NCBI GenBank assembly: GCA_017859395.1
Contig: JAFMNE010000003.1
Span: forward strand, 19,891-83,890
Direction: 5' to 3'
Origin: Ilumatobacteraceae bacterium
GTDB lineage: Bacteria; Actinomycetota; Acidimicrobiia; Acidimicrobiales; Ilumatobacteraceae
Length of the DNA: 64,000 nt
In this document: piece by piece, positions 1 to 64,000 of the stretch
How the letters are laid out: the number at the start of each line of letters is the position of its first letter
Numbering within the stretch: the stretch's first letter is position 1
The notes under the pieces: model-generated
The model's input: only the letters and a program-made list of their open reading frames with translations
Told to the model about the DNA's origin: nothing
The model's database searches: none
Program-made: the position numbers and the translations under genes

Positions 1-38
1 CGATCGGCGTAGGTGATCAGCAGCGGCGCGTTGCGCAT
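1..38 (-). CDS. Sucrose phosphorylase-like GH13 enzyme, N-terminal start only (partial)
   Basis: An ATG on the minus strand at 38 opens a frame reading MRNAPLLITYAD up to the window edge. The LITYAD stretch at the extreme N terminus is the hallmark start of GH13 subfamily 18 enzymes (sucrose phosphorylase/glucosylglycerate phosphorylase), which cleave an alpha-glucoside with phosphate. It begins 5 bases after the stop of the TerB-like gene, so it is probably the next gene of that minus-strand unit. Only 12 residues are visible; no strong SD is seen. Confidence 0.5.
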   Translation of the reverse strand, partial: MRNAPLLITYAD

Positions 39-43
39 CGCGG

Positions 44-472
44 TCAGCCGAAACGAACGGCGATTTCGGCGAGGATGTCGCCCTCGGCTTCGTTCATAAG
101 GTCATCGGCCGCCGCGACCTCACGGGCGGCGGAGAACAGAGCCATGCGCAGTACCCGTGATGAGATACGGGCGTCGATATCGGCGATCAGGTCGATGACA
201 TCGCCGGATTCGATCGCGGTGCGGGCGGTTGACACGGCCCGCTCGAGGTAGTGCTCGAAGGAAAACTCGTCGTCGCGCCAGTCCTCAGAGATTCCGCGGA
301 TCGTGTCCACCTCGGCAGGTTCAACACGCGTGTCGGCCATCATCACGAGCGCCAGTAGTTCGAGCGCGGCGCGGTGTTCGAGGTCGGCGGTGGCGTGCAC
401 CGCGACCCCGCGATACAAGTCGGCGAGTCGATGATTCATCTTCGGTGTTCCTGTCGTCAGAGGGTGACTCAC
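44..472 (-). CDS. TerB-like protein (tellurite-resistance B superfamily)
   Basis: A 142-residue, acidic, all-helical protein. The ALELLALVMMADTRVEPAE stretch followed by conserved acidic helices resembles the TerB/DjlA N-terminal fold, which has a metal-binding-like acidic surface. The reaction or partner is unknown. The GTG at 472 overlaps the TGA of the upstream peptidase gene as GTGA, suggesting translational coupling. An internal ATG at 439 (residue 12) is preceded by AGGA at 9 bases and may be the true start, giving 131 residues. Conserved sequence begins only after that Met. It lies between a secreted-type peptidase and a GH13 gene, and this context does not define a role. Confidence 0.6.
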   Translation of the reverse strand: MSHPLTTGTPKMNHRLADLYRGVAVHATADLEHRAALELLALVMMADTRVEPAEVDTIRGISEDWRDDEFSFEHYLERAVSTARTAIESGDVIDLIADIDARISSRVLRMALFSAAREVAAADDLMNEAEGDILAEIAVRFG

Positions 473-2610
473 ACCGTACTCATACCGGTGCCCGCGGTGG
501 GGGAAAGATGACGGTCTAAGAACTCGGCCTGATGCAGCAGCAAATTCTCTGCCACCACTTCTTGAGGGGTCATGTGGGTGACTCCGACCAGTGGCAACAC
601 TTCATGTGGGGCGCCGGCTGCGAGCAGAGCCGATGAGAGGCGCAGGGTGTGCGCGGCGACGACGTTGTCGTCGGCGAGGCCGTGAATGAGCAGCAATGGG
701 CGCTCCAGACGGGCCAATCCGTCGATGAGTGACGTCGAGGAGTAGGCCACTGGCTCATCGTCGGGATGGCCGAGGTAGCGCTCGGTGTAGTGGGTGTCGT
801 ACCAGCGCCAATCGGTGACGGGCGCGCCCGCAATGGCGGCATGCACGACGTCGGGGCGACGCAGCACGGCCAATGCAGCGAGGTAGCCACCGAAACTCCA
901 TCCACGGATACCGACCCGGCTGGTATCGAGGGTGGCACCGAGTCGGTCGGCGAGGCTGACCGCAGCGTCGAGGCCCGCGATCTGATCATCGAGCACACCA
1001 GAGGCCAAATCGAGAGCCACGGCTCGCTCGCCCTCGCTCCCGTACCCAGGTGTGCCTCGGCCGTCGCAGACCACGACGGCGTAGCCGCGGTCGGCAAGCC
1101 ACTGAGACGGGGCGAACATTCGGCGACTGCGCACCACCCGCCGTGCATGTGGCCCGCCGTACGGGTCAAGCAGCACCGGCAACGGGTTGCCGGTGTACTC
1201 CGACGGGAGCACGAGCGCGACGTCATGGCCGTTGGCCGAACGGGTGAGGTGGACCGAGGGGTTCACCAAGATGTCCTCAGCCGCTGATGCAATGGTTGTG
1301 GAGCTGATGAGGTGCCAGTCGGGGCGGTCATTATCCAAGGTGCTTGCGCGCCACAACGGTCGACGATGGTCGCCGGTGGCCTGCACCACACCGTCGCCGG
1401 TATACACCGGCGTGAGTCGTTGCTGTGGCGTCCACGACCACAGATGCATCACGGTTGGGTCCTCAACCGGATTCGCAGTGAAGAGCACGCCGGCATCGTC
1501 GGCGCTGACGACGGACCGAACCTGCAGCGTGGTGTCGGTGACCACGTGTGCATCGATGTCCAGACGGCGGTACCCGTCACGATCCACGCAGGTCACAACA
1601 GCATCTGGTCCGATGGGCACCGGAGCGCCGGGCACCAATTCCACCCAGTGATCATCGTGGTCGCGATGAATTTCGGTCAGTGCCCCTGTTCGTTGATCAA
1701 TGCGGAAGGTGGCGAGGGTGCGTTGGTCGCGACTCTGCAGAGCGCACCACGGTCCCCAGCGGTCCCATCCGGCGCGGGCGAGGTATTCCCACATGGTGCG
1801 ATCCCATGGCACGGGAATCATCGACGAACCGTTGGCGGCGCAGACGTACAACGTGACGGCGGCGTTGGCGGTTCCTGCTGCGGGGTACCGCACGGCACGA
1901 GGTGCCTCCCACGGCGCGGCTGGATCAGAGATATGCCACACCGGAACCGTCGACTCATCGACGCGGCATACCAGCAGGTTTTCGGCGTCAGGAGCCCACC
2001 AGAACCCGCGGTGACGTTCCATCTCCTCGGCGGCGATGAATTCCGCCATGCCCCAGGCGACATCTGGTGTGGCCTCGCCGATATCGGCGGTGATCACCGG
2101 GGCAGAATCAGTGGCCGTGGTGGCCGGGTCCGGCACCTCGACAACGACGAGGCGCCCGTCGCGCACGACGGCTAGGCGGTGGCCATCTGGTGACAGTCGC
2201 GGATCAAACACCGCAGCGCCGAGATCGACCGTGGTGCATCGGCCCGTGTCGAGATCGATCAGCACCGCAGTGCCGGCGAGTGCCGTGACCGCACGGGTGA
2301 CATCGCGATTGCAGTGGTAGGCCGCAATGCCATCGGCGGATTCGCGCAACCGTTCACGGCGGGCACGTTCAGCCGCGGACTCGGTGCCAGAGGTCGACAG
2401 TTGTGCCGGGTCGACGACGAGGCGTTCATCTCCAGTCGCGGTGTCCACAGCCCAGAGCAGATGCACCGGGTCTGAGGTGGACCGCGCACGCAGGAAATAC
2501 ACGGTGGATCCGTCAGGGGTGATCGTGAGGTCGCGGGCATCGCCGAGGGTGCCCCGTCGGGTGCGCGCCCACTGCCGAGGAAAGGTGTCGCCCTGTGTCA
2601 CGGGGTGCAC
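469..2610 (-). CDS. S9 family dipeptidyl-peptidase IV-like serine peptidase
   Basis: About 713 residues in two parts: an N-terminal beta-propeller (DPP-IV type) and a C-terminal alpha/beta-hydrolase domain. The nucleophile elbow GWSFGGY puts Ser near residue 572, Asp in HGLADDNV near 647 and His in GVTHMT near 679. The AAEEMERHRGFWW segment carries the double-Glu motif that anchors the substrate N terminus in DPP-IV enzymes, so removal of N-terminal dipeptides is expected. No signal peptide is seen. The frame is open to 2685, but that start would overlap the nucleoside hydrolase gene by 56 bases. GTG at 2610 (or 2601) removes the overlap and precedes the first conserved residues. Confidence 0.85.
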   Translation of the reverse strand: MHPVTQGDTFPRQWARTRRGTLGDARDLTITPDGSTVYFLRARSTSDPVHLLWAVDTATGDERLVVDPAQLSTSGTESAAERARRERLRESADGIAAYHCNRDVTRAVTALAGTAVLIDLDTGRCTTVDLGAAVFDPRLSPDGHRLAVVRDGRLVVVEVPDPATTATDSAPVITADIGEATPDVAWGMAEFIAAEEMERHRGFWWAPDAENLLVCRVDESTVPVWHISDPAAPWEAPRAVRYPAAGTANAAVTLYVCAANGSSMIPVPWDRTMWEYLARAGWDRWGPWCALQSRDQRTLATFRIDQRTGALTEIHRDHDDHWVELVPGAPVPIGPDAVVTCVDRDGYRRLDIDAHVVTDTTLQVRSVVSADDAGVLFTANPVEDPTVMHLWSWTPQQRLTPVYTGDGVVQATGDHRRPLWRASTLDNDRPDWHLISSTTIASAAEDILVNPSVHLTRSANGHDVALVLPSEYTGNPLPVLLDPYGGPHARRVVRSRRMFAPSQWLADRGYAVVVCDGRGTPGYGSEGERAVALDLASGVLDDQIAGLDAAVSLADRLGATLDTSRVGIRGWSFGGYLAALAVLRRPDVVHAAIAGAPVTDWRWYDTHYTERYLGHPDDEPVAYSSTSLIDGLARLERPLLLIHGLADDNVVAAHTLRLSSALLAAGAPHEVLPLVGVTHMTPQEVVAENLLLHQAEFLDRHLSPTAGTGMSTV

Positions 2611-2629
2611 GCTATGCGACGGTCGACGT

Positions 2630-3565
2630 TCAGTGGGTGGCCGCTGCAACAGCGTCGACCACGATCTGCCACGCGGCATCGGCATCGACGTCGTCGAGCA
2701 CCGTGCAGTTCGCCGCCGGCCGGTCGAGCAGGGTGCGCCGGTCGATCACTGTCATCCCGCGAGTGTGTTCGCCATCGGTCACGATGTCGACGAATCGTGC
2801 TGTCGATGTGAACAGGTCGGGTCGGCAGACCGCAAGCACCGAGAGTGGGTCATGGACCGCTGCACCAGCCATGTCGTCATGGCGGCTCCGGTAGTTCTCG
2901 GAGAAGAAATCGAACAGGTCTGCGAGGGTTGTGGCGAGAGTGCCTCCCACCGCGCGCACCGCCGTGATACGTGGTTCGGTGGCCTGGAAGCGGTGAGTGA
3001 CATCTAGCCCGGCCATCACCAACGGGGCGCCGCTGCGCACGACAGTGGCGGCGGCATGCGGGTCTGCCCACAGGTTGAACTCGGCCATGGTGGTGCGATT
3101 CCCGAATGTGCCGCCGCCCATGAACGAGATCTCGGCCACGAGGTCGACGATGTCGGGAGCAGAAGTAATGGCGAGCGCGACGTTCGTCATCGGGCCGGTG
3201 ACGACCAGTGAACAACCCGGGTTGGTCCGCACCGTGTCGATGATGAAACCCACCGCATCGGTGCCGTCGACCGGACGGGTCGGCTCAGGAAGTTCTGCAC
3301 CGTCGAGACCACTCTCGCCGTGCACATAGCCAGCGGCGGCTGCGGGCACGACCAGTGGTGCGTCCGCTCCCGAATGCACCTCGGTGTTGAGGTTGAGTAG
3401 GTGCCGCATGACCCGGGCGTTGTAGGTGGTGCGTTCCAGCGGAGCGTTGCCGGCCACGGTGGTGATGCCGAGAACATCGCATAGATGGGCAGCGAGCACG
3501 ATGGCGACGGCGTCGTCGTGGCCAGGATCGCAGTCCAAGATGATGGCGGGGCGTGCGGAGGTCAT
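2630..3565 (-). CDS. Nucleoside hydrolase (inosine/uridine-preferring type)
   Basis: A 311-residue member of the IunH family, which cleaves the N-glycosidic bond of ribonucleosides in salvage. The N-terminal DCDPGHDDAVAI gives the Asp cluster that binds the catalytic Ca2+. A later WADPHAA segment and the GLDVTHRF region are also family features. Length is typical. A second, divergent copy lies at 59612-60553, so this genome carries at least two. The ATG at 3565 has a GGAG very close upstream. It is followed by the S9 peptidase gene, and the two probably share a transcript. Confidence 0.88.
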   Translation of the reverse strand: MTSARPAIILDCDPGHDDAVAIVLAAHLCDVLGITTVAGNAPLERTTYNARVMRHLLNLNTEVHSGADAPLVVPAAAAGYVHGESGLDGAELPEPTRPVDGTDAVGFIIDTVRTNPGCSLVVTGPMTNVALAITSAPDIVDLVAEISFMGGGTFGNRTTMAEFNLWADPHAAATVVRSGAPLVMAGLDVTHRFQATEPRITAVRAVGGTLATTLADLFDFFSENYRSRHDDMAGAAVHDPLSVLAVCRPDLFTSTARFVDIVTDGEHTRGMTVIDRRTLLDRPAANCTVLDDVDADAAWQIVVDAVAAATH

Positions 3566-3641
3566 CGCTCCAGCATGCCAGCCCTGAGCACTCGATGAAT
3601 CGGTGCGACGCTGTTCGATAGATCAGGCATCCACGATCGGG

Positions 3642-5168
3642 TCAGGTATCGGTGATGCGGTGCGTGGCATCGAGAACAACCCGGCGTCCAACCCACTCGC
3701 CGTCTAACAGGGCGGCCGCGACGTCGGGACGGTCGTCGCGCGCCCACATGCGGCGGCCATCAGCGACGCGCACCGCGGCCCATGCGGTACCGGGAGTTCC
3801 GTCGCGTTCGTGCATCACCGTGTAGGCCTCGATGCGGCCCGAGGGGTCGTCGAGGTCGGCGGGGGCGACGGCACTGCGGCGAGGGAGCGCATCGATCACC
3901 TCTTGGGGTGCGTCGTGGCGGAATGGAGTTGCGGGTGGCTCTGTCGAATAGACGCCAAAGGCGTGCTTGGTGGCATAACCACCGTTCGCCCACACGAGCC
4001 CGCGGCTGCCGGCATCGTCACGCAGACGGCGCACCATGGCTGCGATGGCGTGCATCACGTAGTTATTCCAGGGGCCGCCGGCGAAGGCGAGGCCACCGGT
4101 CTGGGTGAGTTGCCGTTCATCTGAGTACGGATTCAGCCCCAGCGACTTGGCGCCGAGTTGCACGGCGGAGGGGAAGCACGAATACAGGTCGATGTGGTCG
4201 ATGTCATCGATTCCAACACCGGCCAGTTCCATGGCGCGGGTCGAACCGATCTCGACTGCCGGCGTGCGGAAAAACTCGTCGCGATCGGAGATGAACGCGT
4301 GCTCATGGCAGTCGGTGCCGGCATGGGGGAACACCCATCGGTCGCGCGGCACACCGAGGGATTCGGCGTGCTGGGCTGAACACACGATGACAGCAGCCGC
4401 CATATCGACATCGTTGTTCGAGTTCATCACCTTTGTGTACGGCGCACCCACCATGCGGTTGCGGTCGCTTGGGGTGATGATGTCGCCAGGGTTCATCGCG
4501 GTGCGGATCCATGCGTTCGGATTCGTGGCTGCTACTGCAGAGAACCTCGACCACAACTGGGCGATATCGGCGAGGTGCTCGGCCGGGCTCACACCGCGAG
4601 CGGCACGAATCGCGGTCTCGAACATCGGGTACACCTGCACCGGCATCATCAGACCGAGCTCGGTCTCATGCGGCGAGTTCATGGTGAGGTCCTTGCCCCA
4701 CGTCTCCGGTGGTTCGGCGGCCAAGGTCTCGGCAGGCACCTTTGGCCAGTCGAGGGTCACATCGCCACGCCGAGCGCGCATGCGGGTGCGGAACGCTTCG
4801 CCACCAACGCACAAAATGGAGTTGAGTTCCCCGGCGACGATGCGTCGCGACGCCTCGTTCACCAGTGACTGCGGCGAGTTGCCGCCAGGCGTGGTGACGA
4901 TGAGCCGGTCGGGCGCAATGCCGAGGTCGGCGGCGACGAGGCGCGCTGGGTCGCCGTAGCGCCAGGTGAGTGTGGAGACCACCGCGACGGCGTCGAGAGT
5001 GTCGAGCGCACGAGTGGCCCCTGCATCGACGGCAGCAGCACGAGCAGCGTCAGCCATCAGGCCGATGGCATGTTCGGCCACCGTTGGGTCATCGACGCGT
5101 TGGAGAACCTCACCGACTCCGATGATGACCGGTGTGGTAGCGGAGGAGGACACAGGGGGAGAACTCAC
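3642..5168 (-). CDS. Thiolase-like protein (TLP1 type) with extra C-terminal domain
   Basis: A 508-residue thiolase-fold protein. The N half has the usual PVIIGVGE start. The position of the nucleophilic loop reads TPGGNSPQSLVNEA, with no Cys where true thiolases carry VCGSG. The C half has DLYSCFPSAV and NGGYATKHAFG, which correspond to the CFx and GHP-like catalytic loops. About 80 further residues after RIEAYTVMH match the extra C-terminal domain described for mycobacterial thiolase-like protein type 1. Acyl-CoA binding is likely, but classical Claisen condensation is doubtful. The GTG at 5168 follows TAACGT by 6 bases, consistent with a leaderless mRNA. Divergent from rpiB. Confidence 0.8.
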   Translation of the reverse strand: MSSPPVSSSATTPVIIGVGEVLQRVDDPTVAEHAIGLMADAARAAAVDAGATRALDTLDAVAVVSTLTWRYGDPARLVAADLGIAPDRLIVTTPGGNSPQSLVNEASRRIVAGELNSILCVGGEAFRTRMRARRGDVTLDWPKVPAETLAAEPPETWGKDLTMNSPHETELGLMMPVQVYPMFETAIRAARGVSPAEHLADIAQLWSRFSAVAATNPNAWIRTAMNPGDIITPSDRNRMVGAPYTKVMNSNNDVDMAAAVIVCSAQHAESLGVPRDRWVFPHAGTDCHEHAFISDRDEFFRTPAVEIGSTRAMELAGVGIDDIDHIDLYSCFPSAVQLGAKSLGLNPYSDERQLTQTGGLAFAGGPWNNYVMHAIAAMVRRLRDDAGSRGLVWANGGYATKHAFGVYSTEPPATPFRHDAPQEVIDALPRRSAVAPADLDDPSGRIEAYTVMHERDGTPGTAWAAVRVADGRRMWARDDRPDVAAALLDGEWVGRRVVLDATHRITDT

Positions 5169-5174
5169 CCCTTC

Positions 5175-5180
5175 ACGTTA
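5175..5180 (-). promoter_or_regulatory. -10 box (TAACGT), thiolase-like gene
   Basis: TAACGT on the minus strand, 6 bases before the GTG at 5168. The spacing places the transcription start at or next to the start codon. Confidence 0.6.
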
Positions 5181-5240
5181 TTCCAGGGCGGGCGGGTGCC
5201 CCCGATCGCATCTCGACCCGGTCGATCTGGGCGCAGGTCG

Positions 5241-5246
5241 TACACT
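5241..5246 (+). promoter_or_regulatory. -10 box (TACACT), rpiB-glyA
   Basis: TACACT, 8 bases before the rpiB GTG at 5255, with no SD between them. The mRNA is probably leaderless or nearly so. Confidence 0.6.
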
Positions 5247-5254
5247 CGTGACCC

Positions 5255-5701
5255 GTGGCCACCATTGCCTTCGGAGCCGACCATGCCGGCTTTCCCCTCA
5301 AGCAACGTCTCATCGAACATGTGGCCGCTGCCGGTCACACGGTGATCGACCACGGCACCAACTCCCTCGACAGCGTCGATTACCCGGAGTTCTGCGCCGC
5401 GGCCGCGCGATCGGTTCGCGATGGCGAGGCCGATGTCGGTGTCGTGTTGGGTGGCAGCGGGCAGGGCGAACAGCTGGCTGCGAACAAGGTGCGTGGGGTT
5501 CGAGCCGCGCTCTGCAACTGTTTGTACACCGCACGGATGGCGCGCGAACACAACGATGCGAATGTGCTGTCAATTGGTGCGCGCGTCGTCGGCGAGGGAC
5601 TGGCGTTGGAAATTATCGATGTGTTCCTCGCCACAGCCTTTGAAGGTGGGCGCCATGCCCGCCGCGTGGCCCAGTTGACCGAACTCGAGGAGTCGTTCTG
5701 A
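5255..5701 (+). CDS. rpiB: Ribose-5-phosphate isomerase B
   Basis: A 148-residue RpiB/LacAB-family isomerase that interconverts ribose-5-phosphate and ribulose-5-phosphate. [14 protein letters not shown], the GGSGQGEQ loop and [15 protein letters not shown] are family motifs. As in the mycobacterial enzyme, the phosphoglucose loop has Ser where E. coli RpiB has its catalytic Cys, and a Glu follows (GQGEQ) that can serve as the base. The GTG at 5255 has a -10 box just upstream. The stop overlaps the glyA ATG as TGATG, so the two are translationally coupled. Confidence 0.93.
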
Positions 5702-6945
5702 TGCCGTTCCCATCCGATACCGATCCCGATCGCGAAATCGCGGCACTGCTCGAGGCCGAGCAGCAGCGTCAGGCCACTGGTCTGCAACTGATCGCGAGTG
5801 AGAACTTCACCTCGCCTGCGGTGATGGCCGCAGTGGGGTCGGTACTCACCAACAAGTACGCCGAGGGATACCCCGGCAAGCGGTACTACGGCGGCAACCA
5901 CGTGGTCGACGACATTGAGTCCTTGGCGATCTCTCGGGTGTGTGCGCTCTTTGGGGCCGACCATGCCAACGTGCAGCCGCACTCGGGTGCGAACGCAAAT
6001 ATGTGCGTGTACCAAGCACTGCTCAGCGCTGGTGACACGGTGCTGGGTCTTGGGCTCGACCATGGCGGTCACCTGACTCATGGCTCACCGGTGAATGCGA
6101 GCGGGATGCTCTACAACTTCGTGAACTATGGCGTTGGAGCCGAAGAACGCATCGATATGGATGCGGTGCGCGATCTTGCGCTTGAGCATCGGCCGCGGAT
6201 GATCGTGGCCGGCACCACGAGCTACCCACGCCGCATCGACCCCGAGCCGTTCCGCGCCATCGCCGACGAAGTCGGGGCGCTGTTGCTCTTCGATATCGCC
6301 CACCTGGCAGGGCTGGTCGCCGGCGGAGCGCATCCGAACCCGGTGCCCTTCGCCGATGTGGTGACGTTCACGACCCACAAGACGTTGCGCGGTCCGCGAG
6401 GTGGTTGCATCCTCACCACAGCCGAGCATGCGGCCGCGATCGACAAGGCGGTGTTCCCCGGGTGGCAGGGAGGACCTCAAGAGAACGCCATCGCGGGTAA
6501 GGCGATTGCATTTCGCGAGGCCGCGACCGCAGAGTTCGCCGAATATGCCCACCGCATCGTGGCGAATGCGGCTTCTCTTGCTGCGGCTCTTGCCGATGAG
6601 GGTTTCCGGATGGTGTCGGGGGGTACCGATACCCACATGATCGTCGTCGACCTGCGACCCTTCGATGCCGAACTCACCGGTAAACAGGCCCAGGCCACAT
6701 TGGATGAGGCCGGAATCACCCTGAACAAGAACACGGTGCCCGATGATCCGCGGAGCCCCTTTGTGACCAGCGGGGTACGAATCGGAACGCCGTCGGTGAC
6801 GACTCAGGGCATGACCCCGGCCGAGATGCCCACGGTGGCCCGGCTGATCGCTCGCGCCCTGCGTGGGCGCGACGATGCCACCGAGATCTCCAAGGTGCGT
6901 GCCGCGGTTGCCGAGTTGTGCGCACGCTTTCCCATCTACTCCTGA
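5701..6945 (+). CDS. glyA: Serine hydroxymethyltransferase
   Basis: A 414-residue PLP enzyme that converts serine and tetrahydrofolate to glycine and methylene-THF. [22 protein letters not shown] and the PLP-lysine motif [14 protein letters not shown] are present. It overlaps rpiB by one base and is followed 6 bases later by the WecA-like gene. The rpiB-glyA pair upstream of the atp operon is a common actinobacterial order. No glycine riboswitch-like structure was found upstream. Confidence 0.96.
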
Positions 6946-6951
6946 TCATCC

Positions 6952-8121
6952 ATGGGTCCGTCGCTCGGTGACTATCTCCTGATAGGGGTGATCGCCGCAG
7001 CGGCGACGGCGGTAGCAACCCCGTTTGTCGCCTATGCGGCGCGGGTGCGGGGTTGGATGGCCGAACCGAACGAGCGCAGTGTGCATGTGCTCGCAATCCC
7101 CAATGTGGGCGGAGTGGCGATGGTCATTGGCCTTGCGGTGGCGATGATGGTCGCAGCCGTGCTCGGCCGCTTCGATGCGGTGCTGGGTGATGGGCGAGAA
7201 CTACTCGGGGTCGTCATCGCCGCGGTGGTCGTGTTGGTCATCGGAGTGGCCGATGACCTGATGGATCTCCCGCCACCAGCCAAGGTCACCGGCATCGTCG
7301 GCGCAGCGCTTGTTCTGCTGTGGTTCGGGGTGACCATGTTCTACTTCCGCGTTCCATTCGTCGATGTGTTCGTGCTGTCGGGCGACTGGCAACCGGTTGT
7401 CACCGTTGTGTGGCTGCTCGGCATGACACAGGCCATCAACCTCATCGATGGCCTTGATGGGTTAGCCGCAGGGATCGTGGCGATTGCATCGGCCGCGTTC
7501 TTTTTGTACGCCTGGCGACTCGGGGAGCTCGACCTGCTCAGCCAGCCAAACCCTGGCCCGCTGATCGCGGTGGTCACCGCGGGTATCTCGGTGGGTTTTC
7601 TGCCGTTCAATTTCAACCCGGCGCGCATCTTCATGGGTGACGGAGGAGCGTTCGTACTGGGCTTGCTGATGGCGGCCTCGACGTCGGTTGTTGGAGGTCG
7701 TGCCACGCCGGGCAGCCAAGAGTTCGTCGGGCAGACCTTCTTCTTCTTGGCGCCTCTGGTGCTGCCGTTGTTGATCTTGGGCGTGCCGGTCCTCGACACA
7801 TTGTTTGCCATCGTGCGACGCATCTCGAAACGCCAGGCGATCGATGTGGCCGACAAGGGTCACCTGCACCACCGCCTGATGAACCTCGGCCACGGGCACC
7901 GTCGATCGGTCGCGATCCTGTGGGCGTGGACCCTGGTGCTGTCGGGTTTCGTGCTGTACCCGGTGCTCACCGATCAGAACCCGACGTACCTCCCGTTCGG
8001 CATGGCAGCGATCGGACTGGTGCTGTTCACGGTGCTGCATCCGAGTGTGCGCCGTAAACGGACCGAGGAGATTGAGGCCGCACTCGATCGACCCGCGGCC
8101 GAGCAGATCCGCCCTCGGTGA
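6952..8121 (+). CDS. Undecaprenyl-phosphate GlcNAc-1-phosphate transferase-like (WecA/TagO/MraY superfamily)
   Basis: A 389-residue polytopic membrane protein with about 10-11 predicted TM helices. Signatures in order: NERSVHVLAIPNVGG, VADDLMD (Mg2+-binding Asp pair), NLIDGLDGLAAG, FNPARIFMGDGG and the HLHHRLMNLGHGH histidine loop. These define polyprenyl-phosphate N-acetylhexosamine-1-phosphate transferases of the WecA/TagO/Rfe branch, which start cell-wall polymer linkage or glycan synthesis on the lipid carrier. In actinobacteria this gene commonly precedes atpB, as here. Confidence 0.9.
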   Translation: MGPSLGDYLLIGVIAAAATAVATPFVAYAARVRGWMAEPNERSVHVLAIPNVGGVAMVIGLAVAMMVAAVLGRFDAVLGDGRELLGVVIAAVVVLVIGVADDLMDLPPPAKVTGIVGAALVLLWFGVTMFYFRVPFVDVFVLSGDWQPVVTVVWLLGMTQAINLIDGLDGLAAGIVAIASAAFFLYAWRLGELDLLSQPNPGPLIAVVTAGISVGFLPFNFNPARIFMGDGGAFVLGLLMAASTSVVGGRATPGSQEFVGQTFFFLAPLVLPLLILGVPVLDTLFAIVRRISKRQAIDVADKGHLHHRLMNLGHGHRRSVAILWAWTLVLSGFVLYPVLTDQNPTYLPFGMAAIGLVLFTVLHPSVRRKRTEEIEAALDRPAAEQIRPR

Positions 8122-8138
8122 GAATCCTTCGGATCGTG

Positions 8139-8168
8139 TTGCAGCGACCATGTCGCACCGTCTAGTTT
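8139..8168 (+). promoter_or_regulatory. Predicted atp operon promoter (TTGCAG-N18-TAGTTT)
   Basis: TTGCAG at 8139-8144 and TAGTTT at 8163-8168, 18 bases apart, in the 125-base gap before the first atp gene. A TSS near 8175 would give a leader of about 70 bases. Confidence 0.45.
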
Positions 8169-8186
8169 GTGCGAGGTTTCACAAAC
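8165..8186. promoter_or_regulatory. CRP/FNR-like palindrome over the atp promoter
   Basis: GTTTGTG at 8165-8171 and CACAAAC at 8180-8186 form a perfect 7-base inverted repeat with an 8-base centre. This equals TGTG-N8-CACA, the spacing of CRP-family sites (TGTGA-N6-TCACA), with one half-site base changed. It overlaps the predicted -10 and the start of transcription, a position that fits repression. Confidence 0.4.
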
Positions 8187-8246
8187 ACCCCCCGCGATGC
8201 CGTACACCGGTGTTGCACTCACGAAGCGCAACGCACACCCCGACCG

Positions 8247-8540
8247 ATGCAACTCCTCTTCACCCGAGCACGTGACGCACGTGGCGCCGGAGCCGACGAC
8301 AACCTCGGCCGCGGCATGGAAGCAGCGATCATGCTGGGTCTTTTTTTGGGGCTTGGCTGGTTGATCGACTCCTGGCTTGGCACACGGCCGGGATTCATGA
8401 TCGGTCTGACCGTCTTCGCTGCTGTCGGTGTCTTCGTCCGCATGAAATATGCCTATGAGGCAACGATCGCTGCGCTTGAGGCCGAGCGCAAGAACGCAGC
8501 GCGTGCGCCACGGCGCAGCGATTCGGAGGCTGCGGTATGA
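8247..8540 (+). CDS. AtpZ/AtpI-like small membrane protein
   Basis: About 97 residues with two TM helices (GMEAAIMLGLFLGLGWLIDSW and PGFMIGLTVFAAVGVFVRM) and a basic tail. It matches the AtpZ/AtpI family found at the head of F-ATPase operons, proposed to help c-ring assembly or Mg2+/Ca2+ movement. The ATG at 8247 is chosen because it keeps the conserved stretch before the first helix; a GTG at 8169 gives an unlikely Cys-rich extension. It overlaps the next gene as ATGA. Confidence 0.75.
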   Translation: MQLLFTRARDARGAGADDNLGRGMEAAIMLGLFLGLGWLIDSWLGTRPGFMIGLTVFAAVGVFVRMKYAYEATIAALEAERKNAARAPRRSDSEAAV

Positions 8541-8989
8541 ATGCCGAACTGTCACCGGCTGACATTGCCGTGGATGCAGCGGAGACCCCCGCCGTTGAAA
8601 TGCAGATCTCTGGTGATCTCGCTCGGCGTGGTGTGATCGCGTCACCTCTCATCGTCGGTGCGGCCACCGTTGTGTGGGGTCTTGACGGCCTTGCGTCAGG
8701 TGCCTTCGCGCTGGCGTTGGTGCTCGCGAATTTTGTTCTCGCGGCGCTGATGGTGTCGTCCGCAGCGCGTATCTCGCCGCCGGCCGTCATGGTGGCGGCG
8801 TTGGGAGGGTTCGTCATCCGCCTCGGCATCATCATGATTGCAGTGCTGTTGGTACGCGATCAGCAGTGGATTTCACTCCAAGCCCTTGGAGCGGTCATCA
8901 TTGTGGCGCACCTCGGGCTGCTGCTCTGGGAGTTGAACCACGTATCCATCTCATTCGCTCACTCCGGCATCCGATCAACCCACCCGTAA
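8537..8989 (+). CDS. atpI: AtpI-like membrane protein (ATP synthase protein I family)
   Basis: 150 residues with four predicted TM helices, a short charged loop between helices 2 and 3 and a soluble N terminus of about 30 residues. Position (ATGA overlap with the preceding AtpZ-like gene, just before atpB) and topology fit the ATP synthase I family, a non-essential assembly factor. Sequence motifs are weak, so the assignment leans on context. Confidence 0.65.
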   Translation: MNAELSPADIAVDAAETPAVEMQISGDLARRGVIASPLIVGAATVVWGLDGLASGAFALALVLANFVLAALMVSSAARISPPAVMVAALGGFVIRLGIIMIAVLLVRDQQWISLQALGAVIIVAHLGLLLWELNHVSISFAHSGIRSTHP

Positions 8990-9010
8990 TCACTAGGAAC
9001 GGTAAGAAAC

Positions 9011-9766
9011 GTGCTCGCACTCGAATTCCCACCGATCAACGAGATCCTGCGCTGGCAGGATGTCTTCCCGTCGTTCAACAAGGTGGCGGCCATCTCCGTG
9101 CTTGCCGCGCTCATCGCATCGGTGATCTTCATCATCGCTGGCAATGCCGACGGGTCAAAGGCGCCGCGCGGAATTCGCAACTTTGCCGAAGCGATCGTTG
9201 AGTTCGTCGAGAACCAAATCATTCTGCCGACCATGGGGAGCAGTGGACGTGGCTGGACCCCGTTCCTGCTGAGCCTCTTCAGTTTCATCTACCTCTGCAA
9301 CGTGCCGGGAATCATTCCGATCATCCAGATGCCTGCCACCGCACGAATGGCTCTTCCGTTGTTCCTGTCGCTGCTGGTGTGGGTGGTGTTCATCGGCGTT
9401 GGTTTCAAACACCAGGGCCTGGGCTACTTGAAGAACTCGCTCTTCCCCCCGGGGGTCCCTGCTCCGTTGTACATCTTGGTGACCCCTATCGAATTCATCT
9501 CGACGTTCCTGGTTCGCCCCTTCTCATTGACGGTGCGACTCTTCGCGAACATGCTCGCTGGTCACATTCTGCTCGTGACCTTTGCCCTGCTGACCAAGGA
9601 ACTTGTGCAGGGCGACTCTGTGGCGCTGATCCCCGTGGGCATCCTGCCGTTCTTCATGCTGGTCTTCTTGACTGCATTCGAGGTGCTCGTCGCGTTCCTG
9701 CAGGCCTACATCTTCACGATCCTCGCTGCCGTGTACATCGGTGGCGCCGCCCACCCCGAGCACTGA
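9011..9766 (+). CDS. atpB: ATP synthase Fo subunit a
   Basis: 251 residues with 5-6 TM helices. The stretch SLTVRLFANMLAGH contains the essential Arg that works opposite the c-ring Glu and lines the proton half-channels. FLQAYIFTILAAVYIG near the C terminus is also conserved. The GTG at 9011 is preceded by GGTAAG rather than a strong SD. Confidence 0.95.
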   Translation: MLALEFPPINEILRWQDVFPSFNKVAAISVLAALIASVIFIIAGNADGSKAPRGIRNFAEAIVEFVENQIILPTMGSSGRGWTPFLLSLFSFIYLCNVPGIIPIIQMPATARMALPLFLSLLVWVVFIGVGFKHQGLGYLKNSLFPPGVPAPLYILVTPIEFISTFLVRPFSLTVRLFANMLAGHILLVTFALLTKELVQGDSVALIPVGILPFFMLVFLTAFEVLVAFLQAYIFTILAAVYIGGAAHPEH

Positions 9767-10081
<315 letters not shown>

Positions 10082-10145
10082 TCGTTGAGACGGTCCGGAT
10101 TCCGGTCCGTATGTCCATAACCGAGAACGTGTTTAAGGAGTTGAC

Positions 10146-10805
10146 GTGCTAAGAGCCGTCGTCACATATGGGTCAGAGGGACCCCAAGTGCTCCTCACCG
10201 CCGAAGGTGGCGAGGAGGGGTACTCGGAGTACACCTTCGCTGACTGCGCGATCATTCCCGATGGCGAAAGCCCGGGAACCAAGATCGAGAGTCTTGAAGC
10301 GTGCGACGAGGGTCCCAGCCCGATCATGCCCGAAGCGAAGGAATTCTTCTGGGGGTCCGGCGCCTTCGTGGTGTTCGCCCTATTGATGAGGTTCTTCCTC
10401 TATCCGCGCCTTCGCCGCAGTATGGATGCTCGCGATGCGTCAATTCGAGAGGCTCACGAGTCGGCTGAGGCCGAGCGAGACGCAGCACGCGGTGAAGTGT
10501 CGTCATACGAAACGGCTCTGGCCGAGGTGCGGGCCGAAGTTGCTGCTCGCATCGACGCCGCACGGTCGACGGTCGAACAGGAACGCACTGCTCGTCTGTC
10601 TGAGGTGAACGATGCGATTGCGGCGCGGCGTGCCACAGCATCGGCCGAGGTAGATGCTGCCCATGGCGCGGCTCGACCTCAAGTCGGCACCGCGGTTGCC
10701 ACGGTTGCCAGCCGCGCAGTCGAGCTCGCCACGGGGCGGGCGCCGGATCCCAATGCGGTGAGTCGAGTGGTCGATGAACTCATGAACACGGGGGTGTCGC
10801 AGTGA
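10146..10805 (+). CDS. ATP synthase Fo b-type subunit with long Cys-containing N-terminal extension
   Basis: 219 residues. The first ~65 are acidic and lie before the single TM helix (about 68-86, FFWGSGAFVVFALLMRFF). Cys34 and Cys53 fall in this extracytoplasmic stretch. The rest is the usual long coiled coil of the peripheral stalk, and the following gene encodes a second b-type subunit. The GTG at 10146 has a clear AAGGAG SD 5 bases upstream, which supports the extended start. Overlap with the next gene is GTGA. Confidence 0.85.
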   Translation: MLRAVVTYGSEGPQVLLTAEGGEEGYSEYTFADCAIIPDGESPGTKIESLEACDEGPSPIMPEAKEFFWGSGAFVVFALLMRFFLYPRLRRSMDARDASIREAHESAEAERDAARGEVSSYETALAEVRAEVAARIDAARSTVEQERTARLSEVNDAIAARRATASAEVDAAHGAARPQVGTAVATVASRAVELATGRAPDPNAVSRVVDELMNTGVSQ

Positions 10806-11350
10806 ACATCCATGGGTTCGTCGCAGCAGGCGGCGACATTGATCCATCCGAAAGCGTGCATTGGCTGTGGCCTCCGGCGGCAGAGTTGATCTACGGCGGT
10901 ATCGCATCGTTGATCATCTTCTCTCTGCTGTGGAAGTTTGCTGGTCCCACCGCAAAGAAGGGAATGGCAGACCGCACCGCGCGTATTCAGGCCGACCTCG
11001 ATGCTGCCGATGCGGCCGTGACGGGTGCACGTCAGGAGGCGGAGGAGATTCGTCGGGCAGCAGGTGACATCAATGCCGAGAGGTCCCGTTTGCTCGCGGA
11101 AGCGGATGCACAAGCAGCAGATATCTTGTCCGATGGTCGGGCACGCATCGATGCCGAGGTCGCAGAACTCGAGGCGCGAGCAGCGGCAGACGCTGCATCG
11201 ATGGGAGATCGCCTTGGAGACGAGTTGAGGGCCCAGATCGTCAGCCTGTCCGCCGAGGTCACTCAGCGTCTTCTTGCCGAGACTCTCGACGATGCTGCTC
11301 AGCAGCAAATGATCGAGGGCTTCATCCAGAAAGTGGGGTCGTCGTCATGA
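10802..11350 (+). CDS. atpF: ATP synthase Fo subunit b (second b-type subunit)
   Basis: 182 residues. The TM helix is at about 28-45 (LIYGGIASLIIFSLLWKF), followed by an Ala/Glu/Arg-rich coiled coil and a C-terminal segment that contacts delta. With the preceding gene it makes a b/b' pair, as in cyanobacteria and some actinobacteria. Unlike mycobacteria, delta is a separate gene. It overlaps both neighbours (GTGA upstream, ATGA downstream). Confidence 0.88.
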   Translation: MNIHGFVAAGGDIDPSESVHWLWPPAAELIYGGIASLIIFSLLWKFAGPTAKKGMADRTARIQADLDAADAAVTGARQEAEEIRRAAGDINAERSRLLAEADAQAADILSDGRARIDAEVAELEARAAADAASMGDRLGDELRAQIVSLSAEVTQRLLAETLDDAAQQQMIEGFIQKVGSSS

Positions 11351-11874
11351 GCGACGCACGCATTGAGGGTTACGCCCGCGCCCTATTCGAGATCGCCCGC
11401 GCCGAGGGAACGCTCGACGAGGTTGAGGACGAACTGTTCCGGTTCGCTCGCTCATTTGAGTCGAGCGACGCGCTTCGCAATGCGCTCACCGACGAGACGG
11501 TGCCAGCCGATCGCCGTCAGGGCATTGTGGAGTCGCTTCTTGGTGACCGCGCGACTGCCACGACCAAGCAGTTGGTGTCGATGGTCATCGGCTCCGGCCG
11601 CGGTCGGGACCTGCCCGAGATCATCGACTCGCTTGTCGCTCGTGCATCGCGTTCGAAGGATCTTGAGGTCGCCGAGGTGCGCTGCGCTGTAGCCCTCTCC
11701 GATGACCAAAAGACCCGTCTAGCCGCTGCCCTGGCCAATGCGACCGGGCAGCAGGTCAACCTGAAGGTCGTTGTCGATCCTTCTGTCATCGGTGGCGTTG
11801 TCGCCACCGTCGGTGACACCGTCATTGACGGCACCGTCCGCACCCGTCTCGACCAGCTGAAGAGCCGTCTCTAG
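11347..11874 (+). CDS. atpH: ATP synthase F1 subunit delta
   Basis: 175 residues, normal OSCP/delta length. It has an N-terminal helical domain ([13 protein letters not shown]) and the C-terminal [20 protein letters not shown] motif that joins F1 to the peripheral stalk. The start overlaps the previous stop as ATGA. Confidence 0.94.
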
Positions 11875-11884
11875 GAGCACACCA

Positions 11885-13480
11885 ATGGCTGAACTCACGA
11901 TCTCCGCCGCCGACATCGCGGCGGCCATCACGAAAAACCTCGAGGGCTATGAGCCCTCTGTCGAGGCCCGCACTGTGGGCCGTGTCGCCGAGATCGGCGA
12001 CGGTATTGCCCGCGTGTCCGGATTGCCCGACGCCGCCGTGAATGAGCTCCTTGAGTTTGCTGACGGGTCGGTGGGCTTGGCGCTGAACCTTGATGAGGAC
12101 ACGATTGGCGCGGTGGTTCTTGGTGCCGCAGAAGCCATCCAAGAAGGTCAGCCGGTGAAGGCAACGGGTCGAATCCTGTCCATCCCGGTGGGTGACGGTG
12201 TTCTCGGTCGCGTGGTGAACGCGCTCGGTGAGCCGGTTGACGGCCAAGGTGACCTGGTTGGAACCGAGTTGCGCCGTATGGAGATTCAGGCACCCGGCAT
12301 CATGGGCCGCAAGCCGGTTCACGAACCGCTCCAGACCGGTATCAAGGCCATTGACGCCATGACTCCGATCGGTCGCGGTCAGCGCGAACTCATCATCGGC
12401 GATCGCAAGACGGGCAAGACCACTGTCGCAATCGACACGATCCTGAATCAGAAGGGCCAGGGCGTGAAGTGCATTTACGTCGCGATCGGCCAGAAGGGTT
12501 CAACCGTTGCTCAGACAGTGGAGACCCTGCGTCAAGCCGGCGCGCTCGAGTACACCGTGGTTGTGACGGCTCCTGCAGCCGACGCCGCACCGTTCAAGTA
12601 CCTCGCCCCCTACGCCGGTTGCGCGATGGGTCAGCACTGGATGGAAAAGGGCGAACACGCCCTGGTGGTGTACGACGACTTGTCGAAACAGGCTGAGGCC
12701 TACCGTCAGTTATCGCTGCTGCTGCGCCGCCCGCCGGGCCGTGAGGCTTACCCGGGCGACGTCTTCTATCTCCACAGTCGCCTTCTGGAGCGCGCCGCGA
12801 AGCTGTCCGATGAGAACGGTGCAGGATCGATGACCGCACTGCCGATCATCGAGACCAAGGGCGGCGACGTGTCGGCGTTCATCCCGACCAATGTTATTTC
12901 GATCACCGACGGCCAGGTGTACCTACAGGACAACCTGTTCAAGTCGGGTGTTCGTCCAGCTGTCGATGTGGGTATTTCGGTATCACGTGTGGGTGGCGCC
13001 GCTCAGATCAAATCCATGAAGTCGGTCGCCGGTACGCTGAAACTTGACCTCGCACAGTTCCGTGAGCTTGAGGCCTTTGCCACATTCGGCTCGGAGCTCG
13101 ACGCTGTGTCGAAAGCGCAGCTCGACCGTGGCTATCGCCTGGTCGAATTGCTGAAGCAGTCGCTGAACAGTCCGATGTCGGTGGAGGAGCAGGTTGTGTC
13201 GCTTTTCGCTGGCACCAAGGGCTATCTCGACGACTTGGCGGTTGCTGACGTGCGCCGGTTCGAAGAAGAACTGCTGGACTTCGTTCGCACCCGCCACTCG
13301 GGCCTCCTCACCGAAATCCGTACCGCGGGCGTGCCCGATGCACTCGCCGACGCGGTGGTGGCATTCAAGGCCAGTTTCCAACGCTCTGACGCCGCTTCCG
13401 GCGTGGCGGTTGATCCTTCATCGGTTGACGCCGACGAGGTGGGCGACGCTGCATCCGACAAGACCCTCGCCACGGAGTGA
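11885..13480 (+). CDS. atpA: ATP synthase F1 subunit alpha
   Basis: 531 residues, a non-catalytic nucleotide-binding subunit. The P-loop GDRKTGKT is at 172-179, and the SISD-like [12 protein letters not shown] and the Arg finger region [11 protein letters not shown] follow. The last ~30 residues are an acidic low-complexity tail beyond the usual alpha end, as seen in other actinobacteria, where such tails can restrain ATP hydrolysis (inference here). AGGAG precedes the ATG. Confidence 0.97.
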
Positions 13481-13485
13481 TCTAG

Positions 13486-15896
<2,411 letters not shown>

Positions 15897-15899
15897 GTC

Positions 15900-16298
15900 A
15901 TGTCTGCCTCTTTCAGCGTCGAGGTGGTGTCTCCGGAGTCGGTGCTCTACTCCGGTGAGGCCACAATGGTGATCACCCGAACACTTGGCGGCGGCGAGAT
16001 CGCCTTCCAAGCCGGGCATGCTCCGTTTCTTGGCGCCCTCGACGCGAGCCATACGAGGGTGTTCCTCGCTGACGGCGCGGTGGAGGACATTGCCGTTCAC
16101 GGTGGCTTTGTTGAGGTAAGCAACGACAAGGTGTCGCTGCTGTCTGACACCGCCGAGGTGGCCTCAGCCATCGATGTTGAGCGCGCCCGGGCAGCAAAAG
16201 AACGGGCCGAAGAACGGCTGCGTCACGAACACGACGCGGAAGCGACTGCAGCGCTTGGGCGCGCAAACGCTCGTCTGAGTGCTGCCGGCCATTCCTGA
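15900..16298 (+). CDS. atpC: ATP synthase F1 subunit epsilon
   Basis: 132 residues. The N-terminal beta sandwich is present (VVSPESVLYSGEATMV, GEIAFQAGHAPFLGAL), followed by the C-terminal helical hairpin (ERARAAKERAEERL) that regulates hydrolysis. It is the last gene of the operon. Its TGA lies inside a perfect hairpin shared with the converging glpX stop. Confidence 0.94.
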   Translation: MSASFSVEVVSPESVLYSGEATMVITRTLGGGEIAFQAGHAPFLGALDASHTRVFLADGAVEDIAVHGGFVEVSNDKVSLLSDTAEVASAIDVERARAAKERAEERLRHEHDAEATAALGRANARLSAAGHS

Positions 16299-16314
16299 GC
16301 GTCGGCTCAGGAAT
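16291..16314. terminator. Bidirectional hairpin between atpC and glpX
   Basis: A perfect 10-bp stem (16291-16300 with 16305-16314) and a 4-base loop. The atpC TGA (16296-16298) is in the left arm and the glpX TGA (16307-16309, minus) in the right arm. There is no T-tract on either side. Confidence 0.6.
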
Positions 16315-17305
16315 AGTCGATCGCTGAGAATTCCTGCAGTTTGCGGACCCGGTGTCGGGCATCGATAAAGCGAACGGTGCCACTGCGCGACCGCATCACC
16401 AGGCTCTGGGTGCGGGCTCCACGGGCATCGAAGCGCACTCCGCGCAGTAGCTGCCCGTCGGTGAGGCCGGTAGCCGCGAAGAAGCAGTTGTCGCCACGCA
16501 CCAGATCATCCTGGGTGAGGACCTGATCAAGGTCGTATCCGGCAGAGATCATGGCCGAACGCTCCTCATCGGACTGGGGCGCGAGCCGTGCCTGGATCTC
16601 ACCCCCCATCGACTTCATCGCAGCGGCCGAGATCACACCCTCTGGAGTGCCGCCGATACCGAGCAGAACGTCGACGCCGGCATCGGGCCATGCGGACGCG
16701 ATGGCGCCGTAGACGTCGCCGTCACGGATAAGCCGGATGCGCGCGCCAGAGGCACGTACCTCGGCGATCAGATCGGCGTGACGTGGGCGGTCAAGGATCA
16801 CCACGGTCAGATCGCGCACCGTTGTGCGTTTTGACTTGGCGATCCATTTCAGGTTCTGGGTGGCGCTGGCGGTGATGTCGATGGCATCCACCGCTTCGGG
16901 ACCCACAGCGATTTTCTCCATGTAGAACGATGGACCCGGGTCGAACATCGATCCTCGTTCACCAACGGCAATCACCGACAGTGCGTTCGTGAGGCCGTGC
17001 GCGGTGAGGGTGGTGCCGTCGATCGGATCGACCGCGACATCGACGTGAGGTTCGCTGCCATCGCCAACAACCTCTCCGTTGTAGAGCATCGGCGCGTCGT
17101 CCTTTTCGCCCTCACCGATGATCACGACGCCGTTCATTTGCACCGTCGACAGGCTGAGGCGCATGGCATCGACGGCTGCCGCATCAGCGCCCTCTTTGTC
17201 GCCACGGCCAACCCAGCGCGCGGCAGCGAGGGCTGCGGACTCGGTGACGCGGACCAGTTCAAGAGCGAGGTTGCGATCGGGACGCTGGGCGGCGGGGTTT
17301 GCCAT
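16307..17305 (-). CDS. glpX: Class II fructose-1,6-bisphosphatase
   Basis: 332 residues of the GlpX family, a Li+-sensitive phosphatase of gluconeogenesis. The metal and substrate motifs [10 protein letters not shown] and [15 protein letters not shown] are present, with [16 protein letters not shown] later. ATG at 17305 follows TACGGT by 6 bases. Divergent from an S9 hydrolase and convergent with atpC. Confidence 0.95.
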
Positions 17306-17311
17306 GGGAAC

Positions 17312-17317
17312 ACCGTA
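17312..17317 (-). promoter_or_regulatory. -10 box (TACGGT), glpX
   Basis: TACGGT on the minus strand, 6 bases before the glpX ATG, with no SD. The 36-base divergent gap also holds the -10 box of the opposite gene. Confidence 0.6.
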
Positions 17318-17328
17318 GTGCGGTGCTG

Positions 17329-17334
17329 TACCGT
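17329..17334 (+). promoter_or_regulatory. -10 box (TACCGT), S9 hydrolase
   Basis: TACCGT, 7 bases before the ATG at 17342. It marks the start codon of the divergent hydrolase. Confidence 0.6.
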
Positions 17335-17341
17335 CGCCGTC

Positions 17342-19123
17342 ATGGGTGCGGTGCCGATTGAACTGCTGTTATCAGGCCGCGATCTGACCGAGGCGCGAAT
17401 CGACCCGACAGGGTCGCGCGTCACGGTGGTAGCCCGCAGTCCCGGCGGGCCAGCTCGGGTGCTGCTGGTGCCAGTCGATGGTGGGCCTGAACGCGAGGTC
17501 GCTCTTGGCATTGACATCGCCGCTGGGCGTGGCGATGGTGGAGGTGCGACTGCGTGGATGCCCAGCGGTGACACCTTCGTGGTGGCTGGTCGTGACGGCG
17601 AGCTGCACCTTGGGGACCTGCACGGGGGTTCGCGGCCGCTGACGGCGCGGGGACGCTCGACGCGTATGCCCGCAGTCAGCGCCGATGGGCGTTATGTGGT
17701 GTCTGTCGTGGATGAGGCCGAAGTGTGGCTGACAGACCTGCACGCCGATCGCGAATACCGAATTGATGACGGCGAACACGACTTCTGCATGGATCCGGCT
17801 ATCCGGGTCGTGAACGGAGACATCGATGTGCGTTGGCAGGCGTGGTCGGTACCGGATATGGCGTGGGATCGATCGGTGATTGTGCGCTGCGTCATGGCCG
17901 CGCCGGACGGTCCCGCTCAACGCTCGCTGGTTGGCACCGCCCAGACCACCCAGCCGCGGTTCCTCGCCGACGGGTCACTGGGCTGTCTCCGCGACGATTA
18001 CGGATGGCTCAACGTGTGGATCGATGACCATGCGTTGGTCGATGAACCCTGTGAACACGGCAATCCGACATGGGGCCCCGGCGCTGTCTCCTTCACCGGG
18101 TCACCGTCGGCCCGCACTGTCGCTCTCTGTCGCAACGACGCCGGCTTCGGCAGACTTGTCCTGGTTGATCGATCCAGCGGTGCGACTACCGACATCGGCC
18201 GTGGTGTGCACTCATCGCTGTCGTGGGCGGGGGAGCACCTGGTCGCGATCCGTAGCGGGGCGCGCACCCCAACGCAGGTCGTGTCGTATCGCGTGGGCGA
18301 CGATCGAGCCGATGCCCCCGTGCACCGCACCACACTCATGGTGGGGCCCGCTGTTGGCTGGGAGGCGTACGGACTGCCAGAGCCGGAGGTGCACCGTGTG
18401 GATGGGCCCGCTGGGGCGGTGTTCCTGCGCCGGTATGCAGCCGGCGGCGGAACTGCTTTGGTGATGGTGCACGGAGGCCCGACCGATCAGTGGCGCGTGG
18501 AGTTCAACCCCCGAATTGCCTACTGGTGGTCGCGCGGCGTGGACGTGGTGGTGGTCGACCCTCGCGGCACCACCGGCCATGGTCGAGAATTCGCGCAGGC
18601 CCTTCGCGGTGGGTGGGGCGTGCACGACGTCGTCGACGTACGCGCTGCCATCAACTATGTGCACACCGCGGGGTGGGCGTCACCTGCCACCACGGCCGTG
18701 GCCGGGTCGTCATCGGGAGGATTGACGGTTCTGGGGGTGTTGTGCTCTGCCGCGCCGCCGGTGGCCGCGGGGGTGGCCACATATCCCGTGAGTGATCTTG
18801 CAGCCCTGCTCGATGTCGATCATCGTTACGAGGCCCATTACCCGCTCGGGCTGGTTGGCCCGGTTGGCGATCCGGCCTATGACGTCGGTTCGCCGATGAT
18901 GCATATCGGGCGATTGGGCGCACCGCTGCTGCTCCTGCACGGCACCGACGACCCGGTGGTGCCGATCGAGCAGAGTCGCCGCCTTGTGGCGGGTGCACCG
19001 GACGGCCTGATCGACTACCACGAGTTCGAGGGCGAAGGGCATGGGTTCTCCGCACCGGCGTCGCGTCGTCGCGAGTTCGAACTGGTGGAGCAGTTCCTTG
19101 GCGACCACATTGGGTTGGGGTGA
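17342..19123 (+). CDS. S9 family prolyl-oligopeptidase-like serine hydrolase
   Basis: 593 residues: a WD/beta-propeller-like N half (repeated [20 protein letters not shown]-type blades) and a C-terminal alpha/beta-hydrolase domain. The oxyanion/HGGP segment is [10 protein letters not shown]. The nucleophile elbow is AGSSSGGL (Ser), with Asp in HGTDDPVV and His in GEGHGFS. This resembles acylaminoacyl peptidases more than DPP-IV because the double-Glu motif is absent. The frame is open upstream to 16997, but that part is antisense to glpX. The ATG at 17342 with its -10 box is the likely start. Confidence 0.85.
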
Positions 19124-19150
19124 CGGCCACGCCGGTCACTGGTCGCGGGC

Positions 19151-19156
19151 TAGCCT
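19151..19156 (+). promoter_or_regulatory. -10 box (TAGCCT)
   Basis: TAGCCT, 6 bases before the GTG at 19163; no SD. Confidence 0.55.
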
Positions 19157-19162
19157 GCCGAC

Positions 19163-19879
19163 GTGGATGACACCGGCGAATTCCGCCCCGACGATCCTGA
19201 CACCGTCGTGGTGCACTACGACCTTGGCGTCTGGGATTTCGACCAGCGGTCTGCGTTGGCCGAGGCTCTCGCCACCGCCGGAATCGAACACATGTGGAAC
19301 GGCGATGAGTTACTCGTCCCCGAGCATGTTGAAGAGCAGACCGATGTGGTCTTCGAGCGTCTCGAAGCAGAAATTGGGCCGTTCCCGGAACTGCTGTCAC
19401 CAGATGAGGACGGCACCGAATTTCAACTCGATGAGTGGTCTGCGGCCGAGCGTTCGTCGTTGAGCAGCGCATTGGTCGATGCCCAGATCCCGCATCGATG
19501 GGACGGTACGTCGGTGGTCGTGGCCGCTGATGCAGAACAGGTGGTTGATGAGTTGCTCGATGCGATCGAGGCCGGCGATGTGGCAAATTTGGATGCGGAC
19601 GCCGACGCTGCGCCGGATGGGATCTTGTCGGTGGTGTTCTCCATCGCCGACCGTCTGGCACGCGATGTGAACGCCTCCGGAGCGCGAATGGAACTGTTCG
19701 ATCTCGTCCCACAGATCCGCTCGGCGGGCGCCCCCTTCGGCATCACAGCGAGGGTGTGGGACACGGTGTTGGGGAACGCTGAACAGCTCTGCGCGGCGTT
19801 CACGGCTGACGACTTCGATCCCGCGGACGTCACGACGGCGGCGGGCGACCTGCGCGACACCTGCCGGCCCTGGGTCTGA
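19163..19879 (+). CDS. Hypothetical acidic protein with internal duplication
   Basis: 238 residues, strongly acidic, with no signal or TM segment. Residues ~17-70 (VHYDLGVWDFDQRSALAEAL...IEHMWNGDELLVPEHVEEQTD) and ~90-140 (FQLDEWSAAERSSLSSALVD...IPHRWDGTSVVVAADAEQ) align as two copies of one ~50-residue alpha/beta unit. Shared features are W-x3-R(S), a helix, HxW(D/N)G and a beta strand. The C-terminal ~90 residues are helical and unique. No known function is recognised. The GTG at 19163 is fixed by the -10 box 6 bases away. It lies between an S9 hydrolase and a J-domain protein, each with its own box. Confidence 0.75.
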   Translation: MDDTGEFRPDDPDTVVVHYDLGVWDFDQRSALAEALATAGIEHMWNGDELLVPEHVEEQTDVVFERLEAEIGPFPELLSPDEDGTEFQLDEWSAAERSSLSSALVDAQIPHRWDGTSVVVAADAEQVVDELLDAIEAGDVANLDADADAAPDGILSVVFSIADRLARDVNASGARMELFDLVPQIRSAGAPFGITARVWDTVLGNAEQLCAAFTADDFDPADVTTAAGDLRDTCRPWV

Positions 19880-19935
19880 CCGCGTCTCCGTCGACGTGTG
19901 TGTGAGCACAATCCGACGGCGCCACGGCTGACCGG

Positions 19936-19941
19936 TACGCT
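19936..19941 (+). promoter_or_regulatory. -10 box (TACGCT)
   Basis: TACGCT, 6 bases before the GTG at 19948; no SD. Confidence 0.55.
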
Positions 19942-19947
19942 CCGGAC

Positions 19948-20655
19948 GTGCTGCTCGCCGAAATCGAGGTCTACCACAGCCGTCCGGCGCAGCCGACCCG
20001 CCGATTGTCACTTGGTGCGCTCGACCTGCCGGTGGATCCGTCGCCGGGTCTCGGCGGCTTGTTGCTCGGAGCGGTGGTTGCGCGTCACAGCCGCGAGCTG
20101 TCTGTTGACGACCTGCTCGAGGTGACGCACCTGTTGCGCCAGGTCGAGCGTGGCGAGCGTGTGGTGCAACCGCGTTTGCGGCACCGTTACCAGATCGATC
20201 GTCACGGACTTGCGGTGAGCCGCCATCGGCTCGAGTCTGACGGCGATGAGATCCGCTTCGACTTCGCGACCACGGGCACCGACCTCGCGCAGGTGTTGGG
20301 TGCGGTGTACGCCCTGGAACGCCTCGCCGGAGAGCATCGTCGCACCATTGCGCCTCTGCTCGACCGGGCAACTAGATGGCGTGGCCCGATCGGGGCCTCC
20401 TTGATCCAGCATCTGGCGGGTGCGCGCAGTAGCGAATTGTCGGCCCTAGCCGACCCGCGTGGATGGGCGATGAACATCTTGGGGCTCGATCCGACCGGTC
20501 CGACACCCGATCGGCGTGACATCATGCGGTGCTACCGGGCTCGAATGCGTGAAATTCATCCGGATCACGGAGGGGACAGCACCGATGCCTCCACCTCGAT
20601 CATCGAGTTGAACGAGGCGCGACGCATTCTCACCAACCCACTTGTCGCGGTGTGA
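19948..20655 (+). CDS. Protein with C-terminal J-domain
   Basis: 235 residues. The first ~165 show no recognised domain. The last ~60 form a J-domain with the invariant HPD (RCYRARMREIHPDHGG) and a final helix ELNEARRILT. J-domains recruit and stimulate DnaK-type chaperones, so the N-terminal part probably provides a client or location. It lacks the G/F and zinc regions of DnaJ. It ends in a strong hairpin before the converging MFS gene. Confidence 0.8.
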   Translation: MLLAEIEVYHSRPAQPTRRLSLGALDLPVDPSPGLGGLLLGAVVARHSRELSVDDLLEVTHLLRQVERGERVVQPRLRHRYQIDRHGLAVSRHRLESDGDEIRFDFATTGTDLAQVLGAVYALERLAGEHRRTIAPLLDRATRWRGPIGASLIQHLAGARSSELSALADPRGWAMNILGLDPTGPTPDRRDIMRCYRARMREIHPDHGGDSTDASTSIIELNEARRILTNPLVAV

Positions 20656-20690
20656 TGTCACCGCGGCCCAGTGTTGCCGCGGTCACACCG
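20648..20690. terminator. Long bulged hairpin between J-domain gene and MFS gene
   Basis: CGGTGTG (20648-20654) pairs with CACACCG (20684-20690), and ACCGCGG (20660-20666) with CCGCGGT (20677-20683). This is a 14-bp stem with a 5-base bulge and a 10-base loop. It includes the stop of the plus-strand gene. No T-tract. Confidence 0.6.
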
Positions 20691-20711
20691 GGCGCGCACA
20701 GTGCTGACCGC

Positions 20712-22241
20712 TCAATCAATGTCGTTCAGGTCTTCGAGTTCGCGATGAGCTGTCTCTGGAAGTGCCCACACCATCATGACGGCAAGCAGTTGACCGAGAG
20801 CCAACAGCGCCATCACGCGTCCATGGCTCCAGCCCGCATCGAGGAGCACGCCGGCACTCAGTAGGCCGACAATGCCGGCGACCAGAGCCACCAGGGTGAG
20901 AAGACCTGATGCTCGTGCCCGTGCACCGGTCGGGAACAATTCGGTGCGGTAGACGGCGATTGCGGGGTAGGCGATGCCACCGAGCAACCCTCCGAGGAAG
21001 GTGGCGCCCCACATCGCCGGACCACCGACGGCGAACGACGCCACGACTCCCGCCGCGGCGAACGGCAGGGCGCCGGCGATCACCCGCCGCCGCCCACTGC
21101 TGTCGGCGGCGCGCCCTCCGATCATCAACCCCACGGCTGCAGGGGTGGCGGTGCAGAGAGTGAAGACCGCGATCAGGCTGGCGGAGTAGCCGCGTTCATC
21201 GTCGAGGTAGCCGTTCTGAAAGAAACTGGCCGGAGCGACGAGGACGTTGACCCCAACGGCGATGGCGGCGAGAACAGCGAAACGTGATCGATCGATGGTG
21301 GTACGGCGCACATGGGGGCGGACGAATCGCTGGGTTTCGGGAAGGCGTCGGGTGAGGTCGACCGCGACCGCCAGCCAGATCAGTGCAACCACATAGACCC
21401 AACGCCATCCCGCATCACCAAGGTCGGCAAGCGGCAGGGCTGCCACGGCAATACCGGCACCCAACCCGTTGGCGAGGGCGAGAAGGCCAACCGCATGCGC
21501 CCGAGAGTTGCGCGGCATCTCTTCGGCCGCAATCACGGCGATCAAGAAATCAACGGCGAGTCCCAGCGGCCGCCCGATGGCCTGCGTGGCGACGAGCAGG
21601 CCGAAATTCGGCGCGAGTGCGCCCAATGCTGTGATGGTCGGCGCTGACCATGCAGCGATTAGCACAGCTCGTCGTCGGCCGATTCGATCGCCGGCAACCG
21701 CAAGGGGGATGGTGATGATGATGCCGGCGCGTACGAGCGATCCGGCAACGCCGATGCCCGTGTTACCAACCCCGAAATCGTCGGCAGCAAAGGCGACCGT
21801 TTGGGTGAACAAGGTGTTGGTGAACGCTGATGCCATGGCGGCTGCTGCGAGCAGGCCGAGGACGCGCACGGTCCGAGCATCGAGTCGATCCGGCGGTGCC
21901 CACCACGGCATCGACCCGTGTGGGGGGCGGTGCCGCACCGTGTGGGCGACCGCCAGCGCGTAGAGCCAACCAAACCACGGCACCTCGATGCCGTAGGACG
22001 TGATCTCATGGATCTGCCCGTCAGGGCTGGTGCTGACGCGACGTTCCCATTGGGTGAACGGACCGTGTGCTTGTCGAAATACCGCGTCGGATGATGCGTG
22101 TGTGGTCGACTGAGGGTCGTCACTTGGGTCGTTCGCCACGAGAACTTCGGCGACGACGTCCTCACGGGGCGTGAGCGCTGCGGGGCCTCGCGGGTCTCCG
22201 GCGGGCCAGGTGGTGCGCAGGGTGCGCTGTCCGACCGGCAC
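20712..22241 (-). CDS. Major facilitator superfamily transporter
   Basis: 509 residues with 12 predicted TM helices of the sugar-transporter/general MFS type. AGDRIGRRRAVLIA after TM2-3 and GGRAADSSGRRRVIAG after TM8 are the two MFS loop-2 signatures. An unusual soluble N terminus of ~125 residues precedes the first MFS helix; it contains one hydrophobic patch (VPWFGWLYALAVAHTV). The substrate cannot be told from sequence. The GTG at 22241 is 6 bases from TATGCT. Divergent from murA with only 21 bases between start codons. Confidence 0.85.
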   Translation of the reverse strand: MPVGQRTLRTTWPAGDPRGPAALTPREDVVAEVLVANDPSDDPQSTTHASSDAVFRQAHGPFTQWERRVSTSPDGQIHEITSYGIEVPWFGWLYALAVAHTVRHRPPHGSMPWWAPPDRLDARTVRVLGLLAAAAMASAFTNTLFTQTVAFAADDFGVGNTGIGVAGSLVRAGIIITIPLAVAGDRIGRRRAVLIAAWSAPTITALGALAPNFGLLVATQAIGRPLGLAVDFLIAVIAAEEMPRNSRAHAVGLLALANGLGAGIAVAALPLADLGDAGWRWVYVVALIWLAVAVDLTRRLPETQRFVRPHVRRTTIDRSRFAVLAAIAVGVNVLVAPASFFQNGYLDDERGYSASLIAVFTLCTATPAAVGLMIGGRAADSSGRRRVIAGALPFAAAGVVASFAVGGPAMWGATFLGGLLGGIAYPAIAVYRTELFPTGARARASGLLTLVALVAGIVGLLSAGVLLDAGWSHGRVMALLALGQLLAVMMVWALPETAHRELEDLNDID

Positions 22242-22247
22242 GGCGGG

Positions 22248-22255
22248 AGCATACT
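22248..22255. promoter_or_regulatory. Shared bidirectional -10 region of the MFS gene and murA
   Basis: Minus strand: TATGCT (22253-22248), 6 bases before the MFS GTG. Plus strand: CATACT (22250-22255), 7 bases before the murA GTG at 22263 (or TACTGG, 5 bases before it). The two elements use the same base pairs. Confidence 0.55.
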
Positions 22256-22262
22256 GGGGTCC

Positions 22263-23582
22263 GTGACGAGCGACCTCGGGGGCCCCGATCTCACCGGTGA
22301 CCGCATCGAGGTGCGTTCCTCAGGGCCGCTCGATGGCACCTTGGTCGTGCCCGGCGCGAAGAATTCAGTGTTGAAATTGATGGCTGCGGCGTTGCTATGC
22401 GACGGCACCACCCGGTTGACGAACGTGCCCCGGATCGCCGACGTGGACATCATGGGCGATCTCTTGGCCCACATCGGGCTCCGGGTGAGCCGGCCGAGCC
22501 CCGACCGTGTTGAACTCACGAACGACGGCAACATCACGCCGGAGGCGCCGTATCAGCTGGTTGAGCGCATCAGAGCGTCGATCAATGTGCTCGGTCCGCT
22601 ACTCGGTCGCTACGGGCGGGTTGTGCTGTCGATGCCGGGTGGGGACGACTTCGGATCACGGCCGATCGACATGCATATCGAGGGGCTGCGCATGATGGGT
22701 GCGGAGTTCAAGTTCGCGCACGGCGAGCTGACGGCCGCCGCTGATCGCCTGCGGGGTGCGCGCATCGTGTTCGACTACCCCAGCGTGGGGGCCACAGAGA
22801 ACATCGTGATGGCCGCGGTGACCGCCGAGGGTGACACCGTGATCGATGGTGCAGCGCGGGAGCCCGAGGTGGTGGACCTGTGTCGGCTGCTCGTGTCGAT
22901 GGGCGGCGATATCTCTGGAATCGGCACGGCTGAACTGCGTATTCGCGGTGTGGGGCGCGACGACCTGCGGCCGGCAGAACATCACACGGTCTCGGACCGC
23001 ATCCAAGCCGCCACCTACATCGCATCGGTTGCGGTCAGCGGAGGTCAACTCACCATGCTCGATGCTCGGGCTGATGATATGGAGATGTTCGTTCGCCGGT
23101 GCCGCGATATGGGTATCGATATCTCCGCCGGGACAGCGATGTTGGGCGATCGGGAGGTGCCGTCCATGTCGGTGACCTCTACCGGGCGACTGCGTGCCGT
23201 CGATGTGCAGACCTTGCCCTACCCGGGCGTGGCCACGGACTACAAGCCTCTGATCGTCACGATGTTGAGCGTTGCCGATGGCGTTGGCGTGGTGACCGAG
23301 AATCTTTACCCCGGTCGTTTTCGCTACGTGGAAGAACTGATGCGTCTTGGCGCCGATATCACCACCACTGGCCATCACGCTGCCGTACGTGGCCGGCCCC
23401 GTTTGTCGGGTGCACCGGTGCGAGCGCACGATATTCGGGCGGGCGCAGCGATGGTGGTGGCCGGCCTGGCCGCGGAAGGCACAACGACAATCACTGGGGT
23501 GCATCACATCGACCGCGGCTACGACGACCTCACCGGCCGCCTCGCTGGGGTTGGCGCCGACATCGTGCGTCGACACGGCTGA
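22263..23582 (+). CDS. murA: UDP-N-acetylglucosamine 1-carboxyvinyltransferase (Asp-type, predicted fosfomycin-insensitive)
   Basis: 439 residues; catalyses the first committed step of peptidoglycan synthesis, the transfer of enolpyruvate to UDP-GlcNAc. The Lys-Asn of GAKNS (33-34) and the REPEVVDL and RGYDDL motifs are present. The flexible-loop nucleophile position reads PGGDDFGSRP: Asp128 replaces the Cys of E. coli MurA (Cys115). The same change in mycobacteria makes the enzyme insensitive to fosfomycin. The frame opens at 22098, but the GTG at 22263 sits at the shared -10 region and matches the usual N terminus. Confidence 0.93.
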   Translation: MTSDLGGPDLTGDRIEVRSSGPLDGTLVVPGAKNSVLKLMAAALLCDGTTRLTNVPRIADVDIMGDLLAHIGLRVSRPSPDRVELTNDGNITPEAPYQLVERIRASINVLGPLLGRYGRVVLSMPGGDDFGSRPIDMHIEGLRMMGAEFKFAHGELTAAADRLRGARIVFDYPSVGATENIVMAAVTAEGDTVIDGAAREPEVVDLCRLLVSMGGDISGIGTAELRIRGVGRDDLRPAEHHTVSDRIQAATYIASVAVSGGQLTMLDARADDMEMFVRRCRDMGIDISAGTAMLGDREVPSMSVTSTGRLRAVDVQTLPYPGVATDYKPLIVTMLSVADGVGVVTENLYPGRFRYVEELMRLGADITTTGHHAAVRGRPRLSGAPVRAHDIRAGAAMVVAGLAAEGTTTITGVHHIDRGYDDLTGRLAGVGADIVRRHG

Positions 23583-23585
23583 GGT

Positions 23586-23765
23586 TTACCCGTTGTTGTC
23601 GTCGACCTCGCTGTCGGGTGTGGTCGCGGCAGCTGCGCGCTCCACACGTCGTTTCACCACGGCCAGTAAGCCGACGACGACGACGATCGGTCCGGCGATC
23701 AACAGGAGTTCATCCCAGCCGCCTTGATGTGCCAAGGTCACGGATGCGTCGGTTCTGAAACCCAC
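23586..23765 (-). CDS. Small single-pass membrane protein
   Basis: 59 residues with one TM helix (LLLIAGPIVVVVGLLAVV), then KRR (positive-inside) and an acidic tail. The GTG at 23765 is preceded at 7 bases by TACCCT; a GTG at 23741 is an alternative. A longer version starting at 23873 would overlap the NifU-like gene and is rejected. It ends 4 bases after the murA stop in convergent orientation. No family is recognised. Confidence 0.55.
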   Translation of the reverse strand: MGFRTDASVTLAHQGGWDELLLIAGPIVVVVGLLAVVKRRVERAAAATTPDSEVDDNNG

Positions 23766-23772
23766 GGTGCGA

Positions 23773-23778
23773 AGGGTA
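23773..23778 (-). promoter_or_regulatory. -10 box (TACCCT), small membrane protein
   Basis: TACCCT on the minus strand, 7 bases before the GTG at 23765. It is the main support for that start. Confidence 0.45.
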
Positions 23779-23822
23779 CGGGGTGCATCGACGGTCCCGT
23801 CGGCTGGTTGAATGGAGAGCGC

Positions 23823-24068
23823 ATGCGAAGCAAGGTCGAAGCAACGATCGAAGTCATCCGTCCGGCGCTCCAAGCCGATGGTGGTGATATCGAACTGGTG
23901 GATGTGAACGAGGACACGGGTGTGGTGACCGTTCGCCTAGTCGGCGCGTGCGGTACCTGTCCGGTCAGCACCGATACGTTGAAAGGCGGCGTGGAGCGCA
24001 TTATGCGCGACCGCATCGATGGTGTCACCGAGGTGATCGACCTGTCGCAGACAGAGAACGCAATCTGA
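23823..24068 (+). CDS. NifU C-terminal-domain Fe-S scaffold protein
   Basis: 81 residues that match the NifU C-terminal (Nfu) domain. It begins VIRPALQADGGDIELV and has the cluster-binding CxxC in GACGTCPVS. It probably holds or delivers a [4Fe-4S] cluster. The ATG at 23823 has GGAG 5 bases upstream; the longer frame from 23724 is Cys-rich and unlikely. Its stop overlaps the meaB ATG as TGATG. Confidence 0.88.
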   Translation: MRSKVEATIEVIRPALQADGGDIELVDVNEDTGVVTVRLVGACGTCPVSTDTLKGGVERIMRDRIDGVTEVIDLSQTENAI

Positions 24069-25030
24069 TGGCGCGGCCACCTGCTGACCCGGTCCAACTC
24101 TTCGGCGCTGCCCTCGAGGGCGACCGCTCGTCCACAGCGCGCCTGCTCTCGCTGATCGAACGCGGCGGTGACCCTGCTCGCGAGGTGGGTCGCCTCGCAT
24201 ATCCACGCAGTGGCGACGGCTACACCGTTGGGCTCACCGGCGCCCCGGGTGCTGGTAAGAGCACGCTCACGTCGGCGCTCATCGGTCACCTGCGCTCGCT
24301 TGAGCTTGAGGTGGCGGTGCTGGCTATCGATCCATCCTCGCCGTTTACCGGCGGTGCCATCCTCGGCGACCGCGTGCGGATGCAGGATCATGCAACAGAT
24401 CCGGGGGTGTTCATTCGGTCGATGGCAACCCGTGGGCACCTTGGTGGTTTGTCACTGGCCACACCGGAGGCGGTGCGCCTGCTCGATGCGCTCGGCCGGC
24501 AATGGATCCTGATCGAGACCGTGGGCGTGGGCCAGGTCGAGGTCGAAGTGGCTGGCAAGGCCGACACCACCGTGGTGGTGGTGAACCCGGGATGGGGTGA
24601 CAGTGTGCAGGCGAACAAAGCGGGCCTGATGGAGATCGCTGATGTGTTCGTGATCAACAAGGCCGATCGGGCCGGCGTGGACGAAACCCGCCGTGATCTC
24701 GAACAGATGCTCGACCTGTCGGAATTGCCGCACGACTCGTGGCGACCGCCGATCGTGGCGACTGTGGCAGCTGATGGAACCGGGGTGCCCGATCTGTGGG
24801 ATGCGGTGCTCGCACATCGTGAACATGCCGAATCATCGGGGCTGCTGAGCGAACGTCGTGAGTTCCGTACCCGAGAAGAACTCCGTGAGATCGTGGCCAA
24901 TCGTCTCCACGAGCGGGCGCGTCAGTTGTGCACGGGCGACCGTTGGGATGAACTCACCGAGTCAGTCGTCGGGCGAACCGTCGATCCGTGGGCTGCGGCC
25001 GACGAGATGCTCGACGGCGTCGACGCCTGA
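24068..25030 (+). CDS. meaB: MeaB/ArgK-type G-protein chaperone of B12-dependent acyl-CoA mutase
   Basis: 320 residues. The P-loop GAPGAGKST, AIDPSSPFTGGAILGDRVRM, FIRSMATRGHLGGL, ETVGVGQ and NKAD are the MeaB signatures. The family protects methylmalonyl-CoA mutase and loads its adenosylcobalamin with GTP hydrolysis. No mutase gene is in the window. The last ~109 bases are antisense to the tail of a truncated AbiEi-like frame. Confidence 0.93.
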   Translation: MARPPADPVQLFGAALEGDRSSTARLLSLIERGGDPAREVGRLAYPRSGDGYTVGLTGAPGAGKSTLTSALIGHLRSLELEVAVLAIDPSSPFTGGAILGDRVRMQDHATDPGVFIRSMATRGHLGGLSLATPEAVRLLDALGRQWILIETVGVGQVEVEVAGKADTTVVVVNPGWGDSVQANKAGLMEIADVFVINKADRAGVDETRRDLEQMLDLSELPHDSWRPPIVATVAADGTGVPDLWDAVLAHREHAESSGLLSERREFRTREELREIVANRLHERARQLCTGDRWDELTESVVGRTVDPWAAADEMLDGVDA

Positions 25031-25602
25031 CCAATCGCATCGAGGGCGTGAAGAAGCGCCCCCGGTCCGGGGCGGCCGCGACGGCGCCAACGCACTGCTC
25101 CGGCGCGTAGCTCGTCGACGGTCCATCCGGCCCGCAGGGCCGAGACAACGGCTCGGCTGGTGGGGCCCGCGCCACCGTGAGGTGCCAGTAGTGCCAGCGT
25201 TGCCGGCACCGAGAGAACCGGGATGCCATCAACTTCTACAACATCGGCATCGGTCAGCCCCCGTGAGAAATGGGTGATGACCTCACCGGGCCGACCGGGC
25301 CAGGCGCCCTTGTGGCAGAGCAGGTCGACCGGTTGATGGTCGGCGAAGCCGTCAAGGCCATGTAAGCGAGCGGCCGCACCGTGGGAGATCACACCGCGGC
25401 CAGGTGCAAGAGTGGCGATGCGACACCGTTGCCGCCACGTGGATGCGACTGCGGTGCACCGCACCACCCGAGATGCGGGACGATCGAGGATGCCATGGGC
25501 GACGAGGCGCTGTTCACGGTGCCATGTGATGCCATGGGCGCGCGCCACCGAACAATGAGCGACCCCGTCATGGTCGCGCAGATGATGAAAGAAGTCGTGC
25601 AT
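24922..25602 (-). pseudogene. AbiEi-like regulator, C-terminally truncated, overlapping meaB
   Basis: 226 residues if translated from the ATG at 25602. The N half matches the AbiEi-like antitoxin/regulator group: an HTH-like start (MHDFFHHLRDHDGVAHCSVA), then VISHGAAARLHGLDGF, DVVEVDGIPVLSVPATLALLA and a RRRGRPGPGALLHAL segment. Family members usually continue for ~80 residues as a DUF559/Vsr-like nuclease-fold domain. Here the frame runs into 36 residues of Ser/Thr-rich sequence that is simply antisense to the meaB end. The gene has therefore probably lost its C-terminal domain and its own stop. No promoter box was seen. Confidence 0.5.
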
Positions 25603-25645
25603 GCCGGCCGTGGCGACCGGGCGATGTGCGATAGGGAAGCGGCGG

Positions 25646-26419
25646 TCAGTTTCCGGTGAACTCGGCTTTGCCCGGTCCGTGCTCGAGGAAGCTCCGCACC
25701 CCGATCTGGGAATCTTCAGAGGTGAAGACCTCGACGAAGAGGTCTTGTTCACGCCGCAACCCGTCTGTGAGTGACAGGTCAGCACCCTCGTCGATGGCTT
25801 GTTTCGTCAAGGCCTGCGCGACGGTTGCGCCCCGAGCGATCTGGCCGGCGAGTTCAAGGACCCGCTCTCGGAGTGCCTCATGGTCAACGACTTCGTCAGC
25901 GAGACCGATACGCAGCGCCTCATCGGCTGCGACCTGGCGGCCGGTCAGGCAGAGTTCTTTCGCGCGGCTGATTCCCACCAGTTCGCGAAGACGTTGGGTG
26001 CCCCCGCCTCCGGGGATGATGCCGAGAAGAATTTCGGGCTGGCCGAATACGGCTTTGGTGGATGCGACGCGATAGTCGCATGCCATCGCGAGCTCGCAAC
26101 CACCACCAAGGGCGTAGCCCGCCACCTCGGCAATGACGAAGCGGGGGAGAGCGGCGATCGCGTCGAGCGCAGTGTGAATGGCGATGGTGACCTCGCGGGC
26201 TTCCTCCGGGCCGCCGAATTCGCTGATATCGGCACCGGCAGCGAAGATGCGGTCACCGCCGGTGACGATCACTACTTTGGGCGGGTCATTGCGCAGCTCG
26301 TCGGCAATTGCTGCCAATTGCCCGGTGACCGCCCGCGATAGAGCGTTCACCTTCCCGTTGCACAAGGTGATGATGGCAATGCCGTCATCGCGACGTTCGA
26401 GGGTTACGACGGTGTCCAT
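25646..26419 (-). CDS. Enoyl-CoA hydratase/isomerase family protein
   Basis: About 257 residues of the crotonase fold. Oxyanion-hole segments FAAGADISEF and GGGCELAMACD are present. Both catalytic Glu positions are kept (Glu in GQPEILLG and Glu in RAKELCLTG), and the PGGGGTQRL loop is intact, so hydration of a trans-2-enoyl-CoA is likely. The ATG at 26419 (MDTVVTL) fits the family N terminus; an in-frame ATG at 26431 is the alternative. Confidence 0.88.
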   Translation of the reverse strand: MDTVVTLERRDDGIAIITLCNGKVNALSRAVTGQLAAIADELRNDPPKVVIVTGGDRIFAAGADISEFGGPEEAREVTIAIHTALDAIAALPRFVIAEVAGYALGGGCELAMACDYRVASTKAVFGQPEILLGIIPGGGGTQRLRELVGISRAKELCLTGRQVAADEALRIGLADEVVDHEALRERVLELAGQIARGATVAQALTKQAIDEGADLSLTDGLRREQDLFVEVFTSEDSQIGVRSFLEHGPGKAEFTGN

Positions 26420-26466
26420 GCCCGACAGCATGGCACTTCATCGCCGGTGGAACGCTGCTCGGCGGG

Positions 26467-27624
26467 TTACCCGATGGCCGCGGAATAGACCTCACGGGTG
26501 CGGTCCGCCACCGCCGCCCATGTGTAGTCGTCCACCAAGGCCGCGCCGCGACGACGAAGATCATCGCCAAGATCAACGTCGTTGAGGGCGGCGACGATTC
26601 GGTCGGCCAACATGGCGGCATTGCCCGGCTCGAATGTGAGCGCAGCGCCGCTGTCTCCAATGACTTCGGCGAGTCCGCCAGTGGCCGCCACCACGAGCGG
26701 GCCGCCGCCGGCTAATGCTTCGAGGGCAACCACCCCGAAGGGCTCGTACAACGACGGGATCACCACGCAATCAGCGCGGTGGACCGCGGCGCGCAACCGG
26801 TTGTCGTCGAGCCACCCCGGCAGATCGATAGCATCGGATAGGCCCGCCACATCAACACGAGATTGCAACTCTGCGGAGTAGGTGCCGTGACCGGCGATCA
26901 TGCAGCGGGCCTCGGGGACCCGAGTGCGCACAGTGGCCATCGCGTCGATCAGCACCTGGAAGCCCTTTTCGTACTGCACGCGGCCCCATGTGAGGATCAG
27001 GGGTGGGTCGTCGGGGGCAGGTGCTGCCTCATCAGCCGCCACCGTGCGCCACCATGCCGGGTCGATGCCGCCGATGATCGGGTGGACAACGGCGGGGTCC
27101 AACTCGAAATCGCCGATGACCTGTCGGGAGAGCAGGCCGGTAATGGTGATGACGCGGCGAGAGTTTGCCGCCGCCCACCACTCGACACCATTGACATCGG
27201 TGGGAACACCCGGTGGGACGTGCCCGCCGTGTCGGCTGCGCTCGGTGCCGTGGAATGTGGTGACGACCGGCACGCCGTGCATATGCGACAGCACCTGAGC
27301 CGCCCAGGCCACCTGCCAGTCGTGGGCATGGACGACGTCGGGACGCCACTGCTCCAGTGCGGTTGATGCGGCGACCATGGCGTGGTTCGCCGATGCCACA
27401 CGGGCGATAGCTCGATCGGGTAGCCACGGCAGGTCGACCTCGGCGCGCAGAATGCGCACGCCGGCGAGGGTGCTATCGCGATCGAGTTGGCGGTCGTCGC
27501 GACGGGTGATCACCACAACTTCGTCACCTCCGGCCGCCAGGGCGTGGGCCAGACCGTCCACATGGGCGGCCATCCCGCCCGAGCTCGTCGGCGGGAGTTC
27601 CCACGACAGCATCAGGATGCGCAC
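26467..27624 (-). CDS. GT4 family glycosyltransferase, Rv3032-like alpha-glucan/glycogen synthase
   Basis: 385 residues with a GT-B fold. The N terminus VRILMLSWELPPTSSGG matches the actinobacterial Rv3032-type alpha-1,4-glucosyltransferases, and the C half has WGRVQYEKGF and the E-x7-E motif EPFGVVALE. It probably extends alpha-1,4-glucan and is divergent from the branching enzyme. The GTG at 27624 is chosen because TATGGT lies 7 bases upstream and the protein then starts exactly at the conserved block. An ATG at 27636 would lie inside that -10 box. Confidence 0.85.
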   Translation of the reverse strand: MRILMLSWELPPTSSGGMAAHVDGLAHALAAGGDEVVVITRRDDRQLDRDSTLAGVRILRAEVDLPWLPDRAIARVASANHAMVAASTALEQWRPDVVHAHDWQVAWAAQVLSHMHGVPVVTTFHGTERSRHGGHVPPGVPTDVNGVEWWAAANSRRVITITGLLSRQVIGDFELDPAVVHPIIGGIDPAWWRTVAADEAAPAPDDPPLILTWGRVQYEKGFQVLIDAMATVRTRVPEARCMIAGHGTYSAELQSRVDVAGLSDAIDLPGWLDDNRLRAAVHRADCVVIPSLYEPFGVVALEALAGGGPLVVAATGGLAEVIGDSGAALTFEPGNAAMLADRIVAALNDVDLGDDLRRRGAALVDDYTWAAVADRTREVYSAAIG

Positions 27625-27631
27625 GGCGCGC

Positions 27632-27641
27632 ACCATACTCT
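27632..27641. promoter_or_regulatory. Shared bidirectional -10 region of the GT4 gene and glgB
   Basis: Minus strand TATGGT (27637-27632), 7 bases before the GTG at 27624. Plus strand TACTCT (27636-27641), 6 bases before the GTG at 27648. They overlap by the central TA, so the two start codons are only 23 bases apart. Confidence 0.6.
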
Positions 27642-27647
27642 GGGGTT

Positions 27648-29509
<1,862 letters not shown>

Positions 29510-29513
<4 letters not shown>

Positions 29514-30160
29514 ACGACCAGCGATCGGTCGTGTCGGCGGGTCTCGTTCTCGCTGCGGCTGTTGGGGTGTTCGGCATCGCCTTCGGTGCGGGAGCGGTCA
29601 GTGCCGGGGCATCGGTGTGGCAGACGTGTGTGATGTCGTTGGCGGTGTTCACCGGCGCGTCGCAGTTCTCCGCTATCAGCGTGATCGCCGCTGGTGGTGG
29701 CACGGTGGCTGCTCTCGGTGGCGCCACGCTGCTTGCGGCCCGCAACGGTGTCTACGCCCTCGCGATGTCGCGGGTGCTTCCCCGAGGCCGGTTGGCCACC
29801 CGGTTGATCGCGGCTCAGGTCACCATCGACGAGTCGACCGCGATGGCGTCGGCGGCGCGTGATGACGCTGACGCGCGACGTGCATTCTGGGTGACGGGGA
29901 TTGGGGTCTACGTGTTCTGGAATATCGGCACGCTCGTGGGGGCGGTGGCGGGCAGCGCCGTCGACCCGGCCGTATTCGGACTTGACGCTGCGTTTCCGTC
30001 CGGATTCGTAGCGATGCTGGCACCGTTGATGGACCAGCCTGCACATCGTGCCGCAGCCATCGGCGGGGCCGTGATCTGCCTTGTCGCAACCCCGGTGCTA
30101 CCGGTGGGGCTTCCGATCCTCTGCGCTGCCGCGGCGGTCATGCTGGGGGTGCGACGATGA
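29510..30160 (+). CDS. azlC: AzlC-family branched-chain amino acid exporter, large subunit
   Basis: 216 residues and about 6-7 TM helices. GVFGIAFGAGAVSAGAS and MSLAVFTGASQFSAI are the AzlC signatures, as in C. glutamicum BrnF. With the next gene it forms a BrnFE-type exporter of Leu, Ile, Val and Met. The ATG at 29510 overlaps the glgB stop, and it overlaps the next gene by ATGA. Confidence 0.88.
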
Positions 30161-30462
30161 CATGGACACTGGTGATCGTGCTGGCCGTCGTTGCCTACAC
30201 CTTCAAAGCCACCGGCATGGTGCTGGCTGCGGGTCGCCGGCTGCCACCGGTGCTCGACCGCGCTGCGGCGTTGGTGCCCGCCGCGCTCATTGCCGCGTTG
30301 GTGGTCAACGACACGGTGACGTCAGCGGGAGCATTGACCATTGATGCGCGGGCGGTCGGCGTCGGCGCGGCGATAGTTGCCGCGTGGCGACGGGCGCATC
30401 TCATCGTGGTGATCGTGCTGGGCGCCGCGGTGACGGCGGCTGTGCGTGCGATCGGGATGTAG
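30157..30462 (+). CDS. azlD: AzlD-family branched-chain amino acid exporter, small subunit
   Basis: 101 residues with 3-4 TM helices. The short hydrophobic protein with RRLPPVLDRAAALVPAALIAAL matches the AzlD/BrnE family. It is translationally coupled to azlC. Confidence 0.85.
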   Translation: MTWTLVIVLAVVAYTFKATGMVLAAGRRLPPVLDRAAALVPAALIAALVVNDTVTSAGALTIDARAVGVGAAIVAAWRRAHLIVVIVLGAAVTAAVRAIGM

Positions 30463-30475
30463 CGCTGCTCAGCGC
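30462..30475. terminator. Short palindrome over convergent stops of azlD and galT
   Basis: GCGCTG (30462-30467) and CAGCGC (30470-30475) are inverted repeats that contain or abut both stop codons. The stem is short and the loop tight, so the terminator role is weak. Confidence 0.3.
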
Positions 30476-31461
30476 CCGATGCTGCTCGTGCTGACGCTCC
30501 GCAATGATCCAGCGGCTTGCTCCGGTGGGACAACATTGATGAGCACGCCGGTCCCGCGCTCGAAGCCGGCTTGAGTGACGAGATTCGGCCAGATGTGGAT
30601 GTGCCAGTGGTATTCGCCGGCGTGCTGATGAGGTGCCGAGTGGAAACCCACGTTGTAGGCAACATCGCCGAGGGTGACATGTAGCGCGGCCATCGCATCG
30701 CGCAGCGTGCGCCCAACCGCGGCCAGCGACTCACTCGTCGCATCCTGTAGATGCTGGCCGTGATCGCGAGGAATGATCAGCAATTCGTATGGCGTGCCGC
30801 TCCAGTAGGGGCACAGCACCACGGCGTGATCGTTGGCGGCGACGATGCGCGTGCCGGCCGCAAGTTCTGCCTCGATCGTTGTACACAGAACACATCCGCC
30901 GGCGAAACGGGCAAAGGCCTTTTCCTCTTCGAGAACTTCACCGGGAACGAAGGGAAGTCCCATGAGTTGGCCGTGGGGATGGCTGAGCGAGGCACCGGCC
31001 TCGCGACCGTGGTTCACAATCGCTTGGGTGTAGCGGATGTGCTTAGCGCCCGCGTGCGAGATGAAGCGTCGCTGTAAGGCGAGCATGAACTGTTCCGCCG
31101 CGGTGTCGTCGAGTCGGTCGAGGCCCGCGAGATGGTCGGGGGTGTACACGAAGACTTCGTGGATGCCGGTGCCGTCGGCAGTGACATGCACCGGCCCCTC
31201 GTGGTGAACGGCGAATCCGTCCTCTCCGTCAAAGGCGGGGTACAGGTTTGGGATCACCCGTACGGTCCACGATCCTGATTCGTCGATGGTCTCAAGTGCC
31301 GGTGGCGTGGACTCCTCGTTGCCGGGACAGAACGGGCACGGTCGATCACTCGGACCGTCGGCGACGGGAGAGCGTGGTGCGAAGTCGGTCGGTCGCTGCG
31401 CCCGCTCGGACACGATGGTCACCCAGCGACCGGTCAGCTGGTTCAGGCGGAGCTGGCTCAC
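30469..31461 (-). CDS. galT: Galactose-1-phosphate uridylyltransferase family protein
   Basis: 330 residues of the GalT branch of the HIT superfamily, a Leloir-pathway step. CPFCPGNE supplies the first metal/structural Cys pair. The active-site loop SHPHGQLMGLPFVP carries the uridylylated His, and HWHIHIWP is near the C terminus. The frame opens at 31749, but the first ~95 residues are low-complexity antisense-like sequence. The GTG at 31461 (VSQLRLNQLTGRWV) fits the family start and has GAGAAG 4 bases upstream. TATCCT lies 10 bases upstream. Confidence 0.88.
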   Translation of the reverse strand: MSQLRLNQLTGRWVTIVSERAQRPTDFAPRSPVADGPSDRPCPFCPGNEESTPPALETIDESGSWTVRVIPNLYPAFDGEDGFAVHHEGPVHVTADGTGIHEVFVYTPDHLAGLDRLDDTAAEQFMLALQRRFISHAGAKHIRYTQAIVNHGREAGASLSHPHGQLMGLPFVPGEVLEEEKAFARFAGGCVLCTTIEAELAAGTRIVAANDHAVVLCPYWSGTPYELLIIPRDHGQHLQDATSESLAAVGRTLRDAMAALHVTLGDVAYNVGFHSAPHQHAGEYHWHIHIWPNLVTQAGFERGTGVLINVVPPEQAAGSLRSVSTSSIGR

Positions 31462-31543
31462 AGTGCTTCTCAGGATAGACCGCTCAGATGCCGGGTCGGC
31501 ACACCAACCGGCGACATGGGGAGTCGTGGGTTCCGCGGTGCGC

Positions 31544-32359
31544 TTATGAAAGGCGCCGGTAGATGGAAATGTGGTTGTCGTCGCCCGACGTAAATGCTGA
31601 TCCGTCCCAGTCGGCGAATCGGTTGTCGAGCACGAGTCCGGCGTCGGTCGCCATCTGGTCGACTTCAGTGATCGAGAGGTAGCGGATACTCCACGGTCGT
31701 AGACGTACTCGGTCGCCATCGGTGAACTCGATGAAGTGCCCCTCGGCAATGTGGTCGTCGCCGTGATGCCGCGCCACCGACAGCACGACCCGCTCGGTCG
31801 TCATCGATCGCACACCCACCGTGGTGCTGCTGTCGTCATCGCTCGGCGGCACGGCTGCCTCGACAACGAAGATCCCACCGGGCGCTAGCACGGTGGCCAC
31901 GGAGGCGAACAGCGCACGTTGGCGATCTTCGGTGTGCAGGTTGAACACCGTGTTGTAGGCCGCCACCACGGCAGCGATGTGCTCGTCGTGGGTTGCTGTG
32001 ACGAGGTCATCCACCATGTCGCCGCGCACGGCCACGATCGTGCGCTCGGTGTCGTTGACGGCGAGTTGTTCCAGCATCTCCGAACTCACGTCAATCCCGA
32101 TGACCCGGCGCCCACGAGCCGCGATAGCAAGCGCCACACGGCCGGTGCCGACCCCTAGTTCGCATACTGCGCCCGCTGGGGCGTGCTCATCGACCACTGC
32201 AGCGAGAGCATCCACATCGCTCAAGTCGTGGTACCAGTCGTCGTAGACATCTGCGAAGGCACGGCCATAGGTGTCGGCCGTGTAGCCGGCCATGGTGCGC
32301 GCGTCGCCCGCTGCAGCGCTGTCGCTGCTGGCGGCATCATCGCGTTGGCGGGGTTCCAC
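31544..32359 (-). CDS. Class I SAM-dependent methyltransferase
   Basis: 271 residues. The SAM-binding motif I is CELGVGTGRVALAIA, motif II GIDVSSEMLEQL. An N-terminal YDDWYHDLSDVDAL region is typical of small-molecule methyltransferases; the acceptor is unknown. The GTG at 32359 is 6 bases from TAGGTT. Divergent from the cysteine desulfurase. Confidence 0.82.
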   Translation of the reverse strand: MEPRQRDDAASSDSAAAGDARTMAGYTADTYGRAFADVYDDWYHDLSDVDALAAVVDEHAPAGAVCELGVGTGRVALAIAARGRRVIGIDVSSEMLEQLAVNDTERTIVAVRGDMVDDLVTATHDEHIAAVVAAYNTVFNLHTEDRQRALFASVATVLAPGGIFVVEAAVPPSDDDSSTTVGVRSMTTERVVLSVARHHGDDHIAEGHFIEFTDGDRVRLRPWSIRYLSITEVDQMATDAGLVLDNRFADWDGSAFTSGDDNHISIYRRLS

Positions 32360-32365
32360 GTCGGC

Positions 32366-32371
32366 AACCTA
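32366..32371 (-). promoter_or_regulatory. -10 box (TAGGTT), methyltransferase
   Basis: TAGGTT on the minus strand, 6 bases before the GTG at 32359. Confidence 0.55.
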
Positions 32372-32414
32372 TCGGTGGTCGTGGCTCACAGCCGTCGTGA
32401 TCGTGTTGCTGCCC

Positions 32415-32420
32415 TAGGCT
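32415..32420 (+). promoter_or_regulatory. -10 box (TAGGCT), cysteine desulfurase-mnmA
   Basis: TAGGCT, 7 bases before the GTG at 32428; no SD. Confidence 0.6.
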
Positions 32421-32427
32421 CAGGGGC

Positions 32428-33573
32428 GTGTCATCGGAGCGACTCGGGGTGTACCTGGACCATGCGGCAACCGGTCCTGTGCGGGCGTCGGTTGTTGACG
32501 CGATGTCGGCGGTCTGGTCGGACCAGTGGGCAAACCCGGCGGCAGCGCATCGCCGTGGACGCGATGCCCGTCGCACCCTCGACGATGCTCGCGAGCGACT
32601 GGCGGATGTTCTGGGAGTCGCTGCAGCCGATGTTGTGGTGACCAGCGGTGGCACCGAGGCCGATAATCAGGCCATCACCGGTGCCGTCGTCGCAACCGGT
32701 GGTGTGGCGGTATGCAGCGCAGCCGAACACCATGCGGTGCTCGATCCCGTCATGCACAGCGGTGGTGTGGTGGTGCGGTGTCGCGAGGACGCCCATATCG
32801 ACCTCGATGCGCTCGCCGATGCCCTTGATAGGGCGCAGGCTCACCAGCCCGTGGCGGTGGTATCGGTGATGGCGGTGAACAACGAGGTCGGAACGATCAC
32901 CGACCTGGATGCGGTGGCGGCGGTGATCCGCCGTCACGCCCCGGGTGCGTGGTTCCACTGTGATGCGGTGCAGGCCGCCACATGGCTCGATATGGCCGAT
33001 ATGTGTCGCGTGGCCGACATGGTGTCACTGTCGGCGCACAAGTTCGGGGGGCCGCATTCGGTGGGGGCGCTCGTTGTCCGCAACGGTGTGTCGCCAGCTC
33101 CGCTGCTGCTGGGTGGCGGTCAAGAACGTGGCCGTCGCAGCGGCACGGTGGACGTTGCCGGGGTTGTCGGTATGTCGACAGCCCTAGCTGATGCCGCCGC
33201 TGAACGGGCCGAGGTGGTGGCCCGGGTGAATGAACTGCGCAACCGATTGCTGGACATGATCTCGGTGGTCGATGGGGTGGCACCAACGGTGGCCCCGCAG
33301 GCCACCGTTCCCGGGATCTGTCATGTCTGTGTCGAGGGGGTCGAGTCGGAGGCGTTGCTGTTCATGCTCGACACTGCGGGCATCGCAGCGAGCGCTGCGT
33401 CGGCGTGTGCGAGCGGCGCCATGCAGGCCTCGCATGTGACCGCGGCGATGGGTGTGCCGCCATCGCGCGCCCGTGGCGCATTGCGGCTGAGCCTGGGTCG
33501 CACCACCACAGCGGACGACATCGAACGAGCGGGCGAGGTACTGGTCGATGTCATTGCGAGGTTGCGCCGATGA
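32428..33573 (+). CDS. Cysteine desulfurase (NifS/IscS family)
   Basis: 381 residues, a PLP class V aminotransferase-fold enzyme. GGTEADNQAI, AEHHAVLDP, SVMAVNNEVGTI and the PLP-Lys motif SLSAHKFGGP are present. The sulfur-relay Cys is in ASACASGAMQ. It overlaps mnmA by ATGA, so its persulfide sulfur is probably used for tRNA 2-thiouridine. It may also feed Fe-S assembly. Confidence 0.92.
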   Translation: MSSERLGVYLDHAATGPVRASVVDAMSAVWSDQWANPAAAHRRGRDARRTLDDARERLADVLGVAAADVVVTSGGTEADNQAITGAVVATGGVAVCSAAEHHAVLDPVMHSGGVVVRCREDAHIDLDALADALDRAQAHQPVAVVSVMAVNNEVGTITDLDAVAAVIRRHAPGAWFHCDAVQAATWLDMADMCRVADMVSLSAHKFGGPHSVGALVVRNGVSPAPLLLGGGQERGRRSGTVDVAGVVGMSTALADAAAERAEVVARVNELRNRLLDMISVVDGVAPTVAPQATVPGICHVCVEGVESEALLFMLDTAGIAASAASACASGAMQASHVTAAMGVPPSRARGALRLSLGRTTTADDIERAGEVLVDVIARLRR

Positions 33574-34631
33574 GTCGGGTACTCGTTGGCATGAGTGGCG
33601 GGGTCGATTCCTCTGTTGCCGCCGCGGTGCTGGTCGATGAGGGTCATGAGGTTGTTGGGGTCACGATGCGGCTGTGGGGCGGCGATGCCGATACCGGCTG
33701 CTGCAGCGTGTCCGATGTCGAGGATGCACGTCGTGTCGCCGACCAGTTGGGCATCGACCATGTGGTGTTCAACTTCTCCGATGACTTCGAGCAACATGTG
33801 GTGACGCCATATGTCGATGGTCATCGTGCCGGAATCACCCCCAATCCGTGTATCGAGTGCAACCGGCATCTGAAGTTCGAACGGCTGGCCGAGCGGGCGC
33901 ATCTCCTCGGCTTTGATGCTGTGGCAACGGGGCATCACGCGCAAATCGAACTCCGTAACGACCGTTGGACCCTGCGCCGTGGTGCCGACCCGGCAAAGGA
34001 TCAGAGCTATGTGCTGCACATGGCAGATCAGGCAACCCTGTCGCGCACGCTCCTGCCGATTGGGGCAATGCACAAAGATGAGGTCCGGGCGATCGCGCGA
34101 GAGATCGGCCTGCGCACCGCCGGCAAACCCGACAGCCAAGATGTGTGCTTCATCCGATCTGACGAAGGGCGGGCACGTTTTCTTGGGGATCGGATCCCAC
34201 TACGTGCGGCTGCGGTGGTCGACACCGACGGGGTCGATATCGGCCGCGTCGAATCGGTGGAAACGGTGACCATCGGGCAACGACGTGGGCTGGGTCTGCC
34301 CGGCGGTGGGCCGGTGCGGTACGTCGTCGATGTCGACCATGCTGATCCTGATCGACCGGTGGTGGTGGTTGGCGCCCACGATCATCTGCTGCGTGACGCA
34401 ATGGCCGTCGGGTCGATGTCGTGGACTGATGCACCGGTGTGTGGTGACGTGCTGGTGCAGGTCAGTGCTCATGGCGAACCGATGGCGGCCACCATTGGCG
34501 GCCCCGATGCTTCTGGTCGGCACATTGTCACCACAGCACGCCCTCATCGCCGTGTGGCTCCCGGCCAGTCCGCTGTTCTCTATGACCTTGCTGACGACTG
34601 CGTGCTCGGCGGAGGCATCGTCGTCAATTAG
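33570..34631 (+). CDS. mnmA: tRNA-specific 2-thiouridylase
   Basis: 353 residues. The PP-loop is GMSGGVDSSVAAA. The two catalytic Cys are in NPCIECNRHLKF and SQDVCFI. It makes 2-thiouridine at the wobble U34 of Lys, Glu and Gln tRNAs using sulfur from a desulfurase. Coupled by ATGA overlap to that partner here. The frame is open from 33405, but the ATG at 33570 is the family start. Confidence 0.95.
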   Translation: MSRVLVGMSGGVDSSVAAAVLVDEGHEVVGVTMRLWGGDADTGCCSVSDVEDARRVADQLGIDHVVFNFSDDFEQHVVTPYVDGHRAGITPNPCIECNRHLKFERLAERAHLLGFDAVATGHHAQIELRNDRWTLRRGADPAKDQSYVLHMADQATLSRTLLPIGAMHKDEVRAIAREIGLRTAGKPDSQDVCFIRSDEGRARFLGDRIPLRAAAVVDTDGVDIGRVESVETVTIGQRRGLGLPGGGPVRYVVDVDHADPDRPVVVVGAHDHLLRDAMAVGSMSWTDAPVCGDVLVQVSAHGEPMAATIGGPDASGRHIVTTARPHRRVAPGQSAVLYDLADDCVLGGGIVVN

Positions 34632-34666
34632 GCGTCATCGAACTGGGTTGTTGACGACCGTTGCGG

Positions 34667-35563
34667 TCAGGGCATCGATGCCGTGGACGGTGTCCGTGAA
34701 AGCGCATTCAACGCCCACCCAGGGCGCGTGGGAGCCACCAGAACCGCACGTGCATGAATCGCTCGTCCCCGCGGGTTGTTGCGACCATCGGCGATCAGCA
34801 CTGTGGTCGATTCACGCACGGTGATTTCGATGGCGGTGCCCCCAGCTGGCCCGGTGAGGTCAGCCGCGCCGGTGTCCGCCGATGCCAACATCACCCCGGT
34901 GAGGTCCCGGTGACGCATCATGAGCGTTTCGTTGAGCACCAGGGGATCATGCACGACGATTCCAGCGGGGACACCGACTAGCCACCGTCGTGCCAAGCGG
35001 TGCCACCGCGGTGCTGCAAAGACGGCGGCGGCGATGGCAGGCCCTCCCGTCACGATGGTGGTCAAAACCATCTCCTGCGCGAGTGCGACTGCAGCAACAC
35101 TCGACAGGGCCGACCACACCACCCACATCACAAGAGCAGCGGCACCGAAGGCTGCGGGAGGGCGCAACAGCAACCGTGTCTCTGCGCCGTAGGCCGATGC
35201 TTGGACAAACGCAGCGCCGACCTCTGCACTCAACACGACGACGGTGGCGGCGCTGGCGGCCACGGCAGCAATACCTAATGCCAGCGGTTCGAGGGCGGCG
35301 TTGTCGATGGCAGTGATGGCGACGGCAATCGGCGCGAGCGGCACCGTGATGCGCGCGACGGTGAGCGTGATCACCGCGGGCACCGATACGGCCACGGCAG
35401 CGATCGTCCACACCGCGGCCAGCACCCATCGGGTGGCGCCGGCATCGTCGACCACGAATGACACCGCGGAGCCGACGGCGATCCAGGCCATGCGCAGCAC
35501 CCAGACCGCGATCAGCGATCGACGGCGGTGTGGGGTGGCGTTGTGTGCGACGTGGTCGGGCAC
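34667..35563 (-). CDS. Hypothetical multi-pass membrane protein
   Basis: About 298 residues: four or more Ala/Val-rich TM helices in the first ~200 residues, then a soluble ~95-residue tail (VHDPLVLNETLMMRHRDLTG..., ending in a basic Arg/Pro stretch). The family is not recognised. The GTG at 35563 is the likely start; the longer frame to 35692 crosses the neighbouring promoter and is low complexity. Convergent with mnmA. Confidence 0.6.
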   Translation of the reverse strand: MPDHVAHNATPHRRRSLIAVWVLRMAWIAVGSAVSFVVDDAGATRWVLAAVWTIAAVAVSVPAVITLTVARITVPLAPIAVAITAIDNAALEPLALGIAAVAASAATVVVLSAEVGAAFVQASAYGAETRLLLRPPAAFGAAALVMWVVWSALSSVAAVALAQEMVLTTIVTGGPAIAAAVFAAPRWHRLARRWLVGVPAGIVVHDPLVLNETLMMRHRDLTGVMLASADTGAADLTGPAGGTAIEITVRESTTVLIADGRNNPRGRAIHARAVLVAPTRPGWALNALSRTPSTASMP

Positions 35564-35660
35564 GTCGCACAGTCTGCCGGGAGGTGACGGTGTCCGCTCC
35601 CGGTGCCGGCCGGCAGCGTCCGGGTCGTGCCACCCATGCCCGACATGGCAAGGTGAGCCG

Positions 35661-36683
35661 ATGGCGACAGGCGCTGCGCTCGAGGTGATCACTCCTGGCG
35701 CCAGCGTGGGGGTGGGAAGCCTTCCGCACCGCGACGCTCAGGCCGCTGTCGAGTTCACCATTGCCAACTTCGATGTGCCGGTGGTACCGCGGCTACCGCG
35801 TCGAAGCGGCTCGGAATCCCTGGTTGCTCAGGCGATGGTTGGCGCGGCGGGAATCACCCTCGGCCAGTACGGCACGGTAGCGGTCGACGTCGACCGACTC
35901 GATCCTGATGCGGCGGTTGTCACCGGCCTGCACACCGAGAACTTCGGTGGCTTTCGTGCATTCGTGGAACATGCACCGCACCTGTTGCAGGAGGGGCGTG
36001 CATTCAAATGGCAGTTCGTCGGCCCGGTCACCCTGGGTGGCGCGTTGGTGCGTGCTGGAGCGCCGCGCAGCCTCGCGTTCGAGGTTGCCGAGCGCACGGT
36101 GGCCGCCCATGTGAGCGCACTCGGTGCGCTGTTGGCATCGGCGTTGCCCGGGCACCCGCAGTTGATCATTCTCGACGAACCCTGGCTTGCCGACCTGATG
36201 TCGAGCGATTTCCCCCTGGCTCCTGACGCCGCAGCCGACCTGGTGTCGTCGGCCATGGCCGCCGCACAGCCCTATGGCACTGTTGGGTTGCACTGCTGTT
36301 ACGACGCCGACTGGCCGCCGTTGCTCGAGGCAGGCCCGCAGGTGCTGTCGCTGCCGGCCTCGCCGCGGGTCGCCAATGTGGCGGGGTACCTCGAGCGCTT
36401 CCTCGATGGTGGCGGGTGGATCGCGTGGGGTGCTGTCAGTACCGACGGGCCGGTTGGGGTGACGGCGTCACGGGCCTGGGGTGCGCTTACCGACATGTGG
36501 TGTGACCTCGTCAAGCGCGGTATCGACCCGGATCTGTTGCGGGATCGCAGCATGATCAGCCCGCGCCGTGGGCTCGCGTCGTATCCGCCGGTAGTGGCCG
36601 CTGATATTTGCCGTACCTTGCGCGACGTTGGTCGCCGAGTTCGCGATGCGGCGTGCGCCACCAAATTGATGCTGAGCACGTGA
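35661..36683 (+). CDS. UROD/MetE-like superfamily protein
   Basis: 340 residues with a TIM-barrel of the uroporphyrinogen decarboxylase/cobalamin-independent methionine synthase superfamily. GSLPHRDAQAAVEF, FKWQFVGPVTLGG, IILDEPWL, GLHCCYDADW and the final MISPRRGLASY correspond to MetE C-domain landmarks. His-Cys in LHCC parallels the zinc ligands of MetE. It may be a methyltransferase, but the substrate is unknown. The ATG at 35661 has AGGTGA 4 bases upstream; a longer frame from 35244 is antisense to the membrane protein. Confidence 0.75.
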   Translation: MATGAALEVITPGASVGVGSLPHRDAQAAVEFTIANFDVPVVPRLPRRSGSESLVAQAMVGAAGITLGQYGTVAVDVDRLDPDAAVVTGLHTENFGGFRAFVEHAPHLLQEGRAFKWQFVGPVTLGGALVRAGAPRSLAFEVAERTVAAHVSALGALLASALPGHPQLIILDEPWLADLMSSDFPLAPDAAADLVSSAMAAAQPYGTVGLHCCYDADWPPLLEAGPQVLSLPASPRVANVAGYLERFLDGGGWIAWGAVSTDGPVGVTASRAWGALTDMWCDLVKRGIDPDLLRDRSMISPRRGLASYPPVVAADICRTLRDVGRRVRDAACATKLMLST

Positions 36684-38789
<2,106 letters not shown>

Positions 38790-38793
38790 GCGA

Positions 38794-38822
38794 CAACGTT
38801 TGGTGGGAATTACACCACGTTG
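38794..38822. terminator. Hairpin between ligA and the converging gene
   Basis: CAACGT (38794-38799) pairs with ACGTTG (38817-38822), and GGTG (38802-38805) with CACC (38813-38816). This gives a 10-bp stem with a 2-base bulge and a 7-base loop that contains the stop of the minus-strand gene. No T-tract. Confidence 0.5.
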
Positions 38823-39397
38823 AATTGCCAGGTGAACGACCGCGCGCGTTCACGGCCTTCGGCGATCGGCCAGTGCACCACCGTCACCCGGTGAATTCCC
38901 GGCTCGAACCGTTCGATCTCGGCAGCAGCCGATGGGGTGAACGTGAGCGTGGAGTTGCCGGGTTCGAACACGGTCACCGGTGGCACCGAAATCTGTTCCC
39001 CGGGATCGGTGAGGCTGTCCTGCAGACTCGACAGGTCAACGGTGTCAAGTTCGACGCCATCGACGATCAGAACACCTGTGTAGCCGGGCGCAAGATCGAC
39101 GAACACATTCGTTTGTGCCAGGGCCTGTTCGGCATCGGGCACCGGGACGACCGACTCCACCGTGGCGGGAAGGTCCACTCGGTCGTCGCCGGTCACTCCG
39201 ATGAGTAGACCTCGCGCAACGAGGACCAGCCCGAGAGCGATGACCGCGGACACGATGAGCAGACCGCGGTCGATGCGCCGTCGGCCACCCGTGGTTGGTG
39301 CTCGATCGTTCGAGGGCGTCGACGCGTCGTCAGCCACCACGGCAGTGGCCTGTTCGGCGCTTTCAGGGGAGGGGATTGGGTCGATGGTGTCGGCCAC
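38810..39397 (-). CDS. Hypothetical single-TM protein with extracytoplasmic beta domain
   Basis: About 195 residues: a polar N terminus of ~40 residues, RRRID, one TM helix (GLLIVSAVIALGLVLVARGLLIG), then ~125 outward-facing residues with beta-rich, Ig-like features (LAPGYTGVLIVDGVEL, FEPGNSTLTFTPS, GIHRVTVVHW). The family is not recognised. The GTG at 39397 follows CATGAT by 6 bases; a longer frame starts at 39448. Divergent from a PASTA pseudokinase, which suggests but does not prove a shared envelope role. Confidence 0.6.
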   Translation of the reverse strand: MADTIDPIPSPESAEQATAVVADDASTPSNDRAPTTGGRRRIDRGLLIVSAVIALGLVLVARGLLIGVTGDDRVDLPATVESVVPVPDAEQALAQTNVFVDLAPGYTGVLIVDGVELDTVDLSSLQDSLTDPGEQISVPPVTVFEPGNSTLTFTPSAAAEIERFEPGIHRVTVVHWPIAEGRERARSFTWQFNVV

Positions 39398-39451
39398 GAC
39401 GCCATCATGCCCGGCCGTCGGCGGTGACCCCAACCGGAGCGTGAACACCGA

Positions 39452-39457
39452 TAGCGT
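39452..39457 (+). promoter_or_regulatory. -10 box (TAGCGT), PASTA pseudokinase
   Basis: TAGCGT, 9 bases before the GTG at 39467. The spacing allows a very short 5' leader. Confidence 0.4.
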
Positions 39458-39466
39458 CGAGGGCTC

Positions 39467-41464
39467 GTGGATGGATCGCTCGAGCAGGTGCTGCCCGATG
39501 TCGGCACGGTGGTCGGCGGCCGATGGGTCGTCACCGCGGCGGTGTCGTCGGGGTCAAGCTTTTCCGTATTCGATGCGCGTGGTGTCGACGACCAGCCGGT
39601 CACCTTGAAATGCGTCACCCCGGCCCTGTCGGCACCCGTGGGCTTCGATCAGCGCTTTGACGCGGCAATGCGGCGTTGTTCAGTGGTGAGCCATCCCGGT
39701 TTGGTTGCCGTGTTCGACTGGGGTAGTGAGACAACACCGATGGGTCGGCGCTCATGGGTCGTGACCGAACCGATCGAGGCCGGAAGTCTTCGTGATGTGC
39801 TCGATCGAGGCCGGCGTCTGTCGCCATCGCAGGCTCTGGCGGTCGGCCTCGATATCTGTCGGGCGTTGGCCGAAGCACACGCCCACGATCTAGTCCATGG
39901 GGAGATCACGCCATCGAAGATCCTCTTCGGTGCTGATGGTCGCCCGCGACTGGCGGATGTGGGTCCTGCATGGGTGCTGGCTGAGCCGTCCTGGGTTGAC
40001 CCCGCCGGTATCGACAATCATGTTGCGGCCTACGCGTCACCGGAGCAGGTACACGGCGCACCTCCGGGACCTGCGTCGGATATCTACGCACTTGCGCTGG
40101 TGCTGGTTGAGGCTGTGACCGGGGCGGTTCCCTTCGATGCCGGGTCGACTACCGCTACTCTCGCCGCACGCGTCGACCGGTTGCTCCCGGTTGGCGCTGA
40201 ACTCGGACCACTTGCTGCACCGTTGGAGCGAGCAGCCCGTCCCGACCCGGCAGAGCGCAGCGATGCGGTGGCGATGGGCACCGCATTACTGGAGGTCGCG
40301 CGCCGTCTCCCGAGGCCAGAACCGGTGCCTGTGCCGTCGCGACCTGTGCCGCGCACCGCCGTCGCCGACCGCACCGAGGCGCTGACGATCGTCACCTCCG
40401 ATGACCCGGCGACGACTGGCCCTGTCACCGCACCGACACGATCGCTGCCGGTTGCCGAGGTGGTTCAGGACGACTCCGCAGCGGACGCCTCCACTGGAAT
40501 ACCCGCTGCTGACACCGCCGAGCCCGACGCGGGGGGCGTCGCCGCACCCCGTCGGCGTCCCCGATGGCTGCTGCCCACCGCTGCTGCTGCGGGCGTCATC
40601 ATTGTGGTTCTTGCCCTGCGATGGCTGCTGGTGACGCCAGTGCACACCGTTCCCGATCTGGTTGGTGTGGAAGAGTCCGCGGCCATCAATCGCGTTGCTC
40701 CGTTCGCCTGGGAAGTTGAAATCGTGCGGCAGCGATCCGATGAGGTTCCTGATGCGGGAACGGTCATATCAAGCAGCCCGTCGGCTGGGGTCGAGATCGC
40801 CGAGGGTGGGCTCCTTCGTCTGGAGGTCAGCGATGGGCCTCTGCTGCGCGAGCTCCCGGAGGTCACCGGCCTGGCTGCCGAGGCGGCCATCGCAGCCTTA
40901 TCCGGGGCGGGGCTCGACCCCTATGAAGAACGAATTGCCAACGAGGTCATTCCTGCAGGTGAGGTGATTTCGTGGGATGTGCCCGGCGACATGACCGTGC
41001 GTGCCGGATCCCGCGTCGAACCGGGAACCGTTCTGCGCCTCGTGGTGTCATCGGGGCCGGCTGCGCGAACGGTGCCCGATCTCAGCGGTGCCCAAGTCGG
41101 TGCAGCGCGGGCCTCACTTGTTGATATCGGACTGCGCATCACCACGGTCGAATCCATCTACGACGATGAAATCCCCGAGGGTCAGATCATCGCCCAAGAT
41201 CCGGCCCCGGGTACCAGCGTCGATCGTGGAACCACCGTGGGGGTCACCGTGTCGCTCGGTGTGGAGGTCCTTGTGATGCCATCGCTGGGCGATGACATCG
41301 ATTTCGAGACGGCACGCAGAATTCTGAGCGATGCCGGTTTCGAGGTGGAACTGATCCTTGGTGCGCGTGATGGCATCGTGGACGAGGTCACGGTCAACGG
41401 TGAGACGGTGCGTGCAGGCGACGAATTCGAGCCTGGCACGGTCGCTGAAGTCACCGCCGTCTGA
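39467..41464 (+). CDS. Membrane PASTA-domain protein kinase-like protein (predicted pseudokinase)
   Basis: 665 residues in PknB order: kinase-like domain (~20-280), Pro/Thr-rich juxtamembrane linker, TM helix (~367-389) and four PASTA repeats from ~392 to the end. Lys48 (VTLKCV) matches the VAIK Lys, and the SPE and SDIYALALVLVE segments of the C-lobe are kept. The catalytic loop HRDxKxxN reads HGEITPSKI (144-152), so the catalytic Asp is lost. DFG reads DVG (164-166), and the glycine loop is degenerate (SSGSSFSVF). It probably senses peptidoglycan fragments through PASTA and acts as a scaffold rather than a phosphotransferase. Confidence 0.85.
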   Translation: MDGSLEQVLPDVGTVVGGRWVVTAAVSSGSSFSVFDARGVDDQPVTLKCVTPALSAPVGFDQRFDAAMRRCSVVSHPGLVAVFDWGSETTPMGRRSWVVTEPIEAGSLRDVLDRGRRLSPSQALAVGLDICRALAEAHAHDLVHGEITPSKILFGADGRPRLADVGPAWVLAEPSWVDPAGIDNHVAAYASPEQVHGAPPGPASDIYALALVLVEAVTGAVPFDAGSTTATLAARVDRLLPVGAELGPLAAPLERAARPDPAERSDAVAMGTALLEVARRLPRPEPVPVPSRPVPRTAVADRTEALTIVTSDDPATTGPVTAPTRSLPVAEVVQDDSAADASTGIPAADTAEPDAGGVAAPRRRPRWLLPTAAAAGVIIVVLALRWLLVTPVHTVPDLVGVEESAAINRVAPFAWEVEIVRQRSDEVPDAGTVISSSPSAGVEIAEGGLLRLEVSDGPLLRELPEVTGLAAEAAIAALSGAGLDPYEERIANEVIPAGEVISWDVPGDMTVRAGSRVEPGTVLRLVVSSGPAARTVPDLSGAQVGAARASLVDIGLRITTVESIYDDEIPEGQIIAQDPAPGTSVDRGTTVGVTVSLGVEVLVMPSLGDDIDFETARRILSDAGFEVELILGARDGIVDEVTVNGETVRAGDEFEPGTVAEVTAV

Positions 41465-41481
41465 TTCTGGGGTGCGAATCG

Positions 41482-41506
41482 CGCGTGCGACGGTCTCGTC
41501 GGCGCG
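41482..41506 (+). terminator. Possible terminator after the PASTA gene
   Basis: CGACG (41488-41492) pairs with CGTCG (41497-41501), with outer CGCG arms (41482-41485, 41503-41506) across a small asymmetric bulge. The T-tract is poor. Confidence 0.3.
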
Positions 41507-41519
41507 GTTGCTCGGTCAC

Positions 41520-41525
41520 TAGCGT
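41520..41525 (+). promoter_or_regulatory. -10 box (TAGCGT), SDR
   Basis: TAGCGT, 6 bases before the ATG at 41532; no SD. Confidence 0.6.
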
Positions 41526-41531
41526 GTCGGA

Positions 41532-42410
41532 ATGACCGGTCGGCTCACAGGGCGCGTGGTGGTGGTGACCGGTGCCGGTCGCGGCCTTGGCCGGGCCCAC
41601 GCTCTGGCATTGGCCGCCGAGGGTGCCTTGGTGGTGGTGAACGATCTCGGAGTCGACGATGATGGCCACGGCTCCGATGCCACCGCCGCCGATGCCGCGG
41701 TGGCAGAGATTGTCGCCGCGGGAGGGTCAGCGGTCGCCGACCATCACGACGTGTCGGATTGGGAAGCCGCCGGAGCGGTTATCGCGGGCGCCGTTGCAGC
41801 CTTCGGCAATGTCGATGTGGTCGTCAACAATGCGGGAATCCTGCGGGATCGGGCGATTGTGACGATGACGGAAGCCGATTGGGATGATGTGCTGCGGGTG
41901 CATCTCAAGGGCCATTTCGCGATGACGCACTGGGCAGCGGCTCACTGGCGTCAGCGCCATCACGACGGTGAACGTCGACCCCGATCTCTGATCCATACGG
42001 CCTCCACTTCGGGGCTGTTCGCTAATCCGGGTCAATCGAATTATGGGGCGGCAAAATCGGGAATTGCGACGCTCAGTCAGATCGCTGCGCAGGAACTGGG
42101 CCGCTATGGCGTCATCTCTAACTGCATCGTCCCCGGCGCTCGCACACGGCTCACACTCGCTCAACCCGGGCTCCCCGAAATCATGGAGCCACCCCCGGGA
42201 GGGTTCGACGAATGGGACCCGGCCAATGTGTCACCTCTCGTCGTGCTGCTCGCAGCAGAGGAATGCCGGGTCACGGGTGAGACGCTGTCGGTCATGGGCG
42301 GTTCGCTGCAGCGAATGATGCCCTGGACTCCCGGTGCATCAGCCGAGAGTGCGACCACGTGGACGGTAGACGGTTTGGCCGGCGCGCTCGAGTCGCTACG
42401 AACCTCGTAA
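41532..42410 (+). CDS. Short-chain dehydrogenase, (3R)-hydroxyacyl-CoA dehydrogenase-like
   Basis: 292 residues. The Rossmann motif VTGAGRGLGRAHAL, VVVNDLG, NNAGILRD, Ser in TASTSG and YGAAK are all present. The VNDLG plus NNAGILRDR combination is typical of the SDR domain of multifunctional enzyme type 2, which oxidises (3R)-hydroxyacyl-CoA. The converging neighbour is an SCP2 protein, another MFE-2-associated domain, which supports an acyl-CoA or sterol role by context only. Confidence 0.85.
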   Translation: MTGRLTGRVVVVTGAGRGLGRAHALALAAEGALVVVNDLGVDDDGHGSDATAADAAVAEIVAAGGSAVADHHDVSDWEAAGAVIAGAVAAFGNVDVVVNNAGILRDRAIVTMTEADWDDVLRVHLKGHFAMTHWAAAHWRQRHHDGERRPRSLIHTASTSGLFANPGQSNYGAAKSGIATLSQIAAQELGRYGVISNCIVPGARTRLTLAQPGLPEIMEPPPGGFDEWDPANVSPLVVLLAAEECRVTGETLSVMGGSLQRMMPWTPGASAESATTWTVDGLAGALESLRTS

Positions 42411-42428
42411 TTAGGTTCGCCGCGGGTG

Positions 42429-42842
42429 TTAGATGCCTGCGGTGATGGCCACGATTTCTTCGGCGACAGCGAGCGAGACCTCGTCATCGGGAAGGCCAGC
42501 TTGCAGCGCCATCACCCGCATGATGTCGCCCTCAACCTGCACCTGCCCGGTCATGAAGGCCTGCATCACCACTGCCGGATCGCGTTCCACCAGCAGTGCC
42601 CGCGCAGTGGCGTGGGTGAGCGTGATGGTGGCGTGGGGGTCATCAACGACGCCGAGATCGAGATCGACAATGCCGTCGGACGTGTCGAGGTGGGCAGCGA
42701 TCTCACCATCGCCGAAGGGCACCTCCGTGACGGTCAAGTTCACCCGAACTTCAATGGTCGGAGGGGCCACAGCGTCGGCATGGCGCTGACGGATCTCCCG
42801 CGCGGCCTCGATCCATTCGGGAGTGAGGAACTCGTGGGACAC
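42429..42842 (-). CDS. SCP2 sterol-carrier-domain protein
   Basis: 137 residues of a single SCP2 fold: an N-terminal helix, a central DDPHATITLTHATARALLVE segment, AFMTGQVQVEGDIMRVMALQ (the usual GK(I/V)KVxGD-type core), then a C-terminal helix. It binds a lipid or acyl-CoA in the cytosol. The GTG at 42842 follows TAACGT by 6 bases. Confidence 0.82.
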   Translation of the reverse strand: MSHEFLTPEWIEAAREIRQRHADAVAPPTIEVRVNLTVTEVPFGDGEIAAHLDTSDGIVDLDLGVVDDPHATITLTHATARALLVERDPAVVMQAFMTGQVQVEGDIMRVMALQAGLPDDEVSLAVAEEIVAITAGI

Positions 42843-42848
42843 ACCCGC

Positions 42849-42854
42849 ACGTTA
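42849..42854 (-). promoter_or_regulatory. -10 box (TAACGT), SCP2 gene
   Basis: TAACGT on the minus strand, 6 bases before the GTG at 42842. It is the same hexamer as at 5175-5180. Confidence 0.6.
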
Positions 42855-42892
42855 CCGCTGCTGGTGGGCGAGGGCGATGCCCAGCCCGCCGG

Positions 42893-44023
42893 TCATTCGC
42901 CGGCGTGCAGGGTGATCATTCGACGATCGGCGGTTACCTCGGCAAGCACGTCATGGTCAAGGTCGTAACCGAGGCCTGGTGCGGTGGGCACCTCGACCAA
43001 TCCATCGACAACGTCGATTGGGTCACGCACGATGTCGCGAGCCCAGAAGCGACGCGAGGCGCTAATGTCCCCCGGCAAGGTGAAGCCGTCGAGGGCTGCG
43101 AGGGCGCAGTTAGCTGCTCGGCCAATGCCGGTCTCCAACATTCCACCGCACCACACCGCAATGCCGCGGTCACGGCAGAGGTCGTGGATGCGGCGCGCGG
43201 TCAGGTAGCCGCCGACACGCCCCGGTTTGATGTTGATCACCGATGTGGCGCCGACATCAATGGCATCCGATGCCTGGGTGAGCGACTCGATCGACTCGTC
43301 GAGGCAGACGGGTGTCGTCGACGCGGCCGCGAGGGCGGCATGAGAGAGCAGGTCGTCGACGGGCATGGGCTGCTCGATCAACAGCAGGCCGAACTCGTCG
43401 AGGCGGCAGAGATGGTCGATATCGGTGCGCCGGTAGGCGGTATTGGCGTCCACCTGCAGGCCCATGTCATCGCCGATGAGGTCGCGCACGCGGCGGACCG
43501 GTTCGATGTCCCAGCCGGGTTCGATCTTGAGTTTGATGCGGGCATAACCGTCATCGACGTATCCCTGCACCGCGGTAAGAAGGTCGTCGAGGTTGTCGAA
43601 GATGCCGACGCTGACACCGCTTGGCACGTGGTCCCTCGTACCGCCCAGTAGCTGGTGCAGGGTGCGGTTCTGCGCCCGCAATTCGGCATCGAGTGCCGCC
43701 ATCTCGAGCGCTGCCTTGGCCATATGGTGGCCTTTGAACGGTGCCAGAACCCGGTCGACGTCGGCAGCCGATATGTCACCGGCAGCGGCCAATGCAGGCG
43801 CCAAGAATCGCTCGATCACTGTGGCGACGCCATCGACGAACTCCGATGAGTACAAGGGCTCGGACATCGCGACGCATTCGCCCCATCCGGTGGGCTCGTC
43901 GGCGCCGTCGTGGCACCACCCCACGAGCAGGATGTCGCGGGCGGTCTGGGAACCGAAACTGGTGCGGAAGGGCGTGACCAGCGGCATGGCGATGCGACGA
44001 AGTTCGATTCTGGTCAGGTGCAT
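42893..44023 (-). CDS. menC: Enolase-superfamily OSBS/N-succinylamino acid racemase
   Basis: 376 residues with muconate-lactonizing subgroup architecture. Lys pair in ARIKLKIEP, metal ligands VDANTAY, IEQP and LDESI, and the second base in INIKPGRVGG. Length and motifs match the OSBS/NSAR family (MenC type 2), whose members make o-succinylbenzoate for menaquinone, racemise N-succinylamino acids, or do both. The gene just upstream in the same unit encodes a GNAT acyltransferase, as in the Geobacillus NSAR operon, so NSAR activity is favoured by context. The ATG at 44023 is one base after that gene's stop. Confidence 0.85.
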   Translation of the reverse strand: MHLTRIELRRIAMPLVTPFRTSFGSQTARDILLVGWCHDGADEPTGWGECVAMSEPLYSSEFVDGVATVIERFLAPALAAAGDISAADVDRVLAPFKGHHMAKAALEMAALDAELRAQNRTLHQLLGGTRDHVPSGVSVGIFDNLDDLLTAVQGYVDDGYARIKLKIEPGWDIEPVRRVRDLIGDDMGLQVDANTAYRRTDIDHLCRLDEFGLLLIEQPMPVDDLLSHAALAAASTTPVCLDESIESLTQASDAIDVGATSVINIKPGRVGGYLTARRIHDLCRDRGIAVWCGGMLETGIGRAANCALAALDGFTLPGDISASRRFWARDIVRDPIDVVDGLVEVPTAPGLGYDLDHDVLAEVTADRRMITLHAGE

Positions 44024-44024
44024 G

Positions 44025-44735
44025 TCACTCGCTGTCTTTCAGTAGGTAGTCACCGTCGCGACTCATACCGATCACCGTGGCACCCCGGGCCATTGCTGTT
44101 GTGAGGGCCTCGCGGACGTCGACGCGCCAGCGCTCGGCAACGGTGGGGTCGGTGCGTCGCAGAGCCACGATGTCGGCCGGTGTGGGTACGTGAAGGTCTG
44201 CTGGAACATTCTCGGATCGGGTTCGGTCGGCAACGGCCCAAGCAGCGACAAGTCGGTCACTGTCATCCCCGGCGTTCACTGCGTCGCTCATCGGCCCGTA
44301 GAAGTTCACCAGATACTCCGAGATCTCGGCTCCGAGCACTTCGAGGTTGAACCATGCGTTGGCGCGCACGAGGGGATCGAACGTCCATGTGATCCAGTCG
44401 ATGTCGCGCTCGGCGGCCCATGTGCGCTGGTGGTACTTCATGGCGCGTCCCAGCCCGCTGTGACGTACTCCCGGCAGCACGCCGGTGATGTGACTATGCA
44501 GAGCGGACTGGCCCAGATGTCGGGCGAGGAAACCAAACGAGGCGCCGAGCAGGTGGTCGCCGTCGTATGCGCCGGCCACGTAACCACCGGCGTGCTCGAT
44601 CGCAAGCAGCAACTCGGCGCCGACCATCGGCCGGTTCGCCCCCCAGATCTGCTGCAGAACGCGTCCAGCATCGGCCATTTCGGCCGGCGTAGACAAGGTG
44701 ACGATGGTGATGTCGGGGCCGACGTCATCGCTCAC
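44025..44735 (-). CDS. GNAT acetyltransferase-like protein (COG3375-like), possible amino-acid N-succinyltransferase
   Basis: 236 residues. [29 protein letters not shown] (acyl-CoA-binding V/L-x-x-x-x-R-x-x-G-x-G/A loop), [18 protein letters not shown] and the [17 protein letters not shown] block are typical of the predicted GNAT group found beside MenC/NSAR genes. In Geobacillus a member succinylates D-amino acids. The GTG at 44735 is set by TACCGT 7 bases upstream; the frame is open to 44933 but that part looks non-coding. Confidence 0.78.
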
Positions 44736-44742
44736 AACGCCC

Positions 44743-44748
44743 ACGGTA
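44743..44748 (-). promoter_or_regulatory. -10 box (TACCGT), GNAT-menC unit
   Basis: TACCGT on the minus strand, 7 bases before the GTG at 44735. The rest of the 129-base divergent gap to serA holds a TTGACA (44797-44802) and a 6-bp hairpin (44770-44787). No clear -10 box for serA was found. Confidence 0.5.
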
Positions 44749-44864
44749 GCCGTGGGGGCGTGGGCTGCCATGGCCGGTCTGGGCCATCTGGTCGCATTGA
44801 CATCTCGTACGAAGACGTGAGCGTGGTTGGTGGCGAGCGTGTCGGTAGGTAACGATGTCGGTCT

Positions 44865-46430
44865 ATGTCGCGGATCCTCGTCACTGAAGCCATTGCCGAC
44901 GGCGGCCTTGACCGCTTGCGAGCCGCCGGGCACACGGTGGATGTCCGCGAGGGTCTCAGCCCGTCAGAGCTTGTGGACGCGATCGATGGCGCGCATGCGT
45001 TGATCATTCGGTCGGCGACGCAGGTCACCGACGAGGTGCTGGCAGCGGGCCGCGATTTGGTGGTGGTGGGTCGCGCCGGGATCGGTCTCGACAATGTGGA
45101 CGTGCCCGCCGCAACCGAGCGTGGCGTGATGGTGGTGAATGCACCGCAGTCAAACATCATCTCGGCGGCCGAACACACCATGGCGCTGCTGCTGGCTCAA
45201 GCCCGCAATGTTCCTCAAGCTCACTCGGCCCTTGTCGACGGACGGTGGGAACGCTCACGCTGGGAAGGTGTTGAACTCGCCGACAAGACCCTCGGTGTCG
45301 TTGGGTTGGGCCGCATCGGCAAACTCGTCGCGGACCGGGCGCGCGGATTTCAGATGCGGATCGTGGCCTACGACCCGTTCGTCTCGGCTGACCGTGCCAA
45401 GCAGATGGGCGTGGAATTGATGTCGTTGGTCGAGCTGGTTGCGGCCTCGGATTTCTTGACCGTGCACCTGCCGAAGAACAACGAGACCACCGGTTTGATC
45501 AACCGCGAATTGTTGTCCGGGGCGAAACCCTCATTGCGGGTCATCAATGTGGCGCGCGGTGGCATCGTTGACGAGGCTGACCTGGCTGCGTGTATTGATG
45601 AGGGAATCATTGCGGGAGCAGCGCTCGATGTGTTCTCGACGGAACCGTGCACCGAGTCACCGCTGTTTGGCCGCCCTGAGGTGGTGGTCACCCCGCACCT
45701 CGGCGCGAGCACCCGTGAGGCCCAAGACAAGGCCGGCGATGCCATCGCTGACATGGTGTTGCTGGCGTTGGCCGGGGATTTCGTGCCGTGGGCTGTGAAC
45801 GTTGATGCCGCTGAAGCCAACGAGAATCTTCGGCCCTATCTGGGTCTGGCCGAGCGACTCGGACGGTTGTACTCGTCACTGGTCGGTTCAACTCCCGAAT
45901 CGTTCGAATTCCGGGTGGAGGGCGATATCGCCGCCTATGACACGCGTATTCTGGGCCTGGCCGTACTCAAAGGGTTTTTCTCGCGGATCTCCGATGAGCA
46001 GGTGAGTTATGTGAACGCACCGCGTCTGGCCGGCGCCGCCGGCCTCGAGATGCGCGAGGTGTCGACCGCGGTGTCGGACGAGTACGTCAATCTGCTCACG
46101 ATCACCGGTGGGCAGCACTCGATTGCGGGCACTCTCACCGGGCGCAGCGCCCGCCAGCGATTGGTGGAAGTGGACGGGCACGGTGTTGATGTGCCGCCTG
46201 CCGATCACATGTTGCTGATCTCCAATGACGACCGGCCGGGTGTGATCGGTGCGGTGGGCACCATCCTCGGTGATGCGCAGGTGAATATCGCCGATATGGA
46301 CGTGGGGCGGGTCGATCGCCCCGGCTCTGCGTTGATGCTGATCGCCATCGGGTCACGGGTGGATGACAGTGTCGCAGATCGGTTGCGTGCGGCGGCCGGG
46401 GTGACCAGCGTCATTGCCCTCGAGGGGTGA
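44865..46430 (+). CDS. serA: D-3-phosphoglycerate dehydrogenase (long form)
   Basis: 521 residues, type I SerA: substrate domain, NAD domain ([16 protein letters not shown]), catalytic Arg in [10 protein letters not shown] and His in [14 protein letters not shown]. An intervening ASB-like domain and a C-terminal ACT domain ([16 protein letters not shown]) follow, the latter for serine feedback. It opens serine synthesis. The stop codon abuts the converging pyrF stop as TGATCA. Confidence 0.95.
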
Positions 46431-47240
46431 TCAGATGCGACAGTCGTCGCGCGTGGTGATGGCAACCCGCCGCGCAGCCTCGGCATACTCGGCACCGGAG
46501 TCGGCGTAGAGAATTGCGCGCGATGAGTTAATGATCACGCCGCGTCCGGTGGCGTCAGCACCAGAGGTGACCGCATCAGCGGCCGAGCCACCCTGCGCTC
46601 CAACACCCGGCACCAGGATCGGCAATGAGCCAACTTCTGCACGCACACGGGCCAGTTCGCGGGGATATGTGGCGCCGACGACCACTCCGCAATCGCCGAG
46701 CGGTGCCCAACGTTGGGCAACCATGCGTGCAACTCGGATGTAGAGGGGTTCGCCCTCCACCTCAAGCATCTGCAGTTCGTCGCCGCCGGGATTGGAGGTG
46801 CGACACAGTGCGATCACCCCGCCACCAGCGGCCAGGAACGGCTCGATCGAATCGGTGCCGAGGTAGGGGTTCACAGTGACGACGTCGGCGCCGTAGCGGT
46901 TGAATGCCTCGCGGGCGTACTGCTCTGCGGTGGAGCCGATGTCGCCCCGCTTGGCATCAAGAACGAGCACGACATCGCGGTGGTTGTCGCGGATATGGGC
47001 ACAGATCCGCTCGAGTTGATCCTCGGCGCCGTGAGCGGCGAAGTATGCGATCTGTGGTTTGAAGGCGCAGACAAGGTCGGCGGTGGCATCGACGATGTCG
47101 ATACAGAAACGTTCGATCGCGTCGGGGCGCCCGTCGAGTGGTTCGGGCATACGGCTGATGTCCGGGTCGAGACCAACGCACAGGGCGCTATCGCTCACCT
47201 CCCATGCCCGTTGAAGGCGGGCATGGAAACCGTCAGCCAC
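46431..47240 (-). CDS. pyrF: Orotidine-5'-phosphate decarboxylase (type 2)
   Basis: 269 residues of the mycobacterial/Myxococcus PyrF subfamily, longer than E. coli PyrF. CVGLDPD, the Lys/Asp tetrad VLDAKRGDIGSTAEQYA, TVNPYLGTDSIEPF and PGVGAQGG are present. It makes UMP. The GTG at 47240 lies 4 bases after the ferredoxin stop, in the leuA-ferredoxin-pyrF unit. Confidence 0.94.
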   Translation of the reverse strand: MADGFHARLQRAWEVSDSALCVGLDPDISRMPEPLDGRPDAIERFCIDIVDATADLVCAFKPQIAYFAAHGAEDQLERICAHIRDNHRDVVLVLDAKRGDIGSTAEQYAREAFNRYGADVVTVNPYLGTDSIEPFLAAGGGVIALCRTSNPGGDELQMLEVEGEPLYIRVARMVAQRWAPLGDCGVVVGATYPRELARVRAEVGSLPILVPGVGAQGGSAADAVTSGADATGRGVIINSSRAILYADSGAEYAEAARRVAITTRDDCRI

Positions 47241-47244
47241 TGGC

Positions 47245-47436
47245 TCAGCCCTCGATGGTGATCGCCGCGGTCGGGCACAGATCCGCAGCGTCGGTCACCG
47301 TGGCGCGCAACTCCTCGCCGGGTTCCTCGATGAGAACGTAGAGGTACCCGTCGTCACGTACCTCGAACACCTCAGGGCATACCTGGGCGCACCCACCAGT
47401 GGCCGAACAGAGATCGAAGTCGACAACAACGCGCAT
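47245..47436 (-). CDS. Small [3Fe-4S]-type ferredoxin
   Basis: 63 residues. Cluster ligands are arranged as C-x5-C-x3-C-P (CSATGGCAQVCPEVF) with the last Cys in LCPTAAI. The second Cys of a [4Fe-4S] motif is absent (Gly), which indicates a 3Fe cluster as in P450-linked actinobacterial ferredoxins. It is sandwiched between leuA (8-base gap) and pyrF, with no cytochrome P450 in the window. Confidence 0.9.
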   Translation of the reverse strand: MRVVVDFDLCSATGGCAQVCPEVFEVRDDGYLYVLIEEPGEELRATVTDAADLCPTAAITIEG

Positions 47437-47445
47437 GATCCCACC

Positions 47446-49284
<1,839 letters not shown>

Positions 49285-49285
<1 letters not shown>

Positions 49286-49332
49286 TACGTAAGCAGGAGA
49301 AGGAATTCGCGACGGTCGGCGATGGCGTTCAT
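49285..49332 (-). CDS. leuL: Leucine leader peptide of leuA
   Basis: A 15-codon frame, MNAIADRREFLLLLT, with four consecutive Leu codons (CTT CTC CTG CTT, 49302-49291) and a TAG stop. It is followed by hairpin 1 and a terminator before leuA. This is the layout of a translational attenuator in which ribosome stalling at Leu codons reports leucyl-tRNA shortage. TAGCCT lies 8 bases before its ATG. Too short for ordinary gene callers. Confidence 0.8.
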
Positions 49333-49340
49333 CGGTAGGG

Positions 49341-49346
49341 AGGCTA
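49341..49346 (-). promoter_or_regulatory. -10 box (TAGCCT), leuL-leuA
   Basis: TAGCCT on the minus strand, 8 bases before the leuL ATG. Transcription would start at or just before the leader start codon. Confidence 0.55.
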
Positions 49347-49348
49347 CT

Positions 49349-49366
49349 CCTGTGCGTCGTCACAGG
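49349..49366. promoter_or_regulatory. Palindrome upstream of the leuA -10 box
   Basis: CCTGTG-N6-CACAGG, a perfect 6-base inverted repeat, 2 bases upstream of the -10 box. Its position and symmetry suggest an operator for a dimeric regulator. Confidence 0.35.
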
Positions 49367-49442
49367 CAAAGCACCGCTGAAATGCCCGGTGGTGGCTGGG
49401 TCGCATCGATGGCGTGCACGACGTGGTCCGGGGGGTGGCAGA

Positions 49443-49448
49443 TAGGGT
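49443..49448 (+). promoter_or_regulatory. -10 box (TAGGGT), DEAD-box helicase
   Basis: TAGGGT, 10 bases before the ATG at 49459, leaving room for a leader of a few bases only. Confidence 0.4.
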
Positions 49449-49458
49449 GCAGGTCACC

Positions 49459-50817
49459 ATGACATACAACAACGCGCGCTCGTCGGGGCGCTCCGGTGGC
49501 CGCTCGGGCGGGCGCCGCCGGTCATCAGGTGACGGCTCCGACCGCGGTCACGAACGTTCACGTCGCGACGATGATACGCCCGCGAGGACCGGCTCGCTGA
49601 CCGGCGGCAGCGGGTTGGCGCCAGTGGAACCCCCCACAGGATTTGTTGCGCTGGGCGTGCCCGAGTCGGTTGATATCGGGTTGGCCGCAGCTGGGTTCGC
49701 GCAGCCGTTCGCCATCCAGATCGAAGCGATTCCGGTAGCGATGAAGGGCCACGACGTGTGTGGCCGGGCCAAGACCGGTTCCGGGAAGACGCTGGCGTTC
49801 GGGGTGCCGATGCTGGCGCGGATGCAGGGCCAGGCCACCCCGCGGATGCCACACGGCCTCGTATTGGTTCCCACCAGAGAGCTTGCGGTGCAGGTTGCTG
49901 AGGTCCTCGACCCGGTGGCAACCACCGCGGGTTTGAGCGTGCTGCCGGTCTACGGCGGTGTGGGTCGTGAGCCACAGATTGCGGCGCTGCAGCGCGGCAC
50001 CGATCTCGTCGTCGCAACACCGTTGCGTCTGATCGATTTGATCAAGTCCGGTGAAGTCGACCTCTCTGCGGTGCAGATCGTCTGCCTCGACGAGGCCGAC
50101 CGTATGGCCGACGATGGATTCACGCCTCAGGTGGAGTGGGTGCTGCGCCATTGCACCGGGCGGAACCAGACCATGTTGTTCTCCGCAACCCTCGATGGCG
50201 ATGTCGGTCACCTGATCCGTCATTATCTCACCGATCCGGTCGAGGTGGCCATCGACGCCGCCGACGACACGGTGGGCACGATGCATCATCTCTTTCTCGC
50301 GGTGCATCACATGGATAAAGCGAGGGTGGTGGGATCCATCTCGCGTGGTTTCGCCAAAACGGTGGTGTTCTGCCAGACGAAACGACTGTGCGACAAAGTC
50401 GAGGACAAACTTCGCGAGGCGGGGGTGGATGCGGCGGCGATCCATGGGGATCTCTCCCAGGCGGCCCGTGAACGCACTCTGCAACGTTTCGCCGATGGCC
50501 GTCTCGCCGTGCTGGTCGCCACCGATGTGGCAGCCCGTGGAATCGACATCGATGACATCGGCGCCGTCATCCACTACGACCCCGCGGGTGACACGAAGGA
50601 CTATCTGCATCGCTCAGGACGGACCGCGCGCGCCGGCCGTGACGGGTGGGCAGTGACGTTCGTCGAGTACAACCAGCACACCCAGATGCGGGTCTTGCAA
50701 CGTCAATTGCGCCTGCCGCCCGGAAAGCCGGTCGAGGTGTTCTCGAACGATCCACGCCTGAGCGATCTGGCCACGTTTGAGGCCGATACCGCGACCGAAG
50801 GCGCGCGGCCGGCCTAA
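49459..50817 (+). CDS. DEAD-box ATP-dependent RNA helicase
   Basis: 452 residues: a basic Gly/Arg/Ser-rich N terminus (~60 residues), then the helicase core. Motifs are the Q-motif FAIQIEAIP, I AKTGSGKT, Ia PTRELA, II DEAD (CLDEADRM), III SAT, V ATDVAARGIDI and VI HRSGRTARAG. It remodels RNA duplexes, for example in ribosome assembly or cold adaptation. The ATG at 49459 is chosen over a frame from 49414. Confidence 0.92.
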   Translation: MTYNNARSSGRSGGRSGGRRRSSGDGSDRGHERSRRDDDTPARTGSLTGGSGLAPVEPPTGFVALGVPESVDIGLAAAGFAQPFAIQIEAIPVAMKGHDVCGRAKTGSGKTLAFGVPMLARMQGQATPRMPHGLVLVPTRELAVQVAEVLDPVATTAGLSVLPVYGGVGREPQIAALQRGTDLVVATPLRLIDLIKSGEVDLSAVQIVCLDEADRMADDGFTPQVEWVLRHCTGRNQTMLFSATLDGDVGHLIRHYLTDPVEVAIDAADDTVGTMHHLFLAVHHMDKARVVGSISRGFAKTVVFCQTKRLCDKVEDKLREAGVDAAAIHGDLSQAARERTLQRFADGRLAVLVATDVAARGIDIDDIGAVIHYDPAGDTKDYLHRSGRTARAGRDGWAVTFVEYNQHTQMRVLQRQLRLPPGKPVEVFSNDPRLSDLATFEADTATEGARPA

Positions 50818-50822
50818 GGCCC

Positions 50823-51734
50823 ATGCAAGCGATGCGCCTCGCTGGCGTATGCGCGATTGCCGCACTCGCAGGGTGCTCGCCCGGGGCAGATCCCGCACCC
50901 TCCACGACGACAACTTTGGCGCCGCCGGTGGCGATCACGGCGACCACGACCGCTCCGGCACCCGCTCCGACGCCCTTTGGACTCGCCGACAGTGTCGCGG
51001 TCCGTGTGGATGCGCCGGGTTTGGCTGCCGATGTCGAGATGACGGTGGTGATGGCATCAACGCCGTCGGCCGAGATTGACCTGTGGACGAATTACGCCAC
51101 CTGTTCGACCGTGGAGGTAAGCGGAGCGACCGCGTTGCAGATCGTGGCTGTTCGCGATGGAGCGAGCGTCGTCATCGAGGGCACGAGTGCCGGCGCCCGC
51201 GACGGTGTCACCGCTGAGGTCATCCCCGCGAATCTTGTGGTCGCGACGCGATCGGTGGAGTTCTCCAGTGCGGTTACCGTGCGCCCCCAGTCCGATGGGT
51301 CGGGCACGTTCTCGGGTCTCGTCGATGGCGATGTGGTGAGCGGCTCCTATGCCTGCGCGGACGACTCGCCTCAGCCAACCGGCCCAGTTGCTGCGTCGAT
51401 CCGCCTTGTTGGAGCAGATGGCGCGGTGCGCCGATTCGGTGTGTGGAACCTTGCATACAGATGCCCTGGCATTTCTGCCGATGTTGCACTGTCTGGAGAA
51501 CTCGGTGCGACTGGAGGTGTTGACGCCGTTGGCATCGACGCGGGGGAGGGCACCGTGATCGCCGGCCGCAGCACAGAGGTGGTGCTGGACATCACTGCGG
51601 TAGGAGTCCGGTTTGTTGCTCGTGATGCCACGATGATGGTGGCCGCTGACGGGCGCAGTGCTGTGGTTCGCGGCACCGCACTCGGCGGTGAGCGCATTGA
51701 CTTAGCCTGGAGTTGCGACGCTACGAGTGGGTGA
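50823..51734 (+). CDS. Hypothetical lipoprotein
   Basis: About 303 residues. The signal peptide ends in a lipobox (AALAGC, lipidated Cys near residue 18). A Thr/Ala/Pro-rich linker and ~250 residues of beta-rich sequence follow, with paired Cys residues that may form disulfides outside the membrane. The family is not recognised. Met1 or Met4 could be the start. It begins 5 bases after the helicase stop and ends 14 bases inside the converging leuD gene. Confidence 0.7.
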   Translation: MQAMRLAGVCAIAALAGCSPGADPAPSTTTTLAPPVAITATTTAPAPAPTPFGLADSVAVRVDAPGLAADVEMTVVMASTPSAEIDLWTNYATCSTVEVSGATALQIVAVRDGASVVIEGTSAGARDGVTAEVIPANLVVATRSVEFSSAVTVRPQSDGSGTFSGLVDGDVVSGSYACADDSPQPTGPVAASIRLVGADGAVRRFGVWNLAYRCPGISADVALSGELGATGGVDAVGIDAGEGTVIAGRSTEVVLDITAVGVRFVARDATMMVAADGRSAVVRGTALGGERIDLAWSCDATSG

Positions 51735-52311
51735 GCCAGGACGGCCGCTGTTGCTCAAACGCAGTGATCGCATCGGCGTGGCTCAAGGTGAGCGCGATGT
51801 CGTCAAGGCCCTCAAGGAATCGGTGTTGGGTGGCATCGTCCATCGGAAAGTGTGCGGTGATGCCGGCCGATGGCACCTCCACGACGCGCCGTTCCATATC
51901 GACCACGATCGGTGTTGCGGGGTCGGCGTCGATCGCAGCCCAGATGGCCTCCACGATGTCCATGTCCACCTGCGCTGGCACCAAGCCGTTCTTGGTGCAG
52001 TTATTGCGGAAGATGTCGGAGAAGCTTGGGGCGATCACCGCGTCAAATCCGGCCTGTTGAATGGCCCACACAGCGTGTTCGCGGGAGGAGCCAACACCGA
52101 ATGCCGGTCCGGCCACGATCACGCCGGCACCGCTGTAGCGCTGGTCGTTCATCACGAAGGCGGGGTCGTCGCGCCACGTGGAGAAGAGCCCCTTTTCGAA
52201 ACCGGTGCGCTCCACACGCTTGAGCCATTCCGCGGGAATGATCTGGTCGGTGTCGACGTCGCTGCGACGCAGTGGGAGACCAGTGGCTGTGATGACTCGG
52301 ACGGCTTTCAT
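51721..52311 (-). CDS. leuD: 3-isopropylmalate dehydratase small subunit
   Basis: 196 residues. The aconitase swivelling domain includes [15 protein letters not shown] and the substrate loop [16 protein letters not shown], then [10 protein letters not shown]. With LeuC it isomerises 2- to 3-isopropylmalate. The ATG overlaps the leuC stop (ATGA). Confidence 0.95.
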
Positions 52312-53726
52312 GACAGATCCTCCGGACGGGTGAAGCGGCCGGTGACGGCCGTGGCCGCGGCAATAGCGGGGGAGACGAGGTGGGTGCGGCCCCCACGGCC
52401 TTGGCGGCCCTCAAAGTTGCGGTTACTTGTGCTCGCGGCTCTCTCACCGGGTGCGAGACGGTCTGGGTTCATCGCTAGGCACATCGAGCAGCCGGGTTCG
52501 CGCCAATCGGCTCCCGCAGCACGAAACACCTCGTGTAGCCCTTCGGCCTCGGCTTCTGCTTTCACCCGGTGCGAGCCGGGCACGACCATTACCCGAGGCA
52601 CGGTCACGGTGCGGCCGCGCAGCACATCAGCGGCGGCGCGGAGGTCTTCAATTCGCGAGTTCGTGCACGACCCGATGAATACCGTGTCCACAGCGACATC
52701 GCGAATCGGGGTACCGGCTGTGAGACCCATGTAGTCGAGTGCCCGCTCGATATTGCCGCGCGATGTGGCGTCACTGGCTGCATCGGGAGACGGAATCACA
52801 TCGTCGATGCCGATGACCTGGCCGGGGTTTGTTCCCCACGTGATCTTTGGCGTGATGTCGGCGGCATCGATGAACACTTCGGTATCCCACTCGGCCCCGT
52901 CATCGCTGTGCAGGGTCGACCATTCGGCTACCGCGGCATCCCAATCTGCGCCCTGAGGGGCGTGATCACGACCGGCGAGGTACTCAAATGTGGTGGCGTC
53001 GGGGGCGACGAGGCCCGCGCGAGCACCGGCCTCGATCGACATGTTGCACACCGTCATGCGGCCTTCCATCGAGAGGCTCTCGATTGCAGAACCGCGGTAT
53101 TCGATGACATGGCCCAATCCGCCACCGGTGCCGATGACCCCGATGATGTGGAGGATCACATCTTTGGCGGTCACCCCGGAGGCGAGCTCTCCATCGACGG
53201 TGACCGACATCCACTTCGGTCGCGACTGCGGCAACGTCTGCGTGGCGAGCACATGCTCGACCTCGCTCGTGCCAATGCCGAAGGCCAGCGCGCCAAAGGC
53301 GCCATGCGTGGCCGTGTGGCTGTCACCGCACACGATGGTCATACCGGGAAGGGTGCGGCCCTGTTCGGGGCCGATGACGTGCACGATGCCCTGGTCAGCA
53401 TCACCCATTGGGTAGTGGGTGATACCGAATTCGGCTGCGTTGCGACGCAAGGTGTCGACCTGGGTTGCCGACACCGGATCGGCGATCGGTCGGTCGATAT
53501 CGGCGGTGGGCACATTGTGATCCTCGGTGGCCACCGTGAGCTCTGGCCGGCGAACGTTGCGCCCGTTCATCCGCAGCCCGTCGAAGGCCTGCGGACTGGT
53601 CACTTCGTGGACGAGATGAAGATCGATGTAGATCAGGTCGGATTCGCCTTCGGTGGACGCGACGAGATGCCGGTTCCAGATCTTCTCGGGCAAGGTGGTG
53701 GGACGGTTTGTATCCGATGGGCTCAT
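52308..53726 (-). CDS. leuC: 3-isopropylmalate dehydratase large subunit
   Basis: 472 residues. [4Fe-4S] ligands are in [13 protein letters not shown] and [10 protein letters not shown], with catalytic His/Asp in [14 protein letters not shown]. The ATG at 53726 (MSPSDTNRP) is 56 bases after the FKBP gene. It belongs to the minus-strand run greA-hydrolase-ubiB-FKBP-leuCD, but the gap allows its own promoter. No leucine leader peptide was found here, unlike leuA. Confidence 0.95.
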
Positions 53727-53782
53727 GGTTGCTCCAGTGGGTTCGTCACAGCCGACCAACCTATCGGCGGTCGGGCGCGGGG

Positions 53783-54733
53783 TCAGAGGCGTCCGACGAG
53801 TTGGGCGATGATGGTGACGGGCGTGTCGGCGGGGAGGCCCACACTGGGGGCGCCGTCGGACCCGAAGGCCAATTCGGCGGGGATTGTGAGAACCCGCACA
53901 CCGCCGACGTTCATACCTTGCAGGCCCTCAAACAATCCGGGAACGGTAAAGCCGTCGACCATCTCGATGAGCAGCGCATTGTTGTCACCCCAGGTGTCGA
54001 TCAGTTGCACCAGGTTGTCGGCGCGGGCCATCCGCAGGTGAACGATTGCGGTGTCGCCGATGGCCAGTGCAGCGCCATCTCCGACGATGGCGTCGTCGAC
54101 GACGAGTTCGGTCACCGTCTCCGCTGGAGTGAGTGCCACTTCCGGCGCATCGGCAGCCGTCGACGATCCGACCACGGCACGGACCTCAATCACGAAGGTG
54201 AGGGCATCACCTGCACGGATCACACCGCCGGGAGATTGGTCGCCGTAGGCAAGCTCGGCAGGGATATCGAGTCGGCGTTGCGTACCCGCGCTGGCGCCGA
54301 TCAGCCCCTGGTCCCAACCATCGATGACCGATCCCTGACCGACGGTGAAGCGGAAGGGCTCGCCGCGGTCGTATGAGTTGTCGAACTCGACGCCATCCTC
54401 GGACCGGATGCCGGTGTAGTCGACCCACACGGTGTCGCCCGCCTGCACCACAGGCCCAGTGCCGTCGATGATGTCGGTAATCACCAGTTCACTTGGCAGG
54501 TCCGTGGGCGGGGTGACATCGGGTCGGTCGCTTGCGCCGTCGGAGGGTTCGTCGGCGGGGGCGTCGGCCGGTTCGTCGGCAGAGCCCTCGCTAGCGGGGG
54601 TCAATTCGACGTCGGTGACGTTGGCGTCGTCCACGCTCTGGTCGTCGCCACCACAGGCGTTCAGCACCAGGGCACCCGCCGCGACGGTGGTGCTGAGCAG
54701 CAACGAGGTTCTCGGACGGCGGCGCAATGACAT
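53783..54733 (-). CDS. Lipoprotein with two FKBP-type peptidyl-prolyl isomerase domains
   Basis: 316 residues. The lipobox is LVLNAC (Cys near 27), followed by an acidic Asp/Pro/Ser linker. The first FKBP domain is complete ([48 protein letters not shown]), and the second is partial ([32 protein letters not shown]). The second lacks several active-site aromatics and may be structural. It works outside the membrane in protein folding. Confidence 0.88.
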
Positions 54734-54743
54734 GCCCGCGACG

Positions 54744-56135
54744 CTACTGGGCGTCGGCGGCGCTGCGTCGCCGGGCCAGCCACTCGGCTTCGGCGACCCC
54801 GGCAGGGGTGGAGGGTGTCGCAGCGACGAATGGCCATAGCTCTTCGGCGATGCGCCGATAGTTGCCGGTGGCTTCTAGTTCACCGAGCAGGGCGTAGAGA
54901 CCGAGGTTGATGCGCTGGATGAACACAAACGCTCGGGGCACGGTGGCGTACTGGGCGATGGGGCTCGAGCGGTCAAATGTATGACGCACGATGCTCGATG
55001 CGTAGGTCGGTGTCCACGTCATCGTGCGATCGGTCGCGACTGGTTCGTAGAAGTATGAGAAATAGGCGCCGACTTCGTCCGTGCTGACCGGAGCATCCCG
55101 CTGCAACATGCCGGCAGACTCCAGTACCGCTCGATACCCGGCGGCGTCGTGGTCCACGGCGGCCAGCCGGACCATGGTTTCGAAGGTCTCCATCTCGGTT
55201 GCCGTGAAGTGCTTTACAAGTCCGAAGTCCAAGAACGTCACGCGCCCGCCGCGGTGGAAGAGATAGTTGCCGGGATGAGGGTCGCCGTTGAACGATCGCA
55301 TGGTGTACAGGCTGCGGAAGACGAATCGGAAGATCGTCTCGGCTGCCGCGTTGCGTTCGGCCTCATCCCAGGTCATCACGTCATCCCAGGTGTGGCCGTT
55401 GACCAACTCGGAGGTGAGTACCCGTGCGGTGGAATGGCTTGTCACCACCTCGGGGACATGGATGAAGGGATGGTCCCGGTAGAAGTCGGCGAACATCGCT
55501 TGGTTCTCGGCCTCGCGTCGGTAGTCGAGTTCTTCTGTGAGGCGCTGGGTGATTTCCTCGACCAACTCGCTCGGGTCGAGACCACCGAATCCCTGCCGCA
55601 GCAGCACGCCCAACATGTCTGCATTGCGAAGGTCCGCGGCGATGGCCTCGTCGACACCGGGGTACTGCACTTTGACCGCCACCGGCCGTTCCACACCGTC
55701 GTCGCCGACGAGCACGGCTCGGTGAACCTGACCGATCGAGGCCGCCGCGATGGGTTCTGGATCCCATTGGGCGAACACCTGTGTGGGGTCATCGCCGAGT
55801 TGATCGCGGACGACGCTGGCTGCGAGATCGGGCGACATCGGCGGTGCATCGTTGCGCAGGCTGGCGAGCGCCATCCGGAACGGTTCGGGCAGGCCGTCAT
55901 CGAGATAGCTGGCCATCTGGCCGAGCTTCATCATGGCGCCCTTCATCTGGCCGAGTTCGGCCGCGACCTGCTCGGCGGTGGCGAGGCGCCGACGATCGTC
56001 GAGTTCGATGCGCCGTTCCGCCGAAGCGAATACCTTGCGGGCCGATGTGCCCGCCCACGTGCCGCCCACGCGAGCACCAAGCCGGGCAACCCGAGCGGTG
56101 CGCGCGAGACGACTGCGGGTCAACCGGTCGCTCAT
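54744..56135 (-). CDS. ABC1/UbiB-family atypical kinase
   Basis: 463 residues. KxGQ motif in MMKLGQMASYLDD, Ala-rich loop AAASIGQVHRA, VAVKVQYPGV (Lys), ELDYRREAENQ, NGDPHPGNYLF (catalytic) and LDFGLVKHF (metal). Family members are ATPases or small-molecule kinases linked to quinone/isoprenoid lipid metabolism. The ATG overlaps the hydrolase stop (ATGA). Confidence 0.9.
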   Translation of the reverse strand: MSDRLTRSRLARTARVARLGARVGGTWAGTSARKVFASAERRIELDDRRRLATAEQVAAELGQMKGAMMKLGQMASYLDDGLPEPFRMALASLRNDAPPMSPDLAASVVRDQLGDDPTQVFAQWDPEPIAAASIGQVHRAVLVGDDGVERPVAVKVQYPGVDEAIAADLRNADMLGVLLRQGFGGLDPSELVEEITQRLTEELDYRREAENQAMFADFYRDHPFIHVPEVVTSHSTARVLTSELVNGHTWDDVMTWDEAERNAAAETIFRFVFRSLYTMRSFNGDPHPGNYLFHRGGRVTFLDFGLVKHFTATEMETFETMVRLAAVDHDAAGYRAVLESAGMLQRDAPVSTDEVGAYFSYFYEPVATDRTMTWTPTYASSIVRHTFDRSSPIAQYATVPRAFVFIQRINLGLYALLGELEATGNYRRIAEELWPFVAATPSTPAGVAEAEWLARRRSAADAQ

Positions 56136-57040
56136 CGCGATGTTCCCAGTGCGTGGCGCGTGGCGCGCACCAATGTAGGAACGAAGCGGTCTGCAACCGC
56201 CACGATCGCATCGTGTTCACCGTCCACGCGGAATGCAGCGGCATGCTCGATCGCCTCGAAGAGTCGAACCTGTCGGCGCAATGGCACAACCGGGTCGCGC
56301 ATGGTGACGACGATCGACACCGGCACGTCGATCTCGCCAATCCAGTCCAGAGAGGAGAACGATCCGAGTGCCCGGCCGGCCTCGAGCACCATGCGCCAGT
56401 CGTGTCGTGCCGCCTGCGATACCGCCCATGGGCCCCAGGTCTGGGTTTTGCGTTGCAGGTACACCTGATCCGAGATCCAGTCACGTGCCTGACCGGGAGT
56501 GACCCGAGCGAGCGCTGCCAATCCTGTGAGCCCGAGGAACGACAGTCGTTCGTCGCGCGCCTCGGCAAAACTGCCGGCTGTGGCACACAGCACCATGCCG
56601 GCAACCCGGTCGGGATGGCGCTGCCACACCAACTGCGCAATCGCCCCGCCCATCGAATAGCCCACGGGCACGATGCGCTCAACGCCAAGTGCATCTGCCA
56701 CGCGGATCACATCGTCGGCGCAGTCCTCGAGGCGCACTGCACGGCGTGCCCGCAACCCCCCGGCATGGCCGCGATGGTCGTGGGCGAACAGGGCGGCCTC
56801 TTGTGCGAGGGCTCCATAGGCGGGAAAGAAGTTGATGTCAGCGCTGGCGGTCCACCCGTGGAGTAGAGCGAGAGTGGCCGGCGACGACGAGATGTCGCCG
56901 GCCACACGAGCCTCGACGGTGCCCAGGCGTCCGAGGTCGACCTGATGCAGCGGTGGTAGGTCCGGTGGTGCGCTGATCTCGACGTCGTCGCTTTGGACGG
57001 CGTCTGTTCCGTCGGGTGCGTGGGTGTCGATGGTGTTCAG
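56132..57040 (-). CDS. Alpha/beta hydrolase with non-canonical or uncertain start
   Basis: The body carries LALLHGWTAS (oxyanion), nucleophile elbow VGYSMGGA, Asp in TMRDPVVP and His in DGEHDA. It is an esterase/lactonase-like hydrolase of unknown substrate. The first standard start (GTG at 56905) leaves out VDLGRLGTVEARVAG, which looks like the first beta hairpin of the fold. The frame is open for 51 codons from there up to the greA TGA, yet contains no ATG, GTG or TTG. A CTG at 57040 with GAGG 8 bases upstream is the best candidate; an ATC start or greA readthrough are alternatives. The extent given uses the CTG. Confidence 0.65.
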   Translation of the reverse strand: MNTIDTHAPDGTDAVQSDDVEISAPPDLPPLHQVDLGRLGTVEARVAGDISSSPATLALLHGWTASADINFFPAYGALAQEAALFAHDHRGHAGGLRARRAVRLEDCADDVIRVADALGVERIVPVGYSMGGAIAQLVWQRHPDRVAGMVLCATAGSFAEARDERLSFLGLTGLAALARVTPGQARDWISDQVYLQRKTQTWGPWAVSQAARHDWRMVLEAGRALGSFSSLDWIGEIDVPVSIVVTMRDPVVPLRRQVRLFEAIEHAAAFRVDGEHDAIVAVADRFVPTLVRATRHALGTSR

Positions 57041-57058
57041 GGGGATCGCCTCGGTTGG

Positions 57059-57514
57059 TCAGAGATCATCGATTGCGATGATCTCCACTCGCAACACACC
57101 GTTGGGGCCCTCGTATTCCAGTGGTCCGAGGTCGGCCTCGGCCAATGCCTGCCCGAGGGGTGAGTGTGGGCCGACGATGGTGATGTCGTCGGGCAGGCCA
57201 GCGGCCTCTTCTTGGTTCCCCACGATGTAACGCTCGGCATCATCGGGGCTATCGCCCTCGTAGATCATCGTGATGACGCTGTGACCCTCGATGATCTCGG
57301 CGTTGTCGAGAATGTGCTCGAGTTCGCGGATGCGGCCTTCCATGTGGCCCTGTTTGTCCTTGGCCGCGTGATAGCCGGCATTTTCCTTCAGATCACCCTC
57401 GGCGCGGGCGGCCTCGATTTCCTCGGCGACCTCGATGCGGCCGCGGGTGGTGAGGTCCTCGAACTCCGCGCGCAGTCGGTCGTAGGCGGTGCGGGACAGT
57501 TGTTGAGCTGCCAT
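57059..57514 (-). CDS. greA: Transcription elongation factor GreA
   Basis: 151 residues: an N-terminal coiled-coil (RLRAEFEDLTTRGRIEVAEEIEAARAE, broken by the Asp/Glu tip DLKENAGYHAAK) and the C-terminal FKBP-like domain (SPLGQALAEADLG). It rescues backtracked RNA polymerase. The ATG at 57514 is the family start; the frame extends to 57784 across the leuB promoter and is rejected there. Confidence 0.94.
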   Translation of the reverse strand: MAAQQLSRTAYDRLRAEFEDLTTRGRIEVAEEIEAARAEGDLKENAGYHAAKDKQGHMEGRIRELEHILDNAEIIEGHSVITMIYEGDSPDDAERYIVGNQEEAAGLPDDITIVGPHSPLGQALAEADLGPLEYEGPNGVLRVEIIAIDDL

Positions 57515-57523
57515 GGCGATAAG

Positions 57524-57529
57524 ACGATA
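57524..57529 (-). promoter_or_regulatory. -10 box (TATCGT), greA
   Basis: TATCGT on the minus strand, 9 bases before the greA ATG. It lies in the 77-base divergent gap shared with leuB. Confidence 0.4.
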
Positions 57530-57578
57530 CCCGCCCCTTGTTGTGGTGTCGCCCGGTGCCCGAGGGCCGTCTCGGCCG

Positions 57579-57584
57579 TAGCCT
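57579..57584 (+). promoter_or_regulatory. -10 box (TAGCCT), leuB-ilvE
   Basis: TAGCCT, 7 bases before the leuB ATG; no SD. Confidence 0.6.
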
Positions 57585-57591
57585 GCGACGC

Positions 57592-58584
57592 ATGACACAT
57601 CGCATCGCAGTGATCGGAGGCGACGGCATCGGGCCGGAGGTGACGGCAGAGGCCCTGAAAGTGGTGCGAGCTGCCGGGGTGGACATCGACACCGCCGAGT
57701 TCGACCTTGGTGGGGCGCGGTACCTGCGCGATGGCGAGATTCTCTCCGATAGCACCCTCGATGAGTTGCGGGCCTTTGATGCAATTCTGCTGGGTGCGGT
57801 GGGCGACCCGCGTGTGGCCCCCGGGGTGATCGAGCGCGGGCTCCTATTGAAGATGCGGTTCGAACTCGATCTGTATGTGAATCAGCGTCCCTTCGTGGGA
57901 ACCGCTCCCGGCCATGACACGCCGCACGAGTTCGTCGTGATCCGTGAAAACACTGAGGGGCCCTATGTGGGTGAGGGCGGGGTGCTCCGGCGCGGCACCC
58001 CGGCCGAAGTGGCCACCCAGGGGTCGGTCAACACATGGATGGGGGTGGAGCGTTGTGTGCGGCACGCCTTCGAGCTGGCGGCCACCCGTGAGCGCCGACA
58101 GGTCACCTTGGTGCACAAGACGAACGTGCTGACCTTTGCTGGAGATCTGTGGGAGCGCGCCTTCAACAGTGTTGCGAGCGAATTCACAGATATCGATACC
58201 GCCTATAACCATGTCGACGCGGCATGCATCTATTTCGTGCAGGATCCGCACCGCTACGACGTGGTGGTCACCGACAACCTCTTCGGGGACATCCTCACCG
58301 ATCTTGGTGGGGCGGTGTCGGGCGGTATCGGACTGGCCTCGTCGGCCAACTTGAACCCGGCCCGGACCGGCCCGTCAATGTTCGAACCGGTGCACGGGTC
58401 AGCGCCCGATATCGCCGGTACCGGTACGGCGAACCCCACAGCAGCCATCCTCTCGGCGGCTCTCATGTTGGACTTCCTTGGTGAAGGGGCCGCTGCGGAT
58501 CGGATCAGGACGGCGTGCAATGATGCTCCCGGTGGTGGCACCAGCGCGATTGGCGATGCCATCTCTGCCCGCGTGTCGGCCTGA
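57592..58584 (+). CDS. leuB: 3-isopropylmalate dehydrogenase
   Basis: 330 residues, of the shorter actinobacterial type. [23 protein letters not shown], the metal Asp region [13 protein letters not shown] and [12 protein letters not shown] are present. Oxidative decarboxylation step of leucine synthesis. The ATG at 57592 is fixed by the -10 box; the longer frame from 57538 is not coding. Confidence 0.95.
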
Positions 58585-58628
58585 CCGCTCTTTATTTCGT
58601 CAACACCTCACACAGCGAGAACCCCACG

Positions 58629-59543
58629 ATGCCCATCACACCCACCCCGAAAATCTGGATGAACGGCGAACTTGTCGACTGGGAAAAGGCCCAGGTGCAC
58701 GTGCTGACGCACACCTTGCACTACGGCACCGGCGTGTTCGAGGGCATCAGGGCCTACGCCACCGCCGATGGGCCTGCGGTGTTCCGTCTCACCGAGCACA
58801 TCGAACGTCTGCACCGTTCGGCGCACATTCTCGGAATGGAGTTGCCGTACACGGTCGACGAGCTGATCGCTGCCACCAAGGAGACGGTTGCATCCACCGG
58901 TTTGGATTCGTGCTATATCCGTCCGATCGCGTACCTCGGATACGGCGAGATGGGTCTCAACACCATCCCATGCAGCGTCGATGTCGCCATTGCCTGTTGG
59001 CCATGGGGTGCCTACCTCGGCGACGATGCCGTGGAGGTGGGTGTGCGGCTCAAGACGTCGTCGTGGACACGACACGAACACAACACGATGCCGCCAGCAG
59101 CCAAGACCACGGGCAACTACGTGAACTCCTCACTGGCCAAGGTGGAGGCGTTGAAGGCCGGATATGACGAGGCGGTGATGCTCGCACCGAACGGTCTTGT
59201 GGCCGAATGTTCGGGCGAGAACATCTTCGTGTCGCGCAACGGCGTGCTGCTGACGCCTCCGTTGTCAGCAGGTGCCCTCGAGGGCATCACCCAGAACACG
59301 GTCATGACGATCGCGCGCGACCTCGGGTACGAAACGCGGTGCGACAACCTCGCACGGAGCGATCTGTACATCGCCGATGAAGCCTTCGTGGTGGGCACGG
59401 CAGCCGAGGTGTCGTCGGTGAACTCGGTGGACGACCGGTCGATCCCATGCCCTGGGCCGGCCACCCGGGCCATTGCCGAGACATATGCCGCAGCGGTCAC
59501 CGCAGCCGATCCGCGCTACCGGCACTGGTGCGAACACGTCTGA
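58629..59543 (+). CDS. ilvE: Branched-chain amino acid aminotransferase
   Basis: 304 residues, a fold-type IV PLP enzyme. LHYGTGVFEGIRAYA, the PLP-Lys in PAAKTTGNYVNS, EGITQNTVM and GTAAEVSSVNSVDDR are present. It performs the last step of Leu, Ile and Val synthesis. It follows leuB after 44 bases, with only a GAGA-like SD, and probably lies on the same transcript. Confidence 0.93.
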   Translation: MPITPTPKIWMNGELVDWEKAQVHVLTHTLHYGTGVFEGIRAYATADGPAVFRLTEHIERLHRSAHILGMELPYTVDELIAATKETVASTGLDSCYIRPIAYLGYGEMGLNTIPCSVDVAIACWPWGAYLGDDAVEVGVRLKTSSWTRHEHNTMPPAAKTTGNYVNSSLAKVEALKAGYDEAVMLAPNGLVAECSGENIFVSRNGVLLTPPLSAGALEGITQNTVMTIARDLGYETRCDNLARSDLYIADEAFVVGTAAEVSSVNSVDDRSIPCPGPATRAIAETYAAAVTAADPRYRHWCEHV

Positions 59544-59611
59544 TCTGCCGAATCGCGACCTGAGGTGCGGTGGCGCCACGCGTGACGGTCAGCGGTGGCG
59601 ATACCGGCTCT

Positions 59612-60553
59612 CTATGAGTTCAGCGTGGCTTCGAAGCGTGCCATGAATCGTTCATGGTCGGCTCGGATGACCACAGTGGCATTCGCCTCGCCACCGGTGA
59701 ACCCCAGCACATCCATCACGACCATGCCGCGGGTGAGTTCCGACTCGGTCTCGCAGCGCAGGTACATCTGGCGGGTCTCGAGGGCGATGGCGCCGTCGAT
59801 CGCGTAGGCCATGGTGATCGGGTCGGGAAGGTCGAACCCCGCCAACTTGGTCTCGGTGGCACAGAACTGGGCGACCGTGGCCTGAATATCGATGCAGAAC
59901 TCGGCGAGCGGTGTGCCGATCGCGCGGAGGCGTTCGGCCTGTGTCGGAACAACGACAGCGTCCCGCCGGCTGATATCCCATCCCACGAACTCGAGCGGGA
60001 GTCCCGATGCGAGGACCGCGGCCACGGCATGCGGGTCAACCCACATGTTGAATTCGGCGACCGGGGTGACATTGCCGATGTGGTCAGCCACCGCTCCCAT
60101 GATCACCACCCGTGCCAGGCGGTCGACGAGGTCGGGATCGCGGCGCAGAGCCAGGGCGAGGTTGGTGAGCGGTCCCAAAGTGACGAGCTCCAGCCGGCCC
60201 GCATACTCCTGTGAGGCGGCGATGAGGGCATCGACACCGTGGCCAACATCGGCCGTCCGCCCGGTGAGGTCCAGACCAATGTCGCCCATTCCGTCGGCCC
60301 CGTGCACATTCTGGGCGGTGCCGAGCGGCAGGACCAGCGGCCGATCGGCGCCGACGTATACGGGAACATCGGTGCGACCACAGACCTCGCGGGTGTAGAG
60401 GGCGTTTTGCACAGCCATGTCCAGCGGCACGTTGCCCGCGACAACCGACACACCAACGACGTCGACCTCGCTCGCGGCAAAAGCGATTGCTAGGGCCACC
60501 GCATCGTCGCTGGCGGTGTCGGTATCGATGAACATCGGTCGTCGGTCGCTCAT
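59612..60553 (-). CDS. Nucleoside hydrolase (second copy)
   Basis: 313 residues of the IunH family. The Asp cluster is DTDTASDDAVAL, with NMWVDPHAVAAV later. It differs from the copy at 2630-3565 by having Thr-Ala-Ser where that one has Pro-Gly-His in the metal loop, so the two are probably not recent duplicates. The ATG at 60553 follows TAGCGT by 7 bases. Confidence 0.87.
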   Translation of the reverse strand: MSDRRPMFIDTDTASDDAVALAIAFAASEVDVVGVSVVAGNVPLDMAVQNALYTREVCGRTDVPVYVGADRPLVLPLGTAQNVHGADGMGDIGLDLTGRTADVGHGVDALIAASQEYAGRLELVTLGPLTNLALALRRDPDLVDRLARVVIMGAVADHIGNVTPVAEFNMWVDPHAVAAVLASGLPLEFVGWDISRRDAVVVPTQAERLRAIGTPLAEFCIDIQATVAQFCATETKLAGFDLPDPITMAYAIDGAIALETRQMYLRCETESELTRGMVVMDVLGFTGGEANATVVIRADHERFMARFEATLNS

Positions 60554-60560
60554 CGTGGCG

Positions 60561-60566
60561 ACGCTA
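60561..60566 (-). promoter_or_regulatory. -10 box (TAGCGT), nucleoside hydrolase
   Basis: TAGCGT on the minus strand, 7 bases before the ATG at 60553. Confidence 0.6.
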
Positions 60567-60649
60567 GCCGTCGTCGCCGTCGGTGGTCATGGTCCACTCC
60601 AGCGGGTCCGAGTTGACGTCAGCGCAACGATCGGGTTGACTTACACGCG

Positions 60650-60685
60650 ATGACGCATTTCGCCACCATCATCATTATTCCGTAG
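60650..60685 (+). CDS. Isoleucine leader peptide of cimA
   Basis: An 11-codon frame, MTHFATIIIIP, with four consecutive Ile codons (ATC ATC ATT ATT, 60668-60679) and a TAG stop, 104 bases before cimA. It is followed by a 10-bp hairpin and a T-tailed terminator. This fits an attenuator that senses isoleucyl-tRNA and controls the first enzyme of citramalate-derived isoleucine synthesis. A TTGACG (60613-60618) is a possible -35; the -10 box is unclear. Confidence 0.8.
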   Translation: MTHFATIIIIP

Positions 60686-60707
60686 AGCACACGGCTTCCG
60701 TGTGCTC
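60685..60707 (+). promoter_or_regulatory. cimA leader hairpin 1
   Basis: Perfect 10-bp stem, GAGCACACGG (60685-60694) / CCGTGTGCTC (60698-60707), with a 3-base loop. It starts on the last base of the leader TAG. Confidence 0.75.
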
Positions 60708-60712
60708 GTTCT

Positions 60713-60741
60713 GCCGCCCCTCGGGCGGCATTTCGCTTTTT
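60713..60741 (+). terminator. cimA leader terminator (attenuator)
   Basis: GCCGCCC (60713-60719), loop CTC, GGGCGGC (60723-60729), then ATTTCGCTTTTT. A textbook factor-independent terminator placed 48 bases before the cimA ATG. Confidence 0.85.
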
Positions 60742-60788
60742 CAGACCGATACTTCATATCCGACACCACGCTGACAAGGACACCGCAG

Positions 60789-62390
60789 ATGAGCACCACC
60801 GATAACGCCACCGGCACCACTGAGCGCATCGAGATCTTCGACACCACGCTGCGCGACGGTCTGCAGGTCGAAGGCGTCAGCGCATCCGTTGAGGACAAAC
60901 TGCGTATTGCTGAACAACTCGACTACCTCGGCGTGCACTTCATCGAAGGTGGTTGGCCGGGAGCGAACCCGAAAGACATCGAGTTCTTCCGGCGTGCGGC
61001 GAGCGAACTGCAGTTGTCCACGAGCACCTTTGTGGCATTCGGCTCAACCCGCCGCCCCCGGGGCCGAGTGGACGAGGACCCCACGCTCCAGCACCTTCTC
61101 GATGCCAACACCTCAGCCGTGTGCATTGTGGCGAAGAGTTGGGATTACCACGTGACCGAGGCATTGCAGACCACCCTTGATGAGGGCGCTGCGATGATTG
61201 CTGATTCCGTGGAGTACCTCGTTGCCAACGATCGGCGGGTGCTCGTCGACATGGAGCATTTCTTCGACGGATACAAGCGGAACCCCGAGTTCGCTCTGCG
61301 TGCCCTTGAGGCAGCGATCGTGAAGGGTGCCACCCATGTAGTTCTGTGTGACACCAACGGTGGGTCGCTTCCCCATGAGGTATCGGCGATCGTCGCTGAT
61401 GTGCACGCACACGTCGGCCGTGACGTCACGATCGGTATTCACTGCCACGACGACACCGGTTGCGCGGTGGCAAACTCGATGGCGGCGGTGGCCGCTGGCG
61501 CCCGTCATGTGCAAGGAACGCTGAATGGGCTCGGCGAACGCACCGGTAACACGAACCTCACCACGATCATTCCAAACCTCCAGGTCAAGCAGGCCTATTC
61601 GGTGCTCGACGAGGGCCGGTTGGAACGTCTGACGGTTGTGTCGCATCGCATCGCCGAGACGTTGAATCGCGCGGTGAATCCGCAGGCACCGTACGTCGGG
61701 TCATCAGCGTTTGCTCACAAAGCTGGCCTGCACGTCAGCGCGATTGTGCGCGCCCGTGACGCCTATGAACACATCGACCCCGAAGTGGTCGGTAACGGCA
61801 CCCGCTTTGTGGTGTCCGAGATGGCGGGCCGAGCCACCATTCAGATCAAGGCAGAGGCTCTGGGTCTTGAACTCGACGGGCCCGCGATCAACCAAGTGAT
61901 CGACGACTTGAAGCGCCTCGAACACGAGGGGTATCAGTTCGAGGCGGCGGATGCGTCGCTCGAGTTGCTGATGCGTCGCGCCACCGGCTGGGAACAGGAT
62001 TTCTTCCGGCTGGAATCGATGCGGGTGATCACCGATGAGGTGCACGGCGCCGACATCGGCCAGTTCACCACCGAGGCAACGGTCAAGGTGTGGGTAGGCA
62101 ATGAGCGTCACGTGCACACCGCCGAGGGCAACGGCCCGGTGAACGCGATCGACCTCGCGTTGCGCAACTGCGTACGAGCCGTATACCCCCGTCTGGACAG
62201 CATGCATCTCACCGACTTCAAGGTGCGGATCCTCGATGGCGGCGAGGCGACCGGTGCGGTGACCAGAGTGTTGCTGACCGCGACGGACGGTGAGCGCGAT
62301 TGGACCACCATCGGTGTGAGCGCCAATGTGATCGAGGCCTCGTGGCGTGCTCTGTCGGAGAGCATCGTGTACGGGCTTCTTCTGGGGTAG
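60789..62390 (+). CDS. cimA: (R)-citramalate synthase
   Basis: 533 residues. The DRE-TIM barrel begins IFDTTLRDGLQVEGVS (catalytic Arg-Asp), with metal His in GIHCHDDTGCAVAN and GLGERTGNTN. The C-terminal LeuA-type regulatory domain is ~390-533. Spacing and the GLQVEGVS/GGWPGANP segments fit the CimA clade rather than LeuA. It condenses pyruvate and acetyl-CoA to citramalate for threonine-independent isoleucine synthesis. The ATG at 60789 (MSTTDN); a GTG frame from 60702 runs through the terminator and is rejected. Confidence 0.92.
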   Translation: MSTTDNATGTTERIEIFDTTLRDGLQVEGVSASVEDKLRIAEQLDYLGVHFIEGGWPGANPKDIEFFRRAASELQLSTSTFVAFGSTRRPRGRVDEDPTLQHLLDANTSAVCIVAKSWDYHVTEALQTTLDEGAAMIADSVEYLVANDRRVLVDMEHFFDGYKRNPEFALRALEAAIVKGATHVVLCDTNGGSLPHEVSAIVADVHAHVGRDVTIGIHCHDDTGCAVANSMAAVAAGARHVQGTLNGLGERTGNTNLTTIIPNLQVKQAYSVLDEGRLERLTVVSHRIAETLNRAVNPQAPYVGSSAFAHKAGLHVSAIVRARDAYEHIDPEVVGNGTRFVVSEMAGRATIQIKAEALGLELDGPAINQVIDDLKRLEHEGYQFEAADASLELLMRRATGWEQDFFRLESMRVITDEVHGADIGQFTTEATVKVWVGNERHVHTAEGNGPVNAIDLALRNCVRAVYPRLDSMHLTDFKVRILDGGEATGAVTRVLLTATDGERDWTTIGVSANVIEASWRALSESIVYGLLLG

Positions 62391-62400
62391 AACATCGGAT

Positions 62401-62940
62401 ATGGCTGCCCCCAGATCTGCCCCCGCCGGTGCGCGTGCATCGCGTTACTACTCCTCACCCGATGTAGTCCCCGATCCGTGGCGGGGTGACCGCCCCGCCG
62501 AGATCGATGGACTGCAGCCATCCGGGGCGCGCCTCGGATCGCAAGGTCCCGATCAGGGCTTTGCATTGCGCATTGCGCGTCTGCGTGCCGATGATGTGTG
62601 CCCGACGCCAGGAGAGGATGTGCGTGACCTCATTGCGGGATGTCTTGGCATTGCCCTCCGACGCGCCTCGATGTTCTCGCGGGCTCCGGTCGTGCACGAC
62701 ATCGACATCGCATTCACGATCTGGGGTCTCTACGACGACGCCCCGCCCAGCGAGCTCGTCGAACTCCGTCGGACGATGTTTGCCGGTGTGGCACACACCG
62801 GCCATCACTACGACCAGGCGCGCCGCATCGTGGACATGGTGCCTGAATCAACACTTCGGGCGACACCGGCGCAGATCACGTCGATCTATCCGGCACAGTG
62901 GCGCGCCCTGACCGGTGTGGCAGCTGCCGCGGCGCACTGA
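62401..62940 (+). CDS. Hypothetical protein downstream of cimA
   Basis: 179 residues with a polar N terminus rich in aromatic and Asp residues (RYYSSPDVVPDPWRGDRP, then GLQPSGARLGSQGPDQGF) and a helical C-terminal part. Dense Arg/Asp pairs, no TM, no signal. No family is recognised. It starts 10 bases after cimA, so it should share the Ile-controlled transcript. Confidence 0.7.
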   Translation: MAAPRSAPAGARASRYYSSPDVVPDPWRGDRPAEIDGLQPSGARLGSQGPDQGFALRIARLRADDVCPTPGEDVRDLIAGCLGIALRRASMFSRAPVVHDIDIAFTIWGLYDDAPPSELVELRRTMFAGVAHTGHHYDQARRIVDMVPESTLRATPAQITSIYPAQWRALTGVAAAAAH

Positions 62941-62971
62941 GCGCACCTATTCGTTCAGTTCGGGGCTGATC

Positions 62972-62977
62972 TAGGAT
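62972..62977 (+). promoter_or_regulatory. -10 box (TAGGAT), peroxiredoxin
   Basis: TAGGAT, 7 bases before the GTG at 62985; no SD. Confidence 0.6.
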
Positions 62978-62984
62978 CACGGCC

Positions 62985-63449
62985 GTGAGCACCCCCAACG
63001 TCGGAGACCCTGCCCCAGCCATCGTTCTTGAGGATCAGACCGGCACGATCATCGATGTTGTCGCCGCGCAGACGGGGCGACGGGTGTTGGTGTTCTTCTA
63101 TCCCAAAGCGAACACCCCGGGATGCACCACCCAAGCGTGCGGATTGCGCGATATCGCCGATCAGGTGGGGGACACGACGATCATCGGGATCAGCCCCGAT
63201 ACGCCGGCAAAGCAGGCATCGTTCGACACGAAGTTCTCCCTTGGGTTCACGCTGCTCGCCGACGTGGATCACGCCGTTGCCGAGGCCTACGGCGTATGGG
63301 TGGAGAAGTCGATGTATGGCCGCAAGTACATGGGCGTGCAACGCTCTGCGTTTCTGATCGATGCCGCCGGGAACATCTCGCACGCCTGGCCGAAGATCAC
63401 GCCAAAAGACACCCCGGTGCAACTGTTGCGTGCCCTCGGCGACACCTGA
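62985..63449 (+). CDS. bcp: BCP/PrxQ-type peroxiredoxin
   Basis: 154 residues of the thioredoxin fold. FFYPKANTPGCTTQACGLRD holds the peroxidatic Cys (46 or 47) and the resolving Cys five residues later, the atypical 2-Cys pattern of the PrxQ/BCP group. It reduces hydroperoxides in the cytosol with thioredoxin. Confidence 0.93.
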   Translation: MSTPNVGDPAPAIVLEDQTGTIIDVVAAQTGRRVLVFFYPKANTPGCTTQACGLRDIADQVGDTTIIGISPDTPAKQASFDTKFSLGFTLLADVDHAVAEAYGVWVEKSMYGRKYMGVQRSAFLIDAAGNISHAWPKITPKDTPVQLLRALGDT

Positions 63450-63458
63450 GCGGTGCCG

Positions 63459-63821
63459 TCAGTCGAGCGCGTGCGCGCGGAGGTCGTCGAGGTTCACATG
63501 CTCAAGAGCTGAGAGATGCGTGGAGGCCAACACCACCGGGCAGGCATGACCGGCCTCAAAGGCCTGCTGCCATCGCGCTGCGCAGACGCACCACTGATCG
63601 CCGTCGCGTAACCCTGCGAAACCGTATTGGGGCATGGGGGTGGACAAGTCGTTGCCCGTACGCCGTGAGAACTCCAAGAAGTCGTCGGTGACGCGGCAGC
63701 ACACCACATGCATGCCCGGATCGTCACCGCGATTCTCACAGCATCCGGTGCGGTAGTAGCCGGTCAGGGGATCCATCGAACACGGTTGCAGTTCCTCGCC
63801 AAGGACGTTGAGCTGGGTCAT
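63459..63821 (-). CDS. DUF2237 family protein
   Basis: 120 residues. NVLGEELQPCSMDPLTGYYR, the CCENRGDDPGMHVVCC region, GNDLSTPMPQYGFAGL and GDQWCVCAARW are the DUF2237 landmarks. Conserved Cys residues suggest metal or redox chemistry, but the role is unknown. Convergent with the peroxiredoxin gene, 9 bases apart. Confidence 0.88.
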   Translation of the reverse strand: MTQLNVLGEELQPCSMDPLTGYYRTGCCENRGDDPGMHVVCCRVTDDFLEFSRRTGNDLSTPMPQYGFAGLRDGDQWCVCAARWQQAFEAGHACPVVLASTHLSALEHVNLDDLRAHALD

Positions 63822-63879
63822 GGCGACATTGCATCACGCCGCGGGCACGGCGGTGGCACCGAGCCCTGACCCGGCGTGT

Positions 63880-64000
63880 TCAGCCCAGCGTGACGCCGAA
63901 GATCTGGCCGATACCGAAGGTCACAGCGCAGGCACCGAGCACGATGGCGACCTGGCGCGCAGCTGCGCCCGCGATCGACCGCTCGGCATAGCGCCCAACC
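63880..64000 (-). CDS. VIT1/CCC1-like membrane transporter, C-terminal end only (partial)
   Basis: A minus-strand frame enters from the window edge and stops at 63880. The last 39 residues read GRYAERSIAGAAARQVAIVL then GACAVTFGIGQIFGVTLG. A basic-polar segment followed by a final TM helix with VTFGIGxxFGV-LG matches the C terminus of VIT1/CCC1 family iron/manganese transporters. Only one helix is visible. It would be the gene upstream of DUF2237 on the same strand. Confidence 0.5.
   Translation of the reverse strand, partial: VGRYAERSIAGAAARQVAIVLGACAVTFGIGQIFGVTLG

Follow-up and report, generated by a model that had tools for sequence, protein, structure and literature searches.

We identified, in a 64,000-nucleotide stretch of Ilumatobacteraceae DNA (the window), an element upstream of the citramalate synthase gene cimA that is very probably a leader-peptide transcription attenuator, through which the supply of charged tRNA-Ile would set the transcription of cimA. 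The leader ORF with its codon run, the fixed spacing, the hairpins, the promoter-like motif and the association with cimA are all seen in the sequence and in its comparison with relatives. The original prediction of an isoleucine attenuator at this site is supported by the occurrence of the element in 57 of 94 distinct cimA upstream regions, by compensatory changes in its first hairpin, and by the finding that 31 of the 37 leaderless cimA genes have ilvE directly upstream.

The leader element upstream of cimA

All parts of the element lie on the forward strand of the window. Sequence reading and comparison with relatives identify a leader ORF for the peptide MTHFATIIIIP, followed by TAG, at positions 60650-60685 (codons ATG ACG CAT TTC GCC ACC ATC ATC ATT ATT CCG TAG), in which the isoleucine control codons ATC ATC ATT ATT occupy 60668-60679. 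The first hairpin (HP1, 60685-60707, identified by folding and comparison) has the G of the TAG as its first base, begins 5 nt past the last isoleucine codon, and consists of 10 perfect pairs between the arms 60685-60694 and 60698-60707. The second hairpin (HP2, 60712-60730, identified by folding, terminator scan and comparison) starts 4 nt past HP1 and is the stem of a predicted intrinsic terminator, with 8 GC-rich pairs between the arms 60712-60719 and 60723-60730. It is followed by a T-rich terminator tail, TTTCGCTTTTT, at 60731-60741, recognised from the sequence and in the terminator scan. The parts that had been predicted from the window alone (an ORF with four isoleucine codons, the TAG, a 10-bp hairpin from the G of the TAG and a T-tailed terminator) were exact. 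The same prediction placed cimA closely 3' of the terminator, and this too is the case: cimA (60789-62390, forward strand; TIGR00977, 677.8 bits against a cut-off of 450), which encodes citramalate synthase and is the presumed regulated gene, starts 47 nt past the T-rich tail.

HP1 and HP2 together form both the minimum-energy and the centroid structure of 60650-60742, at -34.6 kcal/mol, a fold with a z of -5.0 that 0 of 200 shuffles equalled. HP2 was listed first among the eight terminator-like sites of a scan of 50000-64000, the overall yield of which is not above chance (8 sites against 6.0 expected, sd 2.1). The arrangement of four isoleucine codons, three further nucleotides and TAG was found a single time in the whole 64 kb and never in 100 shuffles. 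No Rfam family was matched at its gathering score in the window, and there was therefore no match to a T-box. The gene between ilvE and cimA is nucleoside hydrolase-like (59612-60553, reverse strand) and divergent from cimA, and because of this opposite orientation the forward-strand terminator at 60712 cannot serve it.

Upstream of the leader, we noted a promoter-like motif (60613-60641, forward strand), in which TTGACG (60613-60618) and TTGACT (60636-60641) are separated by 17 nt, and which ends 8 nt before the leader ATG. This short distance suggests a leaderless transcript, and the leader is probably read from leaderless mRNA; passages of PMC8079986 report leaderless mRNA for leader peptides of Streptomyces lividans. 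The motif was recognised in the sequence and by a targeted scan, and was not listed in a general promoter scan of the window. The targeted scan, which was designed after the motif had been seen and took shuffles of the same upstream DNA as its control, found promoter-like geometry scoring at least 8 at 31 of the 57 leader-bearing loci, where 50 shuffles averaged 1.3 such loci and never exceeded 4, and gave zero candidates at 17 of the 57.

Conservation and distribution of the leaders

The closest named relatives of the window cimA are Acidimicrobiia assemblies, many of them labelled Ilumatobacteraceae. We collected 110 cimA loci, of which five (L086, L087, L088, L089 and L094) were dropped because the anchor was unusable, leaving 105 with usable upstream DNA and 94 distinct upstream regions. 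A leader was scored where at least two of the four codons that precede the last sense codon were for isoleucine and a stem started from the last base of the stop codon. The full element, of isoleucine-rich run, one codon, TAG, HP1 and HP2, was found in 57 of the 94 regions, in loci that are related to each other, such that the counts are not independent events. The comparison of orthologous upstream regions, which the original prediction had named as a possible refutation, did not go against it, with the isoleucine-rich run and both hairpins recurring and compensatory changes in HP1. The run contains four isoleucines in 43 leaders, three in 12 and two in 2, and the stop codon is TAG in all 57, in a scan that permitted TAA and TGA. 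A possible reason for the invariant TAG is that HP1 takes its first base from this codon, namely the G. The cultured relative Desertimonas flava has a leader ending AIIIIT at its cimA locus (L070, with an upstream region identical to that of L026). The peptides are variable outside the isoleucine run, while the run, the TAG and the spacing are kept.

Structural counts were made on 55 of these leaders, omitting L008, with a shifted hairpin, and L043, with a mis-scored terminator. The tail past HP2 contains a mean of 7.0 T within 12 nt in the 55. In an alignment of 53 distinct stretches (alignment A1), 10 rows of which are off by one column, so that pairing is undercounted there, standard pairs fill 93.0% of the cells, a share that drops to 84.7% when partners are shuffled and to 28-56% when they are slid. 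For both helices pooled, 67 cells carry changes in both partners, compared to 19.8 in the shuffles and 5-25 in the slid controls. Double changes were found at seven pairs, six of them in HP1. When the 55 leaders were counted by stem position, with the 3' partner picked for the longest stem, HP1 pair 2 was CG in 25, AT in 16, GC in 9 and TA in 3, and 22 different 8-bp HP1 stems were recovered.

Selection was also evident on codon choice. The last isoleucine codon is ATT in 54 of 55 leaders, against 12.0 expected from the 22% of ATT among isoleucine codons of the same cimA genes. This points to the last codon of the run and not to the first, and in that respect counts against the steric step proposed below. 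Similarly, the last leucine codon of the leuA leaders described below is CTT in 27 of 30. Wobble decoding of such U-ending codons might be slow.

The gene order around cimA differs between loci with and without a leader. We found ilvE directly upstream of cimA, ending at most 118 nt before the cimA anchor, in 31 of the 37 leaderless loci and in none of the 57 that bear a leader, indicating that the leader accompanies cimA genes that are not directly behind ilvE. Six leaderless loci (L030, L078, L080, L081, L083 and L108) are without ilvE directly upstream, indicating that the leader is dispensable in some lineages. As a separate observation, L030, L078, L080, L081 and L083 have neither a leader nor an adjacent ilvE, an apparent loss of the leader.

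We additionally identified parallel leaders for leucine and valine. A twin leader precedes leuA on the reverse strand of the window (49222-49332, identified by sequence comparison), and comprises MNAIADRREFLLLLT-TAG (49332-49285), its own HP1 (49285-49258), a terminator hairpin (49257-49234) and a T-rich tail. It was matched weakly (49302-49224, E 0.52) by model R1, which was built from loci that it recovers again in the window and family-genome searches. All 30 of the leuA loci examined have at least two leucine codons, one codon and a stop, which is TAG in 26 and TAA in 4. At leuA loci L137, L138, L139 and L141, we noted terminator arms of the form CTCC(T)...GGAGG, which resemble anti-Shine-Dalgarno and Shine-Dalgarno sequences. 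In the genome of the window, ilvB (L194, G000:C53) is preceded by a leader ending LVVVVVR-TAG, with the valine codons GTA GTA GTA GTA GTC, and then by a hairpin and a terminator. Leaders of this kind were scored in 17 of 24 ilvB loci, and were recognised by eye in four of the remaining seven (L184, L185, L187 and L190). The ilvB runs often mix valine, leucine and isoleucine, and the valine-only run of the window's genome is therefore not general.

Across genomes, model R1 matched 32 of 37 in the family, its own training loci included; in one of these searches, that of G018, the only match sits just before ilvB. Matches were found in 161 of 298 genomes of an order-wide Acidimicrobiales sample, and, under strict filters, in 21 of 396 genomes of a phylum sample, all 21 from the same class. 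The order and phylum searches used stricter filters, and most of their matches lie outside the training family or the training loci. Among 30 loci retrieved from the order-wide sample, the next gene downstream is cimA in 13 and leuB in 14, and the 14 loci that begin with leuB have cimA or ilvE further downstream; the other 3 are L164, L165 and L170, described below. LeuB serves the citramalate route too, and an operon that begins with leuB therefore fits an isoleucine signal. Several leaders of leuB operons have interrupted runs (ISIP, IVIIR, IIISIS). The genes that follow the leaders of L164, L165 and L170, which end in TLVVIT or TLVLIT, were unmatched to the six window proteins tried; we note that these three leaders resemble those of ilvB. 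The proposal of an isoleucine leader dedicated to cimA thus holds in part, for the leader stands on cimA in the 57 regions, and the same leader stands before leuB in other Acidimicrobiales families.

Finally, we considered the entry to isoleucine biosynthesis. Threonine deaminase was without a match in all 16 genomes of the genus (TIGR01127 at E 1e-30; PF00585), which are draft genomes and can miss genes, and on this basis CimA looks like the entry point to isoleucine in the genus. TIGR01127 at E 1e-30 gave matches in 40 of 61 relatives, 14 of them above its cut-off. The leader is also present in relatives with a deaminase-like gene, such as G033, and is thus independent of the absence of the deaminase.

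Ribosome position and the state of the hairpins

In the mechanism that we infer, the leader would be translated from a leaderless transcript that starts at the leader start codon, with the ribosome trailing RNA polymerase. Under an ample isoleucine supply, the ribosome would reach the TAG and cover the 5' arm of HP1, and HP2 would terminate transcription ahead of cimA; under scarcity, the ribosome would be held at the isoleucine codons, and transcription would proceed into cimA. HP1, intact with a ribosome on the first isoleucine codons and erased by a ribosome at the stop codon, would be the antiterminator. HP1 shares no base pairs with HP2 but sits within 0-5 nt of it, and would hinder the closing of the HP2 base in the polymerase exit channel. 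We propose this steric step tentatively, from the adjacency of the hairpins and their geometry, as the simplest reading that gives the regulation the right sign.

The geometry is as follows. A ribosome covering 9 nt past the A site masks 0 nt of HP1 when on the first or second isoleucine codon (Ile1, Ile2), 4 nt on the fourth (Ile4) and 10 nt on the stop. The spacer between HP1 and HP2 is 0-5 nt in 55 of 55 cimA leaders, with an HP1 loop of 2-19 nt, and that between HP1 and the terminator ranges from -2 to 5 nt in leuA leaders and from 2 to 5 nt in those of ilvB. In trp-type leaders, the antiterminator begins, relative to the stop codon, where HP1 sits.

We calculated antiterminator pairing by removing the RNA covered by the ribosome and scoring the pairing of the HP2 5' arm before the 3' arm exists. 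Six Escherichia coli leaders (trp, thr, leu, his, phe and ilv) gave peaks of 0.50-0.83 at their control codons and 0-0.21 at the stop; hisL was the weakest of these controls, with 0.17-0.56 along its run, and leuL gave 0.50. With 9 nt covered past the A site, the cimA leaders exceeding 0.5 numbered 0 of 55 at Ile1, 0 at Ile2, 2 at Ile3, 8 at Ile4 and 28 at the stop, where the mean was 0.48. The values thus rise toward the stop, reversing the order seen in E. coli. At four control codons, none of 26 leuA leaders and none of 15 ilvB leaders exceeded 0.5, in a test that took 26 of the 30 leuA and 15 of the 24 ilvB loci (TAG stop and length limits). Duplexes between HP1 and HP2 were, in each of the four arm combinations, weaker than those of shuffled stems (z +2.8 to +4.1). 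A conserved base-paired antiterminator was not found in these leaders, and the alternative antiterminator pairing that the original prediction had suggested looking for did not appear in any conserved form, with 0 of 55 at Ile1 and Ile2. Equilibrium folding has HP2 forming at any ribosome position (mean P 0.91-0.94, falling at single loci to 0.01 and 0.26), a result of no diagnostic value, as five of the six leaders from E. coli likewise keep their terminator at 0.92 or above. A search by eye for pairing of the isoleucine codons or ORF with the downstream arms gave one apparent match, at L001, that does not hold in the closely related L003. An outward extension of HP1 into the spacer, on the lines of the boundary-trinucleotide model for C. 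glutamicum, was looked at by eye in a few sequences and set aside.

It is possible, if doubtful, that HP1 acts in the opposite sense, as an anti-antiterminator of the trp type. A ribosome stalled on the last isoleucine codon or codons would then open HP1, the freed 3' arm of which would pair with the 5' arm of HP2 ahead of HP2's completion; under plenty, fast passage and release at the TAG would let HP1 re-form and HP2 terminate. Larger footprints are consistent with this, as a ribosome that covers 11-13 nt would open HP1 from Ile4 just as from the stop codon, such that a stall at the last isoleucine codon may free the 3' arm. Pairing at Ile4 then passes one half in 34 of 55 leaders (11 nt, mean 0.49) or 28 of 55 (13 nt, mean 0.48), near the 0.50 of leuL, and the last isoleucine codon, with its ATT in 54 of 55, is the most constrained of the run. 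Against this, the same pairing is seen with a stop-codon ribosome (28 of 55, mean 0.48), and so does not, alone, separate starvation from plenty; with a 9-nt footprint, a ribosome on Ile4 brings it about in just 8 of 55; the duplex of the HP1 3' arm with the HP2 5' arm is itself weaker than shuffled stems (z +2.8); and the pairing is absent at every control codon in leuA (0 of 26) and ilvB (0 of 15).

We consider it unlikely that HP1 is instead a brake or polymerase-pause hairpin, which would synchronise ribosome and polymerase and leave the decision at HP2 to their coupling. The position of HP1, at a fixed spacing of 5 nt past the last isoleucine codon, means that the ribosome encounters it while decoding the last isoleucine codons, which is a matter of geometry and not a test, and such a role leaves the constant 0-5 nt spacing between HP1 and HP2 unexplained. 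It is very improbable that the terminator is constitutive and the small ORF beside it accidental or without a regulatory role, given that the isoleucine-rich run, the TAG and the spacing are kept while the remaining peptide varies, that HP1 covaries, and that a cognate leucine run is present in 30 of 30 leuA loci examined.

Returning to HP1 as a steric antiterminator, the leaders might, though we hold this with some doubt, represent an attenuator class of the Acidimicrobiia, in which the switch would involve no exchange of base pairs. A hairpin rooted in the stop codon and abutting the terminator would instead be a removable steric antiterminator, erased by the ribosome that terminates there, with isoleucine, leucine and valine modules on cimA (or the leuB operon), leuA and ilvB, respectively.

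Relation to known attenuators

At the level of sequence, the element has an ORF of pathway codons (in 57 of 94 cimA regions) and an intrinsic terminator between this ORF and the gene. An exclusive base-paired antiterminator was not found, with 0 of 55 at Ile1 and Ile2, none in the leuA and ilvB leaders, and a dependence on footprint at Ile4 (8, 34 and 28 of 55 at 9, 11 and 13 nt). The element is attenuator-like, yet a mutually exclusive antiterminator was not found at the codons that should show it. It shares with the trp, thr, leu, his, phe and ilv attenuators of E. coli a short ORF of control codons and an intrinsic terminator before the gene, but differs from them in the lack of pairing ahead of the terminator at Ile1 and Ile2 (0 of 55), and in a first hairpin that does not start until the stop codon.

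According to passages of Seliverstov 2005 (PMC1262725), Actinobacteria have known leader-peptide attenuators on trp, ilvB and leuS, among others. As described in parts of PMC1262725 and PMC8079986, the ilvB, leuA and leuS leaders of Streptomyces and Mycobacterium resemble the window leader in having runs of branched-chain codons, in being often leaderless and in often lacking a clear antiterminator; unlike in the window leader, the ilvB runs are said in a passage of PMC1262725 to overlap the terminator. The text of PMC1262725 contains 0 occurrences of cimA or citramalate. In Corynebacterium, the ilvB-II motif is described, in the relevant part of Narunsky 2023 (PMC10272879), as a mixed isoleucine, leucine and valine leader upstream of ilvB, with an antiterminator overlapping the terminator. 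Compared with the definition published there, the window leader falls outside this motif, as it stands on cimA, its run is of isoleucine only, and HP1 and HP2 share no paired bases in the 55 cimA leaders. In the model for C. glutamicum ilvBNC outlined in a section of Ryabchenko 2025 (PMC11857589), neighbouring antiterminator and terminator hairpins exchange only a boundary trinucleotide. On that outline, the Corynebacterium ilvBNC attenuator is like ours, an actinobacterial leader of branched-chain codons with a terminator beside an antiterminator hairpin, which in our case is proposed. Isoleucine T-box riboswitches also sense the charging of tRNA-Ile, but, as stated in passages of PMC2494555, bind the tRNA directly, unlike the window leader, and the window is without an Rfam match. 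Within the open-licence PMC literature, we found no report of an attenuator on cimA or in Acidimicrobiia.

The layout of these leaders is conserved and a base-paired antiterminator is not, which makes testable how leader-peptide control works in actinobacteria when other attenuator elements are missing, a situation touched on in part of PMC1262725. A single genome with parallel leaders would assign isoleucine, leucine and valine to separate branch enzymes. For the isoleucine pathway that runs through citramalate, this would mean an attenuator of its own, in a group of mostly uncultured actinobacteria.
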